Position numbers and translations under genes: made by a program. Below the pieces are notes generated by a model, which had not been told where the DNA came from, ran no database searches, and was given only the letters and a program-made list of their open reading frames with translations. DNA of 39,714 nt from Prochlorococcus sp. AG-432-D11. Lineage in GTDB: Bacteria; Cyanobacteriota; Cyanobacteriia; PCC-6307; Cyanobiaceae. The stretch lies in NCBI GenBank assembly GCA_003212885.1, contig QCOP01000009.1, forward strand, positions 1 to 39,714, written 5' to 3'. Shown piece by piece: positions 1 to 39,714 of this stretch. How positions within the stretch are numbered: position 1 is the first letter of the stretch; the number at the start of each line of letters is the position of its first letter.

Positions 1-788
1 TGATCAGCAATGGCGCGGGTAATGGCCTGTCTAATCCACCAAGTTGCGTATGTAGAGAATTTATAACCTTTCTCATGGTCGAATTTTTCGGCTGCTCGAA
101 TTAGTCCAAGACTTCCTTCTTGAATTAGGTCTTGAAAAGAAAGCCCTCTGTTCATGTATTTTTTAGCAATTGAGACGACTAGCCTCAAGTTGGATTGAAC
201 CATTTTTTCTTTAGCCCTTCTCCCAAGCATTAATCGCCTACGGAACTTAATAACAGGCATTTCCACTAAGCCAGCCCATTCTTTTTTAGATGGATAATGT
301 CCATACTCGCTTTCAAATTGAATTGCCTGCTCTTCAAGCTGGAGAAGGTCGGCAATTTTTCTTGCTAATTCAATTTCTTCATCTGGACGAAGAAGCCTAA
401 TCCTCCCTATTTCCTGCAGATAAACCCGGATGGAATCTTCTGTATATACCCCTTTTGGACCAACTTTGATATTTGCTAGAGCTTTATCACGTGCTTCCTG
501 ATCACTTGCAGAATCTAAATCTGTTTGTAAATCCAATTCTAATGAGCTTTTGCTTGCATCTGCAAGAAGTTTGTCGGCGGCACTATTTAAATCTTTAGTA
601 TCTATTTTGGGACTTAGCTGTGTTTTGGAGGATTTTTTTGGCTTAGCAGAGGATGTATTCTTTCCTGAGGTCTTTGATTTTTTGGACTTGCTCTTTAAAG
701 TTTTTTTGCCATCAGTTTTGATGCTGACTTTTTTCTGAGCCTTAGGCTTTGCCTTGGCATCAGTTTTTTGGGGGGCTATTGAACTCAT
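1..788 (-). CDS. rpoD: Principal RNA polymerase sigma factor RpoD (SigA), 5' part only
   Basis: Housekeeping sigma-70 factor that directs core RNA polymerase to promoters. The gene reads leftwards off the window, leaving about 262 codons. Residues 1 to about 65 are a lysine- and serine-rich low-complexity tail. Then come the region 1.2 signature ([15 protein letters not shown]) and region 2 ([20 protein letters not shown], then the 2.3/2.4 stretch [17 protein letters not shown]), which melts and reads the -10 element. The ATG at 786-788 is the first start after the T-rich leader. It is divergent from priA. The lysine-rich tail precedes the conserved core and may mediate nucleic acid contact, but that is inference. 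Regions 3 and 4 lie outside the window, so a group 2 sigma factor cannot be fully excluded. Confidence 0.93.
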
Positions 789-1125
789 TGCAATGACAAA
801 AAAGGGTGAAATGAAAATATTTGCTTGTATGGTCTTTTTTTTTGAATAACAACCCTAGAAAGATTTGGGAACACAGATCAGAAAATAATTATTAAAGCTT
901 TATTGATGAAAAAATAATCTTTTTTGATCTAGGAGAATGGGGATTTAAGGTTGAAATTGACAAAAGACGGGAACGTTACAGTGATCTTCGGGGCTTTCTC
1001 AGGACGGCTAACCTTGATTTGGTTACCCAAACAGGCGCAAGCTTCGTACCTTCCCTCTGAATAGAACTCTGTACAGTTGAGAAACAGCCTTTATGCTGCT
1101 TACTCTCCAATTTTAAGAAAAATTT
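789..1125. other. rpoD-priA divergent intergenic region with GC-rich island
   Basis: This is the only gap over 300 bp without a recognised gene. The part next to rpoD (about 789-950) is AT-rich, with a 9-base T run at 835-843, and should hold the rpoD promoter. The part at about 965-1105 is clearly richer in G+C than its surroundings, near half by eye. It contains inverted repeats and a 37-codon frame on the plus strand (TTG at 951 to TAG at 1062-1064). A minus-strand frame is also open across it. I see no sequence typical of RNase P RNA, SRP RNA, tmRNA or tRNA here. Confidence 0.6.
970..1054. ncRNA. Candidate structured RNA element, strand undecided
   Basis: The ends can pair: 970-979 (GGAACGTTAC) with 1046-1054 (GTACCTTCC), with one mismatch and one bulge. 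Inside, 1004-1009 (ACGGCT) can pair with 1040-1047 (AGCTTCGT) around a TT bulge, competing with the outer stem for two bases. 1018-1022 and 1027-1031 form a 5-bp hairpin (TTTGG, loop TTAC, CCAAA). The raised G+C in an AT-rich genome supports a structured RNA, but no promoter, terminator or family match was seen. A 37-residue peptide encoded at 951-1064 is an alternative. Confidence 0.22.
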
Positions 1126-1149
1126 TTGAAGTTAGCAACTATTCAATTT

Positions 1150-3414
1150 ATGGAAAACTTGGAAATAGAAGTTTGGCTTGAAGTTGGGAGAGAAGGAAGG
1201 TCTTTTACTTATTGTGATAAAAAAAAATTATTTCCCGAAGTTGGCGACATTGTTAGTGTTTTTTTAAGAGGTCGTTTGATGAATGGTTTAGTTATTGATA
1301 CTAGACCTAGTTCAACAGATTTCAACGAAAGGATTGAAAAAAATCCTTTGTTTAATAAGAGAAGATCTTTGAATTCCGTTGAAGCAATTGTGCAAAAGGC
1401 TGCAGTGGATTCTTCTTGGCGAGAATGGATTCAGACTATTGCGAATAAATATTATACAAGTCAATTTCGGATGCTTAAGACAGCTTTGCCTTCAGGCTGG
1501 CTTGGCCAAAAAGTAAGTTCACAGCAACAATTAAAAAAACTTTGGATGATATATATATCTAAGGATGTAAAACAGAATAATAATCTCTCTCGACGTGAAT
1601 CTGACTTAAAGAGTTTTCTGGAATCTTTAGGAGGTAATATTTGGCAAAAAGATTTATTGAAGAGTGGCTTTTCTAGTTCTTTTTTGAATAAGTGTCTTTT
1701 AAATGGCTTAATTAAAAGAGAAAAGAAAGTAGCTTCATCCTTTTCTCCTAATGAAGTTGATGATACAGCCAATTTTTCATTATCAAATAGAGAACATTTC
1801 ACTCTCACTCAGGAACAGGAAGCCGCTATTTGTAAATATCTTGAATTGCCACCTGCAAAGGCATTATTGCTTTGGGGTGTGACAGGTTCAGGAAAAACAG
1901 AGATTTATCTTCGAATTGTCGCTAACGAACTATTAGTTGGGAAGCATTGCTTAGTACTTACTCCAGAAATAGGGCTTATTCCACAACTACTTGATCGCTT
2001 TAAAAGTCGATTTGGGAGTTTAGTGGTTGAATATCATAGTGGGTGTTCTGAAAAGGAGCGTATTCTGGCTTGGAGGCAACTGCTTAATTCAAAGCAACCT
2101 ATGGTTGTTGTAGGAACTAGATCAGCTATTTTTCTGCCTTTATGCCCCTTGGGTGTGGTTATTTTAGACGAAGAGCATGATAGCTCGTATAAGCAAGAAT
2201 CACCTATGCCTTGTTATCATGCTCGCGAGATTGCTTTGGATAGAGCAAAAAAGACCAATGCAAAAGTCGTTTTAGGAAGTGCGACTCCATCTCTTTCGTC
2301 TTGGAAAAATCTTGATGGTGGCTCTATTGAATTGGTCAAGCTTAGTCGTCGTATTGCAAACCAGTCAATGCCTAAAGTTAAGGTAGTAGATATGCGGGAA
2401 GAATTAGCGAATGGTAATCGGGGACTAGTTAGTAGGCTTTTATTCAAATATTTGTCCGAATTATCTGGTTCAGGGGAGCAAGCTGTCGTATTAGTTCCGA
2501 GGCGTGGTTATAACAGTTTTATAAGTTGTAGGAGTTGTGGGGAGGTAGTTCAATGCCCGCATTGTGACGTGTCTTTAACAGTTCATGGAAATAGTAGAGG
2601 AGACAAATGGCTTCGTTGTCATTGGTGTGACTATAGATCACCAATTGGGGTCAAATGCGAAGCATGTGGCTCTCTTGCCTTTAAGCCATTTGGATCGGGT
2701 ACTCAACGAGTATTTGATTATTTATCTAACGAATTTCCAAGCTTAAGGTTTTTACGTTTTGATAGAGATACAACTGGTGGCAGAGATGGTCATAGAAGGT
2801 TACTTGAAAAGTTTGGAACTGGAGACGCAGATGTACTTATTGGCACCCAAATGCTTTCTAAGGGAATGGATTTGCCCGGGGTTACTCTCGCGGTAGTCCT
2901 TGCTGCTGATGGACTGCTCCATCAACCAGATTTATGCTCAGAAGAACAGACTTTACAATTGTTCATGCAATTAGCTGGAAGAGCCGGTCGTGGAGAAAAG
3001 CCTGGTCGGGTAATTATTCAAACATATTCCCCTCATCATCCGGTTATCCAACATTTTGTTGATGGCGATTATGAGAAATTTCTTCAAAGAGAAGCGATGG
3101 TAAGAAGAGAATCAAATCTAATCCCTTTTTCGAGAGCATGTTTACTGCGATTATCTTCTGAAACGGCATCGTTAGTTACTGATTCGGCTTATAAATTGGC
3201 AAATTTTCTAAAACCTATTTGCGAAGAACAAGGTTGGATAGTTGTTGGTCCTGCGCCTGCTTTAGTACAAAGAGTTGGAGGGAAAACACGCTGGCAAATT
3301 TTGTTACATGGGCCAGAAGAGAGTTATTTACCTTTGCCTGATCAGAATATTATCTGGTCTAAAATACCTAAAGGTGTTCATCTATCCATCAATCCAGATC
3401 CTCTACAACTCTAG
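1150..3414 (+). CDS. priA: Primosomal protein N' (PriA replication restart helicase)
   Basis: A 3'-to-5' superfamily 2 DNA helicase that recognises abandoned replication forks and reloads the replisome. The N-terminal 3'-end binding domain begins EIEVWLEVGREGRSF. The Walker A loop GVTGSGKTE is near residue 242 and the Walker B DEEH box follows. A zinc-binding insert carries eight cysteines arranged as CRSCGEVVQCPHC, then CHWC and CEAC. The helicase C half has GTQMLSKGMDLPGV and QLAGRAGRG. The frame opens at a TTG at 1126, eight codons further up. ATG 1150 is preferred because it places the conserved N-terminus directly after the start (754 aa). The gene stands alone on this strand and converges on the DUF3153 gene with about 20 bp between stops. 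Confidence 0.95.
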   Translation: MENLEIEVWLEVGREGRSFTYCDKKKLFPEVGDIVSVFLRGRLMNGLVIDTRPSSTDFNERIEKNPLFNKRRSLNSVEAIVQKAAVDSSWREWIQTIANKYYTSQFRMLKTALPSGWLGQKVSSQQQLKKLWMIYISKDVKQNNNLSRRESDLKSFLESLGGNIWQKDLLKSGFSSSFLNKCLLNGLIKREKKVASSFSPNEVDDTANFSLSNREHFTLTQEQEAAICKYLELPPAKALLLWGVTGSGKTEIYLRIVANELLVGKHCLVLTPEIGLIPQLLDRFKSRFGSLVVEYHSGCSEKERILAWRQLLNSKQPMVVVGTRSAIFLPLCPLGVVILDEEHDSSYKQESPMPCYHAREIALDRAKKTNAKVVLGSATPSLSSWKNLDGGSIELVKLSRRIANQSMPKVKVVDMREELANGNRGLVSRLLFKYLSELSGSGEQAVVLVPRRGYNSFISCRSCGEVVQCPHCDVSLTVHGNSRGDKWLRCHWCDYRSPIGVKCEACGSLAFKPFGSGTQRVFDYLSNEFPSLRFLRFDRDTTGGRDGHRRLLEKFGTGDADVLIGTQMLSKGMDLPGVTLAVVLAADGLLHQPDLCSEEQTLQLFMQLAGRAGRGEKPGRVIIQTYSPHHPVIQHFVDGDYEKFLQREAMVRRESNLIPFSRACLLRLSSETASLVTDSAYKLANFLKPICEEQGWIVVGPAPALVQRVGGKTRWQILLHGPEESYLPLPDQNIIWSKIPKGVHLSINPDPLQL

Positions 3415-3435
3415 ATTTTATAAAGTTAATTTTGC

Positions 3436-4533
3436 TTAGGGTGGTAGTTGGGGGAAGCCATAACCAATTGTAAGTTTTATTCTTTGTAATAAAAAACTTA
3501 GGCTCATTATTATTATTATAAATATTGTTCCCAATCCAATAGGGTTCCATCTCCACTCATTAATAGATAATTCATTATAGCTTCCTTCTTTCAATACCCA
3601 GGAGATCAAATCGTCTTGTTTCTCAATTAATAAAGGCTTACTAATAATAACGGAGTTATTTGATGAGGGAGAAAATGTTATGGTAAATTTTGCACCTGGA
3701 ATGCTTGGTAATTTGGTTAAATCAATTTTGATTAGAAGATTTTGCTTTAAGCCGATAATCCAATTCTTTTCGATTAATGAAATTTCTGGAATAGAAAGCT
3801 CTAGGCCGGAGGATTGACTGATAGCAATGAATAAATTTTTAAATATTTTATTGGCTACTGATGAGTTGACAGGGATTGATTTAAAAGTTTGAAGTCCTTT
3901 TGAGCTTGAGTGAATAATAATTTGAGGCTCTAAGAGTTTGAATGAATTTTCAAATTCATTCTGCCATGTCAATCTTTGGTAAGAATTACTTTGAATTCTC
4001 CAATTTAGATCTAGCAAATCAGGACCTACGATCTGAAGCTGTGAATTGAAATTGACGCATCCACTTAACAAAAAAGTTATTATTAAAAGAATAGCTAGAA
4101 CAATAGAACTGAATCTCAGGCTGAGGGCATTTGTTTTTCCTGTAGGTTGTTTTTGATATAGATTTTTATCAGAATTTGTCTTAATAGTAGAAGCCCCTTT
4201 TTTGTTGGTTAATTGATTGATCTCAAGCTTGGGAATCTCTGAATTCAAAACCTTAGGTTTTGATAATATAGGAGCCTCTAAAACACAAAGTAGTTGCTTG
4301 GCATGTTTTTGTGCAGCATCATTTTTGCAGTCAGTAAGGGATTTGCAAATACTAATTGCTTTATCATTTTCGCCTTTGCCTATATAAGCGTTTGCCATGA
4401 TAAGACTAATTTCTGCACTCTCAGCCTTGCTCAAGGAATCAGTTTGTTTAATTAGGTTTAAAATTGAAATGCATCTTGAATACTCACCACTTTCAAAAGC
4501 TTTTTTTGCATTTAAAAGATTTTGATTATTCAA
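3436..4533 (-). CDS. DUF3153-like membrane protein with N-terminal TPR-like repeats
   Basis: A 365-residue protein of unknown function. Residues 1 to about 85 are helical and read like two tetratricopeptide units (KAFESGEYSRCISILNLI, then ANAYIGKGENDKAISICKSL). A polar linker follows. A hydrophobic segment at about 143-158 ends in LLSGC at Cys159, like a lipoprotein or membrane anchor, followed by a roughly 170-residue domain I assign from memory to the cyanobacterial DUF3153 family. A second membrane helix lies near 331-350. The soluble domain is therefore probably held between two membrane anchors with the TPR part in the cytoplasm (inference). It starts 4 bp after argB ends, so the two are likely co-transcribed. 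No function is claimed. Confidence 0.75.
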   Translation of the reverse strand: MNNQNLLNAKKAFESGEYSRCISILNLIKQTDSLSKAESAEISLIMANAYIGKGENDKAISICKSLTDCKNDAAQKHAKQLLCVLEAPILSKPKVLNSEIPKLEINQLTNKKGASTIKTNSDKNLYQKQPTGKTNALSLRFSSIVLAILLIITFLLSGCVNFNSQLQIVGPDLLDLNWRIQSNSYQRLTWQNEFENSFKLLEPQIIIHSSSKGLQTFKSIPVNSSVANKIFKNLFIAISQSSGLELSIPEISLIEKNWIIGLKQNLLIKIDLTKLPSIPGAKFTITFSPSSNNSVIISKPLLIEKQDDLISWVLKEGSYNELSINEWRWNPIGLGTIFIIIIMSLSFLLQRIKLTIGYGFPQLPP

Positions 4534-4537
4534 AAAG

Positions 4538-5437
4538 TCAACCTCGACTTACAATCATTGTCCCTATTCCATCATCGGTAAAAATTTCAAGTAGTAGAGC
4601 ATGGGGAATACGCCCATCGATAATATGTGTAGCGGACACTCCTTGAGCTAATGCACTAATACAACATTTGACTTTAGGTTTCATACCCCCATCAACTGTT
4701 CCATTATTTATAAGTTCCCTGGCTTCACAGAGTCGTATTTTTTTTATAAGAGAATTTTGATCATTTCTATCTCTTAGGATTCCTAATATATCTGTCAAGA
4801 GTATTAGTTTCTCTGCACCAAGAGCTGCGGCAAGTTCGCCTGCAACAGTATCTGCATTTATGTTTAATGATTGCCCATCTTTAGAACTTCCAACACTTGA
4901 GATTACTGGTATATAACCCTTAGTTAGCAGAGGTTCTATAACATGTGAATTAACTCTCGTAATTTCTCCAACTAAACCATAATCACCTCCTTTTGATTGC
5001 CTTGCTTCAATGAGACCTCCATCTACACCAGAAAGTCCTATTGAATGGGCTCCTAATTGATTGATGCCTTGAACAATTTTTTTGTTTACTCGTCCGTCCA
5101 AAACCATTTCAACAACTTCCATTGTTTTTTTATCGGTAACTCTTAATCCATCTCTAAATGAAGGTTTGATCTCAAGCTTTTGCAACCAATGATTTATTTC
5201 TGGACCACCGCCATGGACAATTACCGGTTGTGCTCCTACAGATGATAGCAATGCGATATCTCTAAAAACGGCCTTTTGCAGGTTTTCGGCTACCATTGCA
5301 GCCCCACCATATTTAATTACAATTGTTCTACCAGCAAATTTCTGAATATATGGGAGTGCCTCGCTGAGAACAGAGACTCTTATCTCGTCATTTTCCGAAT
5401 GGTTTTTATGAAAATGTGGGCTTAAAGAACTATTCAT
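4538..5437 (-). CDS. argB: Acetylglutamate kinase
   Basis: Phosphorylates N-acetyl-L-glutamate with ATP, the second and controlling step of arginine synthesis. The 299-residue length fits the family. The amino acid kinase fold shows the nucleotide loop [10 protein letters not shown] near the N-terminus, the substrate loop [32 protein letters not shown] and the late GGMKPK motif. In cyanobacteria this enzyme is the target of the PII signal protein, which relieves arginine inhibition; that control is known for the family, not shown here. It lies 14 bp downstream of the DUF2854 gene and 4 bp before the TPR/DUF3153 gene, so the three probably form one transcript. Confidence 0.97.
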
Positions 5438-5451
5438 TTTTATTGACAGAT

Positions 5452-6024
5452 TTAGGAGTTTGTTTCTTTATCAAGATTATTATTTTTTAATTGAATCGGA
5501 AGTAGTTCAAGTTCAAGAAAACCTTGAGTTGGTGATGTCATATTTGCTTCGAAATTTTTTACAAAAAATCTTCCTAAGCGATCTTTTTTTTCATACCATT
5601 TATCTATAGGAACTCCAAAAATTTCAAATTTCATCATTACTCCTAGACTTAAATCATTATTAATTATTTTGATTTCTTGTAATTGAGGTGGGTTTTCATC
5701 ATTCCATAACTTAAGAACTTTAAGGGATGATTCTAGATGGGCTTTTTGACCATATCTGTATCTAGTTACATCATTAATAAGGTTTTCTAATTCTATGGGA
5801 CCATCTGATTTAAGTTTGATGCTTTGAGAAGAAGTACTGATATTGGTTGCGGGAGGCAATTCAGAATTTTTTAAAGCCAGTCCTATTAAAAGGATAGGTA
5901 CTCCGTAGAAAAAGGTTGGGACACTGAGGTTGGCAGCGTTTGTAAAATAGGATAAAAGGCCTACTACGGTAAGCAATGCTCCTATAATGCTAATTATGCT
6001 GGCAGGAGAGAGGGATTTTTTCAT
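5452..6024 (-). CDS. DUF2854-like membrane protein
   Basis: A 190-residue protein of unknown function, resembling the DUF2854 family of cyanobacteria and plastids. Two membrane helices fill the N-terminus (about 9-28 and 34-51, the second with [14 protein letters not shown]). A soluble domain of about 130 residues follows, including [17 protein letters not shown] and the late block [18 protein letters not shown], which I read as its conserved core. The topology suggests a thylakoid or plasma membrane anchor with the C-terminal domain on one side. It is first in the likely transcript with argB and is divergent from the 63-codon gene, with 46 bp between start codons, which should hold both promoters. 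Confidence 0.78.
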
Positions 6025-6070
6025 AGTACGTTGACTCTACTAAGTAATGAAATGCTTAATTTGATTTTTC

Positions 6071-6262
6071 ATGAATTCATCTGAAAGAGAATCATTCCAA
6101 ATAGAAGAGCTTATAGCTCTTTTGCAAAAAGATAGAGCTTGGATTCTTGAAAAACTCGATAAAGGTTGCTGGCCTGAATTGAGAGTTGATTTGGCGGCTT
6201 TAGAAAGAGAACTAGGTCAGCTATTGTCACTAGTAGAAAAACAATTTCTTGATAATCAATAA
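6071..6262 (+). CDS. Small conserved-looking acidic helical protein
   Basis: Sixty-three residues, not recognised. The sequence is almost wholly amphipathic helix, with repeated acidic and leucine positions (EELIALLQKDRAWILEKL and DLAALERELGQLLSLVEKQ), like a short helical hairpin or coiled coil. No signal peptide or membrane segment is present. Its stop codon abuts the ssb stop codon exactly (TAATTA across 6260-6265), so the two genes end tail to tail with no spacer. The open frame fills the whole gap between two divergent and convergent neighbours, and it keeps the codon style of the region, which supports a real gene. No function is proposed. Confidence 0.65.
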   Translation: MNSSERESFQIEELIALLQKDRAWILEKLDKGCWPELRVDLAALERELGQLLSLVEKQFLDNQ

Positions 6263-6715
6263 TTAAAAGGGGATTTCGTCTGTATCTGGAACCAATGGCG
6301 AACTATTCCAATTCATTAGTTCTGTTTCTTTAGAAATGTTGGACTCTGTTGAGGGAGATTCTTCTCTAAGCTTATTTCTTGTATTGGAGTTTTGAGAAGG
6401 TTGTAAAGGTTGGCTTGAGCGAGAATGAATTTTTGAAAGTGTAAATTCTGCTTTTTTTTCTTTTGTTCCATCTTGCCTGGGAACGGTATTCATCCTCAAA
6501 CGACCTTCTATAACTAAGCAGTCACCAATGTTTATATTATTTTGAAGGTCTTGGGCAATATTGCCCCATCCCACAACTTTAATAAAACCTTGAGGATCAT
6601 CAGCCCGGAGTCCATCAAAAAGAACTTCCATTTCTGCAATCGCCGTTTGATTGTCTTGGGTATAGCGAGTAGTTGGTAAAGTTTTTACTTGAACTTCCAA
6701 TAAACAATGGTTCAT
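6263..6715 (-). CDS. ssb: Single-stranded DNA-binding protein
   Basis: Coats single-stranded DNA in replication and repair and recruits partners through its C-terminal tip. Residues 1 to about 100 form an OB fold (GFIKVVGWGNIAQDLQNNI, then GDCLVIEGRLRMNT). The remaining 50 residues are a polar flexible linker ending in DEIPF, the acidic tip that binds partners such as PriA, which is also encoded in this window. The total of 150 residues is normal. The ATG at 6713-6715 is only 10 bp from the GTG taken as the cobK start on the other strand, so the promoters of the two genes must overlap each other or the coding regions. Confidence 0.93.
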   Translation of the reverse strand: MNHCLLEVQVKTLPTTRYTQDNQTAIAEMEVLFDGLRADDPQGFIKVVGWGNIAQDLQNNINIGDCLVIEGRLRMNTVPRQDGTKEKKAEFTLSKIHSRSSQPLQPSQNSNTRNKLREESPSTESNISKETELMNWNSSPLVPDTDEIPF

Positions 6716-6725
6716 TTTTTTTCAG

Positions 6726-7580
6726 GTGAGTGAGGCTATCTTGATGCATGATTGCAGAAATTGCCAGGGATATATTTGGTTATTGTCAGGCACTGAAGAA
6801 GGGCCTGAAATAGCAAAGGCGTTAATTAATGATAAATGGAGTGTTTCTGTCAGCGTAGTAACTTCTGAAGCTTCTTATCCATATATGGATCTTGGCTTGG
6901 CATCTTTATGGATAGGACCTATTAATGGCGTTGAAGGTGTTTTAAACGTTTTAGAAAATAGTAGGGAAGGCCAAAAAGGATTTGATTGGGTGATAGATGC
7001 TACGCACCCCTTTGCGACACAAATTACTGAGAATTTAGCTAGAGCTTGCGAAAGGTCATCTCAGCCATATTTGCGTTTTGAGAGAAAAGGATGGGATGTT
7101 TCAAAGAAAGAACTATTAAAAAATATTCAGGCAATTTCTAGCCTTGATTTGAAGCATAAGAGAGTGCTTTTTGCTATTGGATCAAGACAATTACCTCAAG
7201 CAGTAGATTTAGCTAGGAATGCAGGTGCGATTGTATTTGCGAGGGTTTTGCCAAATGCATCAAGTCTTAAGAAAGCTTTTTTATCAGGAATTTCAGGTAG
7301 TCATTTGGCTGTTTTAAGACCTTTGCAAGGAGAAGAAGTTGGTCTTATAGAAAGTTGTCTTTGTAAAAAATGGTCTATTGATGTTGTGATTTGTAGGCAA
7401 TCTGAGGGGAAGACACAAAAGATTTGGCAGGAAATATGTAGTCGATCAGGCCTTTCTATATGGTTAATTGAAAGGCCTGAACGACAGGCACTAAATGAGA
7501 AGACTGTTTTTTCTTTTCAGGAGTTAATAGAGTGCTTGTCTTACAATAAAAAATTAAATAAATATGGTAAAAATCTATGA
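6726..7580 (+). CDS. cobK: Precorrin-6A reductase (CobK/CbiJ family)
   Basis: NAD(P)H-dependent reduction of the precorrin-6A ring in cobalamin synthesis. Typical motifs are the N-terminal GYIWLLSGTEEGPEIAKAL, the central DWVIDATHPFATQITENLA, RFERKGWD, and VLFAIGSRQLPQA. The start drawn is GTG 6726 (284 aa). ATG 6744 would remove six residues and is equally possible, because the conserved part begins after both. The last codons overlap the cutA start by the ATGA quartet, so the two are translated together. With cobO at 26866-27558 this shows a B12-producing cell, as is usual for Prochlorococcus. Confidence 0.9.
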   Translation: MSEAILMHDCRNCQGYIWLLSGTEEGPEIAKALINDKWSVSVSVVTSEASYPYMDLGLASLWIGPINGVEGVLNVLENSREGQKGFDWVIDATHPFATQITENLARACERSSQPYLRFERKGWDVSKKELLKNIQAISSLDLKHKRVLFAIGSRQLPQAVDLARNAGAIVFARVLPNASSLKKAFLSGISGSHLAVLRPLQGEEVGLIESCLCKKWSIDVVICRQSEGKTQKIWQEICSRSGLSIWLIERPERQALNEKTVFSFQELIECLSYNKKLNKYGKNL

Positions 7581-7909
7581 AAAAAAATGCAGAAGGCCCA
7601 AATTTAATTCTATTGCTTACTTCTGAAAAGAATGAAGATAATGCACAAAAATTGTGTCTAGCAATTTTACATAGTAAGCTTGCAGCCTGTGTAAGCTTAA
7701 ATAACATAAAGTCTTTGTATTGGTGGGAGGGTGGTCTCCAAGATAGTTGTGAGGTGCAAATAACTGTTAAAACAAACACAATTAACTTAGGAAAGTTAAT
7801 TGCTCTAATCAAAGAATTGCATAGTTATGAATTGCCGGAAATATTGTATTGGAATATTTCTGCTGAACAAGATTTTAAAGATTGGATAAATAAAAATATT
7901 GTCAATTAA
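7577..7909 (+). CDS. cutA: CutA-family protein (divalent cation tolerance / trimeric PII-like fold)
   Basis: A 110-residue ferredoxin-like protein of the CutA1 family, which forms very stable trimers and is structurally close to PII. Family hallmarks are LAACVSLNNIKSLYWWEGGLQDSCEVQITVKT-type spacing, seen here from about residue 35 to 66, and the late HSYELPEILYWNIS block. The link to copper tolerance comes from E. coli genetics; the role in cyanobacteria is unsettled. The start overlaps the end of cobK by 4 bp (ATGA). The stop is 8 bp from that of the convergent PfkB-family gene, with no hairpin terminator visible between them. Confidence 0.92.
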   Translation: MKKNAEGPNLILLLTSEKNEDNAQKLCLAILHSKLAACVSLNNIKSLYWWEGGLQDSCEVQITVKTNTINLGKLIALIKELHSYELPEILYWNISAEQDFKDWINKNIVN

Positions 7910-7917
7910 AAACTTCA

Positions 7918-8925
7918 CTAATGTAGATTTTTTTTAACAAGATCGGTTAATGAAATATTAGAGCGAGGACCTAATTTCGTAACTATGTGTCCTGCGCAAA
8001 TTGACCCTATTCTCCCACAAGTTTCTAGGCTCTCTCCAGTTGTATATCCATACAAAAAACCACTTGCATAAATATCTCCAGCACCTGTAGTGTCAATCGT
8101 TCTGCCAAATTTATAAGATTCTATTTTAATAATTTTATCTCCATGTATAATAGTTGATCCCTTTTCACCCATTGTTACTACAAGTATTTTACATTTTTTG
8201 GAAATAAATTTAATTGCCTTTTCTACTGAAGAAGTTTGAGCTATAGATTTTATTTCTTCCTCATTGCTAAAAACAATATCAACATATTCATCTATTAGCT
8301 TAATAAAACTATCTCTATGCCTTTTTATGCAAAAAGAATCTGACAGTGATAGTGCTATTTCGCCTTTTGCAGTTCTGCATTTTTTTGCAGCACTTGTAAA
8401 AGCTTTTTTTGCCTCATCACTATCCCATAAATAACCTTCTAGGTATAAAATTTTAGTTTGTGTGACCATTGAAATATCGATATCTTTGGGGTTTAAATAT
8501 ACCGATGCGCCTAAAGATGTACACATTGTGCGCTGTGCATCTGGAGTTATGAAAATCAAACATTGAGCAGTACTGGGGCCAATCTCAATAGGAGGGGTAT
8601 TAAATGCGACACCTATGGATGTAATTTCCTTAGTAAAAGTCTTTCCTGCCTGATCATTTTTTACACGCCCAATAAAACCAGCAATGCCCCCTAATTGAGA
8701 GATGCCTGCTGATGTATTTGCGGCTGATCCTCCTGATGTCTCTTCTTCAATAATATTTTCAGAGTAAAGTTTATTAGCTTTCGAGTCATCGATTAATGTC
8801 ATACTCCCTTTGTTTAAAGACTGTTTAGAAAGATAATCCTCATCTACATAAATCAATATATCAACTATTGAGTTGCCTATGCTTACTACATCAAATTCTT
8901 TTTGGCGAGTTTTTTGAATATCCAT
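7918..8925 (-). CDS. PfkB-family sugar or nucleoside kinase (adenosine-kinase-like)
   Basis: A ribokinase-fold kinase of 335 residues. The first family signature appears as SGGSAANTSAGISQLGG near residue 65-80. The second appears as DTTGAGDIYASGFLYG near 280-295, where Asp of GAGD is the catalytic base. The N-terminal DVVSIGNSIVDIL and the overall length are closest to adenosine kinase or the cyanobacterial adenosine-kinase-like group, but the substrate cannot be settled from sequence. Its place directly behind purA (28 bp from the TAA) fits a purine role and suggests a shared transcript with proS, psb27 and purA. It is A/T rich with many lysines, like the neighbours. Confidence 0.88.
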   Translation of the reverse strand: MDIQKTRQKEFDVVSIGNSIVDILIYVDEDYLSKQSLNKGSMTLIDDSKANKLYSENIIEEETSGGSAANTSAGISQLGGIAGFIGRVKNDQAGKTFTKEITSIGVAFNTPPIEIGPSTAQCLIFITPDAQRTMCTSLGASVYLNPKDIDISMVTQTKILYLEGYLWDSDEAKKAFTSAAKKCRTAKGEIALSLSDSFCIKRHRDSFIKLIDEYVDIVFSNEEEIKSIAQTSSVEKAIKFISKKCKILVVTMGEKGSTIIHGDKIIKIESYKFGRTIDTTGAGDIYASGFLYGYTTGESLETCGRIGSICAGHIVTKLGPRSNISLTDLVKKNLH

Positions 8926-8953
8926 AGCAAATTAAAAAAAATTGATATGTTAA

Positions 8954-10267
8954 TTAGGAGCTCAATAATGCTCTCTTCGGACCATGAATAGGATCTTCTA
9001 CCACAATTGTTTGATCCCGATTAGCCCCTAGAGATACAATTGCAATAGGTACTTCCATTAATTCTGCTAAGAACCGAAGATAAGCCATTGCTGCTGGAGG
9101 AAGATCTTTTAATTGCCTGCAGTGAGCAGTTGAAGATTCCCACCCTGGGAGGGTTTTAAAAATAGGTTTGCATCTGCTAAAGGCCTCTGCACAACTAGGA
9201 AAATAATCAATTCTTTCACCATCAAGTTCATATGCAACACATATTTTGATTTCATCTAATTCATCCAAGACATCCAGCTTAGTGATTGCTAAGCAATCAA
9301 GTCCGTTTACTTCTACAGCATATCTTCCAATTACACCATCAAACCAGCCACATCTCCTTCTTCTCCCAGTAGTAGTACCGTATTCACACCCTCTATCACA
9401 CAATTGATCATTAATACTCCCATCTAATTCTGTAGGAAATGGACCTTCTCCTACTCTCGTGGTGTATGCCTTCGCTACTCCAATTACTCTGTCAATTAAA
9501 GTTGGTCCTACACCAGCACCAATGCAGGCTCCTCCAGAAACAGGGTTGGATGAAGTTACAAATGGATATGTGCCATGATCTAGATCTAAAAGGGTTCCTT
9601 GAGCACCTTCAAATAAAATGTTTTTTTTGTTTCTGGCTGCTTGATGTATAACTCTGGTGCAGTCAACAACATGAGGTCTTAGGGCTTCTCCGTATTCCAA
9701 ATACTCCTTAACTAGTATTTCTTTGTCTAGTGGGTTTTCATTGTATATTTTTTCTAAAATATTATTTTTTTCTGTAAGAGGGATATAAAGCCTTTCTCTT
9801 AACCTCTCCTCATCTAATAAATCAATAACCCTTATTCCATTCCTTTGTGATTTATCAGCATAAGTAGGGCCAATTCCCCTTCCTGTGGTACCGATCTTTT
9901 TTATACCTCTTTTTTCTTCCATAGCCGCATCCAATAAGCGGTGATATGGCATCGTGACGTGTGCTGAAGAAGCTAATTTTAAACCTGAAATATCAATATC
10001 ATTTTCTTTCAGCATCTTTAACTCGTTCAGCATTACTTTTGGATCAATAACTGTTCCTGAACCAATCAGACAAACCGTTTCAGGGTAGAGGATGCCTGAA
10101 GGTATTAAATGTAATTTAATTACTTTATCTTCAACTACTATTGTGTGCCCAGCATTAACACCTCCTTGATATCGGACTACAACATCAGCAGATCGACTTA
10201 GTAAATCAGTGATCTTGCCCTTGCCTTCGTCACCCCATTGAGCACCTATAACAACTACATTAGCCAA
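8954..10267 (-). CDS. purA: Adenylosuccinate synthetase
   Basis: Joins IMP and aspartate using GTP to form adenylosuccinate, the first committed step to AMP. The phosphate loop [16 protein letters not shown] lies at the N-terminus. Further motifs are [45 protein letters not shown]-type (seen as separate blocks) and [12 protein letters not shown]. The start drawn is TTG at 10265-10267, which begins [15 protein letters not shown] and gives 437 residues, as in related enzymes. The frame stays open to another TTG at 10300, which would add 11 residues ([11 protein letters not shown]) without a family counterpart. It lies between psb27 and the kinase gene on the same strand. Confidence 0.95.
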
Positions 10268-10357
10268 GGGAAAATCGGTACGAAACCTATAAAACGGCAA
10301 TATATAACAATCTCAGATTTTCTTTCTTAAGTCAAAGCCGATATTAATAATTGTTTT

Positions 10358-10795
10358 TTAAAGCTCTTTGGTCACAATTTTTTCTGCTCTAGAGAGCTCT
10401 TTGTTTAGTCTTTCCTTAAGTTTTTCAGGAAGTGGTCTGTTCGCAAAAGTTTTGTAATGCCCAGCCATTGCATTCAAAGCAGTTTGCATAGTTGTGAATG
10501 ATACTGAACCGTTCACTTGAGGACGATTTCTATATCTAGAGATGTAGTCGGTGATCAACTGTAGAGCGTCGTCCTTAACTTGATCTTCGGTTTTTGTTTC
10601 GTCAGAATTTTCTATCGCCTCTTTAAGCCCTTGAGCAACGCTGATCGTATCATTTACGTAGTCTCCAGTCATTAGCGACCTACCTGCTTCTGCGGTTTCT
10701 CCGAAAGGTGAAATTAAAATCAGAAGACTTAGAGAAAATGCTAAAAAAGATTTTAGGAAGCCCTTTGCCAGATTGGTTAATGAAAATTGCTGCAT
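10358..10795 (-). CDS. psb27: Photosystem II assembly protein Psb27
   Basis: A lumenal helical-bundle protein that binds CP43 during photosystem II assembly and repair and holds off early docking of the oxygen-evolving complex. It has 145 residues. A signal peptide covers about 1-37 (hydrophobic core FLKSFLAFSLSLLILISPFG, then ETAEAG). The mature domain has TGDYVNDTISVAQGLKEAI, DYISRYRNRPQVNG and TALNAMAGHYKTFANRPLP, all typical. The odd point is that no cysteine exists anywhere in the protein. The lipobox seen in Psb27 of freshwater cyanobacteria is therefore absent, and the protein should be a soluble lumenal form. It lies between proS and purA on the same strand. Confidence 0.95.
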   Translation of the reverse strand: MQQFSLTNLAKGFLKSFLAFSLSLLILISPFGETAEAGRSLMTGDYVNDTISVAQGLKEAIENSDETKTEDQVKDDALQLITDYISRYRNRPQVNGSVSFTTMQTALNAMAGHYKTFANRPLPEKLKERLNKELSRAEKIVTKEL

Positions 10796-10835
10796 TTCTA
10801 AAAGGTCTAATGAGAAATAATCTTAATTTTAAACG

Positions 10836-12641
10836 TTAGTTGGACAGAACTTGTTTTTGACTTGAAACTTCTTCGAAGGTCCTTTTCAGAACTTCCTCTG
10901 ATGAAAGTACTAAGGCTTCAATGTCAGATCTCTTTTTTAATTCAACTTTGTCTTCTGAAGCATTTCTACCTACAGTTATTCTTATTGGGATACCTATTAA
11001 ATCAGCATCCTTAAATTTCACGCCTGCTCTTTCTTCTCTATCATCAAGTAGAACGTCAATGTTTTTATTTTTTAGATAAGAATAAAGTTTTTCACCTAAA
11101 TCTTTTTGAAAATTATCTTTTAAATTAGCAATAATGATAACCACCTCAAATGGAGCAATAGATAATGGCCAAATTATTCCATTCTTATCATTACTTTGTT
11201 CAATTGCTGCTTGGGCTAATCTAGATATTCCTATCCCATAGCATCCCATCCAAAAAGCTTCTTTCAATCCTGATTCATTAGTAAATTTTGAATCTAGTGC
11301 CTCAGAGTATTTACGCCCCAATTGAAAAATATGCCCAACTTCTATCCCTCTTTTTTCAATTAAATTACTCTTACTCTTGCTAATGCTATGTTCACCTGCT
11401 CTTGCCTTTCTTATGTCAACAGTCTTGTGCTTAAGCTTTCCTAATAATTCCCAATTGAAGTAGAAGTGGTGCAAATCAATTTTATTTGCACCACATACAA
11501 AGTGATTAAGATTTGCAGCAGTATGGTCTGTAAATCTTGTGAACTTCCTTTCCCAGGTAGAGGCATTATTTAAAAATGAGTCACTTAAATCAGGACCAAT
11601 GTACCCAAAAGGAATACAATTTAATCCTTGAGAAATTAATTTATCACTGGTGATTTGACTTATATTTAAAACTGCTTTTTTCTTCTCTTTGCTAATTTCA
11701 TTAATCAACTTAACTTCGTTGATTTCTTGATCCCCTCTTGTTGAAACTAAAATAGGTATTTCTTCACCACCTTCAAGGATGCTTAGAAAAAGAACAACTT
11801 TAATTATTTGCGAGGCATGTAAGTTGTTGTTAACACATAAAGTCTCAATAGAACATTGTTCTTTAGTTTCTTTAGTTGTAGGTGTTCCATTTTTTAATGG
11901 GACTGCTTTTTCTGGGATTGAAATTGCTTTCTCTTGGTTTGCTGAATATGTACCATCTTCACTAATTAAGATTAGATCTTCTCCTGAATTGGCTGTAACC
12001 ATGAACTCCTGCGAAGCAGCTCCTCCAATAGCTCCACTATCGGCATCCACTTTTACTGTATGAAGACCACATCTTTTAAAAATCTTTTCATATGCATCAT
12101 TCATTTTTTCATAGCTTTGAACTAAGCATGCTTTGTTTTTATGAAATGAATATGCATCCTTCATGATGAACTCTCTTCCTCGCATTAATCCAAAACGCGG
12201 TCTAATTTCATCACGGAATTTAGTTTGTATTTGATAAAGGTTTACTGGTAATTGTTTATATGAATTCAATACTTCTCCAATTATTTTTGTAATAACTTCT
12301 TCATGAGTAGGACCTAGTCCTAATTCCCGCCCTTGCCTATCTTTGAGATGGAACATAATCCCTTCTCCAGCTGTATAGCCTTCCCATCGACCACTTTCTT
12401 TCCAAAGGTCCGATGGATGCAGTTGAGGTAAAAGTGTTTCTAGGCAGCCTGCATTATTTAATTCTTCTCGAACAATGTTGGTTATCTTTTGGATCACTTT
12501 CCACATCAATGGCATATAAGCGTATACCCCAGCGGTTACACGCTTAATATATCCACCCCTTAATAGGAGTTGATGAGAGATGATCTCGGCGTCGGCGGGG
12601 ATGTCCCGCAGCGTCACCAGCATTAGGCGGGAGACGCGCAT
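10836..12641 (-). CDS. proS: Prolyl-tRNA synthetase
   Basis: Charges tRNA-Pro; bacterial-type class II synthetase with the editing insertion domain between motifs 2 and 3. The length is 601 residues. Seen motifs are LLRGGYIKRVTAGVYAYMPL, GPTHEEVIT and FRDEIRPRFGLMRGREFIMK (motif 2), then EAFWMGCYGIGISRL (motif 3) and the anticodon-binding domain with DDREERAGVKFKDADLIGIP. The first 21 codons are unlike the rest: almost all end in G or C, and the switch back to A/T-ending codons is abrupt at about 12578. This stretch also forms a GC hairpin in the mRNA at 12609-12595. It is the first gene of a minus-strand run with psb27, purA and a kinase. Confidence 0.97.
   Translation of the reverse strand: MRVSRLMLVTLRDIPADAEIISHQLLLRGGYIKRVTAGVYAYMPLMWKVIQKITNIVREELNNAGCLETLLPQLHPSDLWKESGRWEGYTAGEGIMFHLKDRQGRELGLGPTHEEVITKIIGEVLNSYKQLPVNLYQIQTKFRDEIRPRFGLMRGREFIMKDAYSFHKNKACLVQSYEKMNDAYEKIFKRCGLHTVKVDADSGAIGGAASQEFMVTANSGEDLILISEDGTYSANQEKAISIPEKAVPLKNGTPTTKETKEQCSIETLCVNNNLHASQIIKVVLFLSILEGGEEIPILVSTRGDQEINEVKLINEISKEKKKAVLNISQITSDKLISQGLNCIPFGYIGPDLSDSFLNNASTWERKFTRFTDHTAANLNHFVCGANKIDLHHFYFNWELLGKLKHKTVDIRKARAGEHSISKSKSNLIEKRGIEVGHIFQLGRKYSEALDSKFTNESGLKEAFWMGCYGIGISRLAQAAIEQSNDKNGIIWPLSIAPFEVVIIIANLKDNFQKDLGEKLYSYLKNKNIDVLLDDREERAGVKFKDADLIGIPIRITVGRNASEDKVELKKRSDIEALVLSSEEVLKRTFEEVSSQKQVLSN
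12595..12609 (-). promoter_or_regulatory. GC-only hairpin inside the 5' end of proS
   Basis: In the proS message, GCGGG (12609-12605) pairs with CCCGC (12599-12595) around a 5-base loop, ACATC. This starts 32 bases after the A of the start codon. Such a stem near the ribosome entry site could slow initiation. It might also be a by-product of the unusual codon block. No regulatory role is shown. Confidence 0.3.
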
Positions 12642-12725
12642 AAGCCTTCTTCCTTTTGTATTCCGCCTTTCGATAATATGTTGTCAGGGCTAATAGCCGA
12701 TTACAAAAGTGTCCCTATGTGAGAA

Positions 12726-12761
12726 AAGCTAGTAGAACTCTTTGAACTCATCTGCTAGCTT
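12726..12761 (+). repeat. 11-bp inverted repeat upstream of the HTH-like gene
   Basis: AAGCTAGTAGA (12726-12736) and TCTGCTAGCTT (12751-12761) are inverted repeats around a 14-base loop. All 11 positions pair in plus-strand RNA if one U-G wobble is allowed. The loop holds two copies of GAACTC or a close variant. The repeat lies 29 bp before the ATG at 12791, in the leader of the HTH-like gene and between divergent promoters. It could be an operator for that protein or an mRNA hairpin. A terminator is unlikely because no T run directly follows. Confidence 0.45.
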
Positions 12762-12790
12762 CTGAAAAAGTTTTTGAAGATTCTGAAATT

Positions 12791-13261
12791 ATGTTCAACG
12801 GGTCATCAGCTAAAAGTTCTAATGACCCTTATAGTTCTTCAATTTCGTCATTAAATGATCATATTCAAGCAGGTATGTCTAATTCAGAATCTTTAGTAGG
12901 AATTGATGAGGTTCAGAAGTCTTTGAATAGATCTCGAGCATCAGTTTATAGGTATTGTAATACCGATGCTCGCAATTTAAATCCACCATTTAATCCAAGA
13001 AAGCTAAATCCTGAATATAGAAGTGATCAAAAGGATCCTTTGTTATTTCATCCTAATGAGGTTGCAAGATTTGCAAAAGATATTTTGCGGATTAAAGAAG
13101 TTTCTGTCGAAGTACTTAATTCACCTTCCACTGCAACTCAAAATGTTTTAAATGCAATTTTAGAAGAACTAAGGATTATTAGATCTCAATTAGAATTTAA
13201 TGATCCTTCCACTAATAAAAAACCAACTCCAGATAATGAAGATGATAGGCCTGCAGTATAA
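12791..13261 (+). CDS. Small protein with a predicted helix-turn-helix
   Basis: A 156-residue protein, not recognised. Residues about 36-57 (VGIDEVQKSLNRSRASVYRY) look like a helix-turn-helix with the recognition helix NRSRASVYRYCN, similar to MerR- or resolvase-type helices. The serine-rich first 33 residues and the acidic last 20 look disordered. A helix at about 95-134 (ILRIKEVSVEVL, then ILEELRIIRSQLEF) may allow pairing of subunits. It is divergent from proS and is followed 66 bp later by ppa on the same strand. A long inverted repeat sits in its leader, which would fit self-regulation (inference). No strong ribosome binding site precedes the ATG. Confidence 0.68.
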   Translation: MFNGSSAKSSNDPYSSSISSLNDHIQAGMSNSESLVGIDEVQKSLNRSRASVYRYCNTDARNLNPPFNPRKLNPEYRSDQKDPLLFHPNEVARFAKDILRIKEVSVEVLNSPSTATQNVLNAILEELRIIRSQLEFNDPSTNKKPTPDNEDDRPAV

Positions 13262-13327
13262 TTTTTGTTCTCTTTTAGGGCTAGAATTTAGAACTTAGAA
13301 GGTAATGTACTTTATTTTTAGAATCTG

Positions 13328-13843
13328 ATGGATCTAAGCAGTCTTCAACCTTCTCCGTCAAAGGGATTAGTCAATTTAGTTGTTGAAATACCAGCTGGAA
13401 GTAGGAATAAATACGAATACTTTGCTGATGCAGGAATAATGGCATTAGATAGAGTTTTGCACTCTTCTGTGCGGTATCCTTTTGATTATGGGTTTATACC
13501 AAATACGCTTGCAGAAGATGGCGCTCCACTTGATGCAATGGTGATAATGCAAGAACCTACTTTTGCTGGTTGCTTAATAAAAGCTAGGCCAATAGGGGTA
13601 TTGGATATGCATGATTCAGGTGCTTATGATGGTAAATTGCTTTGTATTCCAATAGCTGATCCAAGACAACTTGAGATAACAAGCATTAAACAGATTTCTC
13701 CAAGTCAATTAGAAGATGTTGCAGAGTTTTTCCGTACTTATAAAAGCCTTGAAGGAAGAGTTGTTGAAATTGAAGGATGGAAGGATTTTGAGGCAGTTCA
13801 ACCTCTTTTAGAAAGCTGTATTAAAGCAAAGGAAGATAATTAA
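13328..13843 (+). CDS. ppa: Inorganic pyrophosphatase, family I, with a substituted signature aspartate
   Basis: Splits pyrophosphate released by biosynthesis into two phosphates, pulling those reactions forward; soluble cytoplasmic enzyme. It has 171 residues, as expected. Family blocks are present: [30 protein letters not shown], and [15 protein letters not shown] with Asp96, Asp101 and Lys103 where the E. coli enzyme has Asp97, Asp102 and Lys104. The signature usually read as D-x-D-P-x-D is here D64-G-A66-P-L-D69, so the middle aspartate is alanine. In the E. coli enzyme the matching Asp67 binds metal and the attacking water. The fold and the rest of the site look intact, so function may be altered rather than lost. 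Confidence 0.93.
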
Positions 13844-13901
13844 CATTTTTTTTATGCAAGTTATTAATACTGTAAAATAAACCAAATTAGTTTTATACGA
13901 A

Positions 13902-14264
13902 ATGTACAAAAAACATAAAATTTATGTTTACTCCCTATGCAGTACTTGCAAGAGGTCTCTTAAATGGCTTAAAGAAAATAACTTAGAGTATGAAATGATT
14001 GATATTTGTAAATGTACACCTTCTAAAGAAATTATAGAAAAAACAATCGATCAATATGGAGACAAAAAGTATCTTTTTAATACTAGAGGTAAGTCTTATA
14101 GAGAATTGGGGGCAGAGAAAATTAAATCAATGAACAATGAAGAAGCTGTTAATGCTTTGGTTTCAGATGGAAAACTTATTAAAAGACCTTTTTTATTGAC
14201 TTCAAAAGGTAAAATATTGCTTGGTTTTAATGAGGCTAATTGGTCCGAGCTTTTGTTGTGTTGA
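13902..14264 (+). CDS. ArsC/Spx-family thioredoxin-fold protein
   Basis: A 120-residue protein of the ArsC/YffB/Spx group. The N-terminus IYVYSLCSTCKRSLKWL holds a C13-x-x-C16 pair at the place of the ArsC active-site cysteine. GLAWRK-like and late motifs follow as KYLFNTRGKSYRELG and DGKLIKRPFLLTSKGKILLGF, where KRPFL matches the conserved RP of the family. The CxxC form is closer to Spx or MgsR redox regulators and to YffB than to glutaredoxin-dependent arsenate reductase. Arsenate reduction should therefore not be assumed. The last 29 bp overlap the end of the membrane protein gene on the other strand. Confidence 0.85.
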   Translation: MYKKHKIYVYSLCSTCKRSLKWLKENNLEYEMIDICKCTPSKEIIEKTIDQYGDKKYLFNTRGKSYRELGAEKIKSMNNEEAVNALVSDGKLIKRPFLLTSKGKILLGFNEANWSELLLC

Positions 14265-15726
14265 AGTTCAGATCATCTAACTCAGTAATCATTTCAGAAA
14301 TACTATTCTGTGACTTAAGCTCTTGAAAACTAGATAGTTTTATTTTTTCAAAGATTGAAGTTAAAAGGAATTGAGTCTTGTTTAATACATCTTCACTCTC
14401 TAAAGAATCAGCTAGCTCTTCCCAGAATTGGTCTATAGTTTCTATACTTAACTTATTCAATGCGTTATCTTTTTCAAAAAAGGCATCTCCTGTATTTTTT
14501 GAAAATCCTAATAATGTATCTACCATTCCAGAAGAAAGTTGAGAACTAATTGCCTCCTCTGCTTTCTCTAGGACTAAATTAGGTTTAATTAATGTATGCA
14601 GGCTACTTTTTTTCATGCTTCTTTGAAGAGAGTAATTTAAAACAGCTATTAATTGCTGACGCATATTTGGACCAATCTTTTGCAAAAGGATTGGAAGCCA
14701 AAGTCTAACCAAATCTGAAATTTCACTGTTTCCATTTCCCCTTTTCAATTGATAACTACATAGATTCCTGATTTTGGTAGGAAGCCTTGGGGAATCAATA
14801 GAACTTTGAATGGTATCCAACATTTTTATAGTGAGTATTTCAAAAATTTCAATTGCAAGAAGTGCTACTATCCACTGGCTTATTGCAGCTCTAATTGGTT
14901 CAGTTTGTATAATTCTTGTATTGGACAATCTTTCAATAACAGGAAATATTCTAAGTAGTGGAAAGAAAGGAATTATCAAAGGAATATCTAACCACCTTTT
15001 TGAGATTGCATCAATCCATGTAATATCATTAAGCTTTCTTTTTAGGCTATAACTTCGAATTATGATATCTATTAAAAAGATAATTTGGAATGAAAGACTT
15101 ATTTGCCAAAAGTAATTATGTTTATTTCCTTTAATATCAAATTTGTTAGTAAATATAGATTCCGTAATGGGAATAATCTCTTTCTTCCAGAATAGATTTT
15201 CATTTGACCAGTCTACTTTTGTAAGATAATCAAAATCAAGTAATTCTTCAATAGCAATTCTGTAGCTTTCATTTTTAGTTTTCTTTCTTAACTTTTCTTT
15301 AATAGTCTCTAAGCCTTTTTTATTTGTCGCATTGTCATTACTTTCTTCTATTAGCAAAAGAGCTATGTTTTTTTGCTTGACAATTAGATCTTTTGCTCTT
15401 GGTGAGGTTTTGTTGATTGATATTTCTTGATTGAGAGAGTAGAAATTTTCAAGGAATCTGTCACTAAGATTGCTTTTTTTAATACCTTTAATTTTATCGT
15501 AATTTGAAATTATCCAAGGAATGTTGGTGTTTAATACCTTGTTACTAGCATTGTTGTGTACTAGTAGTTCATTTTTGATTAGAAAGCTCCTTAAATTCAC
15601 ATAGCTAATATCAAAAATTACCCATGAAAAGTTTGCAAGGGCCAAGATTGCCAATCCCTTGCTCCATGCTTTCCAATACTTGTCCTTGTCAGCCATTTTG
15701 GCTTTTTGCCAGCTTGGAATGACCAT
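14236..15726 (-). CDS. Membrane protein of unknown function, four predicted helices
   Basis: A 496-residue protein, not recognised. Predicted membrane helices are near 24-43 (ILALANFSWVIFDISYV), 205-225 (SLSFQIIFLIDIIIRSYSL), 247-265 (LDIPLIIPFFPLLRIFPVI) and 284-303 (SQWIVALLAIEIFEILTI). The stretch RSYSLKRKLNDITWIDAISK then RWLDIPLIIPFFPLLRIFP recalls the S4-S5 region of voltage-gated ion channels, where a basic segment precedes a Pro-rich helix, but I saw no pore selectivity motif. Residues about 310-496 are helical and soluble. The start could also be Met11. It is divergent from lepB, with 80 bp between. The name 'ion channel-like' would be speculation. Confidence 0.7.
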   Translation of the reverse strand: MVIPSWQKAKMADKDKYWKAWSKGLAILALANFSWVIFDISYVNLRSFLIKNELLVHNNASNKVLNTNIPWIISNYDKIKGIKKSNLSDRFLENFYSLNQEISINKTSPRAKDLIVKQKNIALLLIEESNDNATNKKGLETIKEKLRKKTKNESYRIAIEELLDFDYLTKVDWSNENLFWKKEIIPITESIFTNKFDIKGNKHNYFWQISLSFQIIFLIDIIIRSYSLKRKLNDITWIDAISKRWLDIPLIIPFFPLLRIFPVIERLSNTRIIQTEPIRAAISQWIVALLAIEIFEILTIKMLDTIQSSIDSPRLPTKIRNLCSYQLKRGNGNSEISDLVRLWLPILLQKIGPNMRQQLIAVLNYSLQRSMKKSSLHTLIKPNLVLEKAEEAISSQLSSGMVDTLLGFSKNTGDAFFEKDNALNKLSIETIDQFWEELADSLESEDVLNKTQFLLTSIFEKIKLSSFQELKSQNSISEMITELDDLNFNTTKARTN

Positions 15727-15806
15727 AATTGTTTAATATTGATTTAAACCTAGTCTTCTTCAACCAATGTGACTATGGTTAGTTTCTAAATTCATTAAAT
15801 AGATTT

Positions 15807-16544
15807 GTGCTTGGATTAAAAAAAAGAAAACCAACTAATGGTGAAGAAAAAACTTTAGGGGGCAATGGTCCTGAATTGAGAGAAATATCATTCTGGGAAT
15901 CATGGAGCCCCTTATTTTTTGCTTTAGTTCTTTATTCTGGCATTAGATATTTTGTTGCGGAGGCAAGATATATTCCATCTGGCTCAATGCTCCCAACATT
16001 ACAGATAAATGACAGGCTTTTGATTGAAAAGATTTCTTATCGAAATCGCTCTCCATTACGTGGAGAAATTGTTGTTTTTAACTCACCGAACTCTTTTGAT
16101 GAAGAAATCATTTCTCGACGATTAACACCATTACCTTCAAAATTTAAATGCGCTTTATTGAATTTTCCTATTATAAATTTAGTTAATACTATCCCAGGTT
16201 TTAGGGAACCATCTTGTGATGCTTATATCAAGAGAGTTGTAGCGATTTCAGGTGATGAAGTTTCTGTCAATTCGAAGGGTCAAGTTTACATTGATAATGA
16301 ACGAATTAAAGAATCATATGTAACGAATTTTTGCTCATCTTCAGACTTTCTTAATTCAACTTGTAATCCATTCCCCAAGGTAAAAGTTCCCCAGGGATAT
16401 GTTTTGGTTCTTGGTGATAACAGAAGAAATAGTTGGGATGGAAGATTTTGGCCAGGAGGTAAGTTTTTACCAGAAAACGAGATCATTGGACGAGCTTCAT
16501 TTCGTTTTTGGCCTTTAAATAGAATAGGAAATTTATCTAACTAA
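15807..16544 (+). CDS. lepB: Signal peptidase I
   Basis: Membrane-bound serine protease that removes signal peptides from exported proteins such as Psb27. It has 245 residues with one membrane anchor near 33-48. The catalytic serine lies in YIPSGSMLPTL (Ser60) and the general-base lysine in YIKRVVAISGDEV (Lys142). The later GDNRRNSWDGRFWP box is also conserved. An insertion of about 40 residues separates the Ser and Lys blocks. GTG 15807 is the only plausible start, since an in-frame TAA lies 12 bp upstream. The last 8 bp overlap the end of the degenerate dihydroorotase gene on the other strand. Confidence 0.95.
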   Translation: MLGLKKRKPTNGEEKTLGGNGPELREISFWESWSPLFFALVLYSGIRYFVAEARYIPSGSMLPTLQINDRLLIEKISYRNRSPLRGEIVVFNSPNSFDEEIISRRLTPLPSKFKCALLNFPIINLVNTIPGFREPSCDAYIKRVVAISGDEVSVNSKGQVYIDNERIKESYVTNFCSSSDFLNSTCNPFPKVKVPQGYVLVLGDNRRNSWDGRFWPGGKFLPENEIIGRASFRFWPLNRIGNLSN

Positions 16545-17790
16545 GTCCTACTTTAAGTATTTTCCCAATCATCTTTCTTTCTCTCCATGGATAGTTAGAG
16601 GACAAGTGCATATTTGGTTCAGATTGATTAATGAACCACTCTTGTTTTGGATCAAATAATACCCATCGTTTACTTCCAATGGTTAATTCTTCTTCTGGGA
16701 GATTTAAAATTCTAGAAGGCCCAAAACTTAAAGCATTCCATAGTTTTTCAATTGGCCAATTGCTTTTTAGTACAAGTTCTTCCCAAAGACTTGAGAGGAC
16801 TAATTCGTGTCCGCTAAGCCCTTTAGCTCTTTCGTTAAATGGTTTTATACGTTCGCAATCATTTAAGGGTGTGTTACAAACAGCAATCCCTGAAAGAACA
16901 TTATTTAGTAAAGCAGTTTTTAGAACCTGTCTATCTTCTGAAGTCCCTAGAGAGGGTGAGATATTCCATCCAGCATCAGTTGAGCATAAATTACTTTGGT
17001 CAGCTATTAGATGGAACCAACACACAGATGCCATTGGCCGTGTAATGCTATTTAAAATCATCTTTATTGCACTGGCTGTAGATATGTTCATTAAACGAAT
17101 ATTTATGTCTGGATATTGTCTATGAAGTTCAAGAACTGTTCCTAGAGGAATTGTTTCACTTGCAATGGGATCAGGATTCCATCCTGCTCTAAGTGCTTCA
17201 ATACTTTCTCTTGCAAAACCTTTTCCTTGTATATTTCTATCTCTTGGAGCTATTAAGATTGGATTGGAATTTATCTCGCCTAGTTCAAAACCTTTCTTTA
17301 GCAACTCATAAGACTGCATGTAGTCGTCATCCGCTAGTCCGATCGCTCCCTTATTAATAAGTTCTCTATGTGATGATAATTTCTCTCCTTTCCCTTCAAT
17401 AGTAAATCCTCCCCAAAAATGTATATTAATATTTTCATTGTGATTATTTAGTGGAAATAGTTTTTCTGGTTGATCTCTCCATGTGCTTGCTTTAGGTAGA
17501 AGGGCAATCTGACCATATCCAGCACTTGCAGCTTTTTTTCTAAATTCTTCAAGGGTTTCCGATAAACTATTTAAAGGTTCTTCTAGTCTCGAGTAAGGGT
17601 CAACTAAGCATGGACCTAAAATTAAATCACTTAGGGGGTATTTTTTTACCTTAAAGGATTTACCGAGGTTTCTTGCTTCCTCTGAAAACGCTATTATTTT
17701 TTTATTTTTAATAAAAACAGCATCTTCTGTACTTATTTTTTTCGATCCATAAATAATTTTAATAGGATCAAAGAGATATTGATTTTCCAT
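16537..17790 (-). CDS. Dihydroorotase homologue lacking the metal-binding residues
   Basis: An amidohydrolase-fold protein of 417 residues, aligned by eye with dihydroorotase over its length. The pattern LILGPCLVDPYSRLEEP stands where active enzymes have GLID-x-HxH-LREPG, so both histidines are replaced (Tyr66 and Arg68). The ligand His of HAED is lost (IAPRDRN), the next is Asn in LMNISTASA, and the Asp-His of TDHAPH reads CNTPLN. All usual zinc ligands are therefore gone, and hydrolase activity is very unlikely. Inactive dihydroorotase relatives are known as structural partners of aspartate transcarbamoylase in other bacteria; that role is inferred here. It follows the histidine phosphatase gene by 3 bp. 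Confidence 0.85.
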   Translation of the reverse strand: MENQYLFDPIKIIYGSKKISTEDAVFIKNKKIIAFSEEARNLGKSFKVKKYPLSDLILGPCLVDPYSRLEEPLNSLSETLEEFRKKAASAGYGQIALLPKASTWRDQPEKLFPLNNHNENINIHFWGGFTIEGKGEKLSSHRELINKGAIGLADDDYMQSYELLKKGFELGEINSNPILIAPRDRNIQGKGFARESIEALRAGWNPDPIASETIPLGTVLELHRQYPDINIRLMNISTASAIKMILNSITRPMASVCWFHLIADQSNLCSTDAGWNISPSLGTSEDRQVLKTALLNNVLSGIAVCNTPLNDCERIKPFNERAKGLSGHELVLSSLWEELVLKSNWPIEKLWNALSFGPSRILNLPEEELTIGSKRWVLFDPKQEWFINQSEPNMHLSSNYPWRERKMIGKILKVGLS

Positions 17791-17793
17791 TAA

Positions 17794-19125
17794 TTAAAGC
17801 GCTCCTTTTGCAGTAACATCAAGAATACTTCCTAAGTGCGTAGTAATATTTAGGCACGCAACTATATTTGGTTCGTCAGGAGATTGAGAAATGTCAATTA
17901 CGCTAATCCCACCATTACCTTGCTTTACTGACCAAATGTTTGATGGATTTAAGCCTAATAGATGACAAAGAATTGTTTTGTTAACTGCATCATGAGCAAC
18001 AATAAGTACTGTTTCAGAGGAGGAGAGATTGCTACAAATTTTTTTCCAGCAATCGACGGAACGGTCCCACACCTGTTGAATATTTTCCCCTTCAGGCATT
18101 TGTACTCTTTCAGGGGATGTATTCCAAGATTCCAAAAGATTAGGCCATTGTTTCTTGATTTCTTCTTCTAATTTACCTTCCCAAAGACCATGTCCTATTT
18201 CGATTAAATCTACTTCTTTTCTAATTTCAATTACTTTGTGATTTTCTAAAATAATTTTGGCGGTTTCAGTTGGTCTAGACATTGAACTACTAAATGCTTT
18301 ATCAATAGGGATATGTTGTAGAAAATTTGCTGCTTTTCTAGCTTGAAGTTTGCCATTTTCGTTTAGAGGTATGTCAATTTGTCCTTGAAATCTTCCTTCT
18401 TTATTCCAGTTTGTTTCTCCATGCCTCACTAACAAGACTCTAGGTTTATTTACTTTAGGTGTGAAAGCTAAATCCAAATGAGATGTATTATTTAGTGATT
18501 CGATTTGAAGCTTATAGGAGTTGCTTATTTCAGATTGAATATTAATGATCGAAATTGATGCGTTGTCTAACTTTATTCTTCTAAAGCCTTTGCTTGGGTT
18601 CTCAAGCATCTGCAAAATAATGCATCTTAAAATGGCATTGTGTCCTATTACTAAAATGGTCTGATTTTTATTTGGAGGATGCTTTAAGGCCAGTTTTTCA
18701 AGGAATCTTTTTGCTTGATCTATCAAGTCTTTTATCGGAGAGAATTCAATCCCATTATTTCTTTTAAGTCTTAAGAGATCAGGTTCTTTTTTCCATATTT
18801 TATATTCTTCAGGAAATGAGGTTTTAATTTCTTCTATTGTGAGACCGCTCCATTGACCTAAATCAACCTCTAGAAGATCATTATCAAATATTGGTTCAAT
18901 TGGCTTATCAAATTTAGATAAAATCTGCTTGGTCGTATTTGCTGCTCTTTGTAGAGGGGAACTATATACAGAATTGATTGAAATTTCTTTGAGTGCATCC
19001 CCTGCTTTGGAAGCTTGCTCTATGCCTTGCTCGGTAAGGCTAGAAAGATCATTTCTTCCCTGAACTCGATTCTCAAGGTTGAAGCTGCTTAGTCCGTGTC
19101 TTACTAAGATCAGGCGTAATGGCAT
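17794..19125 (-). CDS. Double-domain histidine phosphatase / phosphoglycerate mutase family protein
   Basis: Two tandem histidine phosphatase domains in 443 residues. The first begins LRLILVRHGLSSFNLENR (His10) and has SSPLQRA, LLEVDLGQWSGL and VIGHNAILRC. The second begins RVLLVRHGETNWNKEGRFQG (His235) and has SSSMSRPTETAK, LIEIGHGLWEGKL and VAHDAVNKT. Each domain therefore keeps its own His, Arg, Glu and His set, and both may be active. Members of this superfamily act as phosphoglycerate mutases or as small-molecule phosphatases, including phosphoserine phosphatase, so the substrate is open. ATG 19125 is preferred over the TTG two codons upstream. It probably shares a transcript with the following dihydroorotase homologue. 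Confidence 0.88.
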   Translation of the reverse strand: MPLRLILVRHGLSSFNLENRVQGRNDLSSLTEQGIEQASKAGDALKEISINSVYSSPLQRAANTTKQILSKFDKPIEPIFDNDLLEVDLGQWSGLTIEEIKTSFPEEYKIWKKEPDLLRLKRNNGIEFSPIKDLIDQAKRFLEKLALKHPPNKNQTILVIGHNAILRCIILQMLENPSKGFRRIKLDNASISIINIQSEISNSYKLQIESLNNTSHLDLAFTPKVNKPRVLLVRHGETNWNKEGRFQGQIDIPLNENGKLQARKAANFLQHIPIDKAFSSSMSRPTETAKIILENHKVIEIRKEVDLIEIGHGLWEGKLEEEIKKQWPNLLESWNTSPERVQMPEGENIQQVWDRSVDCWKKICSNLSSSETVLIVAHDAVNKTILCHLLGLNPSNIWSVKQGNGGISVIDISQSPDEPNIVACLNITTHLGSILDVTAKGAL

Positions 19126-19222
19126 TGGCAAGAATTTCTAACATATTCATCCTATAAATACATAGTCAACCTAGTGTGCATTCAGCATCGATAATTAATC
19201 CTTTTTTTGAAGGTCAGTATTT

Positions 19223-20587
19223 ATGAGTAAAGGTAAACCCAGATGGAAATTACTATTAGGAATTTTTTCACTTTTTCTTACTTGCCTTATTTGGCAACAG
19301 GGCCTTAGAGCAAGTTTTGACAGACCTTCAGTTAGTCCTGCTTTAAAAATTAATCAAAATGAAATAGCTTTATTGGCATCTTCTGGAATACCTAGAGAGT
19401 TTAAAGATGTCTTGGTTGGCGAAGCTCCAGGTTTGAACTTGAGAAAATTATTATCTGAGATTCCACAAACTGAGCTAACTGATAGACAAAAACTTCTCTT
19501 GGCCGGCTTGGAGTCTTCAGAAGAAAGGTCCAGACAACTTTTAAATAGCTCTTTTGAATCCGATGACTATTTGTCTTTAAAAACAATACTCTTAAATCAT
19601 TTCGAAGGAGAATCTATTACTTCTTCAACTATTACTCAGTTGAAGAAGATCAATCTAGATCCATTGTTGTTTCAAGTTTCTTGTTTCTTTATAGGTGGGG
19701 AGGATGATATTTGTATTGATCTTTCTATTGCGAGGATTGCGGCTTCGAAGCTCTTGTTAAGTAGTCTTTTCCCTTTGATTGCAATATGCATAGGGAGTAT
19801 TTTGCTTATAAGACAATTATGGATTAATCGGAAAATCAATGAAATCGTATGGCCTGAGATATCCTCATTGCCGCTAACAATTGTTGACATGATTATTCTT
19901 GTGTCAGGAGGCTTTGTCATCCTTGGGGAGGTTTTGAGCCCAATTTTGTTGCTTCCTATAAGTGACGTCTTGATAAAGGATATTCAAAGTCCTATTAGAG
20001 AGTCAATTAGAGTTTTGTTGGGTTATATAGCAATGAGCCTTCCCCCCTTATTTATTCTTTGGCAACAAATAAAGTCTAATCAAGATATAAGCGCTCCAAG
20101 TGAAGGATGGCTCCAGTGGAAAATTAAGCCATTAAATACTGCTTTTTTGAATGCTTTAAAAGGTTGGTTGATGGTAATGCCTATAGTTTTATTGACAAGT
20201 TGGATTGTGAGTTATTTCTGGGGAGATCCAGGTGGAAGTAATCCTCTTCTTGAGATGGTGCTCAAAAGTCATAGTTCTATAGCATTAAGTATATTATTTT
20301 TGACAACTGTGTTTATTGCACCTTTATTTGAGGAATTGATTTTTAGAGGTGCTTTGTTACCTGTATTAGTAAAAGAAAGAGGCAGGACATTTGGAATTAT
20401 TTCTAGTGCTTTGATCTTTGCATTGGCTCATTTGAGTGTTGGAGAATTGCCGCCTCTATTTGTACTTGGAATTGGTCTTGCTTTAATGAGATTGATTACT
20501 AATCGGTTAACTCCTTGCGTAATAATGCATTCTTTATGGAACGGGGTTACTTTCTCTAATCTTTTGCTACTAGGAGTTATCTCTTAA
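19223..20587 (+). CDS. CPBP-family intramembrane metalloprotease
   Basis: A 454-residue membrane protein. An N-terminal membrane segment (LLLGIFSLFLTCLIW, about 10-25) is followed by about 150 mostly soluble residues and then several helices from about 180 on. The C-terminal CPBP (CAAX protease/bacteriocin-processing) domain has FEELIFRG (Glu370, Glu371, Arg375), ALAHLSVGELPPLF (His403) and MHSLWNG (His436), the three motifs that hold the active-site residues. Substrates of cyanobacterial members are unknown. It is divergent from the histidine phosphatase gene and lies before the division gene pair, but a 87-bp gap argues against tight coupling with them. Confidence 0.9.
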   Translation: MSKGKPRWKLLLGIFSLFLTCLIWQQGLRASFDRPSVSPALKINQNEIALLASSGIPREFKDVLVGEAPGLNLRKLLSEIPQTELTDRQKLLLAGLESSEERSRQLLNSSFESDDYLSLKTILLNHFEGESITSSTITQLKKINLDPLLFQVSCFFIGGEDDICIDLSIARIAASKLLLSSLFPLIAICIGSILLIRQLWINRKINEIVWPEISSLPLTIVDMIILVSGGFVILGEVLSPILLLPISDVLIKDIQSPIRESIRVLLGYIAMSLPPLFILWQQIKSNQDISAPSEGWLQWKIKPLNTAFLNALKGWLMVMPIVLLTSWIVSYFWGDPGGSNPLLEMVLKSHSSIALSILFLTTVFIAPLFEELIFRGALLPVLVKERGRTFGIISSALIFALAHLSVGELPPLFVLGIGLALMRLITNRLTPCVIMHSLWNGVTFSNLLLLGVIS

Positions 20588-20674
20588 TCAGAGTATATTT
20601 AGTGATAATAACCAACACCTTGCATCACTTGAAATGGGATGTTTGACTTAAATTAATCATATTTTTAATAGTAG

Positions 20675-21130
20675 GTGGTTATTAGCATTAAGAAATCTTC
20701 TAGAACGCGTTCTCCTTTTTTAGTCTCAAATTCTCTAAATCGTTCTTTTCTGTTCCAAAAAAGAATCTTTAGGAAATATCCTCTACTTAACAGCATTGAC
20801 AAAAGTATTGATGGAGCAATTTTAGGCGTGGTTTTTTCAGCATCATTAATGTCAGCCTTAGCCTTACATTCTCAGCATTTATGGACAATTAATTTCTCAG
20901 CACTTAGTTCAACAAGATCCTTGATTAACAAATTAGAGGAATCTACGATTATTTTAGAAAGGTATTTACTTGATAGTGTTGTTTCACCGGATTCCTTGGT
21001 TCAAACAGAAACAAGTCATTTATTTTATATAAAGCCACAAGATCAAGCTAATAAACAACCTTTGAAATTGACGAACAAGCAATGGTTTGCAAATACTTTT
21101 TTTCTTAATCCAATTGTAAGAGGTTATTAA
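20675..21130 (+). CDS. Small single-pass membrane protein, possible FtsL analogue
   Basis: A 151-residue protein, not recognised by family. The first 45 residues are basic. One membrane helix lies near 48-65 (GAILGVVFSASLMSALAL), giving an N-in, C-out layout. It is followed by a short amphipathic stretch able to form a coiled coil (STRSLINKLEESTIILERYL) and a periplasmic tail of about 60 residues. Its stop overlaps the ftsI start in TAATG, so the two are translated together. In many bacteria ftsL, which has just this layout, precedes ftsI. GTG 20675 is taken as the start, with other starts possible. The FtsL assignment rests on position and topology only. Confidence 0.7.
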   Translation: MVISIKKSSRTRSPFLVSNSLNRSFLFQKRIFRKYPLLNSIDKSIDGAILGVVFSASLMSALALHSQHLWTINFSALSSTRSLINKLEESTIILERYLLDSVVSPDSLVQTETSHLFYIKPQDQANKQPLKLTNKQWFANTFFLNPIVRGY

Positions 21131-22959
21131 TGATAGCCCCTAGGAAAAGAAAAAGAAGATCAACAAAAACAAAGAGAAAAAAGGTTATTCCTCTTGAACC
21201 TATCCCTTCATCTCGATTGAAATTAGTTTTTTCAATACTTACTTTTATCTTGATTTCTTTATTAGGAAGATTGGCTTGGCTACAACTATATAAAGGATCT
21301 GTATTAGAATCTAAAGCTAGGGATTATCAAACTAAACGTATTCATCCTTTGGGAACAAGACGCCCAATTGTTGATAGAAGGGGAAAACTTTTGGCAATTG
21401 ATGAAACCCAATATAGGCTATATGCACACCCTTCTCAATTTAGATTCCCTGGTGATGTTCGTGGATTAATAAGAACACCAGATGAGGTTGTAGAAAAATT
21501 GTCTCCAATTTTATCCGTGCCTCCTTCTTTTCTTCTGAAGAAAATTGGCAATTCTTCCACGGGGGTTAAGTTAGTTGAGAGTCTATCTCCAGAGACGGCT
21601 AGAGAAATTAAGGCTTTTAGGATTAATGGACTTGATTTAGAACCTTATCCACAAAGATTTTATCCTCAGAAAGATTTATTTGCTAATGTGCTTGGTTTTT
21701 TAGATTATGATCGCAATCCGCAAGCGGGTTTAGAGTTAAGTCGAAATAAAGATCTTGTTAGCATTGAAAAGTCCCATACTTTGCGATTAGGGAGAGACGG
21801 AACACCCTTGCCTGCAGGATTAAAAGCTGGGTCTTTGGTAAAAGACAACTCTCGACTTAGTTTGACTCTTGATGCTCGTCTTCAGGAAGTTGTTCTTTCA
21901 GCTTTAAAATTTCAGGTTCGTGAGTGGCAAGCAAAGAAAGGTGTTGCGATTGTAATGGATGTCAATAATGGCGAAATACTCTCTTTAGCATCAACACCAA
22001 GTTACGATCCAAATTTTTATTGGAAATACAATTCTGGTTTGTTCAAAGAATGGTCAGTGGAAACTTTATTTGAACCAGGGTCGACATTCAAACCTATTAA
22101 TCTTGCATTAGCTCTTGAAGAAGGAGTGATATCTAAGGAAGGATCTGTAATGGATAGTGGAGTTGTGAATGTGGGAGGGTGGTCTTTAAAAAATTGGAAT
22201 GAAAAGGCAAATGGTGAGATTACTTTTGCTGAAGTTCTTCAAGTATCAAGCAATGTAGGCATGGTAAATATTATGCAGAAAATGCGGGCTAGTTCATATT
22301 GGGAATGGTTAAAAAAGCTAGGAATTGACGAATCTCCAAATACTGATTTACCTGGGGCAATATCTGGCCAATTAAAAAATAAAGATGTTTTTACAAGTCA
22401 ACCTATTGAACCAGCTGTTGCTGCTTTTGGGCAAGGATTCTCAATCACACCAATAAAGTTGGTACAACTTCATGCCTTAATTGCTAATGGAGGCAGAATC
22501 GTTAGCCCTCATATAACAAAAGACTTTACTAATCTTATTCAAGCTCAGGATGGAGGAATTCAGATTGATGACTCTCAAATAATTAGTTCGGAAACTACAA
22601 ATATTGTTCTTGCTTGGCTGGAATCTGTTGTAGATAAAGGCAGCGGAAGAGGAGCAAAAATAGAAAGCTATCGCATAGGAGGAAAAACTGGAACTGCGGA
22701 TAAGTCAGAAGACGGAAAAAGTTATAGTTCTAAAATTTGTAGTTTTGTCGCAATATTACCTGTAGATAATCCTAGGTTTGTTGTTGCCGTAGTAATTGAT
22801 GACCCGAGGAAAGCTTATGCATATGGATCAACAGTTGCTGTGCCAGTAGCTAAAAAAATTATGGAGACCCTTATTATTCTGGAAAAGATACCTCCTTCGG
22901 AACCCTTTGATGTATTTCAAGGTGTAAATACGAAGACTTCCCGAAGCTTTGAGGAATAG
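21130..22959 (+). CDS. ftsI: Septal peptidoglycan transpeptidase FtsI (class B penicillin-binding protein)
   Basis: Cross-links septal peptidoglycan in cell division. The 609 residues begin with a very basic cytoplasmic tail and one membrane helix near 32-52. The dimerisation domain follows, with RRPIVDRRGKLLAIDET. The transpeptidase domain has EPGSTFKP (catalytic Ser318, Lys321), SSN (Ser373, Asn375) and KTGTADKS (Lys519). The short PASTA-free C-terminus ends soon after the KTG box. It overlaps the preceding membrane protein gene at TAATG. Absence of bacteriophage-type or high-molecular-weight additions suggests the plain cyanobacterial division enzyme rather than an elongation PBP2, which usually has a different N-terminal pattern. 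Confidence 0.94.
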   Translation: MIAPRKRKRRSTKTKRKKVIPLEPIPSSRLKLVFSILTFILISLLGRLAWLQLYKGSVLESKARDYQTKRIHPLGTRRPIVDRRGKLLAIDETQYRLYAHPSQFRFPGDVRGLIRTPDEVVEKLSPILSVPPSFLLKKIGNSSTGVKLVESLSPETAREIKAFRINGLDLEPYPQRFYPQKDLFANVLGFLDYDRNPQAGLELSRNKDLVSIEKSHTLRLGRDGTPLPAGLKAGSLVKDNSRLSLTLDARLQEVVLSALKFQVREWQAKKGVAIVMDVNNGEILSLASTPSYDPNFYWKYNSGLFKEWSVETLFEPGSTFKPINLALALEEGVISKEGSVMDSGVVNVGGWSLKNWNEKANGEITFAEVLQVSSNVGMVNIMQKMRASSYWEWLKKLGIDESPNTDLPGAISGQLKNKDVFTSQPIEPAVAAFGQGFSITPIKLVQLHALIANGGRIVSPHITKDFTNLIQAQDGGIQIDDSQIISSETTNIVLAWLESVVDKGSGRGAKIESYRIGGKTGTADKSEDGKSYSSKICSFVAILPVDNPRFVVAVVIDDPRKAYAYGSTVAVPVAKKIMETLIILEKIPPSEPFDVFQGVNTKTSRSFEE

Positions 22960-23035
22960 CCGTATTTATTGCATGTAAAACCAACAAAATGTCGCTAAAT
23001 TTAAATAAATTAAAAACGTTCCTACCTTTTCTTCT

Positions 23036-24040
23036 ATGGCTAATCTTTTGGAACAATTATCTGAAATGACTGTTGTAGTTGCAGATACAGGTGATTTAGA
23101 TGCTATTAGCACTTTTAAGCCACGTGATGCGACAACGAATCCTTCATTAATTCTTGCTGCTGCTCAAATACCTTCATATCAAAATCTAATTGATAAGACC
23201 TTAAGAACTTCTAGAGATAGGGTAGGTCCTAGTGGTTCAATCGCCGATGTTGTTAGCGAAGCAATCGATGATATATGCGTGACTTTTGGAAGTGAAATTT
23301 TAAAAATTATTCCCGGTAGAGTATCTACTGAGGTTGATGCAAGATTAAGCTTTGATACAGATAAGACAATCCAAAAAGCAAAAAAAATAATTAATCTTTA
23401 TGAGGAATTAGGGATTCATAGGGGAAGAATCTTAATTAAGATTGCATCTACTTGGGAAGGAATTAAAGCTGCCGAAGTATTGGAGAGAGAAGGCATACAT
23501 TGTAACTTGACATTGCTTTTTGGCTTTGCTCAGGCTGTAGCATGTGCAGATGCTCGAGTTACCTTAATTTCGCCATTTGTTGGAAGAATATTAGATTGGT
23601 ATAAGCTTAAAACTGGAAGAGAATCCTATAAGGGGTACGAAGACCCTGGTGTTATTTCTGTCACCAAGATCTTCAATTATTTTAAGAAATTTGATTATAA
23701 AACTGAAGTTATGGGTGCTAGTTTTAGAAATATTGATGAGATTATTGAATTAGCTGGATGTGATCTGTTAACCATTTCACCGAAGTTACTTAAACAGTTA
23801 AGTGCAACAGAAGGCTACTTAGAGAAGAAACTTAATTCTTCTAATCCAATAAATAATCTCGAAAAAATTAGTATTGATAAGGAGAAGTTTGTAAGCATGA
23901 TGTCAAAAGACCTTATGGCTCATGAAAAACTTGCAGAAGGTATCGATAAATTTAGTCAAGCTATAGAAGAATTGGAACAAAAATTAAAAGATAGAATATT
24001 GGTTCTTGAAAATGACAATTCTTTTGCTTTAAGTGCTTAG
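23036..24040 (+). CDS. tal: Transaldolase
   Basis: Moves a three-carbon dihydroxyacetone unit between sugar phosphates in the oxidative pentose phosphate pathway, the main night-time sugar breakdown route in Prochlorococcus. It has 334 residues. Typical blocks are the N-terminal [26 protein letters not shown] and [13 protein letters not shown]. The Schiff-base lysine is Lys135 in [12 protein letters not shown], and [17 protein letters not shown] follows. The C-terminal 20 residues extend past the usual end with a charged helix. A strong hairpin terminator follows at 24093-24127. It lies 76 bp after ftsI on the same strand. Confidence 0.97.
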
Positions 24041-24092
24041 TTTCTTTCTTTTAAGTCAGAAGGTAATTTAGTTTTATATAATTAATTAAGAT

Positions 24093-24138
24093 TGTAGAGA
24101 TCAAAATTATTATTTCGATCTCTACATTTTATTTTAAA
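24093..24138 (+). terminator. Factor-independent terminator of tal
   Basis: TGTAGAGATC (24093-24102) and GATCTCTACA (24117-24126) are a perfect 10-bp inverted repeat around a 14-base AT loop. It is followed by TTTTATTTTA on the plus strand, as expected for termination after tal. On the minus strand the tract after the hairpin is only moderately T-rich, so it may also stop the convergent flavoprotein gene, but less surely. Confidence 0.8.
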
Positions 24139-24163
24139 CAATGTCAGTATGCTTTTTAGTTAG

Positions 24164-25294
24164 TTAATTCCTCTTAAGGAGAAGTCTTCTTATTACTCGC
24201 TTGGCAATTGCTTCATATGTCATTTCTCCAGAAAGTATTTGTGCGATTCTTTGAGGTGCTGTTGGACGTTTAATTCCTAATTGATATCCAAGCCTTGGCA
24301 ATCTATAAAATACTTGAGAGATTCTTTTGCCCCATGACATTGATATTCCCCAATCTTTTTTAATTGCTTTTGTGTATGGAGTTAATCTTTTTGAATTTCC
24401 ATTAATCCATTCTTTCATAGCTTTTGCTCCTTCAAAACCGCTAAGTATTGCGGGTCGAATACCTTCTGCTAAAAAAGGATCACATAAAGAAGCAGCATCA
24501 CCAATAGCTATTACTCCATTTCCATCAAGTGGATGATGGCCATTCCATACTCTTAATTTGGATACCGTCCTTATTCCCGAATCAGCAGAAAAGCCAATAC
24601 TGGGAAGGAGTTTTTCAAGAACTTTTGTTCTGTCTGTTGAATCTTTACCAACAAAGGTTCCTACTCCAACATTTACGAATTCACCCATTGGGAATGCCCA
24701 TGCAAAACCATGGCGGACCAATCCAAATTCAAACAAAGAAGTGCCCTTCTCTAATAAACCTCTTCCATTTAATCTGACTGATGTTGTTGAAGCAAAATAT
24801 GGTTTTTGTGGTCCCAAATTCAAAGTCGTAGGCCATGGCGAATTTGATCCATCAGCAATTATCAAGCCTTTAGATTCAATTTGCAAACCCTCTTTTGAAG
24901 TTATTTGCCACCGTTCTTGGTTTCTACAAATATCAATTACTTCGCAAGAAGTTATGTTATCTGCACCTTCATTTACTGCTTTATTCACAAGAAATTGATC
25001 GAGCTTTTCTCTGGCAACTATCCAGAAAGGAGAAGAACCAGGAAGATTTGCCTCAACTTTGTCTGAAAGGTGCCAGGTGAATACAACTTTTCTGATAGTT
25101 TCTTCCACTATTGGCTCTAATTCAAACGGAAACCAATTTTGAACAGAAGCAGCCATCCCTCCAGCACATGGCCTTAAAGATTTCACGTTGCCCTTATCGA
25201 GGAGGGTTACGTTTATTCCTTCTTTGGCTAAGTGGAAAGCAGCTGTTGCACCAGCAACACCTGCACCAATAATAATTACGTCGACATTTTTCAA
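24164..25294 (-). CDS. FAD-dependent oxidoreductase of the geranylgeranyl reductase family
   Basis: A 376-residue flavoprotein. The FAD-binding Rossmann motif is [21 protein letters not shown] at the N-terminus (shown here to 20 residues at most as [15 protein letters not shown]). The second FAD contact [19 protein letters not shown] lies near 270-288. The C-terminal end is basic. The family includes the chlorophyll-specific reductase ChlP, but the PCAGGM and the shorter length point to a paralogue whose substrate is not clear; isoprenoid or lipid double-bond reduction would fit. Its ATG overlaps the frr stop by 4 bp, so it belongs to the pyrH-frr transcript. It ends convergently with tal. 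Confidence 0.85.
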
Positions 25295-25839
25295 ACTTTT
25301 AGAATTTCTGTTTCTTTATCAGTGAGCTTTTGTTCAATTAAATGTATAAACTTGTCCGTAAGTTTTTGAATAGAGTCTTGTTGATCTCTGCTTTGATCTA
25401 TTGATAAATCTCCATCTTTCTCAGATTTCTTTATTTTATCAATTGCTTCACGACGTATATTCCTCAATGCAACTTTTCCTTCTTCCGCATATTTTGAAGC
25501 TAGCTTACAAAATTCTTTTCTTCTCTCCTCAGTAAGAGGAGGTATATTGATTCTAATTATTTTACCATCATTATTAGGAGTGAATCCAAGATCACTTATA
25601 GAAATAGCTTTTTCAATTAAAGTGAGAGAACTTATATCAAATGGTTGTATTGATATGGTTTGCGAGTCTGGAGTAGAAATTGTAGCAAGAGACTTTAGTG
25701 GGGTTTCGACACCATAATATTCAACTGAGATTCTATCTAGAAGTGTTGTATTTGCTCGTCCTGTTCGAATTGTGTTGAAATTTCTTTGAGTTGCTTCAAC
25801 AGATTTATTCATATTGGACTCAATTTCTTGACTAGGCAT
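25291..25839 (-). CDS. frr: Ribosome recycling factor
   Basis: Splits ribosomes after termination together with EF-G. It has 182 residues, the normal length. Family motifs are the N-terminal [20 protein letters not shown], the central [20 protein letters not shown], and [16 protein letters not shown] in the long three-helix bundle. It lies 38 bp downstream of pyrH, the classic pyrH-frr pairing, and overlaps the flavoprotein start by ATGA, which suggests translation coupling. Nothing in it departs from the family. Confidence 0.97.
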
Positions 25840-25877
25840 TTTGAGGTTTAAAAGAGTGATGACATCTAATAAGATAA

Positions 25878-26591
25878 TTAGCAGGAATTGGTAATAATTG
25901 AACCAATTGTTTCCCCGGCAGCAGCTTTATTAATATTTCCAGATTCAAAAATATTGAATACATTTATAGGGATATTGTTGTCTTTGCAAAGTGCAATAGC
26001 TGTGCCATCCATTACTTGAATTTCGTGACTTAACACTTCTTGAAAAGTCAAGCTTTGAAATTTAATTGCATCTTTAAACTGTTTTGGATCTTTATCATAA
26101 ACTCCATCAACTTTTGTTGCTTTGAAGATTACTTCAGCGTTTATTTCTGCAGCACGTAATGCAGCAGTTGTATCAGTCGTGAAAAAAGGATTTCCGCAAC
26201 CACCCCCAAAAACTACAACTCGACCTTTTTCTAAATGCCTTATGGCTCTTCTTCTGATATAGGGCTCTGCTATTTGCTGCATTTCGATAGCAGTTTGAAC
26301 CCTTGTTGGAACACCTGATCTTTCAAGACCATCTTGTAGAGTTATGGCATTCATCACCGTGGCAAGCATTCCTACATAATCAGCTGTTGACCGATCCATT
26401 CCTGCTGCAGATCCTTTGAGCCCTCTGAAGATATTTCCTCCTCCTACTACTATTGCTAGTTGAGTTCCTCGGTTCACTACTTCTGAGACTTCTTCAGCTA
26501 TTGATTGGACAATTGATGGGTCAATTCCGTAAGGCTTGTTGCCCATAAGTGCCTCTCCACTAAGTTTTATCAAAACACGTTGGTAAGCCAT
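25878..26591 (-). CDS. pyrH: Uridylate kinase (UMP kinase)
   Basis: Phosphorylates UMP to UDP; bacterial hexameric amino-acid-kinase fold, distinct from eukaryotic UMP/CMP kinases. It has 237 residues with [13 protein letters not shown] at the N-terminus, [53 protein letters not shown] and [17 protein letters not shown] activation and UTP inhibition are known for the family. A 274-bp gap upstream of it holds a 12-bp palindrome 51 bp before the start, a possible control site. It is followed by frr. Confidence 0.97.
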
Positions 26592-26865
26592 TTATTTTTG
26601 ATATTTGATTTATTGCTGACAGTAGCAAGAGATTATCAAATAGATTCGAATCTGTATGGGTTTGCTGGTCTTACAGGAATTGTCTTAAATTTGGTTTTGC
26701 TTTTGATAGAAAAATTATATGTTCAACTTTAGAGAATATGAATGGCTTTGTTCAAAGAATTCCTAGATTCTAATTAAATAGAATTTTCTATTTCAAGCTA
26801 GCGTGAGGTTGCTTTTTAATTTGAGACAATATGGGTTTATATATAATTTTTAATTACGTTAGTGC
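26592..26865. other. pyrH-cobO intergenic region
   Basis: A 274-bp gap between two genes of the same strand, longer than most here. It contains a perfect 12-bp palindrome (AGATTCGAATCT, 26642-26653) and an AT-rich hairpin (ATTCTA, loop ATTAAA, TAGAAT, then TTTTC) near 26768-26790. Only very short open frames of 10 to 15 codons are present. The pyrH promoter should lie at its left end. No tRNA or known small RNA was recognised. Confidence 0.5.
26642..26653. promoter_or_regulatory. 12-bp perfect palindrome upstream of pyrH
   Basis: AGATTCGAATCT is its own reverse complement and sits 51 bp before the pyrH start on the minus strand, a place fit for a repressor or activator site. It holds TTCGAAT, which recalls a tRNA T-loop, but the flanks do not pair as a T-stem. 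Function is unproven. Confidence 0.3.
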
Positions 26866-27558
26866 CTAGAATTCAATTCCTTCTTGGGCTTTTACACCTT
26901 GCTCTTTAAAAGGATGATGTATCAACTTCATCTCTGTTACAAGATCTGCTACATCTATTAACTCTTTTTTAGCATTTCTACCTGTTAATACTACATGGGT
27001 TAGTGATGGCCTTTTTTTGATTGAATCTATCACTTCTTTAATGGAAAGATAACCTAGATTAATTGCAAAGTTAATTTCATCAAGTATTACTAATTTGTAT
27101 TCTTCTTGGTCTAGATAAAATTTTGCCTTTTCCCAAGCTTTATTAACCATATCCTTGTCTTTTTTTCGATCTTGAGTCTCCCATGTAAATCCAGATCCAA
27201 TTGCATGCCATTGAATAAGATCACCAAAACTTTTAAGAGCATTTGTCTCTCCAGGTTCCCAAGCTCCTTTAATAAACTGGATTATTGCTACTTTCTTTCT
27301 GTACCCTAATGTTCTTAGTGCTAGTCCTAATGCTGCAGTTGTTTTACCCTTTCCATGACCTGTGAAAACCAGAATTAAACTTTTTTCTTTATTCCTTTGA
27401 CTTACTCTTTTGACTTGAACCTCTTTTCTTTTTTCCATTCTTTTCTGATAGTTTATTTCACTTTTTTCATTAGTCACGTAACCTCCTACTCCAAGTGCTT
27501 GCGATGTTTCGTCAAGATCTTCTAAGTTATAATCCTTAGTTTTGTTTGATTCTTTCAT
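26866..27558 (-). CDS. cobO: Cob(I)yrinic acid a,c-diamide adenosyltransferase (CobO/BtuR/CobA family)
   Basis: Transfers the adenosyl group of ATP to reduced corrinoid, making the coenzyme form of B12. It has 230 residues. The Walker A-type loop is GHGKGKTTAALGLALRTLG near residue 68-86, where the family binds ATP. Further motifs are AIIQFIKGAWEPGE, LDEINFAINLGY and VLTGRNAKKELID. The first 55 residues are a charged extension, typical of the CobO form. It lies 40 bp downstream of the integrase-family gene on the same strand, and cobK is elsewhere in the window. Confidence 0.95.
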   Translation of the reverse strand: MKESNKTKDYNLEDLDETSQALGVGGYVTNEKSEINYQKRMEKRKEVQVKRVSQRNKEKSLILVFTGHGKGKTTAALGLALRTLGYRKKVAIIQFIKGAWEPGETNALKSFGDLIQWHAIGSGFTWETQDRKKDKDMVNKAWEKAKFYLDQEEYKLVILDEINFAINLGYLSIKEVIDSIKKRPSLTHVVLTGRNAKKELIDVADLVTEMKLIHHPFKEQGVKAQEGIEF

Positions 27559-27598
27559 ATGTTTAAACTAGAAAAAAGAATTATTTTATTTATAGCAT

Positions 27599-28765
27599 TT
27601 ATATCGCTTTAAAATTATTTTTTGTAAGGGCTCTATTTACAGCTTCTTGTTGGTCTCTTCGAGTTATCCAGTGATGGTAAGTCTTAGTATGAATTGCGAC
27701 TGAATGCCCCATCATTCTTGCTGAAACCGAATCAGGTAAACCTATATGTATTGTTCGAATAGCCCAAGCATGTCTTAGGTCATAAGGTGTCATTGGCAAT
27801 TTATATCTTCGAAATTGCTCGGAAACTCTTCTGCCAACTTTTTGTAATGTGGAAACATTTAAATTTGTATTAATTCTGGGAAGACTATCTTCTTCTGCAA
27901 GTTTATACAAATCAAACTTTTCAATCCATTCAGGGTGGAAAGGCCAAGCCTGATGCTCTCCTGTTTTCGTATTGGGAAGAACTCTTATTATATGGTCTTT
28001 ACCTTTTTTTAGGCTAGATAAATCACAAAAAAATACTTCGTGATTCCTTAATCCAAAAGTTGCCATTAATCCAAAAACTAATTTCCATTTTGAGTTGTTT
28101 ATTTTATTAAATGAATCCAGAATTAATTCGTCGCTTGGTAATTCTCTAAACTTTGCCTTTTTTAGTCCATAACCATATGAAATATTTTTCCAGTTATCTG
28201 GTAATTTTATTTTTAGATGTTTAGCGAATGCTCTAAGGGCTGTGCCACACTGCAAACGGCTTCTACTGTTTTCGGAATAACTAAGTAGAGTTCTTAGAAA
28301 TGAATCTGAATTGAAGAGATCTTTGTCTATGCCAACTTCTCTCTCTAGTCTTCTTAAGTAAGGTAGATAAGCTGATTCCCAATTTGTTTCGATGCTAGAT
28401 TTTGAAGAAGATAAATTATAGTTTGCAAAGAATATTTTTTTGAAATCAGTAATTTCTTTATAAAAATTATGAGATCTTGAGAACGGATTTTCAGTACTTA
28501 ATCCCCTGCCCCAGTTTTCCCAAGAGAATTGATTGTGTTCAAGTTGTAGCGAAATTAATTGAAGGAGCTCTTTAGCTTTGGAAAGACCATGCTCATTTGC
28601 TTCTATGCCTAAACTTATTCTCTGGTTTCTTAGGGACTTTGGGGATCTTTGACAAGGAAGAGACCCTCTAATGCTAAGCTTTCTACCTCTTCTTTCAATT
28701 CGCAACTTACTTCCCTCTTCAGAAAGAGTCTTGTTGAAATGCTCTAATTCTTGATTAAAGTTCAT
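27599..28765 (-). CDS. Tyrosine recombinase / integrase-family protein
   Basis: A 388-residue site-specific recombinase. The catalytic half has Arg240 in FGLRNHEV, Lys267 in NTKTGEHQAW, box II as TPYDLRHAWAIR with Arg331, His354 in MMGHS, and the nucleophile Tyr363 in HTKTYHHW. The box II position that is usually His is Tyr328, as in a number of phage-like enzymes. The N-terminal 230 residues carry a SAM-like core-binding region. There is no prophage, tRNA or att-like duplication around it, and it is wedged between cobO and hemH, so it looks like a settled chromosomal gene. A XerC/D-like duty is possible but unproven. Confidence 0.87.
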   Translation of the reverse strand: MNFNQELEHFNKTLSEEGSKLRIERRGRKLSIRGSLPCQRSPKSLRNQRISLGIEANEHGLSKAKELLQLISLQLEHNQFSWENWGRGLSTENPFSRSHNFYKEITDFKKIFFANYNLSSSKSSIETNWESAYLPYLRRLEREVGIDKDLFNSDSFLRTLLSYSENSRSRLQCGTALRAFAKHLKIKLPDNWKNISYGYGLKKAKFRELPSDELILDSFNKINNSKWKLVFGLMATFGLRNHEVFFCDLSSLKKGKDHIIRVLPNTKTGEHQAWPFHPEWIEKFDLYKLAEEDSLPRINTNLNVSTLQKVGRRVSEQFRRYKLPMTPYDLRHAWAIRTIHIGLPDSVSARMMGHSVAIHTKTYHHWITRRDQQEAVNRALTKNNFKAI

Positions 28766-28774
28766 TTGTATAAT

Positions 28775-28803
28775 TGGTTATAGTTACCTTGACGTCATAA
28801 CCA
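28775..28803. repeat. 7-bp inverted repeat between integrase gene and hemH
   Basis: TGGTTAT (28775-28781) and ATAACCA (28797-28803) are perfect inverted repeats with a 15-bp spacer. They lie in the 74-bp gap between the divergent integrase-family and hemH start codons. The position fits an operator for either gene. The spacer is longer than the 6 to 8 bp of a usual tyrosine recombinase core, which weakens a recombination-site reading. Confidence 0.4.
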
Positions 28804-28839
28804 GTTAGGCTCAAGCCCTAAGTAGGAATTTTTTTTAAA

Positions 28840-30015
28840 ATGAAGCGGGTTGGCATCCTCTTGATGAATCTAGGGGGGCCTGAACGAATAAAAGATGTTG
28901 GCCCTTTCTTATATAATCTTTTTTCTGATCCAGAGATTATCAGGCTTCCTATTCCTGCATTTCAGAAGCCGTTGGCTTGGCTAATAAGTACTCTTAGAAG
29001 TTCTAGGTCTCAAAAAGCTTATGAAGCAATTGGAGGAGGCTCTCCTCTAAGGCGAATCACAGAGCAACAAGCCAGAGAATTACAAAGTGTACTTAGACAG
29101 AGAGGAATTTATGCAACTTCTTATGTTGCAATGAGGTATTGGCATCCTTTTACTGAGTCAGCAGTTGCAGATATTAAGGCAGATGGAATTAATGAAGTTG
29201 TTGTTCTTCCCCTATACCCTCATTTTTCAATCAGTACAAGTGGATCTAGCTTTAGAGAACTCAGCAGATTAAGGAGTTCTGATAAAGATTTTAGAGAGTT
29301 ACCTATTCGATGCATAAGAAGTTGGTTTGATAATCAAGGTTATATACGTTCTATGGCCGAACTCATTTCAGAGAAAATCCTTGCTAGCCAATCACCTAAA
29401 GATGCACATGTTTGTTTTACTGCACATGGAGTGCCAAGAAGTTATGTAGAGGAAGCAGGGGATCCTTATAAAGATGAAATAGAAGATTGCTCGATCTTAA
29501 TTATCGATCAACTTGAAACTATTTTAGGATTTAGCAATGCATATACTTTGTCTTATCAAAGTAGAGTTGGACCTGAGGAATGGTTAAAACCTTATACTGA
29601 AGATGTACTTGAAAAGCTTGGCTCTGATGGGGTAAAAGAATTGGTTGTAGTTCCTATAAGTTTTGTCAGTGAACACATAGAGACTTTGGAGGAAATTGAT
29701 ATCGAATATAAAGAAATTGCCTTAAAGAATGGTATAAACAATTTTTTAAGAGTAAGAGCTTTGGATACTTATCCCTTATTTATTGAAGGGCTTGCTGACT
29801 TAGTAACTGCATGCTTAGAGGGGCCAGAAGTAAGTTTAGATGAAGCATCGCGTTTACCAGATAGAGTAAAGCTCTATCCACAAGAGAAATGGCAATGGGG
29901 TTGGAACAATAGCGCGGAAGTCTGGAATGGCAGAGTAGCTATGATAGTTTTTTTGATTTTCCTTTTTGAATTAATTAGTGGAAAAGGTCCTCTTCATGGA
30001 ATAGGCCTACTTTGA
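28840..30015 (+). CDS. hemH: Ferrochelatase with C-terminal chlorophyll a/b-binding-like domain
   Basis: Inserts ferrous iron into protoporphyrin IX to form haem. It has 391 residues, about 65 longer than plain bacterial enzymes. The catalytic domain shows [11 protein letters not shown] at the N-terminus, [11 protein letters not shown] with the active-site His, [12 protein letters not shown] and [14 protein letters not shown]. After residue about 345 comes a linker ([15 protein letters not shown]) and a single helix with [20 protein letters not shown], the chlorophyll-binding motif of high-light-inducible proteins. That tail is typical of cyanobacteria and plastids and links haem synthesis to chlorophyll status. 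It is divergent from the integrase-family gene; an AGGAA lies upstream of the ATG. Confidence 0.97.
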
Positions 30016-30157
30016 AAGTTTGGACAATTAAGTGAAGAGTGTTTTTAAAGATGAATTATTAAATAAGAATTCAGTTATTAATTTTATTTTGTTATTTTCT
30101 AGGCAAATAGAGCTTTGTCGCTATAGCATTCATTGAAAGACTAAGAAAGTTGTTGCC

Positions 30158-31921
30158 GTGACTCTGACTTCATCACTTTTAGACCTAGGTGATTCAGAAA
30201 ATCAGGAAAAGAATAAGAATCTGCTTTCAGGAGCAGATGCTCTAATGGATTCACTTCGATCTCACGGAGTTGAAATAATTTTTGGATACCCTGGTGGGGC
30301 AATCCTACCAATATATGACGCTGTTTATAAGGCTGAAAAAGATGGTTGGTTGAAGCATTTTCTTGTACGCCATGAGCAAGGTGCGTCTCATGCTGCAGAT
30401 GGATTTGCTAGAGCAACGGGAAAGGTTGGAGTTTGCTTTGGGACATCGGGACCTGGTGCAACAAATCTTGTTACTGGCATTGCTACTGCACAAATGGATT
30501 CTATTCCTCTTGTTGTAGTTACAGGCCAAGTTCCCAGGCCTGCTATTGGCACTGATGCATTTCAAGAAACAGATATTTTTGGCATTACTCTTCCTATTGT
30601 CAAACATTCATGGGTTGTTAGAGACCCAAGGGATATTGCAACTGTTGTTGCTCAAGCATTTTTAATTGCATCTTCTGGAAGACCTGGTCCCGTTTTAATA
30701 GATATTCCTAAAGACGTAGGTGTTGAAGAGTTTGAATATTCTCCTGTTAAGCCAGGGTCAGTCCTGCCTCAGGGTTTTCGACTTCCTTCTAACCCAGATG
30801 CCTTAGAAATATCTAAAGCTTTAGATTTAATTGAAAAGGCAGAAAACCCTCTTTTGTATGTAGGGGGAGGAGCGATTTCATCAGGTGCTCATGAATCTTT
30901 AGCTAAAATCGCGGAATATTTTCAAATTCCTGTAACCACTACTTTAATGGGCAAAGGAGCTTTTGATGAAAGAGATAAACTCTCTGTAGGGATGCTTGGA
31001 ATGCATGGAACAGCCTATGCAAATCTTGCAGTTACTCAATGCGATTTACTTATAGCTGTAGGTGCCCGTTTTGATGATCGAGTTACTGGAAAACTTGATA
31101 CTTTTGCCCCAAGAGCAAAAGTAGTTCATTTTGATATAGACCCAGCAGAAGTAAATAAAAATAGAGATGCCAATATATCTGTTTTAGGAGATGTAGGTAC
31201 CAGTTTGAAAATGATTGTTGATTTGATGAAAAAGAGAAAAAAGAATCCAAAAATTTCTTCTTGGATAAGCCAAATAGAAGTTTGGAAAAAACATCATCCT
31301 TTATTTTCGCCTCCTAAAGAAGGTGAAATTTTTCCTCAAGAGGTGCTTATTGATATAAGGGATTTAGTTCCAGAGGCTTTTATTACTACTGATGTAGGCC
31401 AGCATCAAATGTGGGCTGCTCAATATCTTAAGAATGGTCCACGTAAGTGGATTAGCAGTGCTGGTTTAGGAACAATGGGTTTTGGTATGCCCTCTGCTAT
31501 GGGAGTTCAGGCAGCTTTCCCAGATTCTAAGGTGATTTGCATTGCAGGAGATGCAAGTATTTTGATGAATATTCAAGAATTAGGGACAATATCTCAATAC
31601 AAATTAAAAACCAAAATAATTATAATTAATAATCATTGGCAAGGAATGGTTCGTCAATGGCAAGAAAGCTTCTATCAAGAGAGATATTCTGCTTCAGACA
31701 TGCTCCCAGGCGAACCTAATTTTGTTGCACTTGCAGAAGCTTTTGGAGTTAAAGGTGTGGTAATTAAGAATAGAGAAGAACTTAAACCAAAACTTTTTGA
31801 GGCTTTGACTTTCGACGGACCAGTCTTAGTAGATGTTCACGTTCGAAGAAGTGAAAATTGTTATCCCATGGTTCCTCCAGGCAAAAGCAATGCCCAAATG
31901 GTTGGTGTACCTAATCTCTAA
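30158..31921 (+). CDS. ilvB: Acetolactate synthase large (catalytic) subunit
   Basis: Thiamine-diphosphate enzyme that condenses pyruvate to acetolactate or acetohydroxybutyrate, first step of branched-chain amino acid synthesis. It has 587 residues. The catalytic Glu lies in VRHEQGASHAADGFARATG. Other blocks are GTSGPGATNLVTGIA, TGQVPRPAIGTDAFQE, the FAD-region GARFDDRVTG and the ThDP-binding CIAGDASILMNIQEL followed by NNHWQGMVRQWQE. The GTG at 30158 is the start; no in-frame ATG fits better before the conserved region. It needs a small subunit (IlvH), not in this window. It is 142 bp from hemH and has its own leader. Confidence 0.97.
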   Translation: MTLTSSLLDLGDSENQEKNKNLLSGADALMDSLRSHGVEIIFGYPGGAILPIYDAVYKAEKDGWLKHFLVRHEQGASHAADGFARATGKVGVCFGTSGPGATNLVTGIATAQMDSIPLVVVTGQVPRPAIGTDAFQETDIFGITLPIVKHSWVVRDPRDIATVVAQAFLIASSGRPGPVLIDIPKDVGVEEFEYSPVKPGSVLPQGFRLPSNPDALEISKALDLIEKAENPLLYVGGGAISSGAHESLAKIAEYFQIPVTTTLMGKGAFDERDKLSVGMLGMHGTAYANLAVTQCDLLIAVGARFDDRVTGKLDTFAPRAKVVHFDIDPAEVNKNRDANISVLGDVGTSLKMIVDLMKKRKKNPKISSWISQIEVWKKHHPLFSPPKEGEIFPQEVLIDIRDLVPEAFITTDVGQHQMWAAQYLKNGPRKWISSAGLGTMGFGMPSAMGVQAAFPDSKVICIAGDASILMNIQELGTISQYKLKTKIIIINNHWQGMVRQWQESFYQERYSASDMLPGEPNFVALAEAFGVKGVVIKNREELKPKLFEALTFDGPVLVDVHVRRSENCYPMVPPGKSNAQMVGVPNL

Positions 31922-32015
31922 ATACTTGCCTTAAAAATATTTAACATAAGTACATATAATTTTAGAAATCTATTGATCTACTTAGGATGGATTTGTTAAT
32001 CTAAAAAGTCTTTTT

Positions 32016-32381
32016 ATGAATAAATTTATATTTGTTTCATGCCTCTTATTTGTATTCTTTTTTTTTAAACCTAATCAAATTTCTGCTGCCAAGGTATTCC
32101 AAGTTAGTAATGCATCTCTTTTACAAATAGGAGATGACAATAGAGTATATCCAGTAAGGATTGCTTGTATAGAAGTTCATAGTAATAAAGAGGTTGCTAC
32201 TGTTGAATGGTTGAAAAAAGAATTACCCAGGAATCAAAAGGTTAATTTGAAACCATTAAGTTTTGAAGATGGAATTATGGTTGCAAAGGTTATTTCTATT
32301 GGCTCTATGAGAGACATAGGAGAGGAAATGATGTCTCAGGGATTTGCTTTGAATACGTGTGGAATAGACGAGGTAAATTAA
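32016..32381 (+). CDS. Small exported protein with SNase-like fold, active site degenerate
   Basis: A 121-residue protein. The first 24 residues are a clear signal peptide (FIFVSCLLFVFFFF, cleavage after QISA or SAA). The mature part resembles a staphylococcal nuclease OB fold: VYPVRIACIEVHSNKEVA, EWLKKELPRNQKVNLKPL, DGIMVAKVISIGSMRDIGEEMMSQGFA. The Arg that begins the first active-site strand is present (VRIACI) but the YGR segment with the second catalytic Arg reads DGIMVA. Nuclease activity is therefore doubtful. It is 94 bp from ilvB and converges with pgeF. Confidence 0.68.
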   Translation: MNKFIFVSCLLFVFFFFKPNQISAAKVFQVSNASLLQIGDDNRVYPVRIACIEVHSNKEVATVEWLKKELPRNQKVNLKPLSFEDGIMVAKVISIGSMRDIGEEMMSQGFALNTCGIDEVN

Positions 32382-32399
32382 TTTCGTGTTTCTTTGAAA

Positions 32400-33200
32400 T
32401 TATACTTTCTTTGGAATAATATAACTGTACTGTCTATTAATTGATTTTTCTCTTCTCCAGGAATTAAACAAGTCCGAATCAGAAAAAGTGCAATTTTTAT
32501 TAATACTAATGTTGTTGTCTGGCACCCCCTCCAACATCAGTTGGTAATAAGCGATTGTTCTTAAGTCAACGTTTGTTTTTTTCTTGAATTTTAAATAATC
32601 AAAACCTTCTTGATTAAATAATCTAATTTTATCATTCACATGTTTGCTTTGAGAAGTTGATATATTATTTTTGGTTGTAATTGTTTGATAAAGTTTTTTG
32701 GCTGTATTGATGTCAACCTCATAATTTTTGCCACTTATAGACGGGCCAATTGCTACTAATAGATCAAATCTTTTGCAGCCATATTTTTCTAGTTCCTCTA
32801 TGGTTTTTTGTATTACTTGAAGTGAGAGACCTCTCCATCCAGCATGAGTTGCAGCTACCATTCCATTGACAGGGTTTGCGAATAATAATGGAATGCAATC
32901 AGCTGAGTAGATCCAAAGACTTTGATTGGGATCATTAGATATGCAACTATCTGCTTCATTATTTTGACTAGTATTTATTGTAGATACCTTAATAACTTTA
33001 TTGCCATGAACTTGTCTGTTTTTATAGATATATTTTTGTTTGTCTTTTCGTTCAAAATATGACTCTAAGTTTAAATTATTGCTGAGCTTTGTTAGGAATT
33101 TATGTTCAAATCCATTGTTTAGTAGTAAATTTGATTGTAGAAATTTTTTCTCTGGTTCTAATATCCATCCTTTAGAAATAGTTTGTTCATTGGGATTCAT
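32400..33200 (-). CDS. pgeF: PgeF/YfiH-family multicopper-oxidase-like protein
   Basis: A 266-residue member of the laccase-domain family (DUF152), reported in other bacteria as a purine nucleoside-active enzyme and as a peptidoglycan editing factor. The metal ligands of the family are present: His in RQVHGNKVI, Cys in YSADCIPLLF and His in THAGWRGLSL. GPSISGKNYEVD and a late LRTIAYYQL block follow. The cyanobacterial role is not known, so both names should be held loosely. It lies 36 bp after the Tab2-like gene and ends close to the SNase-like gene on the other strand, where an AT-rich 7-bp inverted repeat spans 32379-32402. Confidence 0.9.
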   Translation of the reverse strand: MNPNEQTISKGWILEPEKKFLQSNLLLNNGFEHKFLTKLSNNLNLESYFERKDKQKYIYKNRQVHGNKVIKVSTINTSQNNEADSCISNDPNQSLWIYSADCIPLLFANPVNGMVAATHAGWRGLSLQVIQKTIEELEKYGCKRFDLLVAIGPSISGKNYEVDINTAKKLYQTITTKNNISTSQSKHVNDKIRLFNQEGFDYLKFKKKTNVDLRTIAYYQLMLEGVPDNNISINKNCTFSDSDLFNSWRREKSINRQYSYIIPKKV

Positions 33201-33236
33201 TTTTTCTATATAAGTTTATATTTAAACTTCGTTTTA

Positions 33237-34124
33237 TTAGGTGAAAGAATAAATCATATCTTTAAGCATCCAGAAACCAGAAATTTTTTGTTCATTTGGT
33301 GATGGCTGCACAGAAATAAATTGAAGTCCTTCAGATTGTTCTCTCGTCTGAGCAAAGTCTAAGTAGGCTTTTTGAGCAATATCTTTAGGGAGATCAGTAA
33401 CTAACCATCGACTTGATTGTCCAGCTTCTAGAAGTAATTGATTTTTTTCCACTAGAAGTCTTACTGGCTCTATGCCGCTTAACCACGCTGATAATGCTAG
33501 GGATCTGTTTTTGCTGAATAGTCTTAACCCTGGGATAAGACTTTCTTGATTTAAGGAAGGGTTTATTGGGACTAATTCATTAAATTCAAGTGGCCAATCT
33601 TGGGCTTCTTTGAGGCTGGAAATAGGTAGAGAGGCTAGGCTCAATGAATCCCCTCTAAGTGCTTCAGGTAAGGGGATTGCCTGATTGAGGATTGGCTCTG
33701 GAGGTGGGGCAATAGGACCAGAAATAAAACCTTTCTCTTTTGGATAAATTTCTCTTTCTCTTGTACTAATCCATTCAAGAAGTGAATATGTCCTTTTGCT
33801 TTCAATTACATCAATGCCAATGTTTTCAGCAGCTTTTTTTATCATGGTTTTCATGGAAATTCTCCAGCATCGAATTTTGGATGGTTTTTGCCATCCTTCT
33901 CTTTCTGAATTTTCTAGAGCTTCTTTAAGTGCGTTAGTAAGCCAAATTGAGTTAACTTCATTAGCAGGGCATCTTTTCTCCCATCTAAATGAATTTGAAT
34001 TACTAAATCTTTGAGAAGTTGTTATTAGAAGTTCCCACCTTTTTTTTCCGTCAGATTCAATTACTGGTCTTGAATAAAAATCTAATTCCCAATCTGCATT
34101 TTTCATTTGGTCAGAATAAGTCAT
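33237..34124 (-). CDS. Tab2/Atab2-like RNA-binding protein (DUF1092)
   Basis: A 295-residue cyanobacterial protein recognised by the N-terminal WELDFYSRPVIESDGKKRWE block, LRCWR-like KIRCWRISMKTMI, the Pro-rich middle with GPIAPPPEPILNQAIPLPE, and the C-terminal GFWMLKDM. Its algal relative Tab2 and plant Atab2 bind AU-rich RNA and help translate psaB and other photosystem messages; the same task in Prochlorococcus is inferred. It starts 7 bp after the S1-like gene ends and lies before pgeF, so the three probably form a transcript. Two RNA-binding translation factors side by side strengthens the case for a shared function. Confidence 0.88.
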   Translation of the reverse strand: MTYSDQMKNADWELDFYSRPVIESDGKKRWELLITTSQRFSNSNSFRWEKRCPANEVNSIWLTNALKEALENSEREGWQKPSKIRCWRISMKTMIKKAAENIGIDVIESKRTYSLLEWISTREREIYPKEKGFISGPIAPPPEPILNQAIPLPEALRGDSLSLASLPISSLKEAQDWPLEFNELVPINPSLNQESLIPGLRLFSKNRSLALSAWLSGIEPVRLLVEKNQLLLEAGQSSRWLVTDLPKDIAQKAYLDFAQTREQSEGLQFISVQPSPNEQKISGFWMLKDMIYSFT

Positions 34125-34131
34125 CTTTCAT

Positions 34132-35400
34132 TCATTCAGATGCAGATGTAGATTCATCAACTTTATTGACTAATGTTTGAGCTTTTTGGGCACGCTCTTC
34201 AGCTTCATTCATGATTTTGTTTTTATCAACAATAATTTCTCCTGGGGTTGACTCAAGAAGAGCTGTATTAAGTCCTATTCGGCCTCTTCTAATATCAAGT
34301 TCCGTAATCAGTGCCTTTAACTGATCTCCTTGCTCAAAAACTTCTCTAAGTGATCTAAGGCTTCCATTTGTGATCATTGACTGATGAAGTAGCCCACTTA
34401 TTCCTCCAATATCAACAAAAAAGCCATAAGGTTTGACTGAAAGCACTTTGCCTTCAACAAGTTGACCCAATTTAAGTTCCGAGAACTTAGCTACAATTAA
34501 AGCTTTTTTTTCTGAGAGAATTAATTTTCTAGTATCTGGATTTACTTCAATAAATGCTACAGCCAATGTTTTGCCCACTAGTGCCTCGTGACTCTCTCTT
34601 GAACCAAGTTGCGATCTAGGAATAAATCCTCTTAATCCTTCTAAATCACATGTCACACCACCTCTGTTAAATCCATTAACTTTGATACGCACTACTTGGC
34701 CTTCCTTTTCAAGTTCTACAACCTTTTCCCAGCTTTTTCTTAGTTCAAGAGCTCTACAACTAATGGTGACCATTCCATCAGCATTTTGTTCTCTTGTTAC
34801 TAAGACCTCAAGCTTTAAACCTTTTGGGAAGCGTTCTTTGAAATTTGTTATCACACCTAATCCACATTCATGTTTAGGCATAAATCCAGGTGCTTTCCCG
34901 CCAATATCAACGTAAACCCCATCGCTTTCAATACCTATGACAGAACCGGTTGCAATTTCTCCTGTTGTGCCAACTGGCTGGTTTTGATCTAATGCCGCAA
35001 GGAACTCATCTTCATCAAAGTCATACTCATCTACAGTTCTTTCTGAAAAAGTTGGTTGATCCAACTCATTATTGCTATTTCCCTTAAAAGACTCATTATC
35101 AAGCAGATCGGCCATAGAAAGGGGTTCTTCTTTTCTAGGCTCTTTGGAATTTAATGAAGTTGATCTTCTAGATTCTAATTCTGTTGAGTTGTTTTCATTA
35201 AATTTATTCGATCGTTCTACTTTAGAAGCTGCATTGGGAGATACAACAGAATTTTTTGGGTCTTTTAAAGAAGGGTTGATTTTTTCTTCTACTTCTTCTT
35301 TGCGACTTATGTGCACTACTTGGATTGGCTTGCGCGGGGGATTGAGCACCTTCCTGGGAGGGTTTGATTTGCTTGGTTGAGAGCTTCCTTGATTGGCCAT
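34132..35400 (-). CDS. rps1b: S1-domain RNA-binding protein (30S ribosomal protein S1 homologue, short form)
   Basis: A 422-residue protein with a long flexible N-terminus (residues 1 to about 140, Pro-, Ser- and acid-rich) and then three S1 OB repeats. The first (about 145-212) has GSVIGIESDGVYVDIGGKAPGF. The second (about 230-295) has NGFNRGGVTCDLEGLRGFIP. The third (about 312-385) has GKVLSVKPYGFFVDIGGISGL. Three repeats and this gene context match the smaller of the two S1 proteins of cyanobacteria (Rps1b/Nbp1), while the main RpsA is elsewhere. It may bind messages for ribosome recruitment. The N-terminal tail is the odd part, with no clear family counterpart. It heads the pgeF transcript. 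Confidence 0.88.
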   Translation of the reverse strand: MANQGSSQPSKSNPPRKVLNPPRKPIQVVHISRKEEVEEKINPSLKDPKNSVVSPNAASKVERSNKFNENNSTELESRRSTSLNSKEPRKEEPLSMADLLDNESFKGNSNNELDQPTFSERTVDEYDFDEDEFLAALDQNQPVGTTGEIATGSVIGIESDGVYVDIGGKAPGFMPKHECGLGVITNFKERFPKGLKLEVLVTREQNADGMVTISCRALELRKSWEKVVELEKEGQVVRIKVNGFNRGGVTCDLEGLRGFIPRSQLGSRESHEALVGKTLAVAFIEVNPDTRKLILSEKKALIVAKFSELKLGQLVEGKVLSVKPYGFFVDIGGISGLLHQSMITNGSLRSLREVFEQGDQLKALITELDIRRGRIGLNTALLESTPGEIIVDKNKIMNEAEERAQKAQTLVNKVDESTSASE

Positions 35401-35466
35401 AGGGCCTTATGTGTTTATCAATTATATATTCTTTCATGGAAGGCTAAATTAATTAATGATTGAGGC

Positions 35467-36313
35467 ATGATTTCAATTTCTTCAGATTATCGTCGTTTTG
35501 ATTATTTGAGTTGGCCTAATGCCTCGAATGCAGCTAGGCATAAGGGCTCAACCTTGGTTTGGCCTTTTGGAGCATTAGAGCAACATGGCCCACACCTGCC
35601 ATTAAATACTGATGCTTTGTTTGCAAAAGCAATTTTATCTGAAGTTTTAAAAGCACTGCCAGATGATTTGCCAATTTGGATGCTCCCCCCCCCAAGAGGT
35701 GGGATTTTCGCCAGAACACAAGACCTTCCCTGGCACCTTGTCATTGTCTAGTGATCTATTTATAAGAATGATTAAGGATATTGGTGCACAAATAGCAGAA
35801 CTTGGTTTTAATCGATTGGTTTTTTTCAATGCTCATGGAGGGCAAATAGGTCTTTTGCAAACGGTTGCTAGAGAATTAAGGGTGATTTGCCCTTCAATGT
35901 CAGTTTTGCCTTGTTTCCTTTGGCATGGGATTGATGAGCTCAAAGAATTATTACCACAAACAGAAGTTGAGAATGGATTGCATGCAGCTTTGGCTGAAAC
36001 AAGTTTGATGCTTGAATTGGCTCCAGAGTTGGTTGGCGATGAGAGGCCTTTTGAGGGATGTAATAATCCATTTCAATCGAGAGAAAATGAGATTCCTTTG
36101 GGATGGAGTCTTGAAGGAGCAGCACCTTGTGCTTGGTTAACTGAAGAATTAAGTAGTTCAGGGGTGATTGGAGATAGCCGAGAGTCCAATGAAATGCTTG
36201 GTAAAAATCTTAAAAAAGTTCTGGTAATGCATTGGTTAACACTTTTTAAGAGCTTGATGGCTAGTAATTGGCCCCAAACGAGGTCTTTAAAAAGTTCAAA
36301 TTCCAATAAGTAG
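35467..36313 (+). pseudogene. Creatininase-family amidohydrolase split by a +1 frameshift at a C9 run
   Basis: Two open frames together give one complete creatininase-fold protein of about 281 residues. The first (35467-35751) carries WPFGALEQHGPHLPLNTDAL, with the metal ligands Glu, His and Asp, up to PIWMLPP. The second continues with QEVGFSPEHKTFPGTLSLS, FFNAHGGQIGLL and AALAETSLMLELAPELVG to a stop at 36311-36313. The join falls on nine cytosines at 35685-35693. With eight, the frames would be joined. So the gene is disrupted by one extra base, a read error, or slippage that restores some full-length protein. It lies 71 bp before ado and is divergent from rps1b. Substrates of cyanobacterial members are unknown. 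Confidence 0.85.
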
Positions 36314-36384
36314 TTAAAAATTTAGTCCCCATTTTTGAGGTTGTTATGTAAAGTTCCTCATATTGATTAATTAAATTTCGAAAA

Positions 36385-37113
36385 ATGACACTTCTTGAAT
36401 CTCCTAGGGCTGATGTACTTGAGGATTCAAGCTCCTCTCAAAAGGGTTTGCCTGACTTCACTACAGATGAATATAAAGATGCCTATAGCAGGATTAATGC
36501 CATTGTTATAGAGGGCGAGAAAGAAGCCCATGACAACTATGTTTCCATTGGAACTTTGATTCCAGAACAAGCAGAGGAATTGAAGAAGCTGGCAATGATG
36601 GAATTGCGTCATATGAAAGGGTTCACTGCTTGTGGTCGTAATCTTGGTGTTAAAGCAGATATGGAATTTGCTGAAAAGTTTTTTGCCCCACTTCACGGGA
36701 ATTTTCAGTCAGCCTTAAAAGTCGGAGACCTGACCTCATGCTTTTTAATCCAAGCAATATTGATCGAGGCCTTTGCGATCTCTGCGTATCACGTTTATAT
36801 ACGCGTAGCAGATCCATTTGCAAAAAAAATCACTGAAAATGTAGTTAAGGATGAGTATCTACATTTGAATTATGGTCAGGAATGGCTTAAGGCAAATTTA
36901 GAGACTTGCAAATCAGATTTAGTTAAGGCGAACAAAGAAAACCTACCTCTAATAAAATCAATGCTTGATCAGGTTGCTGATGATGCTGAGGTGCTTCAGA
37001 TGGACAAGGAAGAATTGATGGAAGAATTTATGATTGCTTACCAGGATTCTTTGTTAGAGATAGGGCTTGATTCAAGAGAAATAGCTAGAATGGCTATTGC
37101 AGCGGTTGTTTGA
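36385..37113 (+). CDS. ado: Aldehyde deformylating oxygenase (alkane synthase)
   Basis: A ferritin-like di-iron enzyme that turns fatty aldehydes into alkanes or alkenes plus formate, ending with heptadecane or pentadecane in cyanobacteria. It has 242 residues. The six metal ligands are all present and numbered as in the crystallised enzyme of Prochlorococcus MIT9313: Glu45, Glu73, His76, Glu128, Glu157 and His160. Sequence blocks are NAIVIEGEKEAHDNY, ELRHMKGFTACGRNLGV, LIQAILIEAFAISAYH and VVKDEYLHLNYGQEWLKANL. ATG 36385 follows an A-rich leader. It stands before aar, whose product supplies its substrate, with 132 bp between them. Confidence 0.98.
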   Translation: MTLLESPRADVLEDSSSSQKGLPDFTTDEYKDAYSRINAIVIEGEKEAHDNYVSIGTLIPEQAEELKKLAMMELRHMKGFTACGRNLGVKADMEFAEKFFAPLHGNFQSALKVGDLTSCFLIQAILIEAFAISAYHVYIRVADPFAKKITENVVKDEYLHLNYGQEWLKANLETCKSDLVKANKENLPLIKSMLDQVADDAEVLQMDKEELMEEFMIAYQDSLLEIGLDSREIARMAIAAVV

Positions 37114-37245
37114 AAAACAAATTTATACTTCCATTAATATTTAAGCAGAAGTTTTTTTGTGAATTAGAGCATTATTCAGGTGCCTTAAGTGCTACTCTTG
37201 CAAACTTGAGCTTGGATCATTCCTAAGTGATTTTTTACTAGAAAT

Positions 37246-38286
37246 ATGTTTGGACTGATTGGGCACTCCACTAGTTTTGCGGACGCCAGAAGAAAGGCAT
37301 TAGAATTGGGTTATGACCATATTGCTGAGGGCGATTTGGATGTTTGGTGCAGTGCTCCACCTCAGCTTGTTGAGCATGTAAAGGTTGTAAGTAAAGCTGG
37401 CAATAAAATTGAAGGGGCATATATAGATTCTTGTTTTGTGCCTGAAATGCTTAGCCGTTTCAAGACCGCAAGAAGAAAAGTGCTAAATGCCATGGAGCTT
37501 GCCCAGAAAAAGGGTATTAATATCACTGCACTTGGAGGGTTTACTTCTATAATTTTTGAAAATTTCAATCTTTTAGAGCATAGACAAGTAAGAAATACTA
37601 CTCTGGATTGGTCAAGATTTACCACTGGCAATACTCATACTGCTTGGGTGATTTGTAGACAACTTGAAATTAACGCACCTTTAGTAGGAATTGATCTTAA
37701 AAAATCAAAGGTGGCTGTGGTTGGCGCTACAGGTGATATAGGGAGTGCAGTATGTAGATGGTTGTCAGAAAGGACAGGCGTTTCGGAACTTTTACTAGTA
37801 GCTAGACAGCAGAAACCATTGCTGGCTCTTCAAGAAGAATTGCAAGGAGGAAGAATCATGAGTATTCAAGAGGCCTTGCCAGAGGCAGATGCAGTTATAT
37901 GGGTGGCTAGTTTGCCAAAAACTTTAGATATTGAACCTTCTATGTTGCGATCCCCATGCTTGATGATAGATGGTGGTTATCCTAAAAATCTTGATGAAAA
38001 ATTTGCTGGTTCAGGTGTCCATGTCTTAAAGGGTGGGATAGTTGAATTTTTTGAAGATATAGGTTGGGGGATGATGGAATTAGCTGAAATGGAAATACCT
38101 CAAAGACAAATGTTTGCTTGTTTTGCAGAGGCAATGATCTTGGAGTTTGAAAAATGCCATACGAACTTTAGTTGGGGTAGAAATAACATCACTCTTAAGA
38201 AAATGGACTTTATTGGAAGAGCTTCAGTTGAGCATGGGTTCTCTGCACTTAAACTTAAACCTGAGTTGCAGACACCTGTTGTCTGA
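37246..38286 (+). CDS. aar: Long-chain acyl-ACP reductase (AAR)
   Basis: Reduces fatty acyl-ACP to the aldehyde with NADPH, feeding the alkane synthase encoded just upstream. It has 346 residues. The N-terminus [16 protein letters not shown] and [18 protein letters not shown] are typical. The NADPH-binding turn is [18 protein letters not shown] (Gly160-Gly166 region). The catalytic cysteine lies in [16 protein letters not shown] (Cys292), where an acyl-enzyme forms. The 132-bp gap before it is long enough for its own promoter, although it is co-oriented with ado. accA follows by 24 bp, so carboxylation of acetyl-CoA and acyl-ACP reduction are encoded side by side. Confidence 0.98.
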
Positions 38287-38310
38287 TTTGTAGTTTCATC
38301 CTTTTAGGTT

Positions 38311-39300
38311 ATGGCTCGTCGTTATTTACTTGAATTCGAGAAGCCTTTGGTTGAATTGGAAAAACAAATTGATCAAATTCGAGAATTAGCTAGAGATTCT
38401 GAAGTTGATGTAAGTCAGCAATTGCTTCAATTGGAGACTCTTGCAACTAGAAGAAGAGAGGAAATTTTTAATTCGCTTACCCCTGCTCAAAAAATTCAAG
38501 TTGCCAGACATCCGCAAAGGCCCAGCACTCTAGATTATATCCAAATGTTTTGTGACGATTGGGTTGAATTACATGGAGATAGAAATGGTAGTGATGATAT
38601 GGCCCTAGTAGGAGGAATAGGTTCTATTGATGAAAGACCTGTCCTTCTAATTGGTCAGCAAAAAGGTAGAGATACAAAAGAAAATGTTGCAAGAAACTTT
38701 GGCATGGCCAAGCCCGGAGGCTATAGAAAAGCTCTTAGGCTGATGAAGCACGCAAATCGCTTCAACCTGCCGATCATTTCTTTTATAGATACTCCAGGAG
38801 CCTATGCTGGCCTTCTTGCGGAGGAACTGGGACAGGGAGAGGCTATAGCGGTCAATCTTAGGGAAATGTTTGGTTTGAAGGTCCCAATTGTTGCAACCGT
38901 TATTGGAGAGGGTGGTTCTGGAGGGGCTTTGGGAATAGGTGTTGCTGACAGGTTGCTAATGTTTGAACATAGTGTTTATACAGTTGCGAGCCCCGAAGCA
39001 TGTGCCTCAATTTTATGGAGAGATGCAGCAAAAGCTCCCGAGGCTGCAGTGGCTTTAAAAATTACAGGACCGGATTTGATGAATTTAGGAATAGTTGATG
39101 AGGTATTGAAAGAACCATCTGGTGGAAATAATTGGGCTCCTCTTAAGGCAGGGGAAGTTTTAAAGAGATCTCTTGTTAAGCACCTTGATGAATTATTGGC
39201 CCTAACTCCTGAGCAATTAAAGGAAAAAAGATATTCAAAATTTAGGTCTATTGGAAGATTTTTAGAATCAAGTGCTTTAGATGAAGAGTTAATTACTTAA
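38311..39300 (+). CDS. accA: Acetyl-CoA carboxylase carboxyltransferase subunit alpha
   Basis: Transfers the carboxyl group from biotin to acetyl-CoA, with AccD, making malonyl-CoA for fatty acid synthesis. It has 329 residues. The N-terminus [19 protein letters not shown] is the usual helical cap. The crotonase-fold core has [13 protein letters not shown]-type residues seen as [20 protein letters not shown], then [20 protein letters not shown] and [20 protein letters not shown]. It follows aar by 24 bp and precedes the SDR gene by 27 bp, so a run of fatty-acid-related genes is likely on one transcript. AccD and the biotin carrier are not in this window. Confidence 0.97.
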
Positions 39301-39327
39301 AGTCTATTTAGTTCGCTTTAATTTTCG

Positions 39328-39714
39328 TTGTCCACTGCTTTAATTACTGGAGCCTCCAAAGGAATTGGAAGAGCTTCAGCAAAGTTGTTTGCTCAGGCTG
39401 GCTGGGACCTTCTTTTAACTTCTCGAAGTGAAAAGGACCTTATTAGCTTACGGGAAGACCTTTCCGTAACAAATTCAAAGATATTTTTTAAATCTATCGA
39501 TTTATCTGTTTCTCATTCAGTCTCCGATGGTATAGATGAACTACTTTCTAATGGTCTTAACCCTTCGGTATTAATAAATAATGCTGGAGTTGCTTGGACA
39601 GGTGAACTTTTGTCAATGCCATTAAATCAATGGAATTTGATTATGCAAATGAACCTAACAAGCGTTTTCCAAATTTGTTCAAAAGTTGTTCCGTTAATGA
39701 GAGGTAGGGGTGGA
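39328..39714 (+). CDS. Short-chain dehydrogenase/reductase, 5' part (cut by window end)
   Basis: The first 129 codons of an SDR-family oxidoreductase. The NAD(P)-binding turn is LITGASKGIGRASAKLFAQA at the very start, and a classic LINNAGVAWTGELLSM follows near 89-104. The catalytic Tyr-x-x-x-Lys lies beyond the end of the window, so activity cannot be judged. TTG 39328 is the only likely start: an in-frame TAA lies 9 bp before it and no ATG or GTG comes before the Rossmann turn. It follows accA closely, which suggests a fatty acid or quinone-type reduction, but the substrate is unknown. The family is too wide for a name. Confidence 0.88.
   Translation, partial: MSTALITGASKGIGRASAKLFAQAGWDLLLTSRSEKDLISLREDLSVTNSKIFFKSIDLSVSHSVSDGIDELLSNGLNPSVLINNAGVAWTGELLSMPLNQWNLIMQMNLTSVFQICSKVVPLMRGRGG

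Follow-up and report, generated by a model that had tools for sequence, protein, structure and literature searches.

Synonymous-constraint elements and intragenic operators are cases in which an overlapping nucleic-acid signal limits codon choice beyond the demands of the protein. The start of proS resembles them in that its codon choice is constrained in the manner of an overlapping signal, but it differs in being a family-wide, single-copy element placed directly after the start codon of a synthetase gene, with a reader that is a candidate only. MerR operators, which usually lie within the promoter spacer, and RacA sites are comparable in that the proS dyad also stands beside the gene for a predicted MerR/RacA-like winged-HTH protein with a C-terminal helix. 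However, the fold match of the proS neighbour is weak (best E 0.12) and, unlike RacA sites, the proS site is single and not origin-proximal.

Autogenous control of an aminoacyl-tRNA synthetase is known from E. coli thrS. Yeast synthetases bind their own mRNA (PMC6542539). The proS element is similar to these systems in placing structure at the beginning of the mRNA for a synthetase; in contrast to them, no tRNA mimicry was recognised in it, it lies inside the coding sequence after the AUG, and it is a candidate site only. T-box leaders are alike in that they control synthetase genes, but the proS element is not located in a 5' leader, and no T-box or other Rfam match appeared in the window, by which we mean the whole stretch of 39,714 nucleotides analysed here.

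A conserved core at the start of proS

The window comes from an incomplete 0.98-Mb Cyanobiaceae genome. The proS gene (proline--tRNA ligase, or prolyl-tRNA synthetase; product name from an NCBIfam call) occupies positions 10836-12641 on the minus strand and encodes 601 aa. Its closest named matches in the collection searched were uncultured Prochlorococcus single-cell genomes, at 65-66% identity. The initial annotation had drawn attention to G/C endings throughout codons 2-21, and the count of 19 in 20 was confirmed, with CTA as the sole exception; outside these codons the GC3 of proS is about 0.24. The peptide had been described as normal for the family, and this was borne out by the presence of MRVSRLMLVTLRD in most Cyanobiaceae.

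A search with the 27-mer formed by codons 2-10 (CGCGTCTCCCGCCTRATGCTGGTGACG; 12612..12638, minus strand) recovered this core at ≤3 mismatches in 249 of 400 Cyanobiaceae genomes, representing 41 of 59 genera, and the reversed-sequence control gave 0 matches in the same 400 genomes. The core is practically always present once per genome; only G376, a more contaminated assembly, shows two copies. The same synonymous codons are used at codons 2-10 across Cyanobiaceae that span GC3 values from 0.2 to 0.9, and relatives of 35-60% GC share the recurrent spelling ATG CGC GTC TCC CGC CTA/G ATG CTG GTG ACG. When close relatives were checked for free synonymous variation and for absence of the block, nearly all of them were found to carry it, and the check thus did not refute the block.

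To express this conservation in numbers, observed codon identity was compared with the expectation from each gene's own codon usage in 64 distinct genomes. The excess reached 0.58 in the 10-codon segment starting at codon 1, a value far outside what chance would give, compared with a mean of 0.033 (sd 0.024, maximum 0.133) for the 412 other segments of proS. When an AT-rich genome was paired with a GC-rich one, codons 2-5 and 8-10 agreed in 73-95% of the pairs, where 7-16% was expected. The edge of the core is sharp, as the excess is 0.07 at codon 11, 0.16 at codon 12, and close to zero at codons 13-20. Synonymous conservation here exceeds both what codon usage predicts and what the remainder of proS displays, which is the mark of constraint on the nucleic acid. 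Judged by this comparison of genomes, codons 2-10 are shown to form an element of 27 bp on which purifying selection acts strongly at the nucleic-acid level in most of Cyanobiaceae. Beyond coding for protein, they must hold a signal of another kind, probably a site bound for the control of proS or its neighbour.

The same stretch emerged from an exact-match comparison of 1.68 Mb of genome G038 (37% GC) with 320 kb of genome G009 (63% GC). Maximal exact matches of ≥18 nt between these samples number only 19, and the longest of them, at 52 nt, we take to be a tRNA-Pro gene. The halves of the proS block, separated by its variable centre, account for two of the 19. With ≤2 mismatches allowed, the block becomes the longest common stretch outside that tRNA (43 nt; 42 nt at one mismatch), followed by a stretch of 38 nt that is presumably psbA. 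Within the sample compared, the start of proS is the most conserved DNA apart from a tRNA, and it lies inside an essential synthetase gene.

Because of the sharp boundary at codon 11, proS codons 2-21 are best described as a conserved 27-bp core followed by a lineage-specific GC-rich tail. The extent originally given to the block holds in so far as codons 2-10 are special family-wide; codons 11-21 (12579..12611, minus strand) are GC-ending in this genome but lack family-wide constraint, and their GC endings belong to the window's own lineage. A GC-only hairpin noted near the start, GCGGG-ACATC-CCCGC at 12595-12609, is indeed present, but it sits in the non-conserved half and is itself not conserved. 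The conserved dyad or hairpin is a different one, built by codons 2-11.

Two origins had been offered for the block, namely gene conversion with a GC-richer picocyanobacterium as donor and selection on the RNA or DNA for control. The tail gives conversion its support, since codons 11-21 are 100% GC-ending and share 94% nucleotide identity with one other genus (L009), compared with 66% over codons 31-300; for this segment, local recombination or shared retention may account for the resemblance. In contrast, codons 2-10 are alike in the main lineages whatever their GC content, up to the sharp boundary at codon 11, and it is implausible that just 27 bp were converted again and again in dozens of genera. 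No donor is needed, because the same spelling occurs at 20-90% GC3 while the rest of proS has diverged. For codons 2-10, selection was upheld and conversion rejected, and we regard gene conversion or transfer from a GC-richer relative as a very unlikely source of the element.

An inverted repeat and its possible roles in RNA

The core forms an imperfect inverted repeat of the form 11-5-11, GCGTCTCCCGC-CTRAT-GCTGGTGACGC, in which 9 of the 11 arm positions are symmetric, the arms are fixed, and the centre is free. Position counts place the left arm GCGTCTCCCGC (gene positions 5-15) at 12627..12637, the spacer CTRAT at 12622..12626, and the right arm GCTGGTGACGC (gene positions 21-31) at 12611..12621, all on the minus strand. 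The left arm is the best-kept part and is retained even in genus g56, where the right arm is altered to GCTGATCACT. In the spacer, the base at the centre (12624; gene position 18) may be either A or G, with counts of A 59, G 42, and C 3 (n = 104). Positions 6, 12, and 24 show four-fold degeneracy in the sense frame as well as in the most variation-tolerant antisense frame, and they are 87-94% fixed. An overlapping antisense ORF was rejected as an explanation because these positions, degenerate on both strands, stay fixed.

The repeat could act in the mRNA as a hairpin beside the start codon (codons 1-11, GCGUC.CC.GC-CURAU-GC.GG.GACGC), which, when bound by a protein, would gate initiation, for example, in autogenous translational control by ProRS. 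The best argument for RNA is that the element begins exactly at codon 2, directly after the ATG; a role in RNA or translation would explain this position more simply than a DNA site does. The predicted folding energy in the main group is -14 to -22 kcal/mol, and in three low-GC genomes the hairpin is more stable than 98-100% of synonymous recodings. In three high-GC genomes, however, 7-14% of other spellings are equally stable, and the exact sequence is still kept. Plain hairpin stability was rejected on these grounds; the exact sequence seems to matter, because equally stable spellings go unused in the high-GC genomes.

Covariation gave a divided picture. Pairing was kept at 92.2% compared with 90.7% in shuffled data, a weak signal, with 4 of 500 shuffles reaching the observed level. 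Double changes numbered 5 against 1.5 in the shuffles, although a DNA dyad would yield the same double changes. Single changes that break a pair were found in 35 cells and those that keep a wobble in 11, showing no wobble excess. In g56, the altered right arm has not freed the left arm, and the folded region of the window is ordinary in comparison with dinucleotide shuffles (z -0.64). The left arm pairs better with codons 11-16 than with random synonymous spellings of them (mean z -1.2, relatedness uncorrected). Pairing of this arm with codons 11-13 was also considered as an alternative and set aside, its signal being weak and not independent of relatedness. Overall, we hold a protein-bound mRNA hairpin to be less likely than not, but a close rival of the DNA site.

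Alternatively, the element could pair with an antisense RNA or with a small RNA that is conserved and acts in trans; A and G at position 18 would then both face U, in agreement with the restriction of the variable centre to A or G in 101 of 104 sequences. Pairing inside genes has a precedent in the Yfr1/Yfr2 network of Prochlorococcus MED4, where enriched peaks often fall within coding regions according to the main text of the targetome paper, which makes no mention of proS (PMC6778093). Elsewhere in G038, complementarity to the element extends over at most 16 nt, compared with 15 in shuffled sequence, which led us to reject a long small-RNA partner, and a search of the window for Rfam families gave 0 matches, which also speaks against small-RNA pairing. 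A known ncRNA or tRNA was rejected, as the window yielded neither an Rfam match nor a tRNA. Pairing with a small RNA appears improbable to us.

The divergent HTH gene and a putative DNA site

The gene at 12791..13261 on the plus strand, divergent from proS, encodes a small protein of predicted HTH type that is MerR/RacA-like and has a C-terminal helix, a candidate reader by its adjacency and predicted fold. The gene is present in 369 of 400 Cyanobiaceae genomes and adjoins proS divergently at all Cyanobiaceae loci where it is intact and the flank is long enough; the core of the protein is near-invariant. Pfam HTH_17 matched 22 of 31 members weakly, below the cut-off, and an alignment of the protein gave no match to the sequences of solved structures. 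The closest folds to the protein model (mean pLDDT 67) were RacA-DNA and MerR-family (BmrR)-DNA complexes, at a weak E of 0.12. In other cyanobacterial families, many genomes contain the HTH gene, but away from proS, and proS there is without the block. Upstream of the homologues outside Cyanobiaceae, AGTCTCA/TGAGACT is enriched (GAGAC 4.0 vs 1.4 per kb), and this motif is possibly the protein's own operator in those families; AGTCTCA has only GTCTC in common with the proS block.

Between proS and the HTH gene, TCTGCTA and GACAnTTTnaCAATCGG are ultraconserved in low-GC Cyanobiaceae. TCTGCTA (12751..12757, plus strand), invariant in the low-GC alignment, is probably the extended -10 of the HTH gene, a putative promoter role, and TGAGACTCA/TCTGCTA forms the presumed promoter region of the interval. 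The second element, which has the consensus GACAnTTTnaCAATCGG in the proS sense in the low-GC Cyanobiaceae alignment, lies at 12697..12713 on the minus strand.

The reading that we favour, tentatively and with somewhat less than even confidence, is that the 27-bp element serves the divergent proS/HTH pair as a cis-regulatory site, bound as duplex DNA by a dimeric protein, likeliest the HTH protein. Such a dimer would bind double-stranded DNA just downstream of the proS start, and its likeliest identity would be the MerR/RacA-like protein encoded next door. Once bound, the protein would modulate how proS, the HTH gene (as its own feedback), or both are transcribed, and the amino acids MRVSRLMLVTL would follow partly from the site. 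The 11-5-11 repeat with its variable centre has the form that suits a dimer at a MerR/RacA-type operator. Neither a second copy of the element nor a regulon was found in G038; being single-copy and without a second site there, the element points to one dedicated target.

Several observations are consistent with a DNA site: the synonymous constraint is independent of GC content, the dyad is symmetric around a variable centre, the stretch is the longest shared by G038 and G009 outside a tRNA, and a single copy combines with doubly degenerate positions fixed at 87-94%. In addition, the gene divergent from proS encodes a predicted DNA-binding protein, the block is missing in other cyanobacteria, where the HTH gene is not beside proS, and further conserved elements lie between the two genes. 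Against it stand the start of the element exactly after the ATG, the weak fold match of the HTH protein, and the motif AGTCTCA upstream of its homologues elsewhere, which has no more than GTCTC in common with the block.

Replaced or altered sites bear on this reading as well. In genus g18, which we infer to be HL-Prochlorococcus-like, the proS start reads MRVTTSFPLGTLRD, with its own internally uniform spelling ACC TCA TTT CCT CTG GGG (L139-L168); CTG and GGG look unusual in so AT-rich a gene. In genus g9 the start is MRAQDLLLVTLRE. Both genera have the block replaced and the HTH gene kept, the HTH core being nearly unchanged in g18 and still recognisable in g9, and this retention of the gene without the block argues against the DNA site. 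In the 95%-complete genome G025 (L106), all that is left of the HTH gene next to proS is a decayed remnant, the search turned up no intact copy, and the block carries 4 changes, in agreement with the DNA site. This single case is only suggestive, because at least 4 block changes also occur in 11 of 75 HTH-bearing main-group genomes. A simple rule of no HTH, no block was dropped: most HTH-less genomes are also without the whole proS locus, apparently owing to assembly gaps, and among them only G025 is informative on the joint loss of site and regulator.

The single copy per genome, the dyad form, and the RacA-like neighbour could also suit a chromosome-level DNA site (dif, parS, or a RacA-type anchor) or a mobile-element attachment site inside proS. 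However, the distance of the element from dnaN, where the GC-skew origin of G038 is located, ranges between about 27% and 49% of the chromosome and fits neither origin nor terminus. With no fixed position relative to dnaN, a dif, parS, or RacA-type site was rejected. A phage or mobile-element attachment site was rejected for want of viral copies, as a search of IMG/VR gave 0 matches to the element and phages gave only chance-level ones. Chromosome-level and attachment roles are, in our view, highly improbable. Between the two leading readings, we lean slightly towards a DNA site read by a dimer over the RNA site.

Significance for picocyanobacteria

We found no description of the element in the literature searched, which is not proof of absence. 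It is conceivable, though with confidence still short of even, that the capacity for charging proline-tRNA is set by a RacA/MerR-like protein, or by ProRS through its own mRNA, at a family-specific, single-copy recognition site at the start of proS, one that is undescribed in that literature and has been replaced or lost in HL-Prochlorococcus-like genomes. The apparent loss of the site in the latter provides a natural comparison. Elements of this kind can mislead scans for foreign DNA that are based on codons or GC. The genomes of picocyanobacteria are streamlined, and few regulators are known in them; if the proposal is true, these very abundant phototrophs would possess a dedicated regulatory circuit on an aminoacyl-tRNA synthetase, with a concrete candidate for its reader.
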